The notes under the pieces were generated by a model that saw nothing but the letters and a program-made list of their open reading frames with translations, ran no database searches and was not told the origin of the DNA. A stretch of DNA of 64,000 bases, taken from Aequorivita aquimaris. GTDB lineage: Bacteria; Bacteroidota; Bacteroidia; Flavobacteriales; Flavobacteriaceae. Both the position numbers and the translations under genes were made by a program. The first letter of the stretch is position 1, and each line of letters begins with the position of its first letter. Location of the stretch: assembly GCF_001573155.1 (NCBI RefSeq), contig NZ_JRWG01000002.1, positions 248,001 through 312,000 on the forward strand, read 5' to 3'. Shown here one piece after another: positions 1-64,000 of the stretch.

Positions 1-36
1 TAGAACTATTCTAAATAGAAAGCATTCAGAATTGAT

Positions 37-948
37 ATGGAAGCATCAAAAAATGTCGCTCAAAGTTTACCCGCCAAGGAGATAGGTTTTTATGAAGAAA
101 CAACGATTTCACCCGGGTTTTTCATCTTAAAATTCAACAGTGAAACCGATGAGAACCAAAATTTTAAGCGGGAAGTGAGTTCCAATTTCATCCAGTTTCA
201 TTTCTGTATAAAGGGCTCGGCTTCCTTTGTTTTTAACAAAGGAAATTACAAACTGTCCATACAGGAAGGGAATTCGTTGTTGCTCTATAATCCGCAACGC
301 GATTTGCCGCTGGATCTGTCGCTTAACCCGCATTCGTGGGTGCTCTCGGTATTGCTTCCCATCAATAAATTCCACAGTCTTTTTTCTACGGAAGCCAATT
401 ACATCACTTTTTTGAGTGAAGAAAACAAAGACCGAAAGTATTATAAGGATGGCCATATTTCGCCATCTATGGCCGTAGTGCTGAACCAATTGATGAATTA
501 CAACCTACACCCAACCATAAAACCATTGTATTTTAAGGCCAAGGCTTACGAATTGCTAAGCTTATACTTCAACCGCCCAGCAGATGCCGATGTAGAGCAA
601 TGCCCATTTTTGGCAGATGAAGACAATGTTTCCAAAATAAAAAAAGCCAAGCAGATTATGGTCGCCCGAATGGCCGAACCCCCAACCCTGCAACAATTGG
701 CAGACGAGATAAACCTACCACTAAACAAATTGAAAGAGGGGTTTAAACAAGTTTATGGCGATTCTGTTTTTAGTTTTCTATTTGATTATAAAATGGAAGT
801 TGCACGCCAACTTTTAGCCACGGGTTCTCACAACGTGAACGAGGTAGGATTAAAAGTGGGTTACAGCACCTCCAGCCATTTTATTGCCGCTTTTAAGAAA
901 AGATTTGGCACAACGCCAAAAAAGTTTTTGATGGGGCTAAATGCTTAA
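37..948 (+). CDS. AraC family transcriptional regulator
   Basis: A 303-residue DNA-binding regulator. The C-terminal third (about residues 205-300) holds two helix-turn-helix units typical of AraC/XylS proteins: one around TLQQLADEINLPLNKLKEGF and a second ending in the signature GYSTSSHFIAAFKKRFGTTP. The N-terminal 200 residues probably form a ligand-sensing domain, but I recognise no specific fold. It lies 90 bp upstream of ferrochelatase on the same strand, so a link with haem synthesis is possible but only inferred from position. The ATG at 37 is the first in frame, and the open frame is complete inside the window. Confidence 0.9.
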   Translation: MEASKNVAQSLPAKEIGFYEETTISPGFFILKFNSETDENQNFKREVSSNFIQFHFCIKGSASFVFNKGNYKLSIQEGNSLLLYNPQRDLPLDLSLNPHSWVLSVLLPINKFHSLFSTEANYITFLSEENKDRKYYKDGHISPSMAVVLNQLMNYNLHPTIKPLYFKAKAYELLSLYFNRPADADVEQCPFLADEDNVSKIKKAKQIMVARMAEPPTLQQLADEINLPLNKLKEGFKQVYGDSVFSFLFDYKMEVARQLLATGSHNVNEVGLKVGYSTSSHFIAAFKKRFGTTPKKFLMGLNA

Positions 949-988
949 GCAATAAAAATTGTGTCATTGTTTTTAAATATAGTCTGTA

Positions 989-1019
989 TTGAGGATTGTA
1001 TTATAAAAGAGTAATTTTG
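989..1019 (+). promoter_or_regulatory. Bacteroidetes-type promoter of hemH
   Basis: TTG at 989-991 is followed after 20 bases by TAATTTTG at 1012-1019. This fits the Bacteroidetes housekeeping consensus TTG-N17-23-TAnnTTTG. The ATG of hemH follows 19 bases later, leaving a short untranslated leader. Confidence 0.6.
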
Positions 1020-1038
1020 CCTAAAATTTTCCAAAGTT

Positions 1039-2075
1039 ATGAAAGGAGTCCTCCTCGTAAATCTCGGTTCGCCGGACAGTACCAATCCAAAAGACGTTAA
1101 AAAATATCTCGATGAGTTTTTGATGGATCCTCGGGTCATCGACGTTCCATTTTGGCTGCGTTCCTTTATAGTAAGAGGAATTATTTTGAATACCCGCCCA
1201 AAGAAATCTGCCGAAGCTTATCAAAAAATATGGTGGGACGAGGGTTCACCCTTGATTGTTATTTCAGAAAGACTTCAGAAAAAAATTCAGGAAAAAACAA
1301 CCGTTCCCGTTGCTTTGGCAATGCGCTACGGAAGTATGACTTTAAAAAAAGGACTACAGGAATTGGTAGATCAAGGCGTGGATGAAATTTTAACCATTCC
1401 CCTTTATCCACAATTTGCAATGGCAACCACAGAAACCATTGACGTGAAAGTGGAAGAGCTTAAAAATGAATTTTTTCCGCATTTGGAAATTACATCACTC
1501 CCCGCATTTTACAACAAGCCAGAATATATTGAAGTGCTTTCAAAAAGTATTTCGGAGAAACTTGAAAATGTAGATTACGAACATCTAATTTTTAGCTATC
1601 ACGGTGTGCCGGAAAGACATATTTATAAGCGCGACATTACCAAAAACCATTGCAAGATTGATGGCAGTTGCTGCATAACGCCCTCGCCGGCGCACGAGTT
1701 TTGCTACCGCCACCAGTGTTTAAAGACCACTGCTTTGGTTGCCGAAAAACTGAACTTAAAGCCAGGCACATATTCCAACGCCTTCCAATCTCGATTGGGT
1801 TTTGATCCATGGCTGAAACCGCCGACCGATAGAACCATAGAGCGTTTGGCACTTGAAGGAACCAAAAAAATGGCGATTGTAACTCCAGCTTTTGTAAGTG
1901 ATTGCCTTGAAACCTTAGAGGAAATAGCAATGGAGGGTCAAGAAATTTTTCACGAAGCGGGCGGAAAGGATTTTACTGTTGTTCCCTGTTTAAACGACCG
2001 TGATGATTGGTCCGAAGTCTTGACCAGCTGGATTGACCAATGGCGCATTGCAGATGTAAAAACCGCAATTGCCTA
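1039..2075 (+). CDS. hemH: Ferrochelatase
   Basis: Inserts Fe2+ into protoporphyrin IX, the last step of protohaem synthesis. The 345-residue protein starts with the family N-terminus LLVNLGSPDS and carries the catalytic His (about residue 188) in FSYHGVPERH, then YSNAFQSRLGFDPWLKP and VTPAFVSDCLETLEE near the C-terminus. An unusual Cys-rich stretch follows the catalytic His (Cys205, 211, 212, 222 and 227), reminiscent of ferrochelatases with an internal 2Fe-2S cluster. The stop codon overlaps the ATG of the MATE gene (TAATG), so the two are probably cotranscribed. A HemJ-like gene lies 2.6 kb downstream. Confidence 0.95.
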
Positions 2076-3419
2076 ATGAAGCCCAACCAAAGCGCCACAT
2101 TGGGCACAGATTCCATTGGAAGCTTATTGATAAAACAGGCCGTTCCCGCATCTATTGGAATTTTGGTAATGTCGCTGAATATTCTGGTGGATACCATTTT
2201 TGTGGGCAACTGGATTGGTTCCATTGCCATTGCCGCCATAAATGTAGTTTTACCTGTTTCGTTTTTTATAGCTGCATTGGGAATGGCTATTGGTATTGGT
2301 GGTTCTTCAATAATCTCTCGTGCTTTAGGAGCTGGCAACAAGGAGCGCGCCCTTAAAACCTTCGGAAATCAAATTACTTTAACGCTTTTGCTTACTACTG
2401 CAATGGTGGTTTTTGGGTTGATTTTCATAAATGAACTCATTCCGGCTTTTGGAGGGAAAGGCGACATTTTTGAACCTGCAAAAATCTATTATCGCATCGT
2501 TCTTTACGGCGTACCCCTTTTGGCGTTGTGTATGATGGGAAACAACGTAATCCGTGCCGAAGGAAAGCCTAAGTTCGCAATGATTGCGATGATTATCCCT
2601 TCCGTAGGTAATCTTGTTTTAGACTATATTCTTATCTATCATTTGGATATGGGAATGGCGGGTGCCGCATGGGCTACCACTATTTCGTACGGCTTGTGTT
2701 TTCTGTATGTGCTGTGGTTTTTTTTAAGCGATAAATCGGAACTAAAAATAAGCCTACCGCATTTTGGACTCGATTTCCCCATTTTGAAGGAGATGTCCGC
2801 ACTGGGTTTCGTAACCCTTGCGCGACAGGCTGTTGTTAGCATTACCTACCTTTTGATGAACAATATCCTGTTCGATATTGGCGGCGAAGCTTCCGTGGCA
2901 TCTTACGGCATTATTGCCCGGATGTTGATGTTTGCGCTCTTCCCGGTTTTGGGGGTTACCCAAGGGTTTTTGCCCATTGCGGGCTATAATTACGGCGCCC
3001 ATAAATTTCCGCGGGTACGGGAAAGTATCAACAAAGCCATTATGTATGCAGCCGGTTTGGGCCTTGTTATTTTTATGGTAATAATGGTTTTTCCCGAAGC
3101 GATCGTTTCCGTATTTACGAACGATCCCGATATACTTTCAGATACCCCGCACTATATGCGCTGGGTATTTGCCGCAACGCCCATTATAGCCATCCAGTTA
3201 ATTGGCTCGGCCTATTTTCAGGCCATCGGGAAGGCAGTGCCGGCGCTTTTGCTTACGCTGACACGGCAGGGGTTTTTCTTTATTCCGCTTATTTTTATAC
3301 TGCCACATTACTTTGGCGAACTTGGCGTTTGGATTTCCTTTCCGGCAGCCGATGTGCTTTCAACCATTGTAACAGGTTATTTTTTGAATCGGGAAATTCG
3401 GAAGACACTTCGCGATTAA
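2076..3419 (+). CDS. MATE family efflux transporter
   Basis: An inner-membrane multidrug/toxin extrusion-type transporter of 447 residues with about 12 hydrophobic segments arranged as two MatE halves. It begins LGTDSIGSLLIKQAVPASIG, and the loop GMAIGIGGSSIISRALGAGN is characteristic of the family. I chose the ATG at 2076, which overlaps the hemH stop. An in-frame ATG at 2040 would lie wholly inside hemH and add 12 residues unlike the family. The substrate cannot be read from sequence; members usually use a Na+ or H+ gradient. Confidence 0.9.
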   Translation: MKPNQSATLGTDSIGSLLIKQAVPASIGILVMSLNILVDTIFVGNWIGSIAIAAINVVLPVSFFIAALGMAIGIGGSSIISRALGAGNKERALKTFGNQITLTLLLTTAMVVFGLIFINELIPAFGGKGDIFEPAKIYYRIVLYGVPLLALCMMGNNVIRAEGKPKFAMIAMIIPSVGNLVLDYILIYHLDMGMAGAAWATTISYGLCFLYVLWFFLSDKSELKISLPHFGLDFPILKEMSALGFVTLARQAVVSITYLLMNNILFDIGGEASVASYGIIARMLMFALFPVLGVTQGFLPIAGYNYGAHKFPRVRESINKAIMYAAGLGLVIFMVIMVFPEAIVSVFTNDPDILSDTPHYMRWVFAATPIIAIQLIGSAYFQAIGKAVPALLLTLTRQGFFFIPLIFILPHYFGELGVWISFPAADVLSTIVTGYFLNREIRKTLRD

Positions 3420-3432
3420 AAAGGATTTTTTG

Positions 3433-3552
3433 GTATCTTTCAAATACCAAATCTTTTTAATTATGAAATGCCCATTAAAATATTTCAAACCCCCGAAGAT
3501 GAATAATGTGGGCATTCCATCTTCCGCTTTATCAAATATTATATACAGATGA
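3433..3552 (+). promoter_or_regulatory. Leader with a small upstream ORF coupled to the next gene
   Basis: A near-consensus -7 element (TATCTTTC, 3433-3440) precedes an ATG at 3463 that opens a 29-codon ORF (starts MKCPLKYF, ends SNIIYR). Its TGA at 3550-3552 overlaps the ATG at 3549 as ATGA, a classic translational-coupling arrangement. Within it, AATGCCCA (3467-3474) is complementary to TGGGCATT (3509-3516), and GAAGATG (3495-3501) to CATCTTC (3518-3524). The pairs interleave and could form a pseudoknot. No function is known; the peptide may or may not be made. Confidence 0.4.
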
Positions 3553-4628
3553 AAAAAATAGTACTCCTTCTCGTAGCTTTCATTTGCTTTCACACTGCAA
3601 TTTCCCAACCCGCTGGATTATTGAACGAAACCTTCCGCTTGAAATCCTTATATAACGGAAATGAATATCTGACCCCCAATGGGGAAAATCCAAACATTAC
3701 CATTACTGATAACTCCGGAAACTATGCTGTTGAAGCCAATGGAATTTCAAATATATTTTCTGCTGAAGCAATTTTCAGTGGAAATTCCATTGCCTTTTCC
3801 AATCCGGGCGTTACACTAAATGATTGCACAGACCCTAATTGCTATTACGAAGATTTATACTTTTATGATGTCTTGACAAATTCAAATCTCGATCCCAAAA
3901 CGCTCACTTATTATTATTCGGAAAACAATGGGTTTAAGTTTTTAAGGCTACGGGACGCAAATTATAATACAGCCTATTATAGCACCGAACCTGCGCCTAT
4001 AGCCAACCCAATGCTGTTTCAAACCTGGTATCTCTTTATGCAGGAAGGAGATATGGGTGATCCTATTTTTTATAGCGGCCCCAATCCACCCCAAATAACC
4101 ATAAACCCAGATTTTACGTTTACCGGCATTGAAAGTTGTGCAACCATCAGCGGCGGATTTATTTTGGGAAATGGAGACATTTATGCGTTTCTCTTGCAGC
4201 CCCATAATTTTATGAATGACGAAAGCAATTGCGCGCCAGGCCAAGCGGAATACGCCTTGTATGAACTTCAAGGCGGCATGCTTCTGGATACCAGTGTTTA
4301 TGAGGGAAATGACGGAAATGATTATCTTCAGTGGGAATACGCCCCCGGCTTTCTCTCCCACTTCACAAACGTGCTGTTATCAACTCCCGAAAACAGCTTG
4401 GCCGATTTAAGGATTTATCCAAATCCCGCCCAAAACAAATTGATCCTTCAATCCACTACCAATAATTTCGATTCTGTTTCCATTTCAGATATTAATGGGA
4501 GAATAGTAATGAATTCGGTAAACAATAATTCAAATGAAATTGATGTCTCAAATTTAAAATCGGGCATGTATTTTATAACCATCTCTTCTTCCGAAGGAAA
4601 CATTACGAAGAAATTTATAAAAAATTGA
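3549..4628 (+). CDS. Secreted protein with type IX secretion C-terminal tail
   Basis: A 359-residue exported protein. An N-terminal signal peptide (MKKIVLLLVAFICFHTAISQ) is followed by a body I do not recognise. The last ~75 residues, starting LRIYPNPAQNKL and ending with a Lys-rich GNITKKFIKN, are a type A Por secretion tail, which directs transport across the outer membrane by the T9SS. The centre has several Cys residues and many Asn/Gly/Tyr, as expected of a secreted beta-rich protein. It stands alone, preceded by a leader with a small coupled ORF. Confidence 0.85.
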   Translation: MKKIVLLLVAFICFHTAISQPAGLLNETFRLKSLYNGNEYLTPNGENPNITITDNSGNYAVEANGISNIFSAEAIFSGNSIAFSNPGVTLNDCTDPNCYYEDLYFYDVLTNSNLDPKTLTYYYSENNGFKFLRLRDANYNTAYYSTEPAPIANPMLFQTWYLFMQEGDMGDPIFYSGPNPPQITINPDFTFTGIESCATISGGFILGNGDIYAFLLQPHNFMNDESNCAPGQAEYALYELQGGMLLDTSVYEGNDGNDYLQWEYAPGFLSHFTNVLLSTPENSLADLRIYPNPAQNKLILQSTTNNFDSVSISDINGRIVMNSVNNNSNEIDVSNLKSGMYFITISSSEGNITKKFIKN

Positions 4629-4709
4629 GTTTCAAAAACAATTGCCAACAACCATTATTTTATTTATTAGGTATCTTTACGCCCAAGTTTTAAAAAAACT
4701 GAGCTGTTA

Positions 4710-5249
4710 ATGGAACAATACTATCCGTACATAAAATCCCTTCACCTAATATTTATTATTACTTGGTTCGCAGGGCTTTTTTATATTGTTCGCCTATTTG
4801 TTTACCAAATTGAGGCTTCCGAAAAACCTTCCCCTGAAAGGGAAATTCTGGGAAATCAACTGAAAATAATGGCTTCCCGACTTTGGAACATTATTACTTG
4901 GCCAAGTATGATATTGGCTGTTTTTTTTGGAATCTGGTTGCTGTTAATGCGCACATTTTTCTTGGCAGACGCTTGGATGCAAGTAAAACTCGGCTTTGTA
5001 ATATTATTGCTTATTTATCACTTTAAATGTCACGAGATATATAAACAGCTGCAAAAAGGGGTGGTGAAACATTCGTCAAACTATATGCGCCTTTTTAATG
5101 AAGCACCCACAATCATTCTCTTTGCCGTAGTGTTTTTGGTGATTTTAAAAGATGGAACCAATTGGATTTATGGTACTATAGGCATTATTGTTTTTGCAAT
5201 TTTATTAATGATGGGTTATAAAATTTATAAACGCATTCGGGAGAAATAG
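4710..5249 (+). CDS. hemJ: HemJ-like protoporphyrinogen oxidase / CopD-like membrane protein
   Basis: A 179-residue integral membrane protein with four to five hydrophobic helices. The N-terminal KSLHLIFIITWFAGLFYIVR and the central VKLGFVILLLIYHFKCHEIY match the HemJ family, which oxidises protoporphyrinogen IX to protoporphyrin IX, the step before ferrochelatase. The conserved His in SLH and the Arg-Leu-Phe-Val-Tyr stretch are present. Closeness to hemH supports the assignment. Related CopD-like proteins exist, so the enzyme role is family knowledge rather than proven. A TATCTTTA element at 4672-4679 may be its -7 promoter motif. Confidence 0.8.
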   Translation: MEQYYPYIKSLHLIFIITWFAGLFYIVRLFVYQIEASEKPSPEREILGNQLKIMASRLWNIITWPSMILAVFFGIWLLLMRTFFLADAWMQVKLGFVILLLIYHFKCHEIYKQLQKGVVKHSSNYMRLFNEAPTIILFAVVFLVILKDGTNWIYGTIGIIVFAILLMMGYKIYKRIREK

Positions 5250-5250
5250 C

Positions 5251-5345
5251 TTCGTCTTTTGGAATTTTTTCCTTCGTCCAAATAACATTCGGGAGCGCTC
5301 GGGATGACATTTTTTTGGAATTTGGTATTTGTTATTTGGAATTTT
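5251..5345. repeat. Intergenic palindromic repeat
   Basis: The gap before the histidine kinase holds CATTCGGGAGCGCTCGGGATG (5286-5306), an imperfect palindrome around AGCGCT, flanked by repeated TTTGGAATTT/TTATTTGGAA blocks. The same TTTGGAATTT vocabulary recurs at 14521-14680 and 52840-52905, so this appears to be one copy of a dispersed repeat family. Confidence 0.55.
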
Positions 5346-5393
5346 CCGTTTAGGTTCGATTATTGCTATCTTTCTTTCTTCAAAACAATGTAA

Positions 5394-6851
5394 ATGTATT
5401 TTTACAAAAAATCGCTTCGCACCCGCATCTTCCTTTCTATGTTCCTTTTGGTTTTGGGAGCTTCGGTACTTATCGCCATCGTTACGGTTTTTCAGTATAA
5501 GGAAGAAGCGCAGGATTACCATCGCGACCGCTTATTGCGGAAGGAAGCCGCCATTCGCGAAAATATCAACTACATATTAAAAACCACAACCTATCCAGTG
5601 GAAACTGCTCAAATTCCGCTGATCTTTAAAGATAAAATTTACGAAATAAAAGACATCCACAGCCTTGAAATCTTTCTGTATGACCTTGACGGAAATCTGC
5701 TAAAATCTTCAAAACCTTCTTTTTTTAAGGATACGGTTTCGCCAAAAATGCCCGATTTTGCTTTGGAAATGCTTCAAAATTCTCCCACAAAAAGTTACAT
5801 AAAGGAGTTTGAAGAAGGCGGACAGAAATATCAATCTTCATACACCTACATAACCGATAGCTATTTTAAGCCTTTGGCGATTCTTAATTTGCCTTATATT
5901 GAAGATGACGGTTTTATCACCAAAGAACTTACCGAATACCTTTACAGATTGGGCATAGCCTATTTTTTTATGCTCATGGCCGCAATTGCAATTTCGTATT
6001 TTCTTTCAAAATACATTACCCGCTCCTTAAAGGAAATTAGTGAAAAGCTTTCCGAAACCCGATTTGATACCCGCAACAAAAAAATCCATATCAGTGACAC
6101 GCCACAGGAAATTTCCCTACTTATAAATTCGTATAACGGAATGATAGATGAGTTGGAGAACAGTGCCGCGCAACTGGCAGCCAGTGAGCGGGAAACCGCT
6201 TGGCGCGAAATGGCAAAACAGGTAGCGCATGAAATTAAAAATCCGCTAACGCCCATGCGACTTACCGTGCAAAGTTTTCAACGCAAATTTGATTGCAACG
6301 ACCCCGAGATTGATAAAAAAATGGCGGAATATACAAACACCCTACTTCAGCAAATTGACACCTTAAGCTCAATTTCCTCTGCGTTTTCAACCTATGCAAA
6401 AATGCCCGCCCAACAGGACGAAACACTGAATGTTGTGAAAATAAGCAAGCTGGCGTTGGATATTTTTAATGAAGATTATATCTATTTCTTTTCTGAGGAA
6501 GAGGAAGTGCGCGCACGTTTTGACAGAACACAACTCATTCGCGTGGTCACTAATTTAGTAAAAAACAGCATTCAATCCATTGAGCAAAAAAATCCTGCAG
6601 AGCCACGAATTGATGTAATAGTCAAAACGGAAGGAACCCTTGTGAATATACTTGTCACAGACAATGGAATAGGTGTGCCCGAAGAAAACAAAATCTTTAT
6701 TTTTGAACCCCAGTTTACTACAAAAACTAGCGGCATGGGGCTGGGACTGGGAATGGTAAAAAATATTGTGGAAACATATGGCGGAACGATAACGCTGGCA
6801 TCTTCCGAGGAAAAAACCATTTTTAAAGTTTCGTTTCCGGCAATGCTTTAA
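5394..6851 (+). CDS. Sensor histidine kinase (NtrY-like)
   Basis: A 485-residue membrane sensor kinase. Helix 1 spans about residues 12-33, a periplasmic sensor domain covers about 35-185, and helix 2 about 187-205 is followed by a HAMP linker. The phospho-acceptor is His279 in QVAHEIKNPLTPMRL, followed by the ATPase domain with N-box NLVKNSIQSI, G1 TDNGIGVPEE and G2 GMGLGLGMVKNIVE. The VAHEIKNPLTPM signature is typical of NtrY-type kinases. No response regulator is adjacent, so it is an orphan. The signal sensed is unknown. Confidence 0.9.
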   Translation: MYFYKKSLRTRIFLSMFLLVLGASVLIAIVTVFQYKEEAQDYHRDRLLRKEAAIRENINYILKTTTYPVETAQIPLIFKDKIYEIKDIHSLEIFLYDLDGNLLKSSKPSFFKDTVSPKMPDFALEMLQNSPTKSYIKEFEEGGQKYQSSYTYITDSYFKPLAILNLPYIEDDGFITKELTEYLYRLGIAYFFMLMAAIAISYFLSKYITRSLKEISEKLSETRFDTRNKKIHISDTPQEISLLINSYNGMIDELENSAAQLAASERETAWREMAKQVAHEIKNPLTPMRLTVQSFQRKFDCNDPEIDKKMAEYTNTLLQQIDTLSSISSAFSTYAKMPAQQDETLNVVKISKLALDIFNEDYIYFFSEEEEVRARFDRTQLIRVVTNLVKNSIQSIEQKNPAEPRIDVIVKTEGTLVNILVTDNGIGVPEENKIFIFEPQFTTKTSGMGLGLGMVKNIVETYGGTITLASSEEKTIFKVSFPAML

Positions 6852-6997
6852 GGTTTTTAGTAGCTTTGTGAATGTAACCACCAATACACGAATTTTAAAT
6901 AATTTTGGTTGTGAAATAACCATTAATAAAAATATTTTAGAATAATATTCGTGCATTCGTGGCAGAAAAATTTCCACAAATAAAAAAAGAATTAAAC

Positions 6998-7780
6998 ATG
7001 AAATTTCAAAACATACTTTCCGAAACCGAAAACGGCATTACAACCATTACCATCAACCGTCCCTCAAAACTTAATGCACTGAACCGCGAAACAATTCAAG
7101 AATTGCACAATGCGCTTGAAGAAGCTGAAAATGCAGCAAAAACAAAAGTGGTCATTATTACCGGAAGCGGTGAAAAAGCTTTTGTTGCCGGCGCTGACAT
7201 CAGCGAATTTGCAGATTTTTCTGTGGAAGAAGGTGGCAAACTTGCCGCTAAGGGGCAGGAATTGCTGTTCGATTTTGTGGCAAATTTTTCAAAACCCGTG
7301 ATTGCGGCAGTAAACGGTTTTGCCTTGGGCGGCGGGCTTGAACTGGCTATGGCGGCACATTTCCGCATTGCTTCCGACAACGCAAAAATGGGGCTTCCCG
7401 AAGTTTCACTGGGCGTAATTCCAGGCTACGGCGGCACGCAACGTTTACCACAATTGGTAGGCAAAGGTCGCGCAATGGAAATGATCATGACCGCCGGAAT
7501 GATTGATGCCAACCAAGCCCTGCAATACGGCCTTGTAAACCACGTAACTACTCTTGAGGAATTGATGGAATTCGCCAACAAAATTGCAGGAAAAATTATG
7601 AAGAATTCTTCCGTAGCTATCGCTTCCGCAATTCGGGCAATCAATGCAAACTTTGAAGATGGTGAAAACGGATTTGAAGTGGAAATAGAAGAGTTTGGCA
7701 ATTGCTTCGGCACCGAAGATTTTAAGGAAGGAACGCAGGCGTTTCTTCAAAAAAGAAAGGCTGAATTTCCTGGAAAATAA
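6998..7780 (+). CDS. Enoyl-CoA hydratase/isomerase (crotonase family)
   Basis: A 260-residue cytosolic enzyme that hydrates 2-enoyl-CoA to 3-hydroxyacyl-CoA in fatty-acid or amino-acid breakdown. The oxyanion-hole regions AFVAGADISEF and NGFALGGGLELAMAAHFRIA and the catalytic stretch MGLPEVSLGVIPGYGGTQRL are intact, with both acidic residues used for hydratase chemistry. I start it at the ATG at 6998 (MKFQNILSE), because an upstream in-frame ATG adds 13 lysine-rich residues not expected in the family. Exact substrate range is not readable from sequence. Confidence 0.9.
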   Translation: MKFQNILSETENGITTITINRPSKLNALNRETIQELHNALEEAENAAKTKVVIITGSGEKAFVAGADISEFADFSVEEGGKLAAKGQELLFDFVANFSKPVIAAVNGFALGGGLELAMAAHFRIASDNAKMGLPEVSLGVIPGYGGTQRLPQLVGKGRAMEMIMTAGMIDANQALQYGLVNHVTTLEELMEFANKIAGKIMKNSSVAIASAIRAINANFEDGENGFEVEIEEFGNCFGTEDFKEGTQAFLQKRKAEFPGK

Positions 7781-7795
7781 TTAAAAAGATTGCTT

Positions 7796-8215
7796 ATGAA
7801 AATGAAATATATTTTTGTCATACTATTGCTCATTCCCTTGTTTTCAATTGCCCAAAAAATGGAACATACAGATTTTATTGGCAAATGGAGCGGTGAAGAT
7901 AATGGAGAAATTGGCTTTATAACTTTTGCAGAAGATGGTTTTGCATTTATAGAAATAGGTGGGCAGCTTATGGGCGGAGAACAATTCACAATAAAAGGCG
8001 AAAAAGCATCACTAAGCTATCAGATAAATACCGAAGTAGAACCAATAACGGTCGATTTTGTACTCAAAAATTTAGTGACCAATGAAGAACGCACATTGTA
8101 CTGTATTGCTAAATACTTAGAGCCAAACTCGATTCAGTTTGCAATTAACTTTGTGGATTTAAGACCGGAAGATTTTACAGATAGAAATTCCATAGTTCTA
8201 ACCAAGGTTGAATAA
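7796..8215 (+). CDS. Small exported protein of unknown function
   Basis: A 139-residue protein with a clear signal peptide (MKMKYIFVILLLIPLFSIAQ). The mature part is acidic and beta-rich, with a HTDFIGKWSGEDNGEIGFIT region that resembles lipocalin-like or stress-response domains seen in many Bacteroidetes, but I cannot name a family. It starts 15 bp after the enoyl-CoA hydratase stop and may share its transcript. The open frame could begin at a TTG at 7790, but the ATG at 7796 is preferred. Confidence 0.7.
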   Translation: MKMKYIFVILLLIPLFSIAQKMEHTDFIGKWSGEDNGEIGFITFAEDGFAFIEIGGQLMGGEQFTIKGEKASLSYQINTEVEPITVDFVLKNLVTNEERTLYCIAKYLEPNSIQFAINFVDLRPEDFTDRNSIVLTKVE

Positions 8216-8252
8216 TTTAAGTTGCTTTTTCCAAATATCTAATTCTTTAGTT

Positions 8253-10076
8253 ATGAAATATTACTTCCTATTACTTGCCGTTTTTTTATTAAATTTTTCT
8301 TTACTGGCCCAAGATAAAGCCGAACCGTGGTTTAAGGACGGCGAAGCCCAAATAGTTCCAGCTTTTGAAAATCAACAAGATTGGATACGAACAGATTTAT
8401 GGGTTGAAACTACTTTTGACACCGATGGAGATGGCAGGCCAGACCGCATGCACGTTGACGTTACAAGACCCAAACAAACAGAAGATGGTTTAAAACTTCC
8501 TGTAATTTATGAATCAAGCCCTTATTTTGCAGGCGTTGCACCAAATGTGGAAGGCGCTTTTTATGATGTCCATCACGAATTGGGTGCGGTGGGAAAAGAC
8601 ATTGTGCATCCTTCGGTAACGAGAACAGGAAAACGCCCTATTATTTCCAATTCACAGATTAAAACCTGGGTTACCCGTGGATATATCGTAGTTCACTCTT
8701 CTTCGCCGGGAACAGGGCTTTCACAAGGCTCGCCGACCGTTGGCGGTGACAATGAATCGTTGGCTCCAAAAGCAGTTATCGATTGGTTGAACGGCCGCGC
8801 AAAAGGATATACAACTCCCGACGGGACGGAAGAGGTAAAAGCATATTGGACCACCGGAAAAGTTGGGATGACGGGAACTTCGTATAACGGAACCATTCCA
8901 CTGGCAGCTGCAACTACGGGCGTTGAAGGTTTAGAGGCTATCATTCCCATTGCCCCAAACACTTCATATTATCACTATTACAGAAGCAACGGTTTGGTAC
9001 GCTCGCCTGGTGGGTATTTAGGAGAAGATGTTGACGTACTTTACGATTTCATCCACAGTGGCGACGAATCAAAAAGGGCACATAACAATAAAGTGTATCG
9101 CGATACCGAAATTAAAAATGGCATAGACAGAAAAACGGGTGATTACAATGAATTCTGGGCAAGCCGTGATTATTTAAACGATATGAAACCAATGAAAGCC
9201 GCGCTGTTTATGGCGCACGGTTTTAATGATTGGAATGTAATGCCTGAGCACAGTTATAGAATTTATAAGGCTGCAGAAGAAATGGGGCTTCCAGTAAAAA
9301 TCTATTATCACCAATACGGTCACGGGGGGCCGCCGCCACTTTCCATGATGAATAAATGGTTTACGAAATATCTCTTCGGAATTGAAAATGATATTGAAAA
9401 AGGCCCAAAAGCTTGGATTGTTAGGGAAAATGATAAAAGCGATAATCCTACACCATACCCAAACTACCCGAATCCAAATGCGGAATTAGTTAAACTTTAT
9501 CCCATTTCCACCTCACCAAATGATGGAATTTTGTCGCTCGAAAAAAAGAGTACTGTGCAATTACATGCTATGTTGAGAGATGACTATAATTTTTCTGGTG
9601 ATTCACTTGCACAACTTTCAGGTTCCATTCATAGATTATTATTCACAACTCCTATTTTAAAGGAAGATTTACATCTTTCGGGACTTTCTAAACTGAATAT
9701 TAAATTGGCCAGCAGCAAGCCCGCGGCAAATCTTTCCGTTTGGATGGTTTCCTTGCCTTGGAACAAAGATAAAAATGCAAAAATTACTGATAATATTATC
9801 ACACGCGGTTGGGCAGATCCACAGAATTATAAATCCATTACTGAAAGTGAGCCGTTGGAGCCTGGAAAGTTTTATGAAATGTCCTTCGATTTAATTCCGG
9901 ATGATCAAGTAATTCCAGCAGGGCAGCAGATTGGTTTGATGATTTTTTCGAGTGATAACCAATTCACCCTTTTGCCAGAACCGGGAACTATTTTGACCGT
10001 TGATTTGGACAAAACTACAATTGAAATTCCAGTTGTTGGCGGGAAGAATGTACTTATTAAAGCAATGTCCAATTAA
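8253..10076 (+). CDS. Exported S15 family X-Pro dipeptidyl-peptidase-like hydrolase
   Basis: A 607-residue secreted or periplasmic serine peptidase with signal peptide MKYYFLLLAVFLLNFSLLAQ. The alpha/beta-hydrolase core has the nucleophile Ser in GMTGTSYNG and an acid in HGFNDWNVMPEH, with a probable catalytic His in YHQYGHGGPP. The C-terminal third is the jelly-roll domain found in the X-Pro dipeptidyl-peptidase/CocE class. It likely removes Xaa-Pro dipeptides from external peptides. The ATG at 8253 is chosen because it directly begins the signal peptide; an upstream ATG at 8208 overlaps the previous gene. Confidence 0.88.
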   Translation: MKYYFLLLAVFLLNFSLLAQDKAEPWFKDGEAQIVPAFENQQDWIRTDLWVETTFDTDGDGRPDRMHVDVTRPKQTEDGLKLPVIYESSPYFAGVAPNVEGAFYDVHHELGAVGKDIVHPSVTRTGKRPIISNSQIKTWVTRGYIVVHSSSPGTGLSQGSPTVGGDNESLAPKAVIDWLNGRAKGYTTPDGTEEVKAYWTTGKVGMTGTSYNGTIPLAAATTGVEGLEAIIPIAPNTSYYHYYRSNGLVRSPGGYLGEDVDVLYDFIHSGDESKRAHNNKVYRDTEIKNGIDRKTGDYNEFWASRDYLNDMKPMKAALFMAHGFNDWNVMPEHSYRIYKAAEEMGLPVKIYYHQYGHGGPPPLSMMNKWFTKYLFGIENDIEKGPKAWIVRENDKSDNPTPYPNYPNPNAELVKLYPISTSPNDGILSLEKKSTVQLHAMLRDDYNFSGDSLAQLSGSIHRLLFTTPILKEDLHLSGLSKLNIKLASSKPAANLSVWMVSLPWNKDKNAKITDNIITRGWADPQNYKSITESEPLEPGKFYEMSFDLIPDDQVIPAGQQIGLMIFSSDNQFTLLPEPGTILTVDLDKTTIEIPVVGGKNVLIKAMSN

Positions 10077-10304
10077 CTATTGTCCTCCTGATTTAAAAAA
10101 GCTTTAATCAATACATATAATTTCTGAAAAAAAGTCATTTTTCAATGTCAAAATGGCGGTGAAATTCTATTGCAAAAACCGTTTAAAGCATTCTTTTTGT
10201 TAAAAATTTTTAAATTTTTTTCAATGAAAATTAGCAGAGCGATTTTGGCATTTCTTTTGTCCAATTTCAAATAAATTAATTGTTTAACTTAAATCTTAAT
10301 TATT

Positions 10305-10787
10305 ATGAGCACCTTAGTAAATGTTCCTAAAAATGGAGGTTTGACACGAACAAATACTGACCGTTCTTCAACCCTCCCCACTTTGTCCTCTTGGATTGAA
10401 GACATTTTTAACAGGGATTTACCTTCCGTATTTTCTCAGAATTTCAATACCGGAATGAGCCTACCAAAAGTAAACATTAAAGAAACCGCAGATGCTTATT
10501 TTGTGGAAATGGCTGTCCCTGGACTAAAAAAATCAGATTTCCAGATAGATTTGGACAATCAAATACTTTCCATCGCTACCGAAGTGGAAGAAGAAAACGA
10601 AACAAAAGAGCAAAACTACACCCGTAGGGAATTTGGTTATTCTTCCTTCAAACGAAGCTTCACGCTTCCCGAAACGGTTGATGACGGAAAGATTAAAGCA
10701 AATTACAATGAGGGTATTTTAAGTATCCATCTTCCAAAGAAAGAAGAGGCAAAACAAAAACCCCCAAGAAATATCAAAATTTCCTAA
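10305..10787 (+). CDS. Hsp20 / alpha-crystallin family small heat-shock protein
   Basis: A 160-residue cytosolic holdase chaperone. After a variable N-terminus, the alpha-crystallin domain runs from about residue 45 (PKVNIKETADAYFVEMAVPG) to the GILSIHLPKKEE strand near the end, with the conserved A-x-x-x-x-G-L-like element YNEGILSIHLP. The gene is single, with a 228-bp AT-rich upstream gap and a terminator directly behind it, which fits an independently regulated stress gene. Confidence 0.92.
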   Translation: MSTLVNVPKNGGLTRTNTDRSSTLPTLSSWIEDIFNRDLPSVFSQNFNTGMSLPKVNIKETADAYFVEMAVPGLKKSDFQIDLDNQILSIATEVEEENETKEQNYTRREFGYSSFKRSFTLPETVDDGKIKANYNEGILSIHLPKKEEAKQKPPRNIKIS

Positions 10788-10812
10788 GCATTATTTCTTG
10801 GCTAAACATCTT

Positions 10813-10835
10813 AGGGCTCATTTGGAGCCCTTTTC
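10813..10835 (+). terminator. Rho-independent terminator after the Hsp20 gene
   Basis: AGGGCTC (10813-10819) pairs perfectly with GAGCCCT (10825-10831) across a 5-base loop, followed by a run of T. Confidence 0.8.
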
Positions 10836-10911
10836 TTTCCAACATAGCAAGCTATTAATATTTTAAAATAGAAGTTGCTAATATCATTTTTTTGATGTGG
10901 AACCATTAATA

Positions 10912-11154
10912 ATGAAGATTATGATAACTAGAAAATTTAAGCCCGGAGATTGGGTAAAAATTAAAGGCAAAAACGATTCGCCTAAAATGGAAATACTGAA
11001 ATATATTTCAAAAGAAGACCCCATTACCGGAATAACTAATAATGACAGTGTTGTGGAATGTGTCTATTATAAAAGTGGCGAACGCTTTACACGTTCCATC
11101 CACCAAAACCGACTTTTAAAACTGCGCGAAACAGGAGGAATTTATAAAGCATAA
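10912..11154 (+). CDS. Small YodC/DUF2158-like protein
   Basis: An 80-residue basic protein. The N-terminal RKFKPGDWVKIKGKNDSPKM and the later VVECVYYKSGERFTRSIHQN resemble the small beta-barrel proteins of the YodC/DUF2158 group, in which a GDxVxLK turn is followed by a short SPxM motif and a Trp/Tyr strand. Their function is unknown. The open frame can be extended to a GTG at 10897, but the ATG at 10912 or 10921 is more likely. It follows the Hsp20 terminator and therefore probably has its own promoter. Confidence 0.65.
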   Translation: MKIMITRKFKPGDWVKIKGKNDSPKMEILKYISKEDPITGITNNDSVVECVYYKSGERFTRSIHQNRLLKLRETGGIYKA

Positions 11155-11243
11155 AATAAATTTTATGGATTTATTCCAATGAAAAAAGGATTTACTCCAA
11201 ATAATAATTAACTTTGAAGAAATCCAATCTTCAAATTTTTTTT

Positions 11244-12314
11244 ATGTCCGCAGATTTTTTAAAAGGCCGTGGCGCCCAGAAAAATATACATAACCGCTTC
11301 TTCGAGAACAGCCACGAAGTATTGGATGAATATCTTAATTTCTGTGAAGCGGAAGGCGAAGAGACAGATAAAAACAAAACAAATTATATTGAAGTTTTTC
11401 CGAAAACATTTGTAAATAAAGTGGATAGTCCAGACGTTGGAATGGGTTTTTCGGCAAATCCGTATCAAGGTTGCGAGCACGGTTGTGTGTATTGTTATGC
11501 ACGAAACAGTCACGAATATTGGGGTTATGGCGCCGGCCTTGATTTTGAGCGAAATATTCTTTTTAAAAAAAATGCCCCACAACTTTTGGAAGAAAAGATA
11601 ACTTCGAAAAATTGGCAGGGAAACACCATCATTTTTTCGGGAAATACGGACTGCTACCAACCGCTGGAACGCAAACTGCAAATCACTCGAAAATGTTTGG
11701 AAGTAATGCTGAAATGGAAACACCCAACGGGCATTATTACCAAAAATTCTCTCATTCTCCGCGATTTGGATATTTTAAAGGAGATGACAAAATTGAATAT
11801 TATTTCAGCAAACATTTCCATCACATCCCTTTCCGAAGACACACGTAGATTGCTGGAACCGCGCACGGCGAGTATCAAACAACGACTGAAAACTGTGGAA
11901 ACACTTTCGGAAAATGGAATTCCTGTACGGGTGATGATGGCGCCGATAATTCCTTCATTAAATAGTCATGAAATTCTTCCTTTAGTTAAAAAAGTAGCGG
12001 AGCTCGGCGCAGTGGACGTGGGATATACCATTGTGCGACTAAATGGACAAATTGCTGAAATTTTTAAAGATTGGGCATCCAAAACTATTCCAGATAAAGC
12101 GGAACGTATTTTAAACCAAATTGCGGAATGCCACGGCGGAAACCTCAACGACAGCCAATGGGGAAGACGCATGAAAGGCGAGGGGACCATCAGCGAACAA
12201 GTGAAAGACACGATGGCGATTGCAAAAAAGAAGTATTTAAAGGACCGAAAAATAGAACCGCTTGATGCTTCTCATTTTTTACAACTTAAAAATCCGCAGA
12301 TGAAGTTGTTTTAA
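11244..12314 (+). CDS. Radical SAM protein, PA0069/SplB-related
   Basis: A 356-residue radical SAM enzyme. The 4Fe-4S cysteine motif is in YQGCEHGCVYCYARNSHEYW (C-x3-C-x2-C), followed by GNTDCYQPLERKLQITRKCL and the core beta strands of a SAM barrel. The sequence is of the PA0069 type, distantly related to spore photoproduct lyase, with a DNA- or nucleic-acid-related role suspected but not shown. The ATG at 11244 (MSADFLKGRGAQ) is chosen over a TTG start 30 bases upstream. Its 3' end is 4 bp from the convergent HD gene. Confidence 0.85.
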   Translation: MSADFLKGRGAQKNIHNRFFENSHEVLDEYLNFCEAEGEETDKNKTNYIEVFPKTFVNKVDSPDVGMGFSANPYQGCEHGCVYCYARNSHEYWGYGAGLDFERNILFKKNAPQLLEEKITSKNWQGNTIIFSGNTDCYQPLERKLQITRKCLEVMLKWKHPTGIITKNSLILRDLDILKEMTKLNIISANISITSLSEDTRRLLEPRTASIKQRLKTVETLSENGIPVRVMMAPIIPSLNSHEILPLVKKVAELGAVDVGYTIVRLNGQIAEIFKDWASKTIPDKAERILNQIAECHGGNLNDSQWGRRMKGEGTISEQVKDTMAIAKKKYLKDRKIEPLDASHFLQLKNPQMKLF

Positions 12315-12318
12315 AAAT

Positions 12319-12981
12319 TTATTTTTCACCTTCCCATTCAGCATAAAATTGTTTCAGAAAAGTTTCCATAAAAGCATGTCTTTCTTCTGCAATTTTTCGT
12401 CCGGTTTCGGTATTCATCCGGTTTTTTAAAAGTAGCAGTTTTTCGTAAAAATGATTGATTGTCGGCGCATCGGATGCTTTGTATTCCGAAGGCGTCATAT
12501 TCATGTTCGGCTTAATTTCCGGATCGTAAAGCTTTCGGTTTTTAAAACCTCCGTAATTGAAAGTACGTGCAATTCCAATCGCCCCCAGCGCGTCCAGCCT
12601 ATCGGCATCTTGCACAACATCTAATTCTTTTGAATGAAATTCCTGGTTTTTATTTCCGCCTTTAAAAGAAACGTTTTCAATAATTTTCACGATATGATCG
12701 ATTGTTTCTTCGGAAATGTTTTCTGATTTTAGAAACTGGCTCGCTTTTTTTGGGCCAACGGTTTCATCGCCATTGTGAAATTTGGAATCGGCTATATCGT
12801 GGAGCAATGCGCTGAGCGAAACGATGGTTCTGTCAACTTTTTCACTTTCGGAAATGAGCAAAGCGTTTTTATAAACCCGTTCAATATGGAACCAATCGTG
12901 GCCACCTTCGGCGTTTTGCAATTCGTTTTTAACAAAGTTGATAGTTTTCTGAATAATTTCTTCCGAAGAAAATGAAGCCAT
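12319..12981 (-). CDS. HD domain phosphohydrolase
   Basis: A 220-residue cytosolic metal-dependent phosphohydrolase. His residues in AEGGHDWFHIERVYKNAL and the LLHDIADSKFHNGDE doublet give the H...HD signature, and a downstream Asp in VQDADRLDALGAIGIARTFNYG completes the metal site. This form (YedJ/PF01966-like) is widespread in Bacteroidetes; the natural substrate is unknown, perhaps a nucleotide. Its ATG overlaps the stop of the acyltransferase (TAATG at 12981), so both genes are one transcript. Confidence 0.85.
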   Translation of the reverse strand: MASFSSEEIIQKTINFVKNELQNAEGGHDWFHIERVYKNALLISESEKVDRTIVSLSALLHDIADSKFHNGDETVGPKKASQFLKSENISEETIDHIVKIIENVSFKGGNKNQEFHSKELDVVQDADRLDALGAIGIARTFNYGGFKNRKLYDPEIKPNMNMTPSEYKASDAPTINHFYEKLLLLKNRMNTETGRKIAEERHAFMETFLKQFYAEWEGEK

Positions 12982-13724
12982 TATTTATGGATTTTTGAAG
13001 TGATGATTTCTTCCACTTTGTCAATCAGCGTTTCCACTTCATAATCTGCTATTTTTATTGCGGGATGCGCGGTCATTTCCAAACGGACGCCCATTTGCAT
13101 CGGGAACATCCCCCAGCGTTGTAACTTCCAGGAATTATTGAAGGTAACGGGAATAACATAACCATCGGGCACTTTTTTAAAGAGCGTTTGCAATCCGGTT
13201 CTTCGAAAAGGCTTGGGCACACCTGTTTTGCTGCGCGTTCCCTCGGGGAAAATAACGCCGCTTCGCTTAAATTTCTGAAGGTATTTTGAAAACTTCACCA
13301 TTTCAACAATAGCTTGCCTCGGGTTTTTTCTGTCGATCAAAATAGAGCCGCCGTGCCTCAAATTATAGGAAACGGAAGGAATTCCCTTCCCTAATTCCAC
13401 TTTAGAAATAAACTTGGGATGGTATTTCCGCAAATACCAAGTAATGGGCGAAATATCCCACATACTTTGGTGGTTTGAGACAATGATTATGGGAACATTA
13501 TTCGGGATGCTGGTATTGATATCGATATGGAATGTGGTCCCCAGCACATTTAAACAGCGAAGCAGTGTCCAGTTTAAATAGTCAACACTTTTTTTATGTG
13601 CTGTGTACCCAAACCAGTTAAAGCAAATCCATTGTATGGGATGGAAAATAACGATTGTAATACCAAAGAGTAAGTAAAACAATATCGTAAAGGGATAACT
13701 TATTATTTTAGAGAATGCCATCAT
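12981..13724 (-). CDS. 1-acyl-sn-glycerol-3-phosphate acyltransferase (PlsC-like)
   Basis: A membrane-bound acyltransferase of 246-249 residues that makes phosphatidic acid from lysophosphatidic acid. The catalytic H-x4-D motif is in SNHQSMWDISPITW, and the second motif in GVIFPEGTRSKTG. A hydrophobic N-terminal helix anchors it. Four bases upstream of the first in-frame ATG (13730) begins a motif TACTTTTG (13739-13732) whose expected transcript start would fall on or after that ATG. The start is therefore more likely the ATG at 13724 or 13721, on a near-leaderless mRNA. Confidence 0.88.
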   Translation of the reverse strand: MMAFSKIISYPFTILFYLLFGITIVIFHPIQWICFNWFGYTAHKKSVDYLNWTLLRCLNVLGTTFHIDINTSIPNNVPIIIVSNHQSMWDISPITWYLRKYHPKFISKVELGKGIPSVSYNLRHGGSILIDRKNPRQAIVEMVKFSKYLQKFKRSGVIFPEGTRSKTGVPKPFRRTGLQTLFKKVPDGYVIPVTFNNSWKLQRWGMFPMQMGVRLEMTAHPAIKIADYEVETLIDKVEEIITSKIHK

Positions 13725-13731
13725 TTCCATT

Positions 13732-13739
13732 CAAAAGTA
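13732..13739 (-). promoter_or_regulatory. -7 promoter element of the acyltransferase/HD operon
   Basis: On the minus strand, TACTTTTG matches TAnnTTTG exactly and ends two bases before an ATG. It implies a leaderless or very short-leader transcript. Confidence 0.5.
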
Positions 13740-13741
13740 AG

Positions 13742-13768
13742 AAAACCGCCCTTAAAAAGACGGTTTTT
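13742..13768 (-). terminator. Probable terminator downstream of the small membrane protein gene
   Basis: Arms AAAACCG (13743-13749) and CGGTTTT (13761-13767) frame an A-rich loop, with T-rich flanks on both strands. It ends the bacilliredoxin/membrane-protein transcript just before the next promoter. Confidence 0.55.
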
Positions 13769-13803
13769 CGTGTTCGACTATTTCTGTTTTCAAAATCGAA
13801 AAA

Positions 13804-14040
13804 TTAATTTTTCGATTTCAACTTAGATTTCGATTTGTTCTTCAACGTATTTCGGTCTATGTAAATATAATTGTAAACACACAATCCGACAATTAAGAGC
13901 CAAAATGCCCTATAAAGCCAATCGTTTATTTCCTTTCCAAATAAATGGGAAACCTTGGGGTCTTCATAAATATTAAAGGCAAGTGCGCCAAAAGCGAGTA
14001 TGCCAATAACAACGGTCAAGGGTTTGTTGAGTTGTATCAT
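13804..14040 (-). CDS. Small two-helix membrane protein of unknown function
   Basis: A 78-residue protein with two hydrophobic segments (TVVIGILAFGALAFNIY and WLYRAFWLLIVGLCVYNYIY) and a basic, Lys/Ser-rich C-terminus (NTLKNKSKSKLKSKN) expected to lie in the cytosol. It starts 15 bp after the bacilliredoxin gene and is probably cotranscribed with it. No family recognised. Confidence 0.7.
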   Translation of the reverse strand: MIQLNKPLTVVIGILAFGALAFNIYEDPKVSHLFGKEINDWLYRAFWLLIVGLCVYNYIYIDRNTLKNKSKSKLKSKN

Positions 14041-14055
14041 AACCTGTTTGGTTAC

Positions 14056-14466
14056 TTAACAATATTCGTTATACGCGCCTTTTAGGTTTTCGGCAATCAT
14101 TTGTGCAGGGCGGCCTTCAATGTGGTGACGCTCGAGCATATGCACCAATTCACCATTTTTGAATAATGCCATAGAAGGTGAGCTTGGTGGAAACGGAACC
14201 ATGTTGGCTCTTGCCGCATCTACCGCTTCGCGATCAACGCCCGCAAAAACGGTTACCAGATTATCGGGCTTTTTTGAATTGTCTAAAGACATTGCAGCAC
14301 CGGGACGCGCATTTGCAGCCGCACAACCACAAACGGAGTTTACTACTACTAGGGTGGTTCCTTCTTTCTTCAATGCCTCTTCCACTTCATTTGCTGTATG
14401 TAGTTCAGAGAAACCTACTCTTGTTAGGTCTTCGCGCATTGGTTTTACTAGTTCGGGTGGGTACAT
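14056..14466 (-). CDS. BrxA/BrxB family bacilliredoxin (YphP/YqiW-like)
   Basis: A 136-residue thioredoxin-fold protein. The active-site C-G-C motif sits in VNSVCGCAAANARPGAAMSL, the hallmark of the YphP/YqiW (BrxA/BrxB, DUF1094) family. In Bacillus these reduce mixed disulfides with bacillithiol, and Bacteroidetes are known to carry the family and often bacillithiol-type pathways. Length and the C-terminal HIEGRPAQMIAENL are normal. A promoter motif TATCTTTG precedes it. Confidence 0.93.
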   Translation of the reverse strand: MYPPELVKPMREDLTRVGFSELHTANEVEEALKKEGTTLVVVNSVCGCAAANARPGAAMSLDNSKKPDNLVTVFAGVDREAVDAARANMVPFPPSSPSMALFKNGELVHMLERHHIEGRPAQMIAENLKGAYNEYC

Positions 14467-14502
14467 AATATTTGTATTTTAAAGTGTATTAAATTGTGAA
14501 TG

Positions 14503-14510
14503 CAAAGATA
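14503..14510 (-). promoter_or_regulatory. -7 promoter element of the bacilliredoxin gene
   Basis: Minus-strand TATCTTTG, an exact TAnnTTTG match, about 37 bases upstream of the ATG at 14466. Confidence 0.55.
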
Positions 14511-14520
14511 CTAATTTTGA

Positions 14521-14680
14521 AAGGGAAAAATTCCAAATAACTAGATAGGAAATTCCAAATTACAAGCTCCAAATTCCAAATAAGTGTTTAACCTCAAATT
14601 TCAAAAAATCTTAAACTAATTAAACAGCCCTCTTTTGGTCCCAAAAGCTATCGGGATGGAATTTGAGATTTGGAATTTTA
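14521..14680. repeat. Intergenic repeat of AAATTCCAAAT blocks with a small palindrome
   Basis: Several copies of AAATTCCAAAT-like blocks on one side are mirrored by GGAATTTGAGATTTGGAATTT on the other. Between them is the perfect hairpin CTTTTGG-TC-CCAAAAG (14632-14647). The same blocks occur at 5310-5345 and 52840-52905. No gene is visible here; the right end also supplies the -33 region of the next promoter. Confidence 0.6.
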
Positions 14681-14694
14681 AATAGTTACCTTTG
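14663..14694 (+). promoter_or_regulatory. Promoter of the TerB/DnaJ gene
   Basis: TTG (14663-14665), 21 bases, then TACCTTTG (14687-14694): an exact TAnnTTTG element with acceptable spacing, 30 bases before the ATG at 14725. Confidence 0.6.
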
Positions 14695-14724
14695 TCGGCT
14701 TATAAAAAGAAAAATTACAATTTC

Positions 14725-15456
14725 ATGCTTCGTTGGTTATTGGCCGTTCTAGGTTATTTTGTGTATCGATTTCCGGGTGCTATTGTTGGGTTTATTTTGG
14801 GAAGCTTATTGGATAACCTGAGCGTTAAGGGTAGAAGGTTTCAAACTTCCTTTGGCACATCGCAACAACATGTTACTCCAGCAGATTTTGAGTTAAACCT
14901 ACTTTCCTTAGCCTCCTTGGTTATAAAAGCCGATGGAAATGTAAGCCAGACCGAACTGGATTACGTTCGCCAGTATTTTGTGCAGGCATATGGGCGCGAT
15001 CGCGCTAATGCTACCTTTCGAATTTTTAATGAGGTAATAAAAAAACGCGAAATATCTGCCCAAAACATTTGTGCACTATTACAACAACGAACCCGTTACG
15101 AAAGCCGATTGCAGATTCTTCATTTCCTCTTCAGCATTGCGAATGCGGACGGAAGTGTTTCAACGGCCGAGGTAAACGAGATAAACCGAATTGCAGGCTT
15201 TTTGGGAGTTTACGGACGGGATTTTGAAAGTATTAAGGCGATGTTTTTCAAAAATCCCGACAGTGCTTACAAAATCTTGGAAATTGACAGAACAGCAACC
15301 GTAGCTGAAATTAAGACCGCGTACAGAACAATGGTAAAAAAATACCATCCCGATAAACTGCAGCATATGGACGAAGCACACCAAAAAGGAGGTGAGGAAA
15401 AGTTTAAAAAAGTGCAGGAAGCCTACGAACAACTTCAGAAAGAGCGCGGATTTTAG
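14725..15456 (+). CDS. TerB-like / DnaJ domain co-chaperone (DjlA-like)
   Basis: A 243-residue protein. An N-terminal hydrophobic, Gly-containing segment (about residues 4-30, LAVLGYFVYRFPGAIVGFIL) anchors it. A TerB-like helical domain (about 60-165, with LVIKADGNVSQTELDYVRQY and IANADGSVSTAEVNEI) is followed by a C-terminal J domain with the HPD motif in MVKKYHPDKLQHM. This architecture matches DjlA, a membrane DnaJ-type partner of DnaK. The ATG at 14725 fits the promoter; a TTG 33 bases upstream overlaps the promoter itself and is rejected. Confidence 0.88.
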   Translation: MLRWLLAVLGYFVYRFPGAIVGFILGSLLDNLSVKGRRFQTSFGTSQQHVTPADFELNLLSLASLVIKADGNVSQTELDYVRQYFVQAYGRDRANATFRIFNEVIKKREISAQNICALLQQRTRYESRLQILHFLFSIANADGSVSTAEVNEINRIAGFLGVYGRDFESIKAMFFKNPDSAYKILEIDRTATVAEIKTAYRTMVKKYHPDKLQHMDEAHQKGGEEKFKKVQEAYEQLQKERGF

Positions 15457-15521
15457 GCGTTTTCACAAATTAGATTATTCCTTTTTAAAAAATATCACTT
15501 AAATAAAAAGCTATTTGTTTC

Positions 15522-15549
15522 TTTATTTTTAGGCTTAACTAAAAATAAA
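15522..15549. promoter_or_regulatory. 28-bp palindrome, candidate operator for the metal regulator
   Basis: TTTATTTTTAG (15522-15532) is the exact reverse complement of CTAAAAATAAA (15539-15549), with a 6-base centre. The core TTTAGG...CTAAA resembles DtxR/MntR-type boxes. A second, shorter dyad ACAT-AGCTTA-ATGT (15550-15563) lies between it and the -7 element. Their position just upstream of a DtxR/MntR-like gene suggests autoregulation in response to a metal. Confidence 0.55.
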
Positions 15550-15574
15550 ACATAGCTTAATGTAAAAATATTTT

Positions 15575-15582
15575 TACCTTTG
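15575..15582 (+). promoter_or_regulatory. -7 promoter element of the metal operon
   Basis: TACCTTTG, an exact TAnnTTTG match ending 5 bases before the ATG at 15588. The transcript would start at or next to the start codon (leaderless). Confidence 0.6.
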
Positions 15583-15587
15583 TGCCT

Positions 15588-16244
15588 ATGTTTACATTAG
15601 CCGAAGAAAACTATTTAAAGGCAATATTTCATTTAGAGCATGAAAGTTCAGGTGAAGTAAGTACCAACGCGATTGCGGAAAGTATGGAGACCAAACCCTC
15701 TTCCGTGACCGATATGATTCAAAAACTGGCAGAGAAAAAACTGGTAGTTTACAAACGCTACAAAGGTGCCCAATTAACCGAAAAAGGCAAAAAAATTGCG
15801 GCAAATGTTATTAGAAAACACCGTTTATGGGAAGTTTTTTTAGTGGAAAAATTAAACTTCCACTGGGATGAAGTCCACGAAATAGCGGAACAGTTGGAGC
15901 ACATTCAATCGGAAGAATTAATCACCCGCCTCGATAAATTTTTGGGCAGCCCCGATTTTGACCCTCACGGCGACCCTATTCCCGATAAGCACGGAGTTTT
16001 AAAACGCACGGAGAAAAAATTACTTTCAGAAATAGAAAAAACCCAAAAGGGCGTTTGTGTAGGTGTAAAGGAAAGCAGCGCTGACTTTCTTCAGTATTTA
16101 GATAAGAAAAAAATCAGCATTGGTACAAAAATCACTGTGCTGGGCAAGGAATTTTTTGACGGCTCCATGATAATCCAAGTAGGCAACGAACAGTTTTTTA
16201 TTTCAAAAACAGTAGCCGAAAATCTCTTTGTGCAAACACTTTAA
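15588..16244 (+). CDS. DtxR/MntR family metal-dependent transcriptional repressor
   Basis: A 218-residue regulator. The N-terminal winged helix (FTLAEENYLKAIFHLE ... MIQKLAEKKLVVYKRYKGAQLTEKGK) is followed by the metal-binding dimerisation domain (HRLWEVFLVEKLNFHWDEVHEIAEQLEHI ... DFDPHGDPIPDKHG), with the His and Glu ligands in place. A C-terminal FeoA/SH3-like domain closes it. It is the first gene of an operon with a TroA-like binding protein, ATPase and two permeases, so it most likely senses Mn2+ or Fe2+ and represses their uptake. The start is the ATG at 15588; a GTG 6 bases earlier overlaps the promoter element. Confidence 0.92.
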   Translation: MFTLAEENYLKAIFHLEHESSGEVSTNAIAESMETKPSSVTDMIQKLAEKKLVVYKRYKGAQLTEKGKKIAANVIRKHRLWEVFLVEKLNFHWDEVHEIAEQLEHIQSEELITRLDKFLGSPDFDPHGDPIPDKHGVLKRTEKKLLSEIEKTQKGVCVGVKESSADFLQYLDKKKISIGTKITVLGKEFFDGSMIIQVGNEQFFISKTVAENLFVQTL

Positions 16245-16308
16245 TGCTTTATTCAATTGTACAGCCCTTGCTTTAGAGGGTCTTGATTTAATCCTTATTC
16301 AACTAAAA

Positions 16309-17220
16309 ATGAAAATAAATAAATTTATAATTTTAAGCATACTGGGTCTCTTTTTCAGTTGTAAAACTGTGTCCGAGGACAATGGTAAACTAAAAGTTGT
16401 TACAACCACAACTATGCTGACCGACTTGGTTTCTGAAATTGGCGGCGAAAACATTTCACTGCAAGGTTTGATGGGTGCAGGCGTAGATCCGCATCTTTAT
16501 AAAGCTAGTGAGGGTGATGTTACAAAACTTTATGAGGCTGATATTATTTTTTACAGCGGCTTACATTTGGAAGGAAAACTTGTGGATATTTTTGAAAAAA
16601 TGGAGGGTAAAAAAAATACTGTTTCTTTGGGAGATAAATTGCCGAAAAATGAATTGATCCCTTCGGAATATTTCGCTTCAAACTACGATCCCCACGTTTG
16701 GTTCAATATTCAGTTTTTTAAGCAATTTGCGCACCTTGTAACTGATGAGCTTTCAAAAGCAGATCCTGAAAACGCAGAAAACTATTCCAAAAACAACAAA
16801 GAATATCAACAAAAACTAGATGCCCTAGAAACTGAAATCAAATCCACTATTGCAACATTGCCTGAAGAAAAGCGCATTTTGGTGACTGCGCACGATGCCT
16901 TCAATTATTTCGGAAAAGCGTATGGCTTTCAAGTAGTGGGATTGCAGGGAATTTCCACGGCAACCGAGGCAGGCGTAAAAGACGTGCAAAATCTTTCAGA
17001 ATTTATAATTCAAAATAGCATAAAAGCCATTTTCGTAGAAAGTTCGGTTCCCAGACGTACCATTGAGGCGCTTCAGCAAGCGGTTCTCTCAAAAAACCAT
17101 AATGTTGAAATCGGCGGTTCACTTTACAGTGATGCACTGGGCGATTCCGGAACCGAGGAAGGCACCTATATTGGGATGTTCAAATACAATGTAAATACAA
17201 TTGTAAACGCTCTAAAATAA
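16309..17220 (+). CDS. TroA-like metal ABC transporter substrate-binding lipoprotein
   Basis: A 303-residue lipoprotein (lipobox near LGLFFSCK) that captures a divalent metal in the periplasm. Metal ligands are visible: His in VDPHLYKAS, His in YDPHVWFN, His in [11 protein letters not shown] and Asp in [10 protein letters not shown], giving the His-His-His-Asp pattern of TroA-like proteins. The family is A-1/cluster 9, which carries Mn2+, Zn2+ or Fe2+. The ATG at 16309 opens a lipoprotein signal; a longer frame from 16228 overlaps the repressor gene. Confidence 0.9.
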
Positions 17221-17239
17221 GGAAACAAACAGTATAAAA

Positions 17240-17980
17240 ATGGACAATCAAACACTTGCAGTACAGATAGATGATCTTACCGTGGCCTACAATTATAAGC
17301 CAGTATTGTGGGACATTGACCTGTCTGTGCCGGAAGGGGTTTTAATGGCAATCGTTGGGCCAAACGGCGCGGGAAAATCTACACTTATCAAAACTATTTT
17401 GGGTATTATTAAACCCATTGCCGGAACTGTTTCCATTTATGGAAAACCCTACTCCAAACAAAGGAAACTGGTCGCCTATGTACCGCAAAAAGGCAGTGTG
17501 GATTGGGATTTTCCCACCACCGCGCTTGATGTGGTTATGATGGGAACTTATGGAAATTTAGGTTGGATAAAACGGCCCGGACAGAAGGAGAAAAAAATTG
17601 CCTTGGAATCCATGGAAAAAGTGGATATGCTTGCTTATAAAAACAGACAAATAAGCCAATTGAGCGGCGGGCAACAACAACGGGTGTTTTTGGCCCGAGC
17701 GTTGGCACAGGACGCTTCCATTTATTTTATGGACGAACCCTTTCAGGGGGTTGATGCAACAACCGAAATTGCCATAATCAATATTTTAAAGGAACTGCGA
17801 AAAGCCGGTAAAACGGTAGTCGTGGTTCATCACGATTTACAAACCGTCCCAGAATACTTTGATTGGGTAACTTTTTTAAATGTGAAGAAAATAGCCACGG
17901 GGCCTGTAAAAGATATTTTTAATGATGACAATCTTACCAAGACTTATGGGATTAATTACAAAGTAGCGGTTAATAAATAG
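17240..17980 (+). CDS. Metal ABC transporter ATP-binding protein
   Basis: A 246-residue ATPase with Walker [18 protein letters not shown]-loop [23 protein letters not shown] signature [16 protein letters not shown], Walker B IYFMDEP and the H-loop VVHHD. The [12 protein letters not shown] segment is characteristic of the Mn/Fe/Zn (cluster 9) transporters. It powers the two permeases encoded downstream. Genes are separated by only 19 and 48 bp, so the operon is tight. Confidence 0.93.
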
Positions 17981-18028
17981 TCTGTAGACGATACTTTAAA
18001 ATTTTAGTAGATTTTTTCAAAATAAAAG

Positions 18029-19153
18029 ATGAATATCCAAGAATACTTCGAACTGGTTTGGACAGATTACACCCTACGCACCATCACGCTGGGAACGGCG
18101 GTATTGGGCGCAATTTGTGGTATGTTGGGCAGTTTTGCGGTACTTCGGAAACAAAGCTTGCTGGGTGATGCCATCTCGCACGCGGCCCTTCCCGGCATTG
18201 CATTGGCATTTTTAATTACCGGCGCTAAAGATTCAGGAACATTATTATTGGGTGCATTGGTTAGTGGTGTAATAGGAACATTTTGGATTCGGGGAATTAC
18301 TACAAAAACACATTTAAAAAGTGATACGGCACTCGGATTAATCCTTTCAATATTTTTCGGTTTTGGAATGCTGCTGCTCACTTTTATTCAAAAACAACCC
18401 AACGCCAACCAGGCTGGGCTGGATAAATACCTCTTTGGCCAAGCCGCAACCCTTATGGAAAGTGATGTACGGTTGATGATTATCGTAACCGGAATTTCAC
18501 TTTTTGTAATGGTTCTGTTTTGGAAGGAATTCAAAATACTCCTTTTTGATGCAGATTATACAAAAACCCTTGGCTTCAACACAAAATTTATTGATGTTTT
18601 GATTACCTTTTTAATTGTCTTGGCTATCGTCCTGGGGCTGCAAACCGTGGGGGTAGTTTTAATGAGTGCAATACTACTTGCACCTGCAGCCGCAGCCCGT
18701 CAATGGACAAATAACCTGGGCACTATGGTATTATTGGCAGCTGTATTTGGGGCTCTTTCAGGCGTCTTCGGAACAGCCATAAGCGCCAGTCAAAACAATC
18801 TTTCTACCGGACCCGTAATTGTATTGGTTGCAGGAGTGTTCGTTTTGTTCTCCTTTATATTTTCGCACAAGAGAGGGCTTTTGTTTCGGGAGATTCGTTT
18901 TAGAAAAAATCGTACAGATCTAAAACTGATGAAAACCCTTCAGTTTATGTACGGCATTGCGCAAGAGCATGAAAATATTTCGCATCCGCACGCTATTCGT
19001 ATTTTGAATAATTTCTACGGTTTTACAAAAGGTTCACTTAAAAAGTTAGAAAATGAAGGATGGATAGCCATTGATGGACAACAATGGGCAATGACCCCAA
19101 AAGGTTATAAACAAGCGCAGGAAATGTATAATCAAAAACCCATAAATGAGTAA
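18029..19153 (+). CDS. Metal ABC transporter permease with C-terminal winged-helix-like domain
   Basis: A 374-residue inner-membrane permease of the ZnuB/TroC type: about 8 helices over residues 10-285, with GDAISHAALPGIALAF near the start and AAAARQWTNNLGTM later. The last ~80 residues are soluble and look like a winged-helix/MntR-like domain (PHAIRILNNFYGFTKGSLKKL ... TPKGYKQAQEM). Overlaps the next permease by 8 bases (ATGAGTAA), so the two are coupled and likely form the heterodimeric channel. Confidence 0.9.
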   Translation: MNIQEYFELVWTDYTLRTITLGTAVLGAICGMLGSFAVLRKQSLLGDAISHAALPGIALAFLITGAKDSGTLLLGALVSGVIGTFWIRGITTKTHLKSDTALGLILSIFFGFGMLLLTFIQKQPNANQAGLDKYLFGQAATLMESDVRLMIIVTGISLFVMVLFWKEFKILLFDADYTKTLGFNTKFIDVLITFLIVLAIVLGLQTVGVVLMSAILLAPAAAARQWTNNLGTMVLLAAVFGALSGVFGTAISASQNNLSTGPVIVLVAGVFVLFSFIFSHKRGLLFREIRFRKNRTDLKLMKTLQFMYGIAQEHENISHPHAIRILNNFYGFTKGSLKKLENEGWIAIDGQQWAMTPKGYKQAQEMYNQKPINE

Positions 19154-20306
19154 TCCACAGATAGAGATACAGCTAATTGCAGCCATTGTGGCTATAGCCT
19201 GTGCAATTCCCGGTGTATTTTTGGTGCTTCGGAAAATGGCTCTAATTAGTGATGCCATTAGCCATTCCATTCTTCCGGGTATCGTTATTGGTTTCTTCAT
19301 TACACAGGATTTAAATTCCCCATTATTAATTCTTTTGGCAGCATTAACAGGTGTTATTACTGTTGTAATGGTAGAGTTTATCCAAAAAACGGGACTGGTT
19401 AAGGAAGATACGGCAATCGGTCTTGTTTTTCCGGTTTTGTTTAGCATAGGCGTTATACTAATTGCAAAAAATGCAAACGATGTGCACTTGGACGTTGACG
19501 CTGTTTTATTGGGTGAACTTGCTTTTGCCCCTTTTGATAGATTGATGGTGGGAGGCGCAGATTGGGGACCAAAATCACTTTGGGTAATGGGAAGCATTTT
19601 ATTTATTACAATAAGCTTGCTAATATTATTTTTTAAAGAATTAAAAGTAACCACTTTTGATGCTGGGCTTTCTTCAGTATTGGGTATTTCCCCTGTGGTT
19701 ATGCATTATGGGCTGATGTCGGTTTCTTCTGTGACCGTGGTGGGAGCCTTTGATGCCGTGGGAGCAATTCTGGTTGTGGCTTTAATGATAGCTCCCGCAG
19801 CTACGGCCTATTTGCTTACTGAAGACTTGAAAAAAATGATTTGGCTTTCAATATTATTTGGAGTGTTTTCGGCAATTTCGGGATATTGGGTCGCCAATAT
19901 TCTTGACGCCTCCATTTCTGGATCTATAGCTACAACTTTGGGAGTGGTTTTTCTTTTGGTTTATTTATTTGCTCCCAAAAAAGGCCTAATATCTGTTCTG
20001 TATCGTCAAAAACAACAACGCATCGAGGTTTCGCTCATAACTTTTCTGTTACACTTAAACCGACATGAGGAAGAAAGTGAGAGGCATATAAACCACCTGC
20101 AAGAGCATATTAATTGGCGGGCAGTTCGCGCTAGATCTGTATTGGATTTAGCCGAAAAAAACAATCTCGTGGAAATAGAAAACCAGGTGGTTTCCTTAAC
20201 AGAAAAGGGATTGGCTTTCACCGAAAAATCGCTGGAATACATAATCAACAATAAAGATGAAAAAATTGAGCCGATGAAAGAAGATTTCTTTCTTTTCCGA
20301 GGATAA
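19146..20306 (+). CDS. Second metal ABC transporter permease with C-terminal winged-helix-like domain
   Basis: A 386-residue permease of the same family (ISDAISHSILPGIVIGFF; helices across residues 5-280). The soluble C-terminus (about 290-386) again resembles a small helix-turn-helix/winged-helix unit: HINHLQEHINWRAVRARSVL then ENQVVSLTEKGLAFTEKSLE. It is the last gene of the operon led by the MntR-like repressor. The two permeases are paralogues and presumably pair. Confidence 0.9.
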   Translation: MSNPQIEIQLIAAIVAIACAIPGVFLVLRKMALISDAISHSILPGIVIGFFITQDLNSPLLILLAALTGVITVVMVEFIQKTGLVKEDTAIGLVFPVLFSIGVILIAKNANDVHLDVDAVLLGELAFAPFDRLMVGGADWGPKSLWVMGSILFITISLLILFFKELKVTTFDAGLSSVLGISPVVMHYGLMSVSSVTVVGAFDAVGAILVVALMIAPAATAYLLTEDLKKMIWLSILFGVFSAISGYWVANILDASISGSIATTLGVVFLLVYLFAPKKGLISVLYRQKQQRIEVSLITFLLHLNRHEEESERHINHLQEHINWRAVRARSVLDLAEKNNLVEIENQVVSLTEKGLAFTEKSLEYIINNKDEKIEPMKEDFFLFRG

Positions 20307-20420
20307 AATATATATTTTGGAATTTTTTACAATACAGAAATTTCTCAAAGCGATTTTGCTTCTCCAGTTTTCTGGCACTATTTTTTATAGTATCTTTAAA
20401 ATTGAAAAAACTTATACCTA

Positions 20421-20837
20421 ATGAAAAAATCACTCTTAGCAATCATAATTCTATTTTCAACTTTTGCTTTTGGACAGGAAGATTCCGCAGAGACCCCTAA
20501 AATAGCCGTAAAAGTTCCCAAAGGGGAAACCGTAGTTTTAAAAGGTGTTTCCATAAAATTTATGGAAGTAATGGAAGACTCCCGTTGTCCCGAAGGCGTG
20601 GACTGTATCTGGGCCGGACGTGCCATTGTTAAGGCGAAGGTTACCGCAAATGGAAAAACCGAAGAAAAGCTTTTAACCTTTGGGGAGGTAAGATCTGGAG
20701 AAGAAAAAAACACTAATCTTTATAGCTCGGCCAACTTTGCCATCAATGGATTGACACTTAAGCCCTATCCTACTGCGGAGAGCGCAGGCAATATCAATAA
20801 TTATGTATTGTTGGTTTGCGAAGAGAAGAATAAGTAA
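20421..20837 (+). CDS. Exported protein with a CPEGVDC motif, function unknown
   Basis: A 138-residue protein with signal peptide MKKSLLAIIILFSTFAFGQ and a mature domain carrying SRCPEGVDCIWAGRAIVKAK. This paired-Cys motif recurs in a family of small secreted Bacteroidetes proteins of unknown role, and the second part is beta-rich. A third Cys lies near the end (VLLVCEE). A TATCTTTA element at 20390-20397 may be its -7 motif. Its end is only 1 base from the convergent Cys-rich gene. Confidence 0.75.
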   Translation: MKKSLLAIIILFSTFAFGQEDSAETPKIAVKVPKGETVVLKGVSIKFMEVMEDSRCPEGVDCIWAGRAIVKAKVTANGKTEEKLLTFGEVRSGEEKNTNLYSSANFAINGLTLKPYPTAESAGNINNYVLLVCEEKNK

Positions 20838-20996
20838 TTAATGACAGCCGCAATCTTTTTTGCCACATTTGGTTTTACCGCCATCAAGCGTGCCATTTGA
20901 GTTTTGGCGCGATTCAAAAATTGGGTTCCAAACAAACTTTTTAAGCAAAAAGCCTGCTGCAATGGAAAACGTTATTAATACCAATATTGTTTGCAT
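20838..20996 (-). CDS. FeoB-associated Cys-rich membrane protein 2
   Basis: A 52-residue peptide: N-terminal hydrophobic helix (QTILVLITFSIAAGFLL), then FVWNPIFESR and a Cys-rich tail KTKCGKKDCGCH. It matches the FeoB-associated Cys-rich membrane protein pattern (helix, W-x-P, C-x4-C-x-C). It is the second of two tandem paralogues downstream of feoB and too short for most gene callers. It probably assists iron delivery through FeoB; mechanism unknown. Confidence 0.8.
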   Translation of the reverse strand: MQTILVLITFSIAAGFLLKKFVWNPIFESRQNSNGTLDGGKTKCGKKDCGCH

Positions 20997-21077
20997 AGTG
21001 CAAAGATAGTCTAAAGAATTTCAAGCCACAACTATAGCTATCTAGAAAGAGCACTATACCAAACTGTTCCTTCGAAG

Positions 21078-21221
21078 TTAACGAAAACTGCATTTGCCAC
21101 AGTCAGAATGGTCTCCCGGTTTATTCTTTTTATTTGCGGTTTCAAATGGACTCCAAACAAAGCGCGTTACAAGAAAGCACACTGCTACAATAAAGGCTGC
21201 CAAGACGAGTAATGTTTGCAT
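21078..21221 (-). CDS. FeoB-associated Cys-rich membrane protein 1
   Basis: A 47-residue peptide with a membrane helix (TLLVLAAFIVAVCFLVT), the shared FVWSPFE motif and a tail with DCGKCSFR (C-x2-C). It begins 16 bases after the feoB stop on the same strand, so it is in the feo operon. It is a paralogue of the 52-residue peptide that follows after 81 bases; the two differ in their tail Cys pattern. Confidence 0.8.
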   Translation of the reverse strand: MQTLLVLAAFIVAVCFLVTRFVWSPFETANKKNKPGDHSDCGKCSFR

Positions 21222-21237
21222 AACAAAATAATTTATT

Positions 21238-23337
21238 CTATTTCAAAAATTGATAGGCTGCCAATGCTACCACATAGGCAATGGCACTCATAACGAACAG
21301 CTGCCACATAGGCCATTTCCAACTGTTAGTTTCTTTTTTTACAATTGCCAAGGTGCTCATACACTGCATTGCAAAAGCATAGAACAGCAGTAACGAAACT
21401 CCACTTGCAAAATTGAAGAGTGGACCGCCCAAAACTGGGTTTATTTCCGCAGCCATTCTATTTTTAATTGTCTCTTCTTCCTCACTTCCTACACTGTAAA
21501 TGGTTGCAAGGGTACCCACAAAAACTTCCCGTGCGGCAAAAGAACTTACAATGGCAATTCCTATTTTCCAATCGTACCCTAATGGCCTAACGGCAGGTTC
21601 AATAGCGTGGCCTATTCTTCCTATATAGGAATGTTCCAGTTTATAGGAATCTATATGCATCTCAATTTCTTCTTCTGAAAGATTTTGAGAAGCGTATTCG
21701 TTAGTGATAATTTCTTCAGCGTCGTTAAAATTTCCCGGACCATAAGACGCCATTACCCATAGAATTATCGAAATAGCAAGAATTATTTTTCCTGCTCCAA
21801 AAACAAAGGCTTTGGTTTTTTCAACTACGGTAATAATTACGTTTTTAGGCAAGGGAAGTTTATAATTGGGCATTTCAACTACAAAAAAACTTTTGCTCCG
21901 TATTTTCAAAATTTTGTCGAGCAAATAGGCAGAAAATATAGCCGCTCCAAATCCTAAAATATACATAAACATTAGGGTAAGCCCTTGCAGGCTGAAAATT
22001 CCCAAAACACGTGTATCGGGAATTACCAAAGCAATGATTATTAAATAAACGGGCAGACGCGCTGAACAGGTTGTGAAAGGTGTAACCAAAATGGTTATCA
22101 ATCGTTCCTTCCAATTTTCAATATTACGGGTAGCCATAATTGCTGGAATAGCGCAGGCAGTTCCCGCAACAAGCGGCACCACACTTTTTCCGCTGAGCCC
22201 AAAACGGCGCATGACGCGATCCATTAAAAAGACCACACGGCTCATATAGCCTGTTTCTTCCAAAATTGAAATGAAGAGAAAAAGAAACGCAATCTGCGGA
22301 ATAAAAATAACGATTCCGCCAAGTCCCGGAATAATTCCTTCAGCTATCAAATTTGTAAAATCCCCTGCCGGTAATGTGTTTTTGGTCCATTCGCTTAAAG
22401 ATGCAAAGGTGCTGTCTATAAAATCCATGGGGTACGCACTCCAATCAAAAATAGCTTGAAAAATAAGGAGTAGAATTCCGAAGAAAATAACATATCCCCA
22501 AACCTTGTGGGTCAAGATACGATCCAAGCGGCTTCTTAAATCCTTTGCGTTTGCAGTATCTATATGAAGGGTCTGCTTTAAGGTCTCATTTATAAACTGA
22601 TACCTCGCTACCGTTTCCTTTTGCTGAAGTCTTTTCAGATTGCTCACCGACTCGGTTTGAAAGGAAGCTACCCCCTTTAATTCATTTCGGTCCAATTTAC
22701 CAAAATTGACGTCTTGGGTTATTACCAACCATAATTTATAAAGATCCTGATTGGGAAATGCTTTTCGCAGACGATCAAAATATTCTGGAGAAATCCTCGA
22801 AGCGTTCAAGCAGGGTTTTGTGGAAAGCTGATTGTAGTTTTCTATCAATTCCTTTAAATAATCAAAACCAAGATTTTTGCGTGAGCTGATAAGTGCAATT
22901 TTGGTTTGCAACTTTTCTTCAAGCAAGGGTATATCTAATGTTATGGCTTTCCGTTTCATACGGTCAGACATATTTATGGCAAGAATGGCAGGGATGCCCA
23001 AATCTTTTATTTGTGTGAAAAGTAGTAGATTTCTCTTAAGGTTTTCTACGTCGGCAACTACTACCGCAACATCTGGAAAGTCTTTATCGTTTTTGTTAAG
23101 TAGCAGTTCTATTACCACATTTTCGTCTAGTGATGAAGCGTTAAGGCTATAGGTTCCCGGTAAATCGAGAATGTGGACTTTACAGGCTCGGCCAAATTTG
23201 CAGGTACCCTGTTTTTTTTCAACAGTAATTCCGGGATAGTTCCCCACTTTTTGGTTCAGCCCCGTGAGCCGATTAAACACAGAGGTTTTTCCGGTATTTG
23301 GGTTTCCAATAAGTGCAACGTTTATGTGCTTTGCCAT
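21238..23337 (-). CDS. feoB: Ferrous iron transporter B
   Basis: A 699-residue inner-membrane Fe2+ transporter. The N-terminal G domain has G1 ALIGNPNTGKTSVFNRL, G3 ILDLPGTYSL and G4 AINMSDRMKRK. The membrane part contains two Gate (nucleoside-recognition) regions with FIPQIAFLFLFISILEETGY and the paired FTTCSARLP / FAAREVFVG motifs that carry the conserved Cys and Arg. Length is typical. feoA precedes it by 6 bases and two Cys-rich peptides follow. Confidence 0.96.
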   Translation of the reverse strand: MAKHINVALIGNPNTGKTSVFNRLTGLNQKVGNYPGITVEKKQGTCKFGRACKVHILDLPGTYSLNASSLDENVVIELLLNKNDKDFPDVAVVVADVENLKRNLLLFTQIKDLGIPAILAINMSDRMKRKAITLDIPLLEEKLQTKIALISSRKNLGFDYLKELIENYNQLSTKPCLNASRISPEYFDRLRKAFPNQDLYKLWLVITQDVNFGKLDRNELKGVASFQTESVSNLKRLQQKETVARYQFINETLKQTLHIDTANAKDLRSRLDRILTHKVWGYVIFFGILLLIFQAIFDWSAYPMDFIDSTFASLSEWTKNTLPAGDFTNLIAEGIIPGLGGIVIFIPQIAFLFLFISILEETGYMSRVVFLMDRVMRRFGLSGKSVVPLVAGTACAIPAIMATRNIENWKERLITILVTPFTTCSARLPVYLIIIALVIPDTRVLGIFSLQGLTLMFMYILGFGAAIFSAYLLDKILKIRSKSFFVVEMPNYKLPLPKNVIITVVEKTKAFVFGAGKIILAISIILWVMASYGPGNFNDAEEIITNEYASQNLSEEEIEMHIDSYKLEHSYIGRIGHAIEPAVRPLGYDWKIGIAIVSSFAAREVFVGTLATIYSVGSEEEETIKNRMAAEINPVLGGPLFNFASGVSLLLFYAFAMQCMSTLAIVKKETNSWKWPMWQLFVMSAIAYVVALAAYQFLK

Positions 23338-23343
23338 TATTAT

Positions 23344-23571
23344 TTATATCAATTCAATTTCAATCTTGCTGGCCGTTTCCTTACGAATGGCAAGATGGCT
23401 TCCGTTGATGTTCAAATATAGCGGATCATTGAAAGGAGCCATTTGTACCAAAGAGACCTCATTACCGGGCAAACAGCCCATCTCCAATAGCTTTAAGGGA
23501 ACAACATCTATTGAAAATTCCTTGATAATGCCGCGTTGCCCTTTTTTAAGTGAAGCAATAGTAATAACCAT
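23344..23571 (-). CDS. feoA: FeoA family protein
   Basis: A 75-residue SH3-like beta-barrel protein (MVITIASLKKGQRGIIKEF ... LLEMGCLPGNEVSLVQMAPF ... LAIRKETASKIEIELI), the small cytosolic partner of FeoB. I chose the ATG at 23571, where the family begins; an open frame extends 35 codons further upstream but contains the promoter. The gene sits 6 bases before feoB. Confidence 0.92.
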   Translation of the reverse strand: MVITIASLKKGQRGIIKEFSIDVVPLKLLEMGCLPGNEVSLVQMAPFNDPLYLNINGSHLAIRKETASKIEIELI

Positions 23572-23600
23572 CTTTTTATTTAGATTGATTTTAAACAAGG

Positions 23601-23608
23601 CAAAAGTA
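23601..23608 (-). promoter_or_regulatory. -7 promoter element of the feoAB operon
   Basis: Minus-strand TACTTTTG, an exact TAnnTTTG match, 30 bases upstream of the feoA ATG. Confidence 0.55.
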
Positions 23609-23680
23609 AAGGAAAAAAAGGACGTGGGAAAAGACCTTTTGAGATTTTTTAGGCACTGCCGTTTTTCAACCTGCAAGAAA

Positions 23681-24346
23681 TTAATCTTCCTGTTTCAAAA
23701 TTTGGATATCTGCCAATAATTTTTCAATGGCCTCGGGATCTGTACCGTCGTAAAAACCACGGATTCGCTTCTTTTTGTCCACAAGTACAAAATTTTCGGT
23801 ATGTACCAGAGCGTTTTCGGAATAGGGAACATCCTTTGCCGCGAGATACGATTTTCTTGCGAGATCGTAGATTTCCTTTTTATCGCCAGTTACTAAATTC
23901 CATTTGGCATCATCCACACCTTTTTCCATTGCGTATTTTTTAAGTTGTGCAACACTGTCTATCTCTGGGGTTACGGTATGTGAAAGAAGCAAGACCTCAT
24001 TATCGTTTTTCAATTCTTCTTGAATTTTCACCATATGGTCTGTCATGATAGGGCAAATGGTCTGGCAAGTAGTGAAGAAAAAATCTGCCACGTAAATTTT
24101 ATCGCTGTAATCTTTTTGGGTAATCATTTTGCCGTTTTGGTTGGTAAGGCTAAAATCTGCAATAGTATGATATTTCTTCACGTATTGAAGCGTGCTGTCC
24201 ACAAGTTCTGTTGAAACATCTGCCGGCTGATAGATTTTTAGCACTTCTTTCGGCTTCAATATTTGATATATTACAGAAATGATAATGATGGAAAGCACCA
24301 ATAAAACAACTGCTAAGAATTTATATTTTTTGAAGAAAGTAAGCAT
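23681..24346 (-). CDS. SCO1/SenC/PrrC family copper chaperone-like protein
   Basis: A 221-residue membrane-anchored thioredoxin-fold protein. An N-terminal helix (about residues 9-30) is followed by the redox/Cu site TTCQTICPIM (C-x3-C) and the conserved His in VHTENFVLVD. The family helps assemble cytochrome c oxidase CuA or transfers electrons to it. It is encoded upstream of feoA on the same strand but separated by about 110 bp holding a promoter motif. Confidence 0.9.
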   Translation of the reverse strand: MLTFFKKYKFLAVVLLVLSIIIISVIYQILKPKEVLKIYQPADVSTELVDSTLQYVKKYHTIADFSLTNQNGKMITQKDYSDKIYVADFFFTTCQTICPIMTDHMVKIQEELKNDNEVLLLSHTVTPEIDSVAQLKKYAMEKGVDDAKWNLVTGDKKEIYDLARKSYLAAKDVPYSENALVHTENFVLVDKKKRIRGFYDGTDPEAIEKLLADIQILKQED

Positions 24347-24484
24347 TGCGTTAAATTTTAGACTGAAGGCATATAATTGGCTGCAAAAATAAGTTGCAAA
24401 ACTTTCAAAATGAATACATTTAACATCCGAATTTTAGAATGATATTCTTTTTTAACCGAATTGTAATCAAAATGATTTTCTACA

Positions 24485-26419
24485 ATGAAAACACTAATAC
24501 TCCCTCTTTTAATTTTAATCTCTTTTTTTTCTTTTTCACAGAATTTTCAAGAAGATATTAGCGAGGCCGAAGCAAAAGCCGCAACAGGTTGGTTTGGCAA
24601 ACCCGTAAACCTGAACACGGGAAATTATGACCTAAAATACCACCGGTTGGAATTTACCGTGAATCCTGCCCAGGCATTTATTACAGGAACCGTCACTTCG
24701 CATTTTGTGGCAAAGGAAAATTTAAATACCGTGACTTTTGAACTTGTGGACAATATGATCGTATCACAAGTTATGCAACGCGGTACGCCACTTAGTTTTA
24801 CCCAAAACAACGATGATGAGGTTGTAATTACCCTCCCACAAATGCAGGCACAGGGCGTTCTGGATTCGCTGTCGGTAAGTTATTCCGGCAACCCCGTAAG
24901 TTCAGGTTTTGGTTCCTTTGAAACAGACACCCACAATGGCGACCCCGTAATGTGGACGCTTTCGGAGCCTTTTGGCGCAAAGGCTTGGTGGCCGTGCAAA
25001 CAGGATTTGAACGATAAGATTGATATGATAGATGTATATATTACTACTCCCCGTTTTAATCCTTCAAATGAAGAATATATAGCCGTAGCAAATGGGCTGG
25101 AAATAAGCCAAACCATAAACGGAAGCAATAAAACCACCCATTATAGACACCAATACCCTATTCCCGCTTATTTAATTGCCATAGCCGTAACCAATTACAC
25201 GGTATATTCACATACGGTTGCCAACAACGGAAATCCTTTTGAAATAGTAAATTATATTTATCCAGAAGATATTTCATACGCACAATCGCGTACTCCAATA
25301 ACAGTGGATATTATGAATTTATTTGCGGATCTTTTTGAACCCTATCCCTACGCCAACGAAAAGTACGGCCACGCACAGTTTGGCTGGGGTGGCGGCATGG
25401 AGCACACAACGGTTTCGTTTATGGGCAGCTTTAGTCGTGGGTTGATTGCACACGAACTTGGTCACCAATGGTTCGGCGATAAGGTTACCTGCGGCAGTTG
25501 GCAGGATATTTGGCTAAATGAAGGTTTTGCTACCTATCTTTCGGGACTTGTAATTGAGGATTTTGATGGCGAATCAGATTTTAGAACGTGGAGACAGGAT
25601 AAGATTGGCTCCATTACTGACTCCCCGGATGGCTCAGTCTATGTGCCAGCGCAAGACACAACTTCGGTCAATCGAATTTTCAGCAGCAGGTTAAGCTATA
25701 ACAAAGGCTCTATGGTACTGCACATGCTTCGCAAAAAACTGGGCGATGCCATATTCTTTCAAGGTTTGAAGGATTATTTGGCAGATCCGGCTTTATCTTA
25801 CGGATACGCAAAAACCCCAGACCTCATCAGAAATATGGAAGCCGCTGCGGGAGGTGAGGATCTTTCGGAATTTTTTAATGATTGGATATACGGCGAAGGC
25901 TATCCGCGATATACTATTAGATGGAATCAAGCTGGCGGGCAGTCGAATATAAATGTGGAGATTTCCCAAACTCAGAGTCATCCATCGGTTTCATTTTTTG
26001 AGGCTCCCGTTCCATTGCGGATAAACGGAACGCAGGGAGAAACCTTGGATATTGTACTGGACAACACTACAAACAACCAAGCATTTCAGCCAGCCGTGGG
26101 CTTTACGGTACAAAATATTCAGTTTGATCCCGACTATCATTTAATTTCCCGCAGCAACAATGTGGTTTTGGGAACCGAAGATTTTACACTGGACCAACAA
26201 TTTGATATTTATCCAAATCCAACTTCGGGAATAGTCAATTTTGAAAAACCAGCTTCTATAAATGTTCAAAACATCAATATTTACAATACTTTGGGGCAAT
26301 TGTTATATTCTGAAAAATATTCAGAAACGGTTGATATTTCGAAATTCTCAAAAGGAATTTTAATATTTCAAGTTGAAACTTCGGAAGGCGTTCTCAACAA
26401 AAGAATCGTAAAGGAATAA
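24485..26419 (+). CDS. M1 family zinc aminopeptidase with type IX secretion tail
   Basis: A 644-residue secreted aminopeptidase. Signal peptide at the N-terminus, substrate-anchoring GGGMEHTTVSFMG, zinc motif HELGHQWFGDK (HExxH) and the downstream zinc Glu in NEGFATYL. The last ~75 residues (DIYPNPTSGIVNFEKP ... LNKRIVKE) are a type A T9SS sorting tail, so the enzyme is exported across the outer membrane to the cell surface or medium. A strong terminator follows. Confidence 0.93.
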   Translation: MKTLILPLLILISFFSFSQNFQEDISEAEAKAATGWFGKPVNLNTGNYDLKYHRLEFTVNPAQAFITGTVTSHFVAKENLNTVTFELVDNMIVSQVMQRGTPLSFTQNNDDEVVITLPQMQAQGVLDSLSVSYSGNPVSSGFGSFETDTHNGDPVMWTLSEPFGAKAWWPCKQDLNDKIDMIDVYITTPRFNPSNEEYIAVANGLEISQTINGSNKTTHYRHQYPIPAYLIAIAVTNYTVYSHTVANNGNPFEIVNYIYPEDISYAQSRTPITVDIMNLFADLFEPYPYANEKYGHAQFGWGGGMEHTTVSFMGSFSRGLIAHELGHQWFGDKVTCGSWQDIWLNEGFATYLSGLVIEDFDGESDFRTWRQDKIGSITDSPDGSVYVPAQDTTSVNRIFSSRLSYNKGSMVLHMLRKKLGDAIFFQGLKDYLADPALSYGYAKTPDLIRNMEAAAGGEDLSEFFNDWIYGEGYPRYTIRWNQAGGQSNINVEISQTQSHPSVSFFEAPVPLRINGTQGETLDIVLDNTTNNQAFQPAVGFTVQNIQFDPDYHLISRSNNVVLGTEDFTLDQQFDIYPNPTSGIVNFEKPASINVQNINIYNTLGQLLYSEKYSETVDISKFSKGILIFQVETSEGVLNKRIVKE

Positions 26420-26457
26420 AACGTTTTTCCATACAAACGTTCTTTTAAAAAAATAAT

Positions 26458-26491
26458 AAATAAGCGGGAACCTACCCGCTTATTTTTTTTG
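26458..26491 (+). terminator. Terminator after the M1 aminopeptidase gene
   Basis: AAATAAGCGGG (26458-26468) pairs perfectly with CCCGCTTATTT (26475-26485) and is followed by more T. Confidence 0.9.
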
Positions 26492-26506
26492 CACGTTCTA
26501 AAAGGT

Positions 26507-26553
26507 TACTTTTGTGCGATTTTTTGCTGAACCTGTCACTGGCAAGCAAAAAA
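26507..26553 (+). promoter_or_regulatory. Promoter and hairpin leader of rseP
   Basis: TACTTTTG (26507-26514) fits the -7 consensus. Immediately downstream, TTTTTTGCT pairs with AGCAAAAAA across about 16 bases, a stable hairpin near the 5' end of a leader of about 100 bases before the ATG at 26624. It is not followed by a T run in the right place to be an obvious attenuator. Confidence 0.45.
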
Positions 26554-26623
26554 ATTTAGGCTTGATTTTGGTAATGAGTGATTTTAAAATTGAGCTTTTT
26601 ATAAAATATTTATTTAAAAAACT

Positions 26624-27949
26624 ATGAGTCCATTTGCTGTTAAAGCTATACAACTTCTTTTAAGTTTATCATTATTGATCGTGCTGCACGAATTGGGACA
26701 CTTTATTCCCGCAAAACTTTTTAAGACCCGTGTAGAGAAATTCTATCTTTTCTTTGATGTAAAATTTTCACTCTTTAAAAAGAAAATCGGCGAAACCGTT
26801 TATGGAATCGGCTGGTTGCCATTGGGCGGCTATGTGAAGATTTCTGGAATGATAGACGAAAGCATGGACAAGGAGCAGATGGCACAGCCGCCGCAACCGT
26901 GGGAATTCCGAAGCAAACCGGCCTGGCAACGATTGATTATCATGCTTGGGGGTGTAACGGTAAATATTATCGTGGGGTTTGTAATTTATATGGGAATTCT
27001 CTATTTCTACGGAAGAAATATTACTACCAATGAAGATATCCCACAGGGTTTTGCGGTTACCGAGCAATTTAAGGAATACGGTTTCCGCGACGGCGACCAC
27101 GTGCTAAGTGTTAATGGCGAACCGCTAGAGGATGTAATGGACATTAACAGATATATATTTCTGCGCGATGTTTCAAAAGTGGAAGTGAAACACAGCGATG
27201 GCACTGTTGAAACCATTTCGGTTCCCGAGGATGCAGGCACAAAAATGTTTCAGAATGACACACATTTTCCATTTACACCGCGTCGTTCGGCAATTATAGA
27301 TACCGTTCTTGCAGATCATCCCGCTGGCAAGGCCGGTTTGCAAAAAGATGATAAAATTATTGCTGTAAATGGAACATCCGTTCAGTATTATGATGAATTT
27401 CAAAATCTTACTTTAAAAGATAAAGAAAACACCATCGTTGTCTCCCGGGAAAACCAAATAGACACCTTGCGTGTAACCCCCAATGAAAAAGGGATTATTG
27501 GGGTTAATTCATTTGGCAGGGATATTGTTTCCCAAGTGGGTAAAACCGAAATCAAGTATTCATTGGGTGAAAGCGTTGTGGGCGGAATCAGTTTCGGCTA
27601 CAATACCTTAAAAGATTACGTAAAACAATTTAAGTACGTATTTACCGCCAAGGGAGCCACGCAAGTAGGAGGCTTTGGTGCCATTGGCAACCTGTTCCCC
27701 GATGCTTGGGACTGGCAAAGCTTTTGGGCGACCACGGCTTTAATATCCATTATACTTGCTTTTATGAATATTCTGCCCATTCCGGCCTTGGACGGGGGGC
27801 ACGTAATGTTCCTTTTATATGAAATGGTTACTGGGCGTAAACCAAACGACAAATTTATGGAGTATGCCCAAATGGTTGGGTTCTTCATTTTGATAGCCTT
27901 GGTACTCTTTGCCAACGGAAACGATATTTACCGTTGGTTGTTTGAATAA
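26624..27949 (+). CDS. rseP: RIP site-2 metalloprotease RseP
   Basis: A 441-residue intramembrane zinc protease. The catalytic HELGHF motif lies in the first helix (LIVLHELGHFIPA), two PDZ-like regions occupy the middle, and the LDG motif (PIPALDGGHVMF) is in the last part. It cleaves membrane-bound anti-sigma factors and remnant signal peptides. An ECF sigma gene with a membrane anti-sigma candidate follows within 260 bp, but a functional link is only suggested by position. Confidence 0.93.
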   Translation: MSPFAVKAIQLLLSLSLLIVLHELGHFIPAKLFKTRVEKFYLFFDVKFSLFKKKIGETVYGIGWLPLGGYVKISGMIDESMDKEQMAQPPQPWEFRSKPAWQRLIIMLGGVTVNIIVGFVIYMGILYFYGRNITTNEDIPQGFAVTEQFKEYGFRDGDHVLSVNGEPLEDVMDINRYIFLRDVSKVEVKHSDGTVETISVPEDAGTKMFQNDTHFPFTPRRSAIIDTVLADHPAGKAGLQKDDKIIAVNGTSVQYYDEFQNLTLKDKENTIVVSRENQIDTLRVTPNEKGIIGVNSFGRDIVSQVGKTEIKYSLGESVVGGISFGYNTLKDYVKQFKYVFTAKGATQVGGFGAIGNLFPDAWDWQSFWATTALISIILAFMNILPIPALDGGHVMFLLYEMVTGRKPNDKFMEYAQMVGFFILIALVLFANGNDIYRWLFE

Positions 27950-27975
27950 TAACCTACTATTATAAAACTTTTTTA

Positions 27976-28010
27976 AAAATACTTCGGCAATTTAACCGAA
28001 GTATTTTTTT
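27976..28010 (+). terminator. Terminator after rseP
   Basis: AATACTTCGG (27978-27987) pairs perfectly with CCGAAGTATT (27996-28005) and is followed by T. The rest of the gap to 28207 holds two similar GGACTTTT(T)GC stretches (28011 and 28075 region) and a TATCTTTC motif at 28182-28189, but no gene. Confidence 0.9.
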
Positions 28011-28207
28011 GGACTTTTGCGATGACATTTCGGTGTCCCTTCCGATGTATTCGAAAATGGCAAAGGCAATTTTTGGACTTTTTGCACGATATTAGGTAGA
28101 AGGAAGTGTTCATTTAAACGAAAAAAAAGAGCTATTTACCCTAAGTTGTTCAAAAATCACAAAACGATTGCAGATAAATTGTATCTTTCTGTATTGTTTT
28201 ACAACCC

Positions 28208-28795
28208 ATGCAGAAGCAAAATATCCAAAAATTAGACGATTTGCCATTTAACCGAACGGTAGCACTCATCAAACAAAATGATGCTGCCACCTTAAAGGAT
28301 TTATACATAACCAACTTTGCAAAGGTGAAGCGCTACGTACTTAAAAACAGCGGGAACGAGCAGCAGGCCAAGGATGTGTACCAGGAGGCGTTCGTAGCCA
28401 TGTGGCGAAATATTAAAAACGACCGGTTTTCCGCAGAGAGCGAGACCGCCATTAACGGCTATCTGTTTCAAATTGCGAAATACAAATGGCTGGACCAGGT
28501 GCGCAGCGTGAAATATAAGAACACAACCTTTATAAATCGTGATATAGAATTTGAAGAGCCGGAAATAGACATTGAAGAATCAAACAACAAAAAAGTGAAA
28601 ATAATCATGGATTGCATAGGCAATCTAAGCGAACGTTGCCAGACCTTGCTAAGGCTGTTTTATTTTGAACGGAAACCGTACAAAGAAATAGCCCAAATAT
28701 TGGAAATGGATGAGGCTTCAGCCCGCAACGCAAAATATCGCTGTCAGGAACAATTAAAAAAAATGACCCAAACAATCCCCAATGGACTCAAATAA
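28208..28795 (+). CDS. ECF-type sigma-70 family RNA polymerase sigma factor
   Basis: A 195-residue sigma factor. Region 2 is seen in QQAKDVYQEAFVAMWRNIKN and the following helix with KYKWLDQVRSVK; region 4 in LSERCQTLLRLFYFERKPYKEIAQILEMDEASARNAKYRC. It directs RNA polymerase to a stress or envelope regulon. The gene overlaps the next by 14 bases, as sigma/anti-sigma pairs do. A TATCTTTC motif 19-26 bases upstream may serve as its promoter. Confidence 0.92.
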   Translation: MQKQNIQKLDDLPFNRTVALIKQNDAATLKDLYITNFAKVKRYVLKNSGNEQQAKDVYQEAFVAMWRNIKNDRFSAESETAINGYLFQIAKYKWLDQVRSVKYKNTTFINRDIEFEEPEIDIEESNNKKVKIIMDCIGNLSERCQTLLRLFYFERKPYKEIAQILEMDEASARNAKYRCQEQLKKMTQTIPNGLK

Positions 28796-29516
28796 CCAAA
28801 TAGAGAACACTCAAGCAAACCAAGAGCTGATAGACGCATACTTGCTGGGCAAACTGGACACAGATGAGCTTGCCGAGTTCAATAGCCGCATGGATAGCTC
28901 CGCCGCTTTTCGTCTTATGGTGGAAGAACAGCGAGCCGTGATGCAAGGTATTGAGGAACAGAACCTCCAAAATACGCTGGATGCTTATCACGCCGAAATA
29001 AAAGAGGACCCCCAGAAAAAATGGCTATCGCGTGAGTGGCTTGCACTTGCCGCCTCGCTTGTAATATTGATTGGCGTAAGCACTTGGGCAATTTTAAACA
29101 ATAGCAACTCTCCCGAAAAAGTATTTTCTTCCAATTTTAAACCCGATCCCGGATTGCCCACAACTATGGGGACTTCCTCAGATTACGACTTTTACCATGG
29201 AATGGTAAACTACAAACGCAAGGAATATGCTGAAGCCATTCACCGTTGGGAATCTCTTTACGCCGCCCATCCCGACAACGATACGGTGGTATATTTTCTC
29301 GGGGTTGCAAATTTGGCAAATGGCAACGCGCGCCAAGCCGAAAAATATCTGCAATTGGCCAAAAAAGAATCCAAGAGTGTTTTTTCTGAAGAAATAAGAT
29401 TCTACTTGGCCCTTGCCCTTTTAAAGGGAAATAAAATAGAGGAAGCAAAGACAGTTTTAGAAAACAGCGAAACTGCTGCAAACAAATTGCTCCTCAAAGA
29501 AATAGAAGGTTTATAG
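28782..29516 (+). CDS. Membrane TPR protein, probable anti-sigma factor
   Basis: A 244-residue protein with a cytosolic acidic N-terminus (ELIDAYLLGKLDTDELAEFN, as in many Bacteroidetes anti-sigma proteins), one membrane helix (about residues 85-106, LALAASLVILIGVSTWAIL) and a periplasmic part with TPR-like repeats (YHGMVNYKRKEYAEAIHRWE, AANLANG-type). There is no zinc HxxxCxxC motif. Overlap with the sigma gene and topology suggest it holds the sigma at the membrane; not demonstrated. Confidence 0.75.
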   Translation: MDSNNQIENTQANQELIDAYLLGKLDTDELAEFNSRMDSSAAFRLMVEEQRAVMQGIEEQNLQNTLDAYHAEIKEDPQKKWLSREWLALAASLVILIGVSTWAILNNSNSPEKVFSSNFKPDPGLPTTMGTSSDYDFYHGMVNYKRKEYAEAIHRWESLYAAHPDNDTVVYFLGVANLANGNARQAEKYLQLAKKESKSVFSEEIRFYLALALLKGNKIEEAKTVLENSETAANKLLLKEIEGL

Positions 29517-29582
29517 ATTTTTGAACCAAAATATTGTTCTCCACAAATCTGCCACAAATTTGATAAAGTTTCATTTTTTATT

Positions 29583-29611
29583 TTGACGGAATTAAAAAAT
29601 AGGTATATTTG
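29583..29611 (+). promoter_or_regulatory. Promoter of tRNA-Asn
   Basis: TTG (29583-29585), 18 bases, then TATATTTG (29604-29611), a perfect fit to TTG-N17-23-TAnnTTTG, 18 bases before the tRNA. Confidence 0.65.
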
Positions 29612-29629
29612 CAACCGCTAAAGCGAAAT

Positions 29630-29703
29630 TCCTCCTTAGCTCAGTTGGTTAGAGCATCTGACTGTTAATCAGAGGGTCCTTGGTTCGAGCCCAAGAGGAG
29701 GAG
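29630..29703 (+). tRNA. tRNA-Asn (GTT)
   Basis: A 74-base cloverleaf: acceptor arms TCCTCCT/AGGAGGA, D arm TAGCTCAGTTGGTTAGAG, anticodon arm TGACTGTTAATCA with anticodon GTT, and T arm CTTGG-TTCGAGC-CCAAG. The 3' CCA is not encoded. A terminator follows directly. Confidence 0.95.
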
Positions 29704-29707
29704 CAAA

Positions 29708-29743
29708 ACAAGCCAGTCTTTAATTAGGCTGGTTTTTTTGTTT
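29708..29743 (+). terminator. Terminator of tRNA-Asn
   Basis: AAGCCAG (29710-29716) pairs with CTGGTTT (29729-29735; one G-U pair), followed by a run of T. Confidence 0.75.
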
Positions 29744-29809
29744 TAGGTTAAGTGTATTGGGCGATAAGTTTGTCCCAAGTAAGCAACCCTAGGAGCGCAT
29801 CGAAAAAAA

Positions 29810-29858
29810 CCCAAGAGGAGCAAAAAGCCCAGCTGTTATGTTGGGCTTTTTTCGTTTT
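29810..29858 (+). repeat. Decayed copy of the tRNA-Asn 3' end with a second terminator
   Basis: CCCAAGAGGAG (29810-29820) repeats the last 11 bases of the tRNA T and acceptor stems (29690-29700) exactly 120 bases downstream, and is followed, like the tRNA, by GCAAAA and a terminator. The hairpin AAAAGCCCA/TGGGCTTTT (29823-29850) precedes a T run. The upstream D, anticodon and T arms are not preserved, so this is a tRNA relic or an element-borne copy of a tRNA end. Confidence 0.7.
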
Positions 29859-29862
29859 TTAT

Positions 29863-29967
29863 ATGGAATATTGTATATACATATTGCTTTCAGAAAAACT
29901 CTTCCGGTTATATATCGGCCACAATTCTTCACCCCCTATTGGCATTCGAGATGCATATCAAAAAAAA
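29863..29967 (+). pseudogene. Remnant of a GIY-YIG-type endonuclease ORF
   Basis: An ATG right after the relic terminator begins MEYCIYILLSEKLFRLYIGH, the pattern of the GIY-YIG domain start (x-Y-I-L-x-S-x-K ... Y-I-G) found in many small Bacteroidetes UPF0213-like proteins. The usual Arg and the rest of the catalytic domain do not follow; after about 35 residues the frame runs into unrelated sequence and an 11-bp repeat. I read it as a truncated relic, not a functional gene. Confidence 0.55.
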
Positions 29968-30075
29968 AACATAGTAAATTATGGTTTTCCCTTGACTTTG
30001 GCAGCCGTAGTTGCGTATATTAGCGCCACTGCACTGGTGTTGGCAATTCCTTTTCTTAATCCAACCCAACCTTTC

Positions 30076-30141
30076 TATGCCGACCGTATGCCGACTCTAT
30101 GCCGACTCTATGCCGATTGTATGCCGACCCTAAGGCGACTA
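30076..30141. repeat. 11-bp tandem repeat, six units
   Basis: Six consecutive 11-base units of consensus TATGCCGACTC (units start at 30076, 30087, 30098, 30109, 30120 and 30131; the last is diverged). The unit is not a multiple of three, so it is not a coding repeat. It is followed by a doubled GATACTCC. The rest of 29968-30271 holds no recognisable gene. Confidence 0.9.
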
Positions 30142-30271
30142 TAAGTTATGGATACTCCATAGATACTCCCACGCTATTAGATTCATATCTCAGGAAATCC
30201 TTTCTTAATAGATTCCTAAAGAGTTAAATACTGAAATGGATTTCTCTTAATTTTAATACCAAAAAATTGTC

Positions 30272-31255
30272 ATGTACAAAAGAAAAAAACACGGTAGAGG
30301 CTTTACCTATAAAGATGAAAAGGGCAAAACCATCAGAGATAAAGAAACTCGCAATTGGATAAAGTCCCTCGTCATCCCGCCGGCTTGGACCAATGTAGAA
30401 ATAAGTGAAGACCAAAATGCCGACCTTTTGGTAACAGGCCGAGATGACAAGGACCGCAAACAATATATTTATCACCCTAAATACACCGAGAGACAAAATG
30501 CCAAAAAGTTCGATCGGATTATAGATTTTGCCAACCAATTGGAGCATATGCGGCGTGTTACCGGCCAGCATTTGCGCAAACGAAAGCTAAATCGTGAAAA
30601 AGTCCTGGCCACTATGGTCCGTCTCTTAGAATCGGCCTTTTTTCGGCCGGGCAGTGAGGCCTATTCCAAAGAAAACGCAACCTACGGCTTAACCACCATG
30701 CGCAGTAAGCATCTCACTATAAACGGCGATGAGCTCATATTTTCCTACAATGGAAAATCTGGACAAGAACAGGAAAAGCACGTGGTTGATAAAAAACTTG
30801 CCAAGATTGTCCAAGAAATAGATGATATGCCGGGCTATGAGATTTTCAAATATCTGGATGAGGACAACAATATTATAGATGTGAAGAGCGATGATCTAAA
30901 TTGCTACATTCACGAAGTGATGGGCGAAGAATTTTCCGCAAAAGATTTTAGAACCTGGGCAGGTACAATGATTGCGGCCATTGCCCTGGATGAGCTCGGG
31001 GTAGTTGAAGAGGAAGATCAAAAATTATTGGACAAGAATATTAAAGAAGCCGTAAACAGGGTCTCTGAAACCTTGGGCAACACTCCCGCCGTGGCGCGAA
31101 GCAGCTATATTGACCCTCGCGTAATTGAAGATTATACCGAAGGCCGCACTTTAAAGTATTTCAAAAAGGAAATAACCCAATTGCTTAAAAAAGCAGAAAA
31201 TTTGTCAAAAGAAGAAATTGGAGTACTATGCATGCTTCGCAATCGCCTAAAGTAG
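30272..31255 (+). CDS. DNA topoisomerase IB (poxvirus-type)
   Basis: A 327-residue type IB topoisomerase that relaxes supercoils through a 3'-phosphotyrosyl intermediate. Catalytic residues are visible: Arg144 and Lys146-His147 in TTMRSKHLTI, Arg227 in KDFRTWAGT, a His/Lys in the MGEEFSAKD region and the nucleophile Tyr279 in VARSSYIDPRVI. The N-terminal domain includes PPAWTNVEI, also typical. Length is normal for bacterial members. It is flanked by two tRNA genes; the family is patchy in bacteria. Confidence 0.92.
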   Translation: MYKRKKHGRGFTYKDEKGKTIRDKETRNWIKSLVIPPAWTNVEISEDQNADLLVTGRDDKDRKQYIYHPKYTERQNAKKFDRIIDFANQLEHMRRVTGQHLRKRKLNREKVLATMVRLLESAFFRPGSEAYSKENATYGLTTMRSKHLTINGDELIFSYNGKSGQEQEKHVVDKKLAKIVQEIDDMPGYEIFKYLDEDNNIIDVKSDDLNCYIHEVMGEEFSAKDFRTWAGTMIAAIALDELGVVEEEDQKLLDKNIKEAVNRVSETLGNTPAVARSSYIDPRVIEDYTEGRTLKYFKKEITQLLKKAENLSKEEIGVLCMLRNRLK

Positions 31256-31308
31256 TAATACTAAATTGCTATTGATTAAATTACTTTCAGCAATCATCTT
31301 AAAATAGT

Positions 31309-31316
31309 TAAATTTG
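31309..31316 (+). promoter_or_regulatory. -7 promoter element of tRNA-Arg
   Basis: TAAATTTG matches TAnnTTTG, 14 bases before the tRNA. Confidence 0.5.
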
Positions 31317-31330
31317 GGGTGTTACACTAT

Positions 31331-31402
31331 GGCCTCATAGTTCAATGGATAGAATAGAAGTTTCCTAAACTTTAGATCCAAGTTCGATTCTTGGTGAGGC
31401 TA
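31331..31402 (+). tRNA. tRNA-Arg (CCT)
   Basis: A 72-base cloverleaf with acceptor GGCCTCA/TGAGGCT (first pair G-U), anticodon arm AAGTTTCCTAAACTT with anticodon CCT, and T arm CCAAG-TTCGATT-CTTGG. CCA is not encoded. Confidence 0.9.
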
Positions 31403-31511
31403 CAACATTATTTGTTTGCTCCAACTCAAAACAGCGAATCAATTTTTTATAAAAATTTTAAGGAACACCAATTATTATTTCATTTAATTTATGTGTTTAT
31501 ACTGAAAAATC

Positions 31512-32387
31512 ATGAACGAAAACAGACTTGCTTTTATAATAATTGTTGGGGTTCTCGCTTTTGTAGGAATTCTATGGTACGCTTTTGAAAATCCTGCGCT
31601 TAATCCCCGTTTGGAAAACGAAAGCTATACTATTGTACGAAAGTGGGATATGCCCATAGAATTAAATGAAATTTCTGGTATAAGGTGGATTTCCGAAGAT
31701 AAAATTGCTGCCGTGCAGGACGAAGAAGGAATAATTTTTATATATAATTTAAAAACGAACCTTGTTGAAAAAAAAATATCCTTTGGGAAATCTGGCGACT
31801 ACGAAGCAATAACCACCGCAGACAGCATTGCATACGTTATGGAAAGCAGCGGCCTTCTCTTTGAAGTTGAAAATTACCTCAGTAACAATTTTGAAACAAC
31901 CGAATATCAACTCCCCTTCTCTGGAAGAAACAATATGGAATCGGTAGTGGCCGATACGTCCAACAATCGCTTACTTTTCGCGGTAAAGGACATTGATCCC
32001 AATAGTAAAGATTATAAGGGAATTTATGCTTTTGACCTCGAAACCAAAAAATCCAATTCCTTGCCAGTATTGAAAATTCCTTTGGATGCCCCAATTTTTA
32101 AATCAAAAGATGCAGATGACGATATAGACCTCTTTTCAAATTTTTTCCCTTCAGACATTGCTATTCACCCAAAAACAGGGCATTTCTATATTTTGGAAGG
32201 AAAGAATCCGCAAGTATTGATAATGGACAGCAACGGGAAACTTCTAAAATTGCATAAGTTGTATGAGGAGTCATTTCCCCAGCCTGAGGGAATTACTTTC
32301 GCCTCAGATGGCACCCTATACATTTCAAACGAAGGAAAAAGTGGAACCGCTAATATTTTGGAAGTAATATTTGACGAGGATAAATAA
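31512..32387 (+). CDS. SdiA-regulated-like exported beta-propeller protein
   Basis: A 291-residue protein with an N-terminal hydrophobic signal or anchor (LAFIIIVGVLAFVGILWYAF). The rest shows repeated six-stranded propeller-like blocks, e.g. LNEISGIRWISEDKIAAVQD, GDYEAITTADSIAYVMESSG and PSDIAIHPKTGHFYILEGKN, consistent with the SdiA-regulated family of periplasmic proteins. Function unknown. It ends two bases before the convergent threonine dehydrogenase gene. Confidence 0.75.
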   Translation: MNENRLAFIIIVGVLAFVGILWYAFENPALNPRLENESYTIVRKWDMPIELNEISGIRWISEDKIAAVQDEEGIIFIYNLKTNLVEKKISFGKSGDYEAITTADSIAYVMESSGLLFEVENYLSNNFETTEYQLPFSGRNNMESVVADTSNNRLLFAVKDIDPNSKDYKGIYAFDLETKKSNSLPVLKIPLDAPIFKSKDADDDIDLFSNFFPSDIAIHPKTGHFYILEGKNPQVLIMDSNGKLLKLHKLYEESFPQPEGITFASDGTLYISNEGKSGTANILEVIFDEDK

Positions 32388-32389
32388 TC

Positions 32390-33337
32390 CTAATACCTAT
32401 CCTTTAAATTGGTGAGCATTATTTCGGTCATTTCATCCAAGGAAATTTCGCTTTTCCAACCCCAATCTTCCCGTGCTTCGCTATCATCGATACTTTGTGG
32501 CCAACTATCTGCAATAGCTTGTCTAAAATCGGGATCATAACTTATTTTAAATTCGGGGATATGCTTTTGGATGCTTTCGGTAATTTCCTCAGGATTAAAA
32601 CTCATGGCAGAGAGATTGTACGAGCTTCTAATTTTTATCTTTTCTTTTTCAGTCTCCATAATATTAACGGTTGCTTTTATGGCATCACCCATAAACATCA
32701 TGGGCAAAGTTGTTTCATCATTTAGGAAACAGATATACTTTTTGTGCTTTAATGCTTTGTGGTAAATATCTACCGCATAATCTGTAGTGCCGCCGCCAGG
32801 CAGGGTTTTATAACTGATAAGCCCTGGATAACGAATGCTGCGAACATCCACTCCGTAACGATTGTAATAATATTCGCACCAGCGTTCTCCCGTTTGCTTG
32901 CTAATTCCGTACACAGTAGTGGGCTCCATCACCGTGCGCTGTGGCGTGTCCGTTTTTGGAGTGGAGGGTCCAAAAACAGCAATGCTGGAAGGCCAAAATA
33001 TCTTTTCAATTTTCTTGTCTTTGGCTAAATTCAATACGTGAAAAAGTGAATTCATATTCAGGTTCCAACCTTTCATAGGAAATTTTTCCGCCGTAGCGGA
33101 AAGCATCGCCGCCATTAAATAAACGTCTGTTATCTCGTGGCGTATTACCACCTCTTCCACAGCGTTGTAATCCATTGCGTCCAAAATCTCAAACGGGCCG
33201 CTCTTCATCAACTCCTCTTCGCCCTCCCGAATGTCACTGGCTATTACTTTATGGTTTCCAAATTTATTACGAAGGTATAGCGTTAATTCCGTCCCTATTT
33301 GGCCGCAGGCGCCTATTATCAAAATTCGCTTTTTCAT
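32390..33337 (-). CDS. NAD-dependent epimerase/dehydratase, SDR-type L-threonine 3-dehydrogenase
   Basis: A 315-residue extended SDR. The Rossmann GxxGxxG is in ILIIGACGQIGTELT, the catalytic YxxxK in TTVYGISKQTGERW, and the Ser in FWPSSIAVFGPSTP. The SSIAVFGP and YPGLISYKTLPGGGTTDYAV stretches match the short-chain L-threonine 3-dehydrogenases known from Flavobacterium and animals, which oxidise threonine to 2-amino-3-ketobutyrate. No kbl gene is adjacent. Transcribed opposite to the SdiA-regulated-like gene. Confidence 0.85.
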   Translation of the reverse strand: MKKRILIIGACGQIGTELTLYLRNKFGNHKVIASDIREGEEELMKSGPFEILDAMDYNAVEEVVIRHEITDVYLMAAMLSATAEKFPMKGWNLNMNSLFHVLNLAKDKKIEKIFWPSSIAVFGPSTPKTDTPQRTVMEPTTVYGISKQTGERWCEYYYNRYGVDVRSIRYPGLISYKTLPGGGTTDYAVDIYHKALKHKKYICFLNDETTLPMMFMGDAIKATVNIMETEKEKIKIRSSYNLSAMSFNPEEITESIQKHIPEFKISYDPDFRQAIADSWPQSIDDSEAREDWGWKSEISLDEMTEIMLTNLKDRY

Positions 33338-33430
33338 ATGTTTGCTGGTTCAAAAAATGAAGTGTAAATATACATATTATCAATGCTTTCAACACCTAAA
33401 AATTTTATGTGCCATTTGGTTAATAACCAG

Positions 33431-33438
33431 TATCTTTG
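33431..33438 (+). promoter_or_regulatory. -7 promoter element of the lipoprotein gene
   Basis: TATCTTTG matches TAnnTTTG; the ATG at 33456 follows 17 bases later. Confidence 0.55.
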
Positions 33439-33455
33439 TGCCTCTTTTATTCTTT

Positions 33456-34046
33456 ATGAAGTTTTTTATTCCCCTTTTAATGTTTGTCGGTTTTGTTTTT
33501 TCCTGCGGAAATGCTTCCGAAGAAAACCAAAAACAAACGCCAACCAATGATGCCTCCATAATTTTTGGAGACAAAAACTACAATTTTCCCACACTTTCGC
33601 CTCCAGCAAAAGAACAGGCCGTACGTTGGGGAGTTTTGGAAGATTTTTTAGCCGAAGCGCAAAATGCAAACGGCAGCAATTACCAAGACTTGCGCAACCG
33701 TTCCGAACGTTTAAAGGAATATGCAGATTCACTTTTCAGCAACGTCCCCGATACGCTAAACACCAAACCTATCCACAGCCGATTGATGGTGCTCAAAACC
33801 CGATCTGCCCTACTTTTTCAGGCGTCGCACCAAGCTACTATTGATTCGTTAAAGGTGCAGCAATCTTTGGAAGAAATGAATGGAGCGGTAAATAATCTGA
33901 TTGTCCAGTTAAACGAAAAATTCCAGAAAGACAAAATAGATTTCTCAAGAAAGGAAGATGAGGATAAGGAACTGAAGCAACAGCAACGCTATAAGGATTC
34001 CATCATAAACTTAGAGCTTCAGGATAAAAAGAATAAGAATATGTAA
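33456..34046 (+). CDS. Small lipoprotein of unknown function
   Basis: A 196-residue protein with a lipoprotein signal (LLMFVGFVFSCGN, lipobox Cys at about residue 17). The mature part is helical: AKEQAVRWGVLEDFLAEAQN then a long charged coiled-coil-like end (LVQLNEKFQKDKIDF ... KEDEDKELKQQQRYK). I start at the ATG at 33456 because it opens the lipoprotein signal behind a promoter motif; the open frame continues upstream into the divergent threonine dehydrogenase gene, which is not credible coding here. Confidence 0.78.
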   Translation: MKFFIPLLMFVGFVFSCGNASEENQKQTPTNDASIIFGDKNYNFPTLSPPAKEQAVRWGVLEDFLAEAQNANGSNYQDLRNRSERLKEYADSLFSNVPDTLNTKPIHSRLMVLKTRSALLFQASHQATIDSLKVQQSLEEMNGAVNNLIVQLNEKFQKDKIDFSRKEDEDKELKQQQRYKDSIINLELQDKKNKNM

Positions 34047-34122
34047 CAAACTCACTAAAAGCGCAACTTATGCTTTCAGTATAATTTTAAAATCAACAAA
34101 TACCTTAATTAAAAACCATAAA

Positions 34123-36189
34123 ATGAAGACTAATTTTTTAAAACCCGTTGTGGCCTTTACCGTTATTGCAGTTGCCGCAACCGCCTGTAAGGACAAAACC
34201 GAAGTGGCCGTGGCAGACACCGAGCCCCACGGAATTATCCTTGCAAACATGGACACTACCGTAAGTCCGAAAGACGATTTCTACAACTATGTGAACGGCA
34301 ACTGGATGAAGAACAATGAGATTCCAGACGATGAAACCAGTTGGGCCGGCTTCACCATTTTGCGCAAAAAAACCAGCAAGGACATGCTGAACATTTTGGC
34401 AAAGGCCAAGGAAAGCGGAAAATACGCTCCCGATACCGACCAAGCCAAAGCCTTGATGATTTATGAATCTAAATTGGACTCGATCGCAAGGGACAAAGCT
34501 GGTATTGAACCTTTAAAACCTACACTTGAAAAGATTGCTGAAATGAATAGCATGGAAGATTTTCAAAAATTAATGGCTGAAGATGCCGTTGCTGTGTCAC
34601 AACCTTTCCTGGGTCTTGCTGCCTTTTCTAATCCGAACAATAGTGCAATCAATTCCGCATACATTACCCCTGGCGGCTTGGGATTGCCAGATCGTGATTT
34701 TTACACCAGTACAGACCCCGCTTCGGTAAAAATCCGCGAGCAGTATGTGGACCATATAACCAGAATGCTACAGTTTTTAGGCGATAGCGAAGAATCTGCC
34801 CGTAAGCAGGCTGAAACTATTTTAGCATTTGAAACTAAGCTTGCCACCCCAAGATTGGATAAAGTGGCCAGCCGCGATTTCAGAAACTTCAACAACCCAC
34901 GAAGCATTGCAGAATTGCAACAAATGCTTCCTCAGATTCAATGGGAAAAGGCATTTGAGCAAATGGGCATCGACAAAAAACTGGACACAGTTATCGTGAT
35001 GCAGCCAAAGTATATGGAAACCCTGAAGCAGATGTTCTCAAAACCAGATTTTGATACTTGGCGAACCGTGATGCGTTGGTCCACTTTAAACAGTTCTGCA
35101 GGAATGTTGACTACTGAAATTGAAAAGGCCAATTTCGATTTTTACGAAACAACCTTGAAAGGAACCAAAAAACAAAAGCCCGCCGACGAACGTGCGCTAG
35201 CCACGGTTAATGGTAGCGTAGGCGAAGCTTTGGGTAAATTATATGTAGATGAAATGTTCCCGCCAGAGGCAAAAGCAAAGGCAGAATCCATGATTGAAAA
35301 TGTGATTGCAGCCTACAAGGACCGTATCAACGCCTTGGAATGGATGAGCGACAGCACAAAGGTTAAGGCTATTGAAAAGCTGGATAAATTCACCGTAAAA
35401 GTGGGTTATCCAGACAAGTGGAAAGATTACTCTTCTATGGAGGTGAAACCAGGCAACACCTATTATGACAATATGGTAGCCGTGCAAACTTGGAACCTGA
35501 AGGACAACCTTGAAAAAATAGACGAGCCCGTGGACCGTACCGAATGGGGCATGAGCCCACAAACCGTGAACGCTTATTTCAACCCTTTTAACAATGAAAT
35601 CGTTTTCCCGGCGGCCATCCTTCAACCTCCCTTTTACGATTACAAAGCAGACGAAGCCGTAAATTACGGTGGAATTGGCGCAGTTATCGGTCACGAGATT
35701 TCGCACGCCTTTGATGACAGCGGTTCGCGCTTTGACGCCAATGGAAACTTGATAAACTGGTGGACGGAGACCGATCTTAAAAACTTTACCGAGCGCGGTG
35801 ATAAGCTCGCAGAACAGTACAGCAATGTAGAGGTTTTGGACAGCGTTTACATCAACGGTAAATTCACTTTGGGTGAAAACATCGGCGACCTTGGCGGGGT
35901 ATTGGGTGCCTACGACGGTTTGCAACGTTTTTACAAGGAAAACGGCCGTCCAGATAATATTGACGGCTTTACCCCAGAACAGCGCTTCTTTATGAGCTGG
36001 GCCACGGTGTGGCGCACCAAGTCTCGAGATGAGGCTTTACGCAACCAAGTGAAAACCGATCCGCACTCACCGGGAATGGTTCGCGCTACGCAACCTTTGC
36101 TGAATGTGGATGCTTTCTATGAAGCTTTTGACATAAAGGAAGGCGACCCAATGTATCTTGCACCAGAAGACAGAGTTCGTATTTGGTAA
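34123..36189 (+). CDS. M13 family zinc metallopeptidase (neprilysin/PepO-like), lipoprotein
   Basis: A 688-residue endopeptidase with a lipoprotein-like N-terminus (VAATACKDK). Zinc motif HEISHAFDD, the exposed ENIGDLGG motif with the third zinc ligand, and the family NAYFNPFNNEIVFPAAIL sequence are all present, and the last residues PEDRVRIW resemble the C-terminal Trp motif of the family. It degrades small peptides in the periplasm or cell surface. A strong terminator follows. Confidence 0.95.
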   Translation: MKTNFLKPVVAFTVIAVAATACKDKTEVAVADTEPHGIILANMDTTVSPKDDFYNYVNGNWMKNNEIPDDETSWAGFTILRKKTSKDMLNILAKAKESGKYAPDTDQAKALMIYESKLDSIARDKAGIEPLKPTLEKIAEMNSMEDFQKLMAEDAVAVSQPFLGLAAFSNPNNSAINSAYITPGGLGLPDRDFYTSTDPASVKIREQYVDHITRMLQFLGDSEESARKQAETILAFETKLATPRLDKVASRDFRNFNNPRSIAELQQMLPQIQWEKAFEQMGIDKKLDTVIVMQPKYMETLKQMFSKPDFDTWRTVMRWSTLNSSAGMLTTEIEKANFDFYETTLKGTKKQKPADERALATVNGSVGEALGKLYVDEMFPPEAKAKAESMIENVIAAYKDRINALEWMSDSTKVKAIEKLDKFTVKVGYPDKWKDYSSMEVKPGNTYYDNMVAVQTWNLKDNLEKIDEPVDRTEWGMSPQTVNAYFNPFNNEIVFPAAILQPPFYDYKADEAVNYGGIGAVIGHEISHAFDDSGSRFDANGNLINWWTETDLKNFTERGDKLAEQYSNVEVLDSVYINGKFTLGENIGDLGGVLGAYDGLQRFYKENGRPDNIDGFTPEQRFFMSWATVWRTKSRDEALRNQVKTDPHSPGMVRATQPLLNVDAFYEAFDIKEGDPMYLAPEDRVRIW

Positions 36190-36212
36190 TTTTCAAAATA
36201 TGTAATTGAAAT

Positions 36213-36241
36213 AAAAGGAGCTGTAAAAAGCTCCTTTTTTT
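36213..36241 (+). terminator. Terminator after the M13 peptidase gene
   Basis: AAAAGGAGCT (36213-36222) and AGCTCCTTTT (36229-36238) are perfect complements, followed by more T. Confidence 0.9.
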
Positions 36242-36242
36242 A

Positions 36243-37049
36243 TTAAATAGAAGTTCTAAACGAATAATCCAAAACAGATTTCAGATTGACAGAATCCACT
36301 TGCTTAAAAGTTTCGTTTGAAACCGCTTCCGCAAAAGTGGGAGCTTCCAGCCCAAGCTCCTTTGCCTTTTGGATGTAATATTCCGCTTTTTGTGGATGGT
36401 TCGGGTTTACTGCATTAAATACTGTTCCGAAAGCATCTTTCTTTAAAATTTCAACCAAAATATTAATACAATCGTCCCGGTGGATGAGATTTACCGGCGC
36501 ATTGCCATCTGCCAAATCCTTGCGTCCCGCCAAATATTTTACGGGATTTCTGCTGCCCCCAATCAAGCCGCCAAAACGTACTACGGTAGTCTGCAACCCT
36601 TCGGCATTCATAAATAATTCCTCAACTTGCCGCAATTGCTTGCCGGCGATGGTTTCGGGTTTGGGCTCGTCGCGCTCCGTCACCCTTCCCTGAGAATCAT
36701 CATAGACCGAAGTACTGCTTACCAAAACAATTTTCTTTACTGCAGACTCATTTATGGCCGAAAGCAAATGGACCATCTTCAAAACGTAATCTGCGCCGGT
36801 ATTTTTGCGTAGCCCGAGCGGGATCATAATGAGTAAATAGTCCACATTTTTGAGCAGGGCCAGCACCTCACCCTCGATTCCATTTTCCGAAATTTCCACG
36901 GGATAGGCATCAAAGCCGTTTTGCTGCAGTAAAGTGGCTTTTTCAATAGAAGTGACCGAGCCCTTTACGGCGTAGCCCAAGGTTGTCAAGCGATAGGCCA
37001 AAGGTTGCCCAAGCCATCCCAAGCCCGCAATTGCAATTGTTTTATTCAT
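36243..37049 (-). CDS. NAD(P)-binding SDR family protein (YeeZ-like)
   Basis: A 268-residue Rossmann-fold protein: nucleotide-binding IAIAGLGWLGQPLAYRL, then VSSTSVYDDSQGRVTERDEP and VNLIHRDDCINILVEILK. It resembles the atypical SDRs related to YeeZ and nucleoside-sugar epimerases; the usual YxxxK is not clearly formed, so a catalytic role cannot be assigned. It begins 13 bases after the M28 peptidase and is transcribed with it. Confidence 0.75.
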   Translation of the reverse strand: MNKTIAIAGLGWLGQPLAYRLTTLGYAVKGSVTSIEKATLLQQNGFDAYPVEISENGIEGEVLALLKNVDYLLIMIPLGLRKNTGADYVLKMVHLLSAINESAVKKIVLVSSTSVYDDSQGRVTERDEPKPETIAGKQLRQVEELFMNAEGLQTTVVRFGGLIGGSRNPVKYLAGRKDLADGNAPVNLIHRDDCINILVEILKKDAFGTVFNAVNPNHPQKAEYYIQKAKELGLEAPTFAEAVSNETFKQVDSVNLKSVLDYSFRTSI

Positions 37050-37062
37050 ACATCAAACTATT

Positions 37063-39408
37063 TTATAGATTAGTCTGAAATGTATCAATAACTTTCACTC
37101 TTAAGGAATCTACTGAAAAAGTACGCTTTACAGCCACGGCATCGGTGATTACAAAAGGTTTCGGCATAGTATAATCAGGCCGTTTTGTTATGTTGAATTG
37201 TGCATCGTCCATCAAATCAAAGGAATATTCCATGACTTTAAAGGTAACTGGAGCTTCCCCGGCTACGGAAAATTGCACTTTTAAGGAATCATTTTCGGAA
37301 ACGTAATAGTTGATGAGCGCACTGTTCCTTGTGCCGCGGTAATCTTCGGAAATACGGGAAGCGGGCATTTCCTTTCCGTTGAAAATTAAGGATTGAAATT
37401 CTGTATTTTCAGCATACAGATCAATCTTGTTCACCTTCCGTTTTGGAACGATGATAAACTTCACCTTCCGAAGATTTTCAACCAAGGTGTCCGCTTTCAA
37501 AATCACCTCAAAATCGGGGATGGTTTTTTGCGGCGCCGCATTCGCAAAGCTAAACTTGGTGCCGTATTTATTGTAGGCTACATCGCCTAAAATTTTGGAC
37601 GCATCTTCGGGATTTTCGCCCAAATATTGCCGTGTCCATTCGTCAATTTCCTTATCATAGGTGAGCCAATAGGTTTTATCGGCATCGGCGTCTTTGTAAT
37701 AGACCAGGCTGTTTGGCTTTCTTCCCTCTTCGGAAAAATCACTTTTTGAATGCGCAATTCCGAAGAATAATATCGCGAGCAGCAAACATACAGTTGAAAG
37801 CAGCCCTTTCATTTTATAATATCCAAAAACCGGCCAAAGCAACCCAAAAAGCAGAACGGTGAAAACACAACTTATCACCAACATTTTCAAGCCCAGCCCC
37901 ACGGGGAAAAACTGAATAAGCGGGGCGAAAAGAAACAGTGAGGGCGCCGCCAATAATGCCATCGCCAAAAGATTGGGCCGTTCCTGCCGTAGCATGACGA
38001 AAAACGAAAGCAACGCAAAAAACACGGGAATGATAAAAAAGGCGGCTCCTTTCAGAAAAATAAATACCGCAACATTAATCAATAACCAAAAAAGTAATGG
38101 CGCTACGTAATATGAAGGTTCATTGAATTTATTGGTGAATTTTTTATAAATCGCAAACGTAATTGCCAAAGAGAGAAAAACGAAAAAAGTAATATACCAA
38201 TGCCCGTTGTAGGTAAAGCCCTGTTGTATTTCGAAATACTGCGGATAGAGCGCAAGAATCAGCTTCCACCCAAAAACACCCACAATGCCACAGATTATAA
38301 GAGAAAGCAGTAATGGAACGAAGCCGAGGGCTATCATCTTTCCGTTCAGTTTTCGTTTGTGGAATCCGTAAAAAATTAGAAACAGGAATAACAACGCCGC
38401 CAAGATGAGCATTGGCAAAATCCACGAAAACGGGTAGCTCACCATTTTTACCAAAGGAAGGTTTACGTACACATCATCCGTTTCGGCCTTCAAGTTTGAC
38501 AAATCGGCATCGGCGAAGTAATGCAGCAGGGGAAGCAGATAACTGCCTTGGTGGGCGAGACTGTTTCGGCTTAAATTGTAAAAGGTATCGTTGGCGGTGT
38601 GGTAGTTAAAATGACTGTCAATAAAGGCGAAGAAAAAACTGGGAATGTCACCATCTTCCCTAAAAATCGTGGAATCGGTATCGTTGGGCAGCATTTTGTA
38701 AACGCTGTACATCAACGAGGAAGCCACGGGAAAATCTGGGTTGGCCGCTATAAATTCCTTTACCAGTTTGGCGTTGCCGCCATTGGTTTCCAAAATCATA
38801 TTGCTGGGGCCGCTGCTGCCGCGCGCTTCAAAGTTGAGCACCAAGCCCACATTTTTTGCCCACGGGTGTTCGTTCACAAAGAGTTTTGCGCCGTCCAGGC
38901 CAATTTCCTCGGCATCGCTAAAGAGAATAATGATATCGTTTTTGGGCAGTTGCCTGGACGCCAAATACGCCCGCACACTTTCCAAGATGGTAACCACCCC
39001 GCTTCCCGCATCGCTCGCGCCAAAGGAAGGAACAAGCGCACTGTCGTAATGCGAAAGCAGTAAAAGCGCCTTTCCGTCTTCCGAACCTTTTAAACGAGCG
39101 ACAATATTTATAGGTTTGTCCAGCGTTTTTGATTCGGGATTTAAACTGAAGCCTTTTTGGATGTGAGGCTCGAGCCCCAATTTCCGCAATTCTGAAATTA
39201 AAATCCGCCGTACTTCTTCGTGTCCTTCGGAACCTAAATAATGTGGTTTTTTTGAAATTTCACTTAAAGGCCGCAACGCTCGGTCCACAGAAAATTCAGA
39301 CGCAGGAGCAGTTTCATCACCTTTATAATGCGGGGTCAATCCATAAAAACTATAATATATCGCGGCAATTATTAGCAGGAGAGATAGAACAGCGCCAAGT
39401 TTTTTCAT
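37063..39408 (-). CDS. Membrane-bound M28 family peptidase
   Basis: A 781-residue protein. One helix at the N-terminus, then an M28 zinc peptidase domain (about residues 60-310): metal ligands in LLLLSHYDSALVPSFGASDAGSG, catalytic EE in LFSDAEEIGLDG, Asp in NDTDSTIFREDG and a His in SHFNYHTAND. The region about 320-560 has some eight hydrophobic helices, and a soluble C-terminal domain follows. The architecture matches Bacteroidetes membrane M28 peptidases (compare FXNA-like). Substrate unknown. Confidence 0.9.
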   Translation of the reverse strand: MKKLGAVLSLLLIIAAIYYSFYGLTPHYKGDETAPASEFSVDRALRPLSEISKKPHYLGSEGHEEVRRILISELRKLGLEPHIQKGFSLNPESKTLDKPINIVARLKGSEDGKALLLLSHYDSALVPSFGASDAGSGVVTILESVRAYLASRQLPKNDIIILFSDAEEIGLDGAKLFVNEHPWAKNVGLVLNFEARGSSGPSNMILETNGGNAKLVKEFIAANPDFPVASSLMYSVYKMLPNDTDSTIFREDGDIPSFFFAFIDSHFNYHTANDTFYNLSRNSLAHQGSYLLPLLHYFADADLSNLKAETDDVYVNLPLVKMVSYPFSWILPMLILAALLFLFLIFYGFHKRKLNGKMIALGFVPLLLSLIICGIVGVFGWKLILALYPQYFEIQQGFTYNGHWYITFFVFLSLAITFAIYKKFTNKFNEPSYYVAPLLFWLLINVAVFIFLKGAAFFIIPVFFALLSFFVMLRQERPNLLAMALLAAPSLFLFAPLIQFFPVGLGLKMLVISCVFTVLLFGLLWPVFGYYKMKGLLSTVCLLLAILFFGIAHSKSDFSEEGRKPNSLVYYKDADADKTYWLTYDKEIDEWTRQYLGENPEDASKILGDVAYNKYGTKFSFANAAPQKTIPDFEVILKADTLVENLRKVKFIIVPKRKVNKIDLYAENTEFQSLIFNGKEMPASRISEDYRGTRNSALINYYVSENDSLKVQFSVAGEAPVTFKVMEYSFDLMDDAQFNITKRPDYTMPKPFVITDAVAVKRTFSVDSLRVKVIDTFQTNL

Positions 39409-39574
39409 GGTTGGGAAGTTTCGGGAGTTAAAAATACAACTTAAATTGTTTTAAGTTAATGGTTTTTAATTATTCAGCAAGTCGAGTTTTAGCGCTATTT
39501 GGCATTAACTTGGCGACCCCATGACCTAATTTAATAAAATTGCTTATATTAGAAGTTCGCAAAAATTTGATACT

Positions 39575-40036
39575 ATGGGAATTAAAAGTTTTATGGGCAG
39601 ACGGGCCAAGCCCCAAAAAGGTTCTTCGGAAAAAATAAAAGTTTCAGACTATATGACGCGCAACCTCATTACTTTTAAACCTGAGCAATCGGTGCTTGAG
39701 GTAATTGAAATTCTTCTGAAGAAAAAAATTTCCGGAGGCCCCGTTATAAATGATAAAAATGAATTGGTGGGCATTATTTCCGAAGGTGACTGTATGAAAC
39801 AGCTTAGTGACTGCCGCTACCACAACCACCCCATGGAAGATGTGAAAGTGGAACAACACATGATTAAAAATGTAGATACTATTGATGGCGAAATGAACGT
39901 GCTGGATGCTGCCAATAAGTTTTTGGAATCAAAACACCGACGCTTCCCGATTATTGAAAACGGAAAATTGGTGGGACAGATTAGCCAACGCGATGTACTA
40001 ACAGCTGCAATGAAATTGAAAGGCCAAACTTGGTAA
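39575..40036 (+). CDS. CBS domain pair protein
   Basis: A 153-residue cytosolic protein made almost entirely of two CBS motifs: the first around VSDYMTRNLITFKPEQSVLE ... GGPVINDKNELVGIISEGD, the second around VEQHMIKNVDTIDGEMNVLD ... RRFPIIENGKLVGQISQRD. Such stand-alone pairs bind adenosyl nucleotides and often regulate partner enzymes or transport; no partner is visible here. The stop is directly adjacent to the 3' end of the convergent TMEM175-like gene. Confidence 0.88.
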   Translation: MGIKSFMGRRAKPQKGSSEKIKVSDYMTRNLITFKPEQSVLEVIEILLKKKISGGPVINDKNELVGIISEGDCMKQLSDCRYHNHPMEDVKVEQHMIKNVDTIDGEMNVLDAANKFLESKHRRFPIIENGKLVGQISQRDVLTAAMKLKGQTW

Positions 40037-40619
40037 CTATTCCTTTTCTTTAAAAATAATTTCTATCCTTTTATCGGGTATCAACCACATCAACGCTACC
40101 AAAACATACAGCGTTCCCGCAATCAATGGATTGTAAAATGAAGAAATAATTGCGACGCTATAAATTATGGGCGACGCTTTTCCCTTTAAGTCCTTTCCTA
40201 AAGCCTTGGCCGTTCAGGGAATCCTTTCCCTGAACGGCCAAAATTCTATTCTGAAGAATAAAATAAGCAATCGCTGCCATTAACAACACGCCACCGTACA
40301 TCGCCATGGGCAGTTCGGCAAAATGGTTCTCGCCCACCCAGCCCGTAACAAAAGGAATCAACGAGAGCCAAAACAATAAGTGCAGATTTGCCCAAAGTAT
40401 TTCCCCGCTCACCTTTTCTACGGCGTGCATCATGTGGTGGTGGTTGTTCCAATAAATTCCCACATAGATGAAACTTAAAACGTAACTGAGGAATACGGGC
40501 AACACGGGCGCCAAATCACTAAGCTCGGTTCCGTGCGGCACCTTTAACTCCAAGACCATAATTGTAATTATTATGGCGAGTACTCCATCGCTAAAAGCTT
40601 CCAATCTGCTGCTGTTCAT
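40037..40619 (-). pseudogene. TMEM175-like potassium channel gene with a one-base frameshift
   Basis: The frame from the ATG at 40619 encodes the bacterial TMEM175 (DUF1211) start SSRLEAFSDGVLAIIITIMV, with the filter-associated FSDG-I motif, through residue 136 (GKDSLN). There an extra base (about 40211) throws the frame out, giving a 153-residue product with an unrelated tail. Removing one base restores the family C-terminus (AKALGKDLKGKASPIIYS ... LMWLIPDKRIEIIF) with a stop at 40039-40037 and a normal 193 residues. The shift lies in the right arm of a perfect inverted repeat, TTGGCCGTTCAGGGAA. Either a true mutation or a sequencing error; a hairpin can cause both. Confidence 0.8.
40206..40241. 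repeat. Perfect palindrome inside the frameshifted TMEM175-like gene
   Basis: TTGGCCGTTCAGGGAA (40206-40221) is exactly complementary to TTCCCTGAACGGCCAA (40226-40241), with a 4-base loop. It lies wholly within coding sequence and covers the frameshift point. No T run follows, so it is not an ordinary terminator. Confidence 0.9.
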
Positions 40620-40870
40620 AACGGATTTTTTATGTGAATTATAAAAGAAGTGATTTTTGAACATTTTAAAGTACAGAAATTTTTATAATTATCTAATTAT
40701 TTATATTTCTGATTTTCAACAATATATTCGTTTTCAAACGCTTACAAACAACTATAAACGAAAGTAAATAAGTAACAACCAACTAAAATTTGGAAGCCAT
40801 CGTACGTTTGTCCTGTCGAATAAAATGAAATTCGATAGTATCAATTGTTTAATATTAAATTTTAGAAATC

Positions 40871-41206
40871 ATGAACGCACTTAGAAACAAAGTACAGTTG
40901 ATTGGAAGATTGGGCCAAGACCCAGAAATCGTAACCTTCGCCGATGGCAACAAAATGGCAAAATTCTCCATGGCCACGGACGACAGTTACAAAGACAAAA
41001 ACGGCCAAAAAGTGGAACGTACCTATTGGCACAATGTGGTGGTGAAAGGTGGCCTCGTTAAAGTAGTCGAAAATTACATAACCAAAGGCCAGGAAATTGT
41101 AATTGAAGGAAAACTTACCAATCGTTCCTGGGAGGATAAGGAAGGCAACAAACATTATATCACCGAAGTATTTTGCAACGAGCTGGTCATGCTGGGGAGT
41201 AAATAA
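40871..41206 (+). CDS. ssb: Single-stranded DNA-binding protein, short form
   Basis: A 111-residue OB-fold protein. The start NALRNKVQLIGRLGQDPEIV and the core ATDDSYKDKNGQKVERTYWHN ... VENYITKGQEIVIEGKLTNR are typical SSB. It stops right after the OB fold (FCNELVMLGSK) and lacks the flexible linker and acidic C-terminal tip that recruit partners in the usual ~150-180 residue SSB. A terminator follows and recQ is next downstream. Confidence 0.9.
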   Translation: MNALRNKVQLIGRLGQDPEIVTFADGNKMAKFSMATDDSYKDKNGQKVERTYWHNVVVKGGLVKVVENYITKGQEIVIEGKLTNRSWEDKEGNKHYITEVFCNELVMLGSK

Positions 41207-41220
41207 ATGACTGGCTAACC

Positions 41221-41254
41221 AAGCCCCTGCCATTTGGTGGGGGCTTATTTTTTA
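41221..41254 (+). terminator. Terminator between ssb and recQ
   Basis: AAGCCCC (41221-41227) pairs with GGGGCTT (41240-41246), followed by ATTTTTT. It separates ssb from recQ, whose ATG is at 41279. Confidence 0.85.
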
Positions 41255-41278
41255 AGTATCAATCCCTATTTTTACAAA

Positions 41279-43369
41279 ATGGAAACTATTGCCCAGCCCA
41301 CCATTTTCGAACTGCTAAAGAAGCAGTTCGGATACGACAGCTTTCTTCCGAACCAAGAAGAAATAATCAACAATGTATTGGACCAAAACGATACCATCGC
41401 CATAATGCCCACCGGCGGCGGAAAGTCGTTGTGTTTTCAATTGCCGGCCTTGGCTTTGGAAGGTACGACCATCGTAATTTCGCCATTGATCGCTCTGATG
41501 AAAGACCAAGTGGATGCTCTAAAAGCAAACGGCATTCCGGCGCAGTTTTTCAACAGTTCGCAACCGTACGGGGAACAACAGCAAGTTTTAAGGGAATTAC
41601 AAAGCGGAAATTTAAAATTGATATATGTAGCGCCCGAGAGTCTTCCGCAATTGAATTTTATTCTGAAGATAATAAAAATCGGTCTTTTTGCGGTTGATGA
41701 AGCACACTGTATTTCCAGTTGGGGCCACGATTTCCGGCCCGCCTATACACAACTTAAAAGGTTAAAAGAACAATTTCCAAACGTTCCCTTGATAGCCCTA
41801 ACAGCCACGGCAGACCGCGCAACGCGGGAAGATATTGCCCTGCAGCTCGCTATTCCCAATGCCAAAATATTTATAGCTTCCTTTGATAGGCCCAACCTTT
41901 ATTTAGACGTCCGCCCCGGCCAAAACCGAAACAAACAGATTTTCGATTTCCTTAAAAACCATCGGGACGAAAGCGGCATCATTTATTGCCTAAGCCGAAA
42001 GGGAACCGAAAAGCTGGCCGCCACCCTTACGGCCAAAGGCTACAAAGCAGAGGCTTACCACGCTGGTTTGACTTCCGAAGAACGGACGCAGATCCAAGAA
42101 AATTTCACCAACGATGTTTCGCCCATCATTGTCGCCACCATCGCTTTCGGAATGGGCATCGACAAGAGCAACGTACGCTGGGTAATACATTATAACATGC
42201 CGAAAAATATAGACGGCTATTATCAGGAAATTGGCCGTAGCGGCCGCGACGGGATGCCTGCCCATACCATCCTCTTCCACAGTTTTGGCGATATTGTAAT
42301 GTTGCGGAAATTTGCCGAAGGCGCCGATAACGAAGCATACCAATTGGCAAAACTGGAACGCATGCAGCAATACGCCGAAGCCCTTAGTTGTCGAAGAAAA
42401 GTCCTGCTCGGCTATTTTGGCGAACACATTTCAGAGGATTGCGGCAATTGCGATATCTGCAAGGCACCGCCCAACTATTTTGACGGAACGCTGATCGCCC
42501 AAAAAGTTTGTTCAGCAGTGGCCCGTTTGCAGGAAGAGGAAGCCCTCGGAATGGTTTTGGACGTGCTGCGCGGATCCCAAAATGCCCAAGTGTTCGACAA
42601 AGGATATCAAAAAATAAAGACCTACGGCGCCGCAAAAGACGTTCCCTGGCGCGACCTGCAGCACTACGTAATCCAACTGCTGAACCAAGGAGTCCTCGAA
42701 GTTTACTTCCACGAAAACGGCCGGTTGGTGCTCACGCCGCAGGCCAAAAGGGTTTTGTTTGAAGGGAAAAAAGTCCGTTTGGCAAACTTCGTTCAGGAAA
42801 TTGAAACAGTAAAGATCGAACGGGCGCCACGGAAACGTGCCGAACTTTTTGATAAACTTAGAGCACTCCGGTTAAAATTGGCACAGGAAATAAACAAACC
42901 TGCTTTTGTAGTTTTCAGCGACGCCACTTTGGAAGATATGGAACACAAAAAGCCGCGCACCCGAGAGGATTTTGCCGAAGTATCCGGTGTGGGTACGGCG
43001 AAACTCGAAAAATATGCCGACGATTTCCTAAAAGTGATCAATCGGCATTTGGACGGACTTGAAAATGAGTTGCCTACGCATGAAAAGAGCTTTAAAATGT
43101 TTACGGAGGAAAATCTTTTACCTTCGGAAATAGCTGAAAGACGGGGAATTTTAGAAGATTCGGTATATGGCCATTTGCTGAAAATGCACGAAGCCGGAGC
43201 GACAATCGACCTGTATCAACTTATTTCTTCCGAAGAGATTCAGCAAATAAAAGATGCCAAAATTAAACTGGAAAACCCCGATGCTCTAAAACCGTATTTC
43301 GAATATTTTGAAGAGCGTTTGCCTTATTGGAAAATAAAGATGGCCCTATATTTAGAAATGCAATCTTAA
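41279..43369 (+). CDS. recQ: ATP-dependent DNA helicase RecQ
   Basis: A 696-residue superfamily 2 helicase. Walker A MPTGGGKSLCFQLPAL, DEAH box FAVDEAHCISSWGHDFRP, motif VI YYQEIGRSGRDGMP, then the RecQ zinc domain (Cys in SCRRKVLLGYFGEH and EDCGNCDICKAPP), the RQC winged helix, an HRDC domain (around RTREDFAEVSGVGTAKLEKY) and a C-terminal helix-turn-helix (LPSEIAERRGILEDSVYGHL). It unwinds DNA for recombination repair and replication restart. The ATG at 41279 is preferred to one at 41234 inside the terminator. Confidence 0.95.
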   Translation: METIAQPTIFELLKKQFGYDSFLPNQEEIINNVLDQNDTIAIMPTGGGKSLCFQLPALALEGTTIVISPLIALMKDQVDALKANGIPAQFFNSSQPYGEQQQVLRELQSGNLKLIYVAPESLPQLNFILKIIKIGLFAVDEAHCISSWGHDFRPAYTQLKRLKEQFPNVPLIALTATADRATREDIALQLAIPNAKIFIASFDRPNLYLDVRPGQNRNKQIFDFLKNHRDESGIIYCLSRKGTEKLAATLTAKGYKAEAYHAGLTSEERTQIQENFTNDVSPIIVATIAFGMGIDKSNVRWVIHYNMPKNIDGYYQEIGRSGRDGMPAHTILFHSFGDIVMLRKFAEGADNEAYQLAKLERMQQYAEALSCRRKVLLGYFGEHISEDCGNCDICKAPPNYFDGTLIAQKVCSAVARLQEEEALGMVLDVLRGSQNAQVFDKGYQKIKTYGAAKDVPWRDLQHYVIQLLNQGVLEVYFHENGRLVLTPQAKRVLFEGKKVRLANFVQEIETVKIERAPRKRAELFDKLRALRLKLAQEINKPAFVVFSDATLEDMEHKKPRTREDFAEVSGVGTAKLEKYADDFLKVINRHLDGLENELPTHEKSFKMFTEENLLPSEIAERRGILEDSVYGHLLKMHEAGATIDLYQLISSEEIQQIKDAKIKLENPDALKPYFEYFEERLPYWKIKMALYLEMQS

Positions 43370-43513
43370 AATATTGAACCGCTGTTGGCGCTTCTCTTCC
43401 GGAAAATCAAAACAAGGGCAGCGCCGGCAGCGTTTATGCTCGCCTTTTTTTAAGTACTTTTCGCAGCACTCTTCTTTGAGAGTCCGCTTCTTTTCCTTTT
43501 TCTTCTTTCCCAT
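43352..43513 (-). CDS. Small Cys-rich basic protein
   Basis: A 53-residue protein on the strand opposite recQ, overlapping its last 18 bases. The sequence is a Lys-rich start (GKKKKEKKRTLKEE) then CCEKYLKKGEHKRC and RRCPCFDFPEEK, i.e. five Cys in a C-C-x12-C-x2-C-x-C arrangement that could bind a metal. I recognise the pattern as a recurring small Bacteroidetes protein but know no function. Too short for standard gene calling. Confidence 0.7.
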   Translation of the reverse strand: MGKKKKEKKRTLKEECCEKYLKKGEHKRCRRCPCFDFPEEKRQQRFNILRLHF

Positions 43514-43627
43514 TTTTCCTTAATAACTGCTAAGTTGCAATTAAAGCCTTAAAAAAACCTAACAAATATCATATTTTATAAAGAAGCGATGCCCGACTTT
43601 TGTGGCAATTTTCAATTTTTAAAGCAG

Positions 43628-44869
43628 ATGACCTCTTCCGGAAAAATAGAACTGATGGCCCCAGCGGGCAATTTTGAATCGTTACAGGCCGCGTTGGACA
43701 ATGGCGCAGACTCCGTCTATTTTGGTGTTGAACAACTCAATATGAGGGCACGTGCCAGTATTAACTTCTCCATTGCCGACCTGCCCGAGATTGGCAAACG
43801 TTGCAAAAAGAAAGGCGTGCGCACCTATCTTACGCTGAACACCATCATATACGACCACGATCTGTCGCTGATAAAAACCCTTTTGGATGCCGCCAAAGCC
43901 GCGGATTTGACTGCCGTTATCGCGATGGACCAAGCCGTGATTGCCTATGCCCGGCAAATTGAGATGGAAATTCACATTTCAACCCAAATAAATATCACCA
44001 ACATTGAAACCGTAAAATTCTATGCCCTCTTTGCCGATACTATGGTGATGAGTCGCGAGTTGAGCCTGCGGCAAATAAAGAAAATTACCGAACAGATTGA
44101 AAAAGAACAGGTAAAAGGACCTTCCGGCAATTTGGTGGAAGTGGAAATTTTCGGCCACGGCGCGCTTTGTATGGCCGTTTCGGGGAAGTGTTATTTAAGC
44201 CTTCACTCCTACAACTCCTCTGCAAACCGCGGGGCATGCAAGCAGAATTGCCGAAAAAAATACACCGTAATCGACCAGGAAACGGGCTTTGAGATTGAAT
44301 TGGACAACGAATATATGATGTCGCCCAAGGACCTTTGCACCGTCAATTTTTTGGACCAAGTAATCGAAACTGGCATAAAGGTTCTAAAAATAGAAGGCCG
44401 TGGCCGCGCTCCGGAATATGTGGCGACCGTAACCAAAACCTATCGCGAAGCCATTGATTCGTATTACGACGGAAGCTATTCCGAAGAAAAAGTGGAACAG
44501 TGGATGGCCGAATTGGCCAAAGTGTATAACCGCGGATTTTGGGGCGGGTATTATTTGGGCCAAAAGCTGGGCGAGTGGAGCAATACCGACGGCTCGCAGG
44601 CCACGCAGAAAAAGGTATATATTGGCCGGGGCGTGCATTATTTCCCGAAAACCAAAATCGCCGAATTCAAAATTGAAGCCTACGATTTAAACTTGGGCGA
44701 CAAAGTTTTAGTTACCGGCCCAACTACCGGCGCCAAAGAGTTTGAGCTTTCGGAAATGCTTGTAAATGATGAGTCGCTTTCCACGGCAAAAAAAGGCGAT
44801 TCCTGCACCATCCCAACGCCGTTTAGAATACGCCCATCGGACAAACTGTATAAAATAGTCGCTTCGTAA
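43628..44869 (+). CDS. U32 family peptidase-like protein (TrhP/YrrO-like)
   Basis: A 413-residue protein of the U32 (collagenase-like) family: IELMAPAGNFESLQAALDNG at the start and the hallmark LHSYNSSANRGACKQNCRKK with conserved cysteines that bind a 4Fe-4S cluster in RlhA, UbiU and TrhP. The TrhP/YrrO members are needed for hydroxylation of uridine 34 in certain tRNAs. This length and the adjacent ferredoxin fit TrhP, but the role is inferred. An ATG 39 bases further upstream is in frame; I prefer 43628. Confidence 0.85.
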   Translation: MTSSGKIELMAPAGNFESLQAALDNGADSVYFGVEQLNMRARASINFSIADLPEIGKRCKKKGVRTYLTLNTIIYDHDLSLIKTLLDAAKAADLTAVIAMDQAVIAYARQIEMEIHISTQINITNIETVKFYALFADTMVMSRELSLRQIKKITEQIEKEQVKGPSGNLVEVEIFGHGALCMAVSGKCYLSLHSYNSSANRGACKQNCRKKYTVIDQETGFEIELDNEYMMSPKDLCTVNFLDQVIETGIKVLKIEGRGRAPEYVATVTKTYREAIDSYYDGSYSEEKVEQWMAELAKVYNRGFWGGYYLGQKLGEWSNTDGSQATQKKVYIGRGVHYFPKTKIAEFKIEAYDLNLGDKVLVTGPTTGAKEFELSEMLVNDESLSTAKKGDSCTIPTPFRIRPSDKLYKIVAS

Positions 44870-45100
44870 ATGGTCGTGGTAACCCTGCAACGGATCAAGT
44901 GCATCGGATGCAATTACTGCGTGGAGCTGGCTCCGGCCTATTTCAGAATGTCTAAAAAGGACGGTAAATCAGTTCTACTGCATTCCGAGGAAAAACGAGG
45001 ATTTTTCACCTTAAAAATTGCGGACAACGCCGAATTTGAAACTTGCGAACTCGCCGCAAAAGCGTGTCCCGTGAAAATTATTTCAACCAAATTGATCTAG
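44870..45100 (+). CDS. Ferredoxin
   Basis: A 76-residue ferredoxin starting directly after the U32 gene's stop. Cluster ligands are in RIKCIGCNYCVELAP and CELAAKACPVKII, i.e. a C-x2-C-x2-C plus a distal C-P, typical of a single 4Fe-4S ferredoxin. It is the likely electron donor for the U32 enzyme. Confidence 0.88.
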   Translation: MVVVTLQRIKCIGCNYCVELAPAYFRMSKKDGKSVLLHSEEKRGFFTLKIADNAEFETCELAAKACPVKIISTKLI

Positions 45101-45999
45101 TCATTTGAAATAATTTCAGCCGTTTCTCCCTCTTTGCCAATAATCGGGATTTTTTTAGAATAGAAAGTTACCCGTATTCCGAACAAAAGAATAATTCCCC
45201 CAACAATCATTTGCAGAGTTACTTCTTCATTTATAAACATCCACGCGAAGATTGTGGTCAAGACCGCTTGCCCCAGCAAACTTACCGAAACCCGCGTTGC
45301 ACGCATATGTTTGGTTGCATACCCCAAGAGCAACCAAGCCGCCAACTGGCAAACCAACCCTTGAATTATCAACGAAATCCAGCCCATTTCCCCAAAACCC
45401 GTAAACGGTTCGTTCATAAAATAACTAAGTATTCCCAGAAAAACTGCAGAGGTCAAAGTACTTAAGGTGATAAAAGGCAGCACCTCAATGTCGTAAAGCA
45501 CAAACTTACTTACCAGCATATAAATGGCATAAAACACACCGGAAAGAATTGCGAAAACAAAGGCGAGATTGAAGTCTAAATTCACAAAAAAGTGGAAACC
45601 CACTAAGGTTATCATCCCAAAAATCGCGATGACCGTTCCAATCCAAAAGTTTCGCGTAGGTTTATTCTTTAAAAAGAAAAACGCGCCAATACCCACCCAA
45701 ACCGGGGAAAGATTGGTTAGCAATGTAGCCTGTGTAGCGGTGGATTCCTGGATGGAAATGTTCCAGACCGCTACGTCAAGGGCGAATATAGCGCCGCACA
45801 GCATCGTGAGGAAAAGCAATTTTACCGAAGGAATTTTGAACTTTCCCGACAAAAAAGTAAACGGAACCAGCACTGCCGCGGCAATTGCCATCCTGTAAAA
45901 TGCCGAAACGATGGCGGGCGACAACTTGAGTTTCACCAAAATGGGGAAAATGGAAATACAAATTATTCCAATGACAAGGGCAATTCTGGGCTTTGTCAT
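45097..45999 (-). CDS. EamA/DMT family transporter
   Basis: A 300-residue membrane protein with ten predicted helices in two EamA repeats, e.g. PAIVSAFYRMAIAAAVLVPF in the first half and LSVSLLGQAV-type sequence (ATRVSVSLLGQAVLTTIFAW) in the second. It exports metabolites such as amino acids in characterised members; substrate unknown here. Its end overlaps the convergent ferredoxin gene by four bases. Confidence 0.88.
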   Translation of the reverse strand: MTKPRIALVIGIICISIFPILVKLKLSPAIVSAFYRMAIAAAVLVPFTFLSGKFKIPSVKLLFLTMLCGAIFALDVAVWNISIQESTATQATLLTNLSPVWVGIGAFFFLKNKPTRNFWIGTVIAIFGMITLVGFHFFVNLDFNLAFVFAILSGVFYAIYMLVSKFVLYDIEVLPFITLSTLTSAVFLGILSYFMNEPFTGFGEMGWISLIIQGLVCQLAAWLLLGYATKHMRATRVSVSLLGQAVLTTIFAWMFINEEVTLQMIVGGIILLFGIRVTFYSKKIPIIGKEGETAEIISND

Positions 46000-46088
46000 A
46001 ACTGTGAAATTGGAGAGGTAAAATTAAAGCCGCAAAATTAGTCTTTAAAAACCATTGTTTGATGATTTAGGCAGACATTAAAGATTAA

Positions 46089-48224
46089 TTAACGCGTATC
46101 CAGTTGGTGAAGTTTTAGTTGAATGCGCTTCCGCTCCACATCCACATCGAGCACTTTTACGACTATTTGCTGGTGAAGGTGCACGTGCTTGTTCACATCT
46201 TTTACAAATGAATCTGATAGGTTGGAAACGTGAATTAGGCCGCTTTCCTTAATTCCAATGTCCACAAAGGCGCCAAAATTGGTGATGTTATTCACAATTC
46301 CGGGCAGCAATTGGCCTTCGCGTAAATCGTTGATGGTTTTTATGTTTTGGTTGAAAGTGAAAACTTTGGCTTCCTCACGAATATCAAGTCCGGGTTTTTC
46401 AAGTTCCTTTATAATATCTTTTAAAGTGGGAAGCCCGATTTTATCTGAAATGTATTTTTCGAGATTTATTTTTTGAAGCAGTGCCTTGTTTCCTATTAAT
46501 TCTGAAATTTTCACCCCTTCGTCCTTCGCCATTTTTGAAACAACCGCATAACTTTCGGGATGAACGGAAGAATCATCCAACGGGTTTTCTCCATTTTTTA
46601 TACGAAGAAATCCAGCCGCCTGCTCAAAGGCTTTACCGCCCAAACGCGGTACATTTTTTATTTCTTCCCGAGAATTGAATGCGCCGTTTTCCTCGCGATA
46701 ATTCACAATATTTTCCGCCAGTTTTGGACCGATGCCCGAAACATAACTCAACAGCGGAACACTGGCGGTATTTATGTTTACGCCTACTGCATTTACACAT
46801 AATTCCACCGTTGTATCCAGCGAACTTTTAAGTTTTGACTGGTCCACATCGTGTTGATATTGCCCAACGCCGATGGATTTAGCGTCAATTTTCACCAATT
46901 CCGCCAACGGGTCCTGCAAACGGCGACCGATGGAAACTGCACCGCGAACCGTAACATCGTAATTCGGGAATTCATCTCTCGCAATTTTTGAAGCCGAATA
47001 AATGGAGGCGCCAGCCTCGCTCACCACAAAAACCTGCATTGCATTTTTGAATTGGATTCGTTTTACGAATTGTTCTGTTTCGCGCGAAGCGGTTCCGTTG
47101 CCAATGGCGATTGCCTCAATTTTATGTGCATCGGCCAGCGAACTTATCTTTTTCATTGCGGTGGAAGTATCGTTTTTTGGCGCGTGCGGAAAGATGGTTT
47201 CGTTGTGATGCAAATTTCCTTGTGCGTCAAGACATACAATCTTACAGCCACTTCTAAAACCTGGGTCGATTGCCAAAACGCGCTTTTCTCCCAACGGCGA
47301 ACCAAGCAAGAGTTGTTTTAGATTTTTTGCAAAAACATTGATTGCACTTTCATCTGCTTTTTCTTTAGCAGCGGAAAGTGCTTCGTTTGAAAGTGCCGGA
47401 AACAATAGACGTTTATAACTATCCTCAATAGCTAGTTTTATTTGTTTTGAAGCCGCATCATTTGATTTTATGATGCGTTCTTCAATTTTATACAGAGCTT
47501 TTTCGTCATCAATTTCTATTTTTTGGCGAATAAATCCTTCGGAAGTCGCTCGAAGAATCGCCAATAATCTATGGGAAGGAATTCGGTTTAAAGGTTCATT
47601 CCAGTCAAAATAATCTCGGAATTTTTGGGCTTTTTCGTCATCTTCAAACTTCTTTACCACTTTGGTGGAAATGGTTGCGAAACGTTCCAATTGGTTTCGA
47701 AGCATATTCCGGATATCGGTTCGCTCATTAATCCATTCGGCAATAATATGGCGGGCGCCTTCTAAAGCTTCTTCTTCGGAAGTTATTTCGCCTTTTACAT
47801 ATTTCAATGCAATTGAAGAAACATCAGTAGCGTTTTGGCTCATTATAATTTTCGCCAAGGGCTCCAAACCGTTTTCGCGGGCAGTATCAGCCTTTGTTTT
47901 GCGCTTCTTTTTATAAGGCAAATACAAATCTTCCAAAGCAATCAAATCCCTTGCTTCTTCAATTTTCTGCCGAAGTTCCTCAAATAAAACTTCCTGCTCC
48001 TCCAAGGATTTTAGAATGGCAATTCTTCGTTTTTCCAGTGCTTCAAATTGTTCCTTGAATTTTACGATTTCGCCAATTTGAACCTCATCCAAATTTCCTG
48101 TCAGTTCCTTTCGGTATCGGGAAATGAAGGGAATGGTACAATCTTCGTTTAAAAGTTTTACGGTGTTCTCAACACTATTTTGGGGAAGCTGGGTTTGGGA
48201 GGTTATGTAAGAAATTAACATCAT
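46089..48224 (-). CDS. tex: Tex family RNA-binding transcription accessory protein
   Basis: A 711-residue nucleic-acid-binding protein. The N-terminal helical Tex domain, the YqgF/RNase H-like domain (RVLAIDPGFRSGCKIVCL), the helix-hairpin-helix (LSYVSGIGPKLAENIVNYRE) and the C-terminal S1 domain (ITNFGAFVDIGIKESGLIHV) are in the usual order, and length is normal. It acts in transcription-related processes. The ATG overlaps the previous gene's stop (TAATG at 48224). Confidence 0.95.
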   Translation of the reverse strand: MMLISYITSQTQLPQNSVENTVKLLNEDCTIPFISRYRKELTGNLDEVQIGEIVKFKEQFEALEKRRIAILKSLEEQEVLFEELRQKIEEARDLIALEDLYLPYKKKRKTKADTARENGLEPLAKIIMSQNATDVSSIALKYVKGEITSEEEALEGARHIIAEWINERTDIRNMLRNQLERFATISTKVVKKFEDDEKAQKFRDYFDWNEPLNRIPSHRLLAILRATSEGFIRQKIEIDDEKALYKIEERIIKSNDAASKQIKLAIEDSYKRLLFPALSNEALSAAKEKADESAINVFAKNLKQLLLGSPLGEKRVLAIDPGFRSGCKIVCLDAQGNLHHNETIFPHAPKNDTSTAMKKISSLADAHKIEAIAIGNGTASRETEQFVKRIQFKNAMQVFVVSEAGASIYSASKIARDEFPNYDVTVRGAVSIGRRLQDPLAELVKIDAKSIGVGQYQHDVDQSKLKSSLDTTVELCVNAVGVNINTASVPLLSYVSGIGPKLAENIVNYREENGAFNSREEIKNVPRLGGKAFEQAAGFLRIKNGENPLDDSSVHPESYAVVSKMAKDEGVKISELIGNKALLQKINLEKYISDKIGLPTLKDIIKELEKPGLDIREEAKVFTFNQNIKTINDLREGQLLPGIVNNITNFGAFVDIGIKESGLIHVSNLSDSFVKDVNKHVHLHQQIVVKVLDVDVERKRIQLKLHQLDTR

Positions 48225-49729
48225 TACATTTCAATAATCTTTAATAATTTTTCTTTCAAATTATAATATGAAAAGTATACTTTATCATCGTGAATGAAAA
48301 CATCTTCAGCAGATTCGTATTGAAGTCCCTTTTTGAATTCCTTAATTCTATCAAAAATATTCTCGCTTGTTTCTTTAGACACGTAATTAAAATCAGCATC
48401 AAGATGCGTGTTAAAAAATGTGGATTTTGTAGATGAATAGGTCGAATAGGAATAAAAAGTAGGATTAATATATGTGGTTGAAACACTTGGAACTCCTCCG
48501 GATGCAGATATTGTGGTATTATAACTACCACCCATCATGCCCATACCGCCTCCATTTAATTCTATATAACCACCAATGGTTAAATGATATAGATTGTTAT
48601 CCCTATAACCAGTAATCCCAATATTGCCTGATGACACCTTACGTAAATACTGAGAAGTTTCTTCCAATTCACGATGGTTTACAAAAGGAAGAAAAGTTTC
48701 TCCGTCCTGAATGATTGGGGAATTTTTAAATTTTATTGGTTGGTTTTTCTCAATATAAAATTCTTTTAAAATTTCGCCTTCAAAATTTTTAACATAGATT
48801 TTCATTTCATCCTTATTAATTCCCAATTGAAATATTTTATCATCCAGAATAAAAGAATTATATTTTTTGAAATCCCAGATTCTACCTTTAGGATATTCAT
48901 AAATTGCCTGTTCCATACTCAGGACATCTAAATCTATTTTATAGAATATTGTTTGAAGGTTTTCATCATCTTCAATAGTTAGGTAGATCAAATTATCTTT
49001 TTGATAAAGCTTGTTATTTTGAGCTGTTTGCTCAATTACATTTGGAACACGATTATCAATTTTGGTGACATTTGATTTTAAACTTCCAAATAATTGCTCT
49101 CGCTTTAAAAGTTTTTGCTTTCTATTTTCATCGTAAAATCCGTCGGAGTTAGTTGGGTCTAAACTAACTAATACATTATCAAAAAAAGATTCAATACGAT
49201 TTTCAATCTGAAAAGACTTTAATGTTTCAAATCCATTCTCGCCTAATTCTCTTATAATAAAAACATTCTCTTTAGTTGAAGTAAACAAAAACAACTGATT
49301 ATTGTAATGTACTGTTTCAAGGTATTTTTCATCATCAAAATCAAATTTGAATTCCTTTTCTGAAACCTTTTTAGAATCGAAATTGATGCTTAATACAAGG
49401 AATTTTTTCTTGGAATTATTGGAAAATAAAATTTCATAAGTGTTCCCAATGATTTTATAACCTAGTATATTCTCATGTTTTGAAGGATCAAATGTTATGG
49501 CCCCTTTTTCATTAAAATCATTATCGAATAGATTGGCGAACCCCATTTTATTATCAATCATTACAATTACCAAATCTCCGTTTGTCGTATTTAAAAAATT
49601 AAAACCTTTCTTTTTTCTAGGCAACATTGAGGTATTATCGTCAATTTTCACAGACAAAACTTCCTTTTGTGAAAGACAATTAAAATAACTTAACAATAAG
49701 AAAAGTAAAATTGAGATTCTAAAAGTCAT
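48224..49729 (-). CDS. Exported protein of unknown function with a Gly/Met/Ser-rich segment
   Basis: A 501-residue protein with a signal peptide (MTFRISILLFLLLSYFNCLSQ). It is rich in Asn, Lys, Phe and Ile, and the DNA is noticeably more AT-rich than the neighbours. Around residue 390 there is a low-complexity LNGGGMGMMGGSYNTTISAS stretch followed by Tyr/Ser/Thr-rich sequence. I recognise no family. It is translationally coupled to tex by TAATG, so it is likely cotranscribed. Confidence 0.7.
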   Translation of the reverse strand: MTFRISILLFLLLSYFNCLSQKEVLSVKIDDNTSMLPRKKKGFNFLNTTNGDLVIVMIDNKMGFANLFDNDFNEKGAITFDPSKHENILGYKIIGNTYEILFSNNSKKKFLVLSINFDSKKVSEKEFKFDFDDEKYLETVHYNNQLFLFTSTKENVFIIRELGENGFETLKSFQIENRIESFFDNVLVSLDPTNSDGFYDENRKQKLLKREQLFGSLKSNVTKIDNRVPNVIEQTAQNNKLYQKDNLIYLTIEDDENLQTIFYKIDLDVLSMEQAIYEYPKGRIWDFKKYNSFILDDKIFQLGINKDEMKIYVKNFEGEILKEFYIEKNQPIKFKNSPIIQDGETFLPFVNHRELEETSQYLRKVSSGNIGITGYRDNNLYHLTIGGYIELNGGGMGMMGGSYNTTISASGGVPSVSTTYINPTFYSYSTYSSTKSTFFNTHLDADFNYVSKETSENIFDRIKEFKKGLQYESAEDVFIHDDKVYFSYYNLKEKLLKIIEM

Positions 49730-49750
49730 TTATTAAAATTTATTACAATG

Positions 49751-51850
49751 TTAATTTATCGTCGCCCCATTCTCAACCCCATCTTCCCCAGGGTTAACAA
49801 AAACAAGTTTCCCATCAGTATTTTCAGTCATTAAAATCATCCCTTGGCTTTCCACTCCGCGCAGTTTTCGGGGTGCCAGGTTTGCCAAAACGGTTACTTT
49901 TTTACCGATAATTTCTTCGGGTTTAAAACTTTCGGCAATTCCGGACACTATGGTCCGCACATCAATTCCTGTATCAACTTTCAACACCAAAAGTTTATCT
50001 GCTTTTGGCATTTTTTCGGCTTCAATTATGGTTCCAACGCGCATATCTAGTTTTGCAAAATCGTCGTATTGAATCGTTTCTTTTTGTGGCGTAACCTTTT
50101 TGTTTGCTGCTTCGTTCATTTTCTTACTCGCTTGTAGTTTATCTAATTGTTGTTGAATTTGTTCGTCCTCAATTTTGCTGAAAAGCAATTCGGCTTTATT
50201 TATTTTATGGCCTGGTTTCAGCAATTCTGATTTTGAAGAAACATCATTCCACCCTAACGAGATCTCGACAGAGCCTGTCCTGAGAGCAGTCGAAGGGCTC
50301 GACCTGACATTGAGCATATTTTTAAGTTTTTCTGAAGTAAATGGTAAAAACGGTTCGCTTAATATAGCCAAAGCCGATGCAATTTGCAGTGCAACATACA
50401 TTACTGTTTTGGTGCGCTCCTCGTCGGTTTTTATGGTTTTCCAAGGCTCTTCGTCTGCTAGATATTTGTTTCCGAGGCGGGCCACGTTAATCAATTCTGC
50501 CTGCGCTTCGCGGAAACGGTAGCGCTCAATTGAACTCGCAATCACTGCGGGATAGGCTTTCAATTCGTTTAAAGTCTGTTCGTCAATTTCTGAAAACGCA
50601 GCGGGTTCGGGTACGATTCCGTCGTAATATTTATCGGTCAAAACCATTACACGGTTTATAAAATTTCCGAAGATGGCAACCAATTCATTATTATTTCGCG
50701 CTTGAAAATCTGCCCAAGTAAAATCGTTATCCTTTGTTTCCGGGGCATTTGCGGTTAAAGTGTATCGCAACACATCCTGTTGGTTCGGAAAATCCTCCAA
50801 ATATTCGTGCAGCCAAACCGCCCAGTTTTTACTGGTTGAAATTTTGTTGCCTTCAAGATTCAAAAATTCGTTTGCGGGAACGTTTTCCGGTAGAATATAA
50901 CTGCCTTCCGCTTTCAGCATTGCAGGGAAAATAATGCAATGGAAAACGATGTTGTCTTTCCCTATAAAATGAAGGAGTTTGGTATTGTCGTCCTTCCAAT
51001 AATCTTCCCAATTTTTATCTTCGCGCGCCGCCCATTCCTTGGTTGATGAAATATAGCCAATGGGAGCATCAAACCAAACGTAAAGCACTTTTCCGTCTGC
51101 TCCTTCCACCGGAACGGGAATGCCCCAATCGAGATCGCGGGTTACTGCACGCGGGCGCAAACCGTCGTCAATCCAGCTTTTACACTGGCCAAGCACGTTA
51201 GTTTTCCAATCTTTTTTATGGTCAACGAGAATCCATTCCCTTAAAAAATCTTCGTAGCGATCCAAAGGTAAAAACCAATGTTTTGTTTTTTTTAAAACGG
51301 GTTTATTTCCAGAAATTACGCTTCGCGGATTTATCAAATCGGTCGCGTTTAAACTTGTTCCGCAGTTTTCACATTGGTCGCCGTATGCTTCTTCATGACC
51401 ACATTTTGGGCAGGTTCCTATTACAAATCTGTCCGCCAAAAATTGATTAGCCTCTTCGTCAAACAATTGCTCGGTAATTTCTTCAATAAATTGACCGGCA
51501 TCATACATTTTCTTGAAAAATTCCGAAGCGGTTTTATGGTGGATTTCAGCCGAAGTGCGCGAATAATTATCAAATGAAATCCCAAAATCTTCAAAACTTT
51601 TTTTGATGATTGTGTGATATTTATCAACCACTTCTTGCGGTGTTATTCCTTCTTTTTTCGCTTTCAACGTAATGGCAACGCCGTGTTCATCGCTTCCGCA
51701 GATAAATGCAACGTCTTTGTTTTGAAGTCGTTGGTAACGTGCATAAATATCTGCCGGCACATAAACGCCCGCCAAATGGCCAATGTGAACAGGGCCGTTT
51801 GTGTAGGGTAAAGCGGCCGTAATTGTATATCTATTCGGGTTCTGATCCAT
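49751..51850 (-). CDS. metG: Methionyl-tRNA synthetase with in-frame palindromic insertion
   Basis: A 699-residue enzyme that charges tRNA-Met. HIGH-like motif [20 protein letters not shown], zinc-binding [23 protein letters not shown]-like NKISTSKNW and the C-terminal tRNA-binding domain ([20 protein letters not shown]). An in-frame 16-residue segment, [16 protein letters not shown], encoded at 50259-50316, sits between MLNV and LGWND in the linker before the tRNA-binding domain and derives from a dispersed palindromic repeat. The ATG at 51850 starts the family; 14 more codons upstream are unlikely. Confidence 0.93.
50259..50316. repeat. Palindromic repeat inserted in metG
   Basis: The segment around ACAGAGCCTGTCCTGAGAGC ... 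GCTCGACCTGACATT shares 15 identical bases (50297-50311) with an intergenic repeat at 60006-60020 and the GCAGTCGAAG core with one in mfd. It is in frame in metG. Confidence 0.85.
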
Positions 51851-51934
51851 AATTTTTTTTGAAAACCTGCCAAAATGGGCAGGCAGGCACAAAAGTACAC
51901 ATAAATGTAGTAATTTGTGGTTTTAAATAGATTC

Positions 51935-52831
51935 ATGATTACACCAAAAAGACTACAAAAGGGCGATACGGTTGGCATTGTTTCCACGGCTCGGAAAATT
52001 TCAAAAGAAGAATTGAAACCTGCAATCCAATTACTGGAAAGGTGGGGTTTAAAAGCCGTTTTGGGGAAAACCATCGGCGCCGAGGAAAACCAATTTGCGG
52101 GAAGCGATACTTTGCGTGCAGCAGATTTTCAAGAAATGCTGGACAATCCAAAAATAAAAGCAATTTGGTGCGCTCGCGGCGGTTATGGAACGGTACGGAT
52201 TATTGATAAACTGGATTTTTCAGCATTCAAAAAAAGTCCGAAATGGATTGTTGGGTATAGTGATGTTACGGTTTTGCATTCGCACATTCATAATTTTGGG
52301 ATTGAAACATTGCACGCGCAGATGTGTTTGGAGATTGAAAATAAAACAGAGGAAGCCAGGGAATCCATTCGGACAGTTTTGTTCGGGGAAGCATATAGTA
52401 TTGAAATGAAACGGACAGATTCCGTCGCTCCGCTCGGAATTTTGAAAGGAGAATTAATTGGCGGCAACCTCTCGGTTTTGTATTCGCTTTGTGGAAGTAC
52501 TTCGGAAATGAAAACCGATGGCAAAATTCTTTTTATTGAAGATTTGGACGAAATGCTTTATCACGTTGATAGAATGATGATGAATTTAAAGCGAAACGGT
52601 TATTTGAAAAACCTGAAAGCTCTTATCATTGGCGGAATGACGGAGATGAAAGACAATAAAGTGTACTTTGGAAAAACAGCAGAGGAAATAATAGTTGATT
52701 TGGTAAAAGAATACAATTATCCTGTAATTGCAAATTTTCCCGCTGGGCATATTAAAGATAATCGGGCTTTAATTTTTGGCAGAAAGGTGGAATTAGAAAT
52801 TGAAACAAATAAAGTGGTCTTGAAATTTTAA
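51935..52831 (+). CDS. S66 family LD-carboxypeptidase
   Basis: A 298-residue serine peptidase: nucleophile Ser in IVGYSDVTVLHSH, the catalytic Glu region LFIEDLDEMLYHVDRM and the His in NFPAGHIKDNRALIFG, the Ser-Glu-His triad of LdcA/MccF proteins. It cleaves L-D bonds of peptidoglycan tetrapeptides during cell-wall recycling. The ATG at 51935 begins ITPKRLQKGDTVGIVSTARK, the family start. Confidence 0.9.
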   Translation: MITPKRLQKGDTVGIVSTARKISKEELKPAIQLLERWGLKAVLGKTIGAEENQFAGSDTLRAADFQEMLDNPKIKAIWCARGGYGTVRIIDKLDFSAFKKSPKWIVGYSDVTVLHSHIHNFGIETLHAQMCLEIENKTEEARESIRTVLFGEAYSIEMKRTDSVAPLGILKGELIGGNLSVLYSLCGSTSEMKTDGKILFIEDLDEMLYHVDRMMMNLKRNGYLKNLKALIIGGMTEMKDNKVYFGKTAEEIIVDLVKEYNYPVIANFPAGHIKDNRALIFGRKVELEIETNKVVLKF

Positions 52832-52853
52832 GAAATTCCAAAAAAAATAAATC

Positions 52854-52882
52854 CCAAATTCCAAAAGGCTTTTGGAATTTGG
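52854..52882. repeat. Intergenic palindrome between LD-carboxypeptidase and YraN
   Basis: CCAAATTCCAAAAG (52854-52867) and CTTTTGGAATTTGG (52869-52882) are perfect complements with a one-base loop, in a block of TTTGGAATTT repeats also found at 5310-5345 and 14521-14680. It may double as a weak terminator. Confidence 0.85.
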
Positions 52883-52908
52883 TGCTTGAAATTTGGTACT
52901 TTAATCTA

Positions 52909-53271
52909 ATGGCAACGCACAACGAACTCGGAAAAATAGGTGAAGAAATAGCCGCGCAATATTTGCTTCGCAACGGTTATAAAATCCTGCGCCGAAACTT
53001 TTATTTTGATAAAGCCGAAATAGACATCATCGCCCAAAAGGAAGAAGGCACGGTTGTCATCGTTGAGGTGAAAACCCGTAATAGCGATTTTTTCGGCGAT
53101 CCGCAGAGTTTTGTAACCCCTTCAAAAATCAAGCTTTTGGTAAAGGCCGCCAATGAATATATCATTTCAAACGAGCTGAATGCGGAAGTACGGTTTGATA
53201 TAATTGCTATTCTAAAAAACCAAAAAGTAGAAAAGCTGGAGCATTTTGAAAATGCCTTTTATCATTTTTAA
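52909..53271 (+). CDS. YraN family endonuclease-like protein
   Basis: A 120-residue UPF0102 (YraN) protein with a Holliday-junction-resolvase-like fold: NELGKIGEEIAAQYLLRNGY, then the catalytic-type AEIDIIAQKEEGTVVIVEVK with conserved Asp, Glu and Lys. Its exact role is unresolved in the family. The ATG at 52909 is preferred to one 30 bases upstream in the palindrome region. Confidence 0.88.
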   Translation: MATHNELGKIGEEIAAQYLLRNGYKILRRNFYFDKAEIDIIAQKEEGTVVIVEVKTRNSDFFGDPQSFVTPSKIKLLVKAANEYIISNELNAEVRFDIIAILKNQKVEKLEHFENAFYHF

Positions 53272-53286
53272 TCCTGATTCAAACCC

Positions 53287-53319
53287 AACTTTGACAAAGT
53301 TTTAAACTTTGTTAAAGTT
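53287..53319. repeat. Palindrome between yraN-like gene and the XRE regulator
   Basis: AACTTTGACAAAGTTT (53287-53302) and AAACTTTGTTAAAGTT (53304-53319) pair with a one-base loop and a single G-U. Both strands resemble known Bacteroidetes repeats. It could terminate the two convergent genes. Confidence 0.75.
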
Positions 53320-53361
53320 AATGCGCTTTATCCGCCGAAGAAATCCCTTCAAAAGTCTAAA

Positions 53362-54174
53362 TCATGTTATTTCTTTCGTGCCTTCACTTTTCAAAAACTC
53401 CTCAATTTTATAGAGCAAAATTATCTGCAAAATCATAGCGGGAATCAAAAAGGCAAGCCCCAGCCATCCCATAAAAACTATAACAAATAGGATTCCGCTC
53501 ACAACTTCAAAACCACCGGCTATTCCTGGGATCTTACCAAAGGGATTTTCCAATCGCATCACTGCCAAACCAAAAATAATACCGCCAATCCCACAGAAAA
53601 TGGATTGTATTGTTATAACATATTCAGTGTAAAATGGTTCAAAGTAGAGTGAAGCCATATCGTACCCGTAAAATAAAATGGTTGTACCAATTAAAAAGAA
53701 AGCACCTATTTTCAACAAATAATTATTGAAAATTTTGCCGCTCAAAACAAAACCCCATAGGAAATAAATATAGGCAAGCATTACAATAAATTTCATACTG
53801 ATATATGCGGCTTTTGGAATTATCAATTCATCTTCCTGAAATCGGGCATAGTCCACGGCAAATTCCACGAAACCGGAAAGGAAATAAATGATACCGCAAA
53901 TCCAAGCCAGTTTTATGTAAAAAACAGAAAAGCCAATCTCTTTTAAATTGAAATTTTCAAAAGGGGAAGTTTCGGATTCTTGCAAGTTTTCCAAATCTTC
54001 GCCCAAGGCATTCAAAATTGTTTTCAACGTAAAACTTCGGGGCGTTACTTCGCCAGCTTCAATACGTTGAATGGTCCGCACGTTAATGTTGCACTGCTCC
54101 ACAAGTTCTTCCTGTGTTAAGCCTTTTTGCTTTCGGAGTTCTAAAATTTTCCGACCGAGTTCTGGTTGTTTCAT
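53362..54174 (-). CDS. XRE family transcriptional regulator with membrane domain
   Basis: A 270-residue protein. The N-terminal helix-turn-helix (about residues 8-62, ELRKQKGLTQEELVEQCNIN and VRTIQRIEAGEVTPRSFTLK) is of the XRE/Cro type; the rest (about 90-260) has six or so hydrophobic helices. Such regulators in Bacteroidetes are membrane-tethered; target and signal are unknown. Confidence 0.85.
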   Translation of the reverse strand: MKQPELGRKILELRKQKGLTQEELVEQCNINVRTIQRIEAGEVTPRSFTLKTILNALGEDLENLQESETSPFENFNLKEIGFSVFYIKLAWICGIIYFLSGFVEFAVDYARFQEDELIIPKAAYISMKFIVMLAYIYFLWGFVLSGKIFNNYLLKIGAFFLIGTTILFYGYDMASLYFEPFYTEYVITIQSIFCGIGGIIFGLAVMRLENPFGKIPGIAGGFEVVSGILFVIVFMGWLGLAFLIPAMILQIILLYKIEEFLKSEGTKEIT

Positions 54175-54280
54175 TTTTTCTGAATTGATGAAGCAATAGT
54201 ACGATGACAGTAAAGATAGTGCAATATTTTCAAGTGAATTTCACCCGACATTTACCCGACATTCGTTGATTTTAAAGGGG

Positions 54281-57200
54281 TTATTCGCTAAAGGGCTCCA
54301 AAGCTCTAAGTGCTTTATCTACGGAAGAAATACCTTCAAAAGTAAGCAACAACCGCAAGCCGTTACGGGTTTGTTTTTCCTTCATCGTTACTTTTTGGGG
54401 ATGGGTTTGTACGTATTGCAGCACTTTGGTAAAAGCGGCACTTTGGTAAAAAGCACTTTGCTGGTCTGCCACAAAATAACCCACCATTTTTTTCTGTTTC
54501 ATCACAAGGCGTTCAAGACCCATGGAAATGGCAATCCATTTTATGCGAACGCTGTTCAGCAAATCTTCCGCTTCTTTTGGCATTTCCCCAAAACGATCCA
54601 GCAATTCCTTTTCAAATTTCTGAAGTTCGGCTTCATTTTTCAGCTCGTTCAGTTTGGTGTACAGATTGAGCCTTTCGGTAATATTGTTTACGTAATCGTC
54701 AGGAAACAGCAATTCAAAATCGGTGTCGATGGTCATTTCTTTTACGAAATTTTTCTTTGGGCCCTCGGTTTCTTCGTAAAGATTTTTGAATTCCTTTTCT
54801 TTCAATTCTTCAATCGCTTCCGCAAGAATTTTTTGATAGGTCTCAAACCCAATTTCATTTATAAATCCACTCTGTTCGCCGCCCAGCAAATCGCCGGCAC
54901 CACGAATTTCCAAATCTTTCATCGCAATATTAATCCCGCTTCCCAATTCTGAAAATTGTTCCAAAGCAGTGATCCTTTTTCGGGCTTCATCCGTCATCGC
55001 AGAATATTCCGGCGTGATGAAATAACAGAACGCTTTTTTGTTGCTCCGGCCCACGCGACCGCGCATTTGGTGGAGGTCTGAAAGCCCGAAATTATTGGCA
55101 TTATTAATAAATATTGTATTTGCATTTGGAACGTCCAGTCCACTTTCAATGATGGTTGTGGAAACGAGAACGTCGAATTCATTGTTCATAAATCGAAGCA
55201 TTAAATCCTCCAATTTCTTTCCGTCCATTTGCCCGTGACCAATACCTATTTTCGCATCGGGCACCAAACGTTGGAGCATTCCGGCGACTTCTTTTATATT
55301 TTCTATTCTATTGTGAACAAAGAAAACTTGTCCGCCGCGCGAAATTTCATAACGCACCGCATCGCGAATGCTTTCCTCCCCAAAACGAATCACGTGTGTT
55401 TCCACAGGATAACGGTTGGGCGGCGGAGTGGTTATTACTGAAAGGTCGCGCGCGGCCATCAAACTGAACTGCAACGTACGCGGAATGGGCGTCGCGGTTA
55501 ATGTGAGCGTGTCCACATTTTCTTTGATAGTTTTGAGCTTGTCCTTTACCGCTACGCCAAATTTCTGTTCCTCATCAATAATCAAAAGACCCAAATCCTT
55601 AAATTCTACGGACTTGTTAACCAATTGGTGTGTACCAATAACGATATCGAGCTTGCCATTTTTCAATTCCTCCAAAACCGTTTTTCGCTCTTTTGCGGTT
55701 CGGAATCGGTTGAGATAATCAACTTTTACGGGCATTTCCGAAAGTCGTTCGGAAAATGTTTTAAAATGCTGAAATGCCAAAATAGTCGTCGGCACCAAAA
55801 CTGCCACTTGTTTGCCATTGTCAACCGCTTTGAAAGCCGCACGGATTGCGACTTCCGTTTTTCCGAAGCCTACGTCGCCACAAACCAAACGGTCCATCGG
55901 GCGCTCGTTTTCCATATCTTTTTTTACCTCTTCCGTGGCCGTACTTTGGTCCGGCGTATCTTCGTAAATAAAGGAAGACTCCAATTCAGCCTGCAAATAA
56001 CTGTCCGGGTCGAAGGCGAAACCTTTCAGCGTGCGGCGTTTGGCGTATAATTCAATTAAATTAAAGGCAATTTCCTTTACGCGGGTTTTGGTTTTTTGCT
56101 TCAGTTTTTTCCACGCATCGCTGCCCAATTTGTAGATTTTGGGCTCTTTTCCATCCTTGCCGTTATATTTTGAAATCTTGTGCAGCGAATGGATGCTGAG
56201 GTACAAAATATCGCGTTCGCCGTAAAAAAGTTTGATGGCTTCCTGCATTTTCCCTTCCACTTCAATTTTCTGCAAGCCGCCGAATTTCCCAATGCCGTGG
56301 TCAATATGCGTTACGTAATCGCCCACTTCCAGATTGGTGATTTCCTTTAATGTAATTGCCTGCTTTTTGGCGTAACCGTTTTTCAGTTGAAATTTGTGGT
56401 ATCGTTCAAAAATTTGATGATCGGTGTAGCAAACAATTTTTAAATCGTCATCAATAAACCCCTGAAAGAGTGGAAATACAACGGTTTCAAACTGCTCAAC
56501 ATTTTGCTGGGCATCTTCAAAAATATCGTGGAATCGTTTTGCCTGCTGCTCGCTGCTGCAGAAAATATAGTTTTTATAGCCTTTTTCGGAATTGTCATTC
56601 AAGTTTTCAATCAGTAAATTGAATTGTTTGTTGAATGACGGCTGGGGTTTGGTATTGAATGAAATCGAAAGCCCACCCCCTGCCCCTCCCGAGGGGAGGG
56701 GAGTTTTGTTATTTTTTAAATGGACCGTTGTAAATTCGGATAGTTGTGCTTTCAATAATTCCGAAGTACAGAACAATTCTGAAGGTTCTGCACGTTTTAT
56801 TTCTGAGTTGATTGCGTCAAAAGCTTCCGTAGCTTTTTTAAAAAGATTGTCAATTGCGCTGCTGAAAAGTTCTTCGTTTTTAAGAAAAACCACTGTTTTT
56901 GAAGCAATATATTTCAGAAAACTCATTTTCATGCTGAGCGCAGTCGAAGCATCAACATTCGGGATAATGGAAACTTTTTTCACCTGTTCCAACGAAAGTT
57001 GCGTTTCCACATCAAAAGTTCGGATGCTGTCCACTTCATCGCCAAAAAATTCAATCCGGTAAGGCTCATCATTGCTGAAACTGAACACGTCCAAAATCCC
57101 CCCACGTACTGAAAATTCGCCCGGTTCGGTAACAAAATCGGTGCGTTTGAAGCGGTACTCAAATAAAACCTCGTTTACAAAATCGATGGAAAGTTGGTCG

Positions 57201-57643
57201 TTTACTGCAATTTTCAGGGTGTTTCGCTCTAATTCCTTTCGAGTAACCACTTTCTCAAAAAGTGCTTCGGGATAGGTAACAATCAACGCCGGTTTTTTTC
57301 TGGAATTTATTCGGTTTAAAACCTCGCTTCGCAACAAAACATTGGCGTTATCAGTCTCTTCAATTTGATAGGGACGCCGATAACTTCCAGGATAGAAAAG
57401 CACATTTTGGTCGCCCAAAAGATTTTCGAGATCGTTTAAATGATAGGCAGCTTCTTCTTTATCATTAAAAATTAAAAGAAAAGGCAATTCCGAAGTAGAA
57501 AAAGTTTCAGCAATTACAAGTGAAAGCGATGAGCCAACGAGGCCAGAAACTTGAATTTTATTTTCGGATGAAGCAATAGAATCCCGCAGTTTTCGTGTTT
57601 GCGAAGACCGTGAATATAGCGAAGTAACGAGTGTTTTGCTCAT
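54281..57643 (-). CDS. mfd: Transcription-repair coupling factor
   Basis: A 1,120-residue translocase that removes stalled RNA polymerase and recruits UvrA. UvrB-like N-terminus, RNA-polymerase-interacting domain with CarD-type VGDYVTHIDHGIGKFGGLQ, helicase motifs DRLVCGDVGFGKTEVAIRAA and LLIIDEEQKFGV, QMRGRVGRSNKKAFCYF and a C-terminal TRCF domain. Two repeat-derived segments sit in the region before the helicase: DASTALSMK (56928-56953) and KTPLPSGGAGGG (56669-56708). Both keep the frame. Confidence 0.95.
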   Translation of the reverse strand: MSKTLVTSLYSRSSQTRKLRDSIASSENKIQVSGLVGSSLSLVIAETFSTSELPFLLIFNDKEEAAYHLNDLENLLGDQNVLFYPGSYRRPYQIEETDNANVLLRSEVLNRINSRKKPALIVTYPEALFEKVVTRKELERNTLKIAVNDQLSIDFVNEVLFEYRFKRTDFVTEPGEFSVRGGILDVFSFSNDEPYRIEFFGDEVDSIRTFDVETQLSLEQVKKVSIIPNVDASTALSMKMSFLKYIASKTVVFLKNEELFSSAIDNLFKKATEAFDAINSEIKRAEPSELFCTSELLKAQLSEFTTVHLKNNKTPLPSGGAGGGLSISFNTKPQPSFNKQFNLLIENLNDNSEKGYKNYIFCSSEQQAKRFHDIFEDAQQNVEQFETVVFPLFQGFIDDDLKIVCYTDHQIFERYHKFQLKNGYAKKQAITLKEITNLEVGDYVTHIDHGIGKFGGLQKIEVEGKMQEAIKLFYGERDILYLSIHSLHKISKYNGKDGKEPKIYKLGSDAWKKLKQKTKTRVKEIAFNLIELYAKRRTLKGFAFDPDSYLQAELESSFIYEDTPDQSTATEEVKKDMENERPMDRLVCGDVGFGKTEVAIRAAFKAVDNGKQVAVLVPTTILAFQHFKTFSERLSEMPVKVDYLNRFRTAKERKTVLEELKNGKLDIVIGTHQLVNKSVEFKDLGLLIIDEEQKFGVAVKDKLKTIKENVDTLTLTATPIPRTLQFSLMAARDLSVITTPPPNRYPVETHVIRFGEESIRDAVRYEISRGGQVFFVHNRIENIKEVAGMLQRLVPDAKIGIGHGQMDGKKLEDLMLRFMNNEFDVLVSTTIIESGLDVPNANTIFINNANNFGLSDLHQMRGRVGRSNKKAFCYFITPEYSAMTDEARKRITALEQFSELGSGINIAMKDLEIRGAGDLLGGEQSGFINEIGFETYQKILAEAIEELKEKEFKNLYEETEGPKKNFVKEMTIDTDFELLFPDDYVNNITERLNLYTKLNELKNEAELQKFEKELLDRFGEMPKEAEDLLNSVRIKWIAISMGLERLVMKQKKMVGYFVADQQSAFYQSAAFTKVLQYVQTHPQKVTMKEKQTRNGLRLLLTFEGISSVDKALRALEPFSE
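56669..56708. repeat. GC-rich palindromic repeat inserted in mfd
   Basis: CCCCTCCC (56683-56690) pairs with GGGAGGGG (56694-56701) across a 3-base loop. In frame in mfd it encodes LPSGGAGGGL. Similar GC-rich CCCCTCCCGAGGGGAGG hairpins are common between Bacteroidetes genes. Confidence 0.75.
56928..56953. repeat. Second repeat inserted in mfd
   Basis: TTCATGCTGAGCGCAGTCGA followed by AGCATC, with arms ATGCT (56931-56935) and AGCAT (56948-56952). It shares GCAGTCGAAG with the metG element and is read in frame as NVDASTALSMK. Confidence 0.75.
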
Positions 57644-57746
57644 CGGGACGGCAAAGATAGTACGCTTTATTATTTTTCAAACTGCAAAATTCAACTTTAT
57701 CATTTTGCTAACACAAATAACTTGGGCGTTTCTCTATTTTCGGTTT

Positions 57747-59099
57747 ATGGCAATAAAAGAATACGATGTTTTTGTAATAGGAACCGGAACCGCCGGAAAA
57801 ACTGTGGCGTTTGAGTGTGCTGAAAAAGGAATGAAAGTGGCGATTGCGGATAACCGAGAATTTGGCGGAACCTGCCCAAATAGAGGCTGCGACCCGAAAA
57901 AAGTTTTGGTGGGTGTTACCGAAGCGGTGCAGCTTTCAGAAAATTTAAAAGGGAATGGAATTATTTCCGTTCCAAAAATAAGTTGGAAACATCTTCAAAA
58001 ATTTAAATCAACTTTTACCGATGCTGTGCCCGCCTCCACCGAAAAAAAATTGAAGGAAGCCGGAATTGAAATGTTTCACCAATCGCCGAAATTTTTGGAT
58101 GAAAACACACTTTCGGTAGAGGGAAAAACGGTGAAAGCGAAGAAAATTGTAATCGCTACCGGGCAAAAACCGATGGAACTGAAAATTCCCGGAAGGGAAC
58201 ATTTAAAAGTGAGCGACGATTTTTTGGAATTGGAAGAACTGCCCGAAAGCATCGTGTTTGTTGGCGCGGGTTATATTGGGATGGAGTTTGCCCACATTGC
58301 CGCCCGCTGCGGCGCAAAAGTTACGGTAATTGAGTTTGGGGATCGTCCGCTCGGGCCTTTTGAGTCCGATATTGTTTCGCACCTCACAAAAGCTTCGGAA
58401 GAAATCGGGATTAAATTTATTTTCAACGCAAAGGTTTCCGAAGTGGAAAAACTTCAGAAAAACTTTCGCGTTTCTTATGAAAAGAATGGTAAAACCGAAT
58501 CCGTTGTCGCCCGAATGGTTTTCAATACCGCCGGCCGCGTGCCATCCATCGACGACCTGGATTTGGAAAAGGGAAATGTCGCGTTTGAAAAAAGGGGGAT
58601 TTCTGTGAACGAATTTCTTCAGAATACAACTAATAAATCTGTCTATGCCTGTGGCGATGTTTCGGCAAGTGGGGCTTTACCATTAACGCCAACTTCATCT
58701 CAGGAAGCGCGGATAGTTTCGTTGAATATCAGAAATGGAAACCACACAAAAATGGATTTTCCGCCAGTACCTTCTGTGGTCTTTACCATTCCGCAGCTTG
58801 CTTCCATCGGTTTAACTGAGGAAGAGGCAAAGGAAAAAGGTTATGATTTTGTAGTAGAATATAAAAGCGTCCCGAAGTGGTTCAATGCTAAACGTATTAA
58901 TGACGACGTTTACGCCTATAAAACGATCGTGGACAAAAAACGAAATATTGTTTTGGGCGCGCATATAATCGCTTCCGAAGCTGGAGAAATGATCAATCTA
59001 TTCGTACTCGCCATGTGTGGAAAACTAACTACTGAGAATATTAAGGCAATGATTTTTGCGTACCCTACTTGGGGGAATGACATAAAAGGAATGGTATAA
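57747..59099 (+). CDS. FAD-dependent pyridine nucleotide-disulfide oxidoreductase-like protein
   Basis: A 450-residue flavoprotein of the glutathione reductase family: N-terminal FAD motif VFVIGTGTAGKTVAFECAE, the redox-active Cys43/Cys48 pair in GGTCPNRGCDPKKV, NADP motif FVGAGYIGMEFAHIAARCG and FAD motif 2 VYACGDVSASG. The C-terminal interface HPTxSE that supplies the catalytic His-Glu dyad is replaced by YPTWGNDI, so it is not a standard disulfide reductase. The substrate is unknown. The ATG at 57747 is preferred to one at 57636 overlapping mfd's start. Confidence 0.88.
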   Translation: MAIKEYDVFVIGTGTAGKTVAFECAEKGMKVAIADNREFGGTCPNRGCDPKKVLVGVTEAVQLSENLKGNGIISVPKISWKHLQKFKSTFTDAVPASTEKKLKEAGIEMFHQSPKFLDENTLSVEGKTVKAKKIVIATGQKPMELKIPGREHLKVSDDFLELEELPESIVFVGAGYIGMEFAHIAARCGAKVTVIEFGDRPLGPFESDIVSHLTKASEEIGIKFIFNAKVSEVEKLQKNFRVSYEKNGKTESVVARMVFNTAGRVPSIDDLDLEKGNVAFEKRGISVNEFLQNTTNKSVYACGDVSASGALPLTPTSSQEARIVSLNIRNGNHTKMDFPPVPSVVFTIPQLASIGLTEEEAKEKGYDFVVEYKSVPKWFNAKRINDDVYAYKTIVDKKRNIVLGAHIIASEAGEMINLFVLAMCGKLTTENIKAMIFAYPTWGNDIKGMV

Positions 59100-59132
59100 C
59101 GAAATACGATTTCGGAATTACGAAAAACGAAA

Positions 59133-59930
59133 TTATCTGTTTAAATATTCCTTGCATTTATTTACTGGACTTGTATCGCGATTTTTAAATGCATGATAGC
59201 CACTGCTGACAAATAAAATTGCTGCAACAGCAATGGCGGCATATGCAACTGTTTGGCTTACTTCCCAATTAGCAACAGCAATCGCTGCCAAAGCCCATGC
59301 TCCCACCAATGCAAATTCGCGCATATTTCGTCGCCACGTTACTACCAAATTTATTATTCCTGCAATGATAATCATCGTTACCGCCCACGAAACTTCACTG
59401 TAACCCCAAGCATCCCACTCAATACTCGTTAAATAGGCCGCAACATTGGCGATGCTTGCCACAGTAACCCACCCGCTGTAAAACACGAAGGGCCACCAAA
59501 GGAAGGCAATGACAGAGATTGGCGCATCCCAAAGCTCCATCCGGTTATTCATCACGATTTTTAATAGGGAAAAGAGCAGCACGAAAATGGCGAGGATGGA
59601 ATATTCCATAAATCCGTAAAGCCAAAACGTTATCCACATTATATTGGCGAAGCAGGAGAGCACAAACCACCATCCTGTTTTTAAAATGAAGTCATCATCG
59701 CGCACTTTGGTGAAGAGGCTTCGGCTTTGGTAGATTATGAAACCCAACAGTAGCAGATAAATCAAACCCCAAATGGAGAAGGCGTATCCAGCAGGCGTAA
59801 AAAGATTTTTGGAAGCATCGGAAACATCGCCGATGGTGGTATTATTTATCGCACCCGTGTTTGACAAATAATTGACGAAAACCATTGTCACGAAAACGAT
59901 GATGTTTGCTATTTGTAGTGTTTTTTTCAT
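59133..59930 (-). CDS. TspO/tryptophan-rich sensory protein-like membrane protein
   Basis: A 265-residue membrane protein with about seven to eight helices, many Trp, and the characteristic N-terminal LFTPAGYAFSIWGLIYLLLL. It belongs to a Bacteroidetes group annotated as tryptophan-rich sensory (TspO-related) proteins, which bind porphyrin-like ligands in the classical TspO; this group is longer and its function is not established. Confidence 0.75.
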   Translation of the reverse strand: MKKTLQIANIIVFVTMVFVNYLSNTGAINNTTIGDVSDASKNLFTPAGYAFSIWGLIYLLLLGFIIYQSRSLFTKVRDDDFILKTGWWFVLSCFANIMWITFWLYGFMEYSILAIFVLLFSLLKIVMNNRMELWDAPISVIAFLWWPFVFYSGWVTVASIANVAAYLTSIEWDAWGYSEVSWAVTMIIIAGIINLVVTWRRNMREFALVGAWALAAIAVANWEVSQTVAYAAIAVAAILFVSSGYHAFKNRDTSPVNKCKEYLNR

Positions 59931-59950
59931 AATATCTTATTGCAGAAGCC

Positions 59951-60020
59951 GTTCGAGCGCAGTCGAAAACCCATAGCTTTAGTTGTAAGCATAGGTCTCA
60001 ACTGCGCTCGACCTGACATT
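59951..60020. repeat. Intergenic palindromic repeat downstream of pdeM
   Basis: TCGAGCGCAGT (59953-59963) and ACTGCGCTCGA (60001-60011) are perfect complements around a 37-base loop. Its right end, GCTCGACCTGACATT (60006-60020), is identical to the metG element and directly abuts the pdeM stop codon. Confidence 0.85.
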
Positions 60021-60661
60021 TATTTCTTCGAAACACAAATCACCTCCCCATCCACAATTGCGAAAACGGTATCCATTTCCGAAGGTTTTAAAATGTGCTT
60101 TCCCGTAAAGTTACCAAAAGCGGGCAAAATAAGGCTGTTAAGGGTTTTATAAAAACAAGCAAACCGCAAATACTGCCTGCCCACGCCCTTCATTTTTATC
60201 CCCGGATGCACGTGGCCGCAAAGGTTGAAGGCACCTTTAATCTCGGTGGGATGGTGGGTCAACAAAAAATCGTCGAGCAACAATTCGTCAAAAACCTTAA
60301 TTCCCAATTCTTCGTATAAATATTGTGGAATAATATCGTGGTTGCCCGAAATCAGGATTATTTCCGCCTTTGTGTATTCCGTCCACTTTTCAAAATCCTG
60401 CCATTCCTCGTTCAATTTACTGTGGAAAAGATCGCCCAAAAAGCAGATAGTTTCAGGTTGAAAATGGTTGCTTATCTCTGTAAGTTTTTCAAGATTTTTG
60501 TACGCTGCATTTGCCGGAACGGGCGCGCCGTGTTTTCTGAAATGTGCCACTTTTCCCAAATGTACATCGGCGATTAACAGCATTTTCTTGTCCTCCCAAT
60601 AGATTGCGCCGCTGGGGTGTAATTTGAAGTCGTTATTTTTAATTGAAATATTTTGAATCAT
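60020..60661 (-). CDS. pdeM: Ligase-associated metallophosphoesterase PdeM
   Basis: A 213-residue calcineurin-like phosphoesterase with metal motifs LIADVHLGKVAHFRKHG, CFLGDLFHS, ILISGNHD and LCGHVHPG. It matches the ligase-associated nuclease of the bacterial Lhr/ATP-ligase repair clusters. Its ATG overlaps the helicase stop by four bases (ATGA), so the operon is coupled. Confidence 0.92.
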   Translation of the reverse strand: MIQNISIKNNDFKLHPSGAIYWEDKKMLLIADVHLGKVAHFRKHGAPVPANAAYKNLEKLTEISNHFQPETICFLGDLFHSKLNEEWQDFEKWTEYTKAEIILISGNHDIIPQYLYEELGIKVFDELLLDDFLLTHHPTEIKGAFNLCGHVHPGIKMKGVGRQYLRFACFYKTLNSLILPAFGNFTGKHILKPSEMDTVFAIVDGEVICVSKK

Positions 60662-63117
60662 TTTTCCAATTGCAAAGTCATTTTTTTAATCCGATCCGCC
60701 AATTTTTCCGAAGAAAGCTTTTCGCGAAGCCTGTCCGTGATGATTGGGAAACTGAAAGGCGTGGGTTTTTCGCATTGTTTCCAGATTATTTTTTGTGAAT
60801 TAATGCGCTCCAAAGCCAACCGCAACCGGCCTTCCTCCAATTGATGCTCAAAGGTTTCCCGATAGGCTTGAAGATACAAAAGATTGTCGGGCTCATAATC
60901 GCGAAATACATCGAAAAGCAATTGGCTATTGCTCTGCAAATGTTTCGTTTTAATCACTTTATTCGGGTAGCCCTGAAAAACCATGCCGCTGATAACTGCA
61001 ATATCACGAAATTTTCGACGTGCCAATTCCGTAGCATTCAAACTTTTTTGAAGGTCGTCAAAAATATATTCCGAAGAAAAAAGATTGTTGTCAATCACGG
61101 TTTGGATGTCCAAATATTGGTCGCTCAACAGTTCAAAACCGTAATCGTTGTACGCCAAAGAAAAGGTTATCGGCGACAATAAACTGATGCGGTACGCCAG
61201 CAAACTGCTCATTGCCTCGTGTACAAATCGCCCCTCAAACGGATAAAAAAGTGCGTGATAGCCCTCGCGGGTTTTAAAGGTTTCAATCAAAAATTCATTT
61301 TCGCCCGGGACGATACTTTCGCGTTCCTGCCTGTCAAAAATATGGCTCAGCGCCTTTAATTCCGGAGTGTTTCGTTTGTGGTCGGCTTCACTTTGCAATT
61401 CTTCCCGCAGAATTTTACTCATTTGTGAAGAAAGCGGCAACCGCCCGCCCATAAAACTGACAACCTTTGCAGTCTTTTTAGAGGACTTCCGAACCTGCGC
61501 CATCATTTGCCGAATGCGGACCAATTCCAAAGTTCGACCCGCGAAAACAAAGGTGTCGCCGGGTTTCATTTTGCTGATAAACCATTCCTCAATCGTACCA
61601 ATAAATCCGCCCGAAACGTATTTCACGAGCATCATACTGTCGCTCACAATGGTGCCGATGCTCAGCCGGTGCATCATCGCGATTTGCCTACTTTCCACCT
61701 TAAAAAGGCCTTCGGGCGTGACTTCCACTTTTTTGTATTCGTCGTAGGCCTGCAAACTTTGGCTTCCCAACGTAATAAAATTGAGGCACCACTGCCACTG
61801 TTCTTCCGTAATTCCCTGAAAACAAAAGGTGCTTTTTATTTCGGGGAAAATTTCCTTTGGAAAAAATCCGTTGCCAACCGCAAGCGTAACCAAATATTGA
61901 ATAAGCACGTCAAAACTGAGCAAATACGGAATGCGGTCCTCAACAACTTCTTCGGAAGCGGCCCGTTTTAAAGCTGAAGCTTCCAACAATTCCAACGCGT
62001 GCGTGGGCAAAAAATAAATCACCGAAGGCTCCCCCGGACGGTGATTGCTTCGGCCAGCGCGTTGCAGAAATTTCGCAATACCTTTCGGTCCGCCGATTTG
62101 GATTATGGTTTCCACAGGCGCAAAATCTACTCCCAAATCCAGACTTGAAGTTGCAACTACCGCCGTCAGAGATTCGTTGCGGATGGCCTGTTCCACCCAA
62201 AGCCGTGTTTCTTTTCCAATGCTGCCGTGGTGCATCGCAATCTCGCCCGCGAATTCGGGATGTTTTTCCAATATTTTCTGAAACCAGATTTCGCACTGCC
62301 CGCGGGTATTTGTGAAAATAAGCGTGGTTTTGCTGGCTTTTATGATGGGAACGATTTCTTCCAAAAGATGCAGCCCCAAATGCCCACGCCACGGGAAGGT
62401 TTCCATTTTCTTCGGAATGATGGAACGGACTTCGACTTTTGACTTTTGATTGGATTTAATTAAGACTGCATTTTTTCTGAATTCAGAATCCATTCCCAAA
62501 AGTACATCCTGCGCTTCCTCCAAATTGCCAATTGTTGCGGAAATTCCCCAAATCCGCAACTCTTTTGAAACTGTTTTTAAACGTGAAAGGGCAAGTTCCA
62601 TTTGCACGCCGCGTTTACTTCCCAAAAGTTCGTGCCATTCGTCAACCACAATTGCGGTCAACGTTTTGAACGTTTTATCGTAACCCTTTGAAGCCAATAA
62701 AAGCATTAGACTTTCGGGCGTTGTAATCAACAAATCGGGCATTTGGCGTTTCTGTTTTGCGCGCTCGCTCTGCGAAGTATCGCCCGTACGGATCCCAACG
62801 GTCAAACCCGTTCCCAAATCGTCCGCAAAACGTTGTGCCGCTTGCTGAATTTCTACGGAAAGTGCTCGCAAAGGTGTAATCCAAATTGCCTTTAATCCTT
62901 TTTTATGTTTCGTTTTATAATCGGGGTTTTCCTTTAAATATTGAAGCACAATCGGTACCCAAAGGGCATAGGTTTTTCCGCTTCCGGTTGGGGCATTCAA
63001 CAGACCGTGCTTACCGTTGAGGAAGGCTTTCCACGTTTTTTGTTGGAAGGGAAATGACTTCCAATTTTTTGATTGAAACCAATCCTCGGCGATGGAAATG
63101 AGTTCGGATTGTTTCAT
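60658..63117 (-). CDS. Ligase-associated DEXH box helicase (Lhr-like)
   Basis: An 819-residue superfamily 2 helicase: Walker A LLNAPTGSGKTYALWVPIV, DEWH-type motif II in VVDEWHELLGSKRG, SAT motif WGISATIGNLEEAQDVL, motif V ATSSLDLGVDF and motif VI FLQRAGRSNHRPGEPS. It matches the Lhr-core helicase that accompanies PdeM and an ATP-dependent ligase in DNA-damage-response clusters. It overlaps both neighbours by four bases. Confidence 0.92.
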   Translation of the reverse strand: MKQSELISIAEDWFQSKNWKSFPFQQKTWKAFLNGKHGLLNAPTGSGKTYALWVPIVLQYLKENPDYKTKHKKGLKAIWITPLRALSVEIQQAAQRFADDLGTGLTVGIRTGDTSQSERAKQKRQMPDLLITTPESLMLLLASKGYDKTFKTLTAIVVDEWHELLGSKRGVQMELALSRLKTVSKELRIWGISATIGNLEEAQDVLLGMDSEFRKNAVLIKSNQKSKVEVRSIIPKKMETFPWRGHLGLHLLEEIVPIIKASKTTLIFTNTRGQCEIWFQKILEKHPEFAGEIAMHHGSIGKETRLWVEQAIRNESLTAVVATSSLDLGVDFAPVETIIQIGGPKGIAKFLQRAGRSNHRPGEPSVIYFLPTHALELLEASALKRAASEEVVEDRIPYLLSFDVLIQYLVTLAVGNGFFPKEIFPEIKSTFCFQGITEEQWQWCLNFITLGSQSLQAYDEYKKVEVTPEGLFKVESRQIAMMHRLSIGTIVSDSMMLVKYVSGGFIGTIEEWFISKMKPGDTFVFAGRTLELVRIRQMMAQVRKSSKKTAKVVSFMGGRLPLSSQMSKILREELQSEADHKRNTPELKALSHIFDRQERESIVPGENEFLIETFKTREGYHALFYPFEGRFVHEAMSSLLAYRISLLSPITFSLAYNDYGFELLSDQYLDIQTVIDNNLFSSEYIFDDLQKSLNATELARRKFRDIAVISGMVFQGYPNKVIKTKHLQSNSQLLFDVFRDYEPDNLLYLQAYRETFEHQLEEGRLRLALERINSQKIIWKQCEKPTPFSFPIITDRLREKLSSEKLADRIKKMTLQLEK

Positions 63118-64000
63118 TTTGGGATTAGCGCTTTTAAATCATCAAGTGTATTTGCTTCGGCAATCGGCTTATCTTTTCTCCAACGAAGAATCCGTGGAAA
63201 ACGTGTGGCAATCCCACTTTTGTGTCGGCTGCTCTCGGCAATTCCCTCAAAGGCAATTTCAAAAACGTGCTGAGGCGTTACACTGCGTACGGGACCGAAA
63301 CGCTCCAAAGTATTCCGTTTTATCCATGCGTCAACCTGCCGAAATTCTGCATCCGTCAGTCCGGAATAGGCTTTGGCAAAAGTTACCAATTCGCCCTCGT
63401 CCCAAAGCGCAAACGTGTAATCCGTATAGAGATTGGCGCGTCTTCCGTGGCCGCGCATGGCGTAAGTTAATACTGCGTCGATTGTGAAGGGATCTATCTT
63501 CCATTTCCACCAATCGCCTTTTTTTCTGCCCACTAAATAAGGCGAATCCTTTCTCTTTAACATCAAGCCTTCGCTGCGTTTTTCCCGGGAAAGATCGCGC
63601 TCTGCGGCGGCGGCTTCCCAAGTTTCAAAATTCATTGTTTCGCTCAGATAGATTCCTATTTCTTCGGAATTTATCTTTTGAATCAATCCGTCCAAAATTT
63701 TTCTCCGTTCCGAAAATGGTTCTTGCCGAATATCCTCGCCCTGCCATTCCAACAAATCATAGGCATTCAAAATCACGGGCGTTTTCTTTAGCAGTGCTTT
63801 TGAAATATTCTTTCGTCCAATGCGGGTTTGAAGCGTATTAAAATTTTGAATTTCGCCCTCGCCGAAAGGCAAAATTTCCCCATCAATCACAGTTCCGTTG
63901 GGAATTTCCTTTAGAAAATTTTGAAATTCCGGATATTTATCGGTTACCAATTCTTCACCGCGCGACCACACAAAAACCTCATCGTTTCTGATAATTACTT
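63114..64000 (-). CDS. ATP-dependent DNA ligase, C-terminal part (runs off the right edge)
   Basis: About 295 residues of an ATP-dependent ligase (complete members are about 530). Visible: NAYDLLEWQGEDIRQEPFSE, the motif IV/V region SEGLMLKRKDSPYLVG and DWWKWKIDPFTIDAVLTYAM, and the OB domain ending GVATRFPRIL-like (GIATRFPRILRWRKDKPIAE). The frame stays open to the edge, so the catalytic Lys motif lies beyond it. Four-base overlap with the helicase gene marks it as the upstream part of the repair operon. Confidence 0.9.
   Translation of the reverse strand, partial: VIIRNDEVFVWSRGEELVTDKYPEFQNFLKEIPNGTVIDGEILPFGEGEIQNFNTLQTRIGRKNISKALLKKTPVILNAYDLLEWQGEDIRQEPFSERRKILDGLIQKINSEEIGIYLSETMNFETWEAAAAERDLSREKRSEGLMLKRKDSPYLVGRKKGDWWKWKIDPFTIDAVLTYAMRGHGRRANLYTDYTFALWDEGELVTFAKAYSGLTDAEFRQVDAWIKRNTLERFGPVRSVTPQHVFEIAFEGIAESSRHKSGIATRFPRILRWRKDKPIAEANTLDDLKALIPK

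Follow-up and report, generated by a model that had tools for sequence, protein, structure and literature searches.

The 16-residue segment inside the methionyl-tRNA synthetase (MetG) of Aequorivita aquimaris is, on our best explanation, which we hold as reasonably likely, a dispersed REP-like palindromic repeat located in a surface loop that later, in the line leading to A. aquimaris and its sister genome G041, received a second repeat, inverted, within the repeat's own loop. On the same explanation, such repeats would arise and be maintained by copying and template switching and be kept by selection. The repeat family is dispersed, its complementary arms covary, alternative repeats occupy one protein loop, nested and un-nested alleles exist, and the reading frame is kept.

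The window, the whole stretch of DNA that was analysed, comprises 64,000 nucleotides of A. aquimaris (contig NZ_JRWG01000002.1, positions 248,001 to 312,000), and the following features in it are discussed below:

49751-51892, minus strand: metG, methionyl-tRNA synthetase, the host gene (NF001100, 887 bits).
50260-50309, minus strand: nested palindromic repeat in metG, outer repeat TGTC-AGGTC-GAGC-(27 nt)-GTCGA-GATCT.
50270-50296, plus strand: inner repeat in the loop of the outer metG repeat, inverted, AGAGCCTGTCCTGAGAGCAGTCGAAGG.
56931-56952, plus strand: another in-frame family copy, located in mfd (54281-57643, minus strand) and read within NVDASTALSMKM.
59941-60023: intergenic head-to-head repeat pair with tags outward, plus strand at 59941-59979 (weak, E 0.097) and minus strand at 59985-60023 (E 1.6e-8), from the covariance model.

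The original prediction of an in-frame repeat in metG held, with the limits of the repeat refined to 50260-50309 (plus-strand coordinates). In minus-strand DNA it reads TGTC-AGGTC-GAGC-CCTTCGACTGCTCTCAGGACAGGCTCT-GTCGA-GATCT, with the TGTC tag of the outer repeat at 50306-50309, and the outer repeat lies within the codons of the 16-residue segment (residues 517-532 of the 700-aa form) and the neighbouring N and V. In the translation the segment is flanked by MLNV and LGWND, and the frame is intact. The copy is nested, the loop of one repeat holding another of the same family in inverted orientation; in the relatives L028 and L044 the place of the inner repeat is occupied by GCA. The 15-base identity with an intergenic repeat that had drawn attention to the segment, GCTCGACCTGACATT at 50297-50311 and 60006-60020, was also found, the expected number by dinucleotide shuffles being 0.00. 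The description of the segment as palindromic stood as far as arm complementarity and covariation are concerned; it did not extend to folding, as the window copy folds no better than shuffles (RNA z 0.73, DNA z -0.33). A strong hairpin at this copy was therefore dropped, and we call the copy palindromic because its arms are complementary and covary. Rfam at gathering thresholds recognised two tRNAs only in the window.

In A. aquimaris, copies of the family follow the layout TGTC-N, arm, GAGC-GCA-GTCGA, complementary arm. The arms, mostly 4-5 bp long around a core GAGC-NNN-GTCGA, vary between copies yet pair with each other (GGTC/GACC, CCCT/AGGG, ATGCT/AGCAT, ACACT/AGTGT and AGTTC/GAACT). The expectation that further copies of the metG element exist in the genome was borne out: TTCGACTGCKCTCR with at most one mismatch occurs at 25 sites in the 3.15 Mb A. 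aquimaris genome and the reversed pattern at none, and GAGCNNNGTCGA occurs exactly 20 times versus 2 for the control. Exact cores were present in all 28 genus genomes, with 6-125 per genome against 0-2 for the reversed pattern. Among 91 exact cores of G041, taken regardless of their arms, 86 had at least 4 arm pairs and 79 carried the TGTC tag. In 21 typed A. aquimaris copies, metG excluded, 89.8% of cells pair, and the covariation score was 0.679 versus 0.224 for shuffled rows (reached by none of 500 shuffles; slid controls at most 0.178); these rows were picked with arms of at least 3 bp, so this test leans towards pairing. Less biased tests are provided by all 91 exact G041 cores and by the orthologous metG site, where 14 sequences gave a score of 0.512 versus 0.221 (0 of 500 shuffles; slid controls at most 0.160). 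Within the core GA lies opposite GA, so that tandem G.A pairs could form. A covariance model trained on the 21 A. aquimaris copies, with metG left out, recovered the window metG copy at E 0.055 and the short metG copies of relatives at E values down to 7e-9.

The copies lie both between and within genes. By eye, many plus/minus neighbours in G041 form dimers 25-54 nt apart with tags outward, other arrangements being few; one G041 cluster (L280, 1424-4862) holds nine repeats, mostly head-to-head pairs, in about 3.5 kb. Of the 91 G041 copies, 19 overlap predicted ORFs, and by our own count 11 are well inside ORFs of at least 150 aa. A core-plus-arm scan of the window and 16 Aequorivita metG loci (including L070, which falls outside the genus by the metG tree) returned 32 matches in 403 kb, 23 of them within ORFs (reversed control, 1), and 64 loci of other Flavobacteriaceae returned 57 matches in 1.30 Mb, 20 within ORFs (control, 5); this sample favours metG, and some of its matches are due to chance. 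In one 295-aa ORF of A. aquimaris (L011, 780-1667), a run of several repeats (about 42 residues) was seen between HELFTQ and THITTNL; this ORF had no NCBIfam match at 1e-10.

The loop of MetG that holds the repeat was then compared across relatives; by MetG, the nearest named ones belong to Aequorivita, family Flavobacteriaceae. The original prediction that MetG proteins are usually shorter at this point agrees with five genomes of other families of the order, which have few residues only, and with the solved MetRS 1rqg, which has a gap at the insert position; it does not describe Aequorivita, most of which carry the repeat (15 of 22 genus genomes by the covariance model at E<=0.05 and 17 of 22 at E<=1, the window itself being at 0.055). 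Where relatives have related residues at the loop, the repeat itself is present. Besides the short form (e.g., L028 and L042) and the nested form (L027, L031, L034, L040 and L046), a flipped form was found on the opposite strand in L035, whose 27 nt match the L039 form, taken as its reverse complement, at all but 2 positions. A short-loop form is read HAELVEA in L033 and L041 and is decayed in L029, and the repeat of L030 has mismatched arms. The repeats of L029, L036 and L040 were missed by the model but are recognisable by eye as decayed copies; L047 and L048, also missed, have an unrelated repeat, read LPSGEMPLGRGG or PPSGEMPLGRGG, about ten residues further on. Outside the genus, the model found the loop repeat in L070, in Ulvibacter L072 and Aquaticitalea L085, both of the short form, and in L080 (E 0.48), with further matches in Marixanthomonas L077 (other strand), L119, L130 and L136 (E 0.2), and many other Flavobacteriaceae among the 80 loci had no recognisable repeat at the MetG loop. 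In two cases, repeats also occur at one MetG site in different genera: at KKxN-xSTSS, with peptides in L031, L034, L043 and Marixanthomonas L077 and DNA matches in L060, L066 and L077, and near the C-terminus, at NPDTSTxLS, in L077, Bizionia L124 and Aequorivita L046 (a model match).

The order of events was read from a metG tree built without the loop, and from a second version to which G041 was added. The window and G041, both of them nested and with GGTC as outer arms, group together (99%). Their wider clade (100%) also contains L028 and L044, which match them in the outer arms and resemble them in the flanks but are un-nested; because these two relatives keep the outer repeat without the inner one, nesting inside an older repeat is the younger event, common to the window and G041. 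It had been suggested that sister species might lack exactly the whole segment, and this is not so: L028 and L044 lack only the inner 24 net nt. L080, nested with different inner and outer arms, is an independent case, as its sister L085 (100%) is short. HAEL forms occur inside the nested/un-nested clade, in L041 (91% with the window and G041) and in L029 (98% with L028 and L044), and therefore allele exchange must also have occurred. The HAELVEA form of L033 is absent from its sister L032 (93%), and the form read GEMPLGRGG is found in L047 and L048 and, apart from them on the tree, in L071. Allele exchange within the genus thus accounts for some of the metG pattern. An explanation going further, that one ancient repeat in the MetG loop was inherited and that homologous recombination between the metG alleles of the genus spread its varied forms, with no new insertions, would fit L033, L041/L029 and L071 as well as the short form of Ulvibacter L072 and Aquaticitalea L085. 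However, recombination by itself makes no flipped, nested or foreign-repeat forms, and both the inner repeats and the outer arms differ between the window with G041 and L080; with the PyrD alleles described next, which are empty as well as filled, we regard this explanation as improbable.

PyrD was found in 27 of the 28 genus genomes, and one of its loops was empty in five (L197, L199, L200, L201 and L205), short in two (L192 and L196), nested in four (L185-L188), flipped and nested in two (L189 and L193) and double in two (L191 and L195), the remaining 12 having degenerate or other short loops. In Mfd, the family copy takes the place of ENKMVDENRE-type residues, leaving the net length unchanged; at this place, 40 of 40 relatives whose alignment covers it, among the 80 loci searched, have other residues of the same length. 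A flanking target duplication, which had been raised as a possibility for the insertion, was not seen by eye at the PyrD and Mfd repeats, where the repeat replaces host bases wholly or partly. The mfd gene also holds a second, unrelated GC-rich palindromic repeat, CCCCTCCCCTCGGGAGGGGCAGGGG (56677-56701, minus strand), which encodes an in-frame PLPSGGAGGG in a loop of Mfd; counterparts were observed in L060, L064 and L065, and in Formosa L125 this loop is occupied by another repeat-like peptide, HSERSEES. Further in-frame copies of the family share one site in a protein of L114 and L118, which are of different genera, that we presume to be Tex-like (the L114 protein gave S1 and ComEA-type domain matches only in NCBIfam) and apparently, judged by residues, one site in GltX of G001, G013 and G041 (GltX of L222 was confirmed by NCBIfam). 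Others lie in ArgS (L234), PurL (L224), a hybrid kinase (L009) and a ligase-associated helicase (L070, two copies).

Nested copies differ in net length between coding and noncoding DNA. In open frames the net length was +24 nt in 11 of 11 copies, which come from four genes and are partly non-independent (metG 5, pyrD 4, gltX 1 and argS 1), and in noncoding DNA it was +25 in 7 of 7, with 0 of 7 in frame (coding vs noncoding, p = 3e-5). What is informative in this comparison is the noncoding unit, whose length is for the most part not divisible by three, because an open frame presupposes a frame-compatible length. In a wider scan with more loci and looser rules, noncoding nested copies were +25 or +26 in 9 of 9, and coding ones were in frame in 11 cases and out of frame in 1 for arms of 4 (p = 3.4e-5), and 11 and 5, respectively, for arms of 3 (p = 0.001); by inspection, the coding exceptions were chance matches or, in L222, a second parse of a counted element. 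One noncoding nested copy with a 27-nt spacer (+24), in L236, was kept out of both scans by its degenerate right core.

The MetG insert is predicted to be a surface loop, modelled with low confidence. AlphaFold2 on 22 MetG proteins gave a best model with a mean pLDDT of 74.8 (five models, 52.4-74.8), in which residues 519-530, within the insert at 517-532, were below 50 and the preceding helix 504-513 was well modelled. In the stretch that aligns with 1rqg, the loop comes after the final helix ahead of the C-terminal part; we take this region to be the anticodon-binding domain, and such a position would suit loop peptides selected for a function such as tRNA contact or regulation, with the resemblance to repeats as a by-product. 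This explanation is very improbable in our judgement, as the peptides are wholly different (AVETS, IALDQ, HAELVEA and GEMPLGRGG) and derive from one strand or the other, and the DNA repeat itself is also found in unrelated proteins and between genes. The MetG insert peptide is probably without a function of its own.

Another explanation is that the repeats are moved in trans by a transposase, whether a RAYT or another TnpA_Y1, or by an unknown recombinase, and that ordinary transposition followed by decay produced the differences within the genus. Y1_Tnp is indeed present in 19 of the 28 genus genomes, and a gene of about 150 aa with DHVH, WQ and YIxNQHxHH motifs lies directly downstream of metG in five (L031, L039, L040, L043 and L048), about 0.8 kb from the metG repeat where one is present; a family repeat also lies near a Y1 gene in L166 and L183. 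However, no Y1_Tnp was detectable in the A. aquimaris genome, and the nine genomes without a detectable one (A. aquimaris and eight others, three of the nine being <90% complete) hold 6-91 copies. Copy number did not correlate with Y1 count across the 28 genomes (rho 0.09, p 0.64), the model found a nearby repeat at only 2 of 28 Y1 loci, and no target duplication was seen by eye at PyrD or Mfd. The metG-linked genes and most other Y1 genes of about 150 aa that were inspected sit among different repeats. The metG-adjacent gene, which resembles TnpA_Y1 subclass 1.2 (PMC6006769, as far as its available text goes), is near gccctttcagggc-type repeats, and paralogues of about 153 aa (L158-L161 and L164) are flanked by a different palindrome, gtcccgttagggaca...atatnggta, which suggests cognate repeats for a Y1_Tnp class described as generally lacking typical terminal structures. 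A link between the family and the Y1 gene beside metG was therefore dropped, since this gene has its own flanking repeats, and movement by a transposase in trans appears unlikely.

Considering the above results, we return to copying and template switching at replication. New copies would be copied from other repeats into single-stranded or hairpin DNA, template switching between arms would keep them complementary and occasionally flip the element, and purifying selection would retain the copies that have a frame-fitting net length and lie in exposed loops. Published work reports that template switching at inverted repeats homogenises their arms and turns their spacers round, coding DNA included; it has been described in yeast coding genes (PMC8604942) and in RNA genes (PMC8794818), according to the parts of these papers available to us. 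Arm covariation together with flipping is the expected footprint of such switching, and the repeats are probably maintained and flipped in this way; survival in essential genes may be explained by frame and loop position. Counting against this explanation, no repeat was seen to move, and the folding energies of the window copy are unremarkable. It is a tentative further proposal, which we would put somewhat below an even chance, that a family without a transposase stays palindromic, flips and enters its own loops via template switching, and so continually supplies essential enzymes across the bacterial family with in-frame loop variants at preferred sites.

Intragenic REPs and Rickettsia elements have, in the accounts available to us, so far been described mostly gene by gene. 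Here, within a single genus, the same residues of MetG, and likewise of PyrD, are occupied by alleles that are short, nested, flipped or made of another repeat (in PyrD empty ones too), with covarying arms. Two questions thereby become testable: by what route REP-like repeats spread and remain palindromic when they have no transposase, and how often selfish-looking DNA provides new loops for essential proteins. The allele series also suggests a way in which DNA that looks parasitic can go on remodelling loops in vital proteins.

Among the matches listed in a search of the open-access literature, which leaves subscription papers mostly outside, there was no paper on this repeat family in Flavobacteriaceae, and such absence is unproven. 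In the available text of PMC6006769, RAYT-associated REPs are also small dispersed stem-loops; in contrast to them, the Aequorivita family has TGTC in place of the GTAG tag and no cognate Y1 transposase was found, with 0 Y1_Tnp in A. aquimaris and a nearby repeat at 2 of 28 Y1 loci. The template switching described in PMC8604942 and PMC8794818 is similar in that arms become homogenised, changes are compensatory and spacers are inverted, coding DNA included, and in their available text it is not tied to a dispersed repeat family. A closer likeness is to the CGTC/TGTC-tagged REPs of PMC3733652, which that paper, in the text at hand, describes in Bacteroidetes among others and in part inside genes, including those of tRNA synthetases; two Xanthomonas recB genes there have different REPs at about the same site, and larger enterobacterial repeats read in frame in genes are described in the accessible part of PMC2759123. 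Shared with the CGTC-tagged REPs, as there described, are the one-sided tag with its TGTC variant (near the 5' arm in 79 of 91 exact G041 copies), a short stem-loop, heterodimers, copies in genes, no association with transposase genes, and a predominance of head-to-head pairs among the dimers, as judged by eye in G041, with one such pair at 59941-60023 of the window. Those REPs have stems of 8-9 bp almost invariably starting with AT, loops of 4-5 nt and mostly a CCA tail, whereas the Aequorivita family has short variable arms (at least 4 bp in 86 of 91) round a fixed GAGC-NNN-GTCGA core, and its copies nest in each other's loops; the copies inspected had no constant AT and, by eye, no constant CCA after the 3' arm. 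RPE-4 and RPE-6 of Rickettsia, placed in the CGTC superfamily, are palindromic and lie in frame inside functional protein genes, and the original comparison with such elements is supported by their description in the available text of PMC3733652, rather than by Rickettsia sequence. Like them, the Aequorivita family has in-frame copies in functional protein genes, namely those of MetG, PyrD, Mfd, GltX and ArgS; compared by description, it differs in that one protein loop has alternative, flipped and nested forms across species. The best reading is that the family is a variant of the intragenic REP/Rickettsia-type elements, marked by arms that covary freely around a constant core, by copies nested in loops and by an allele series at orthologous protein loops.
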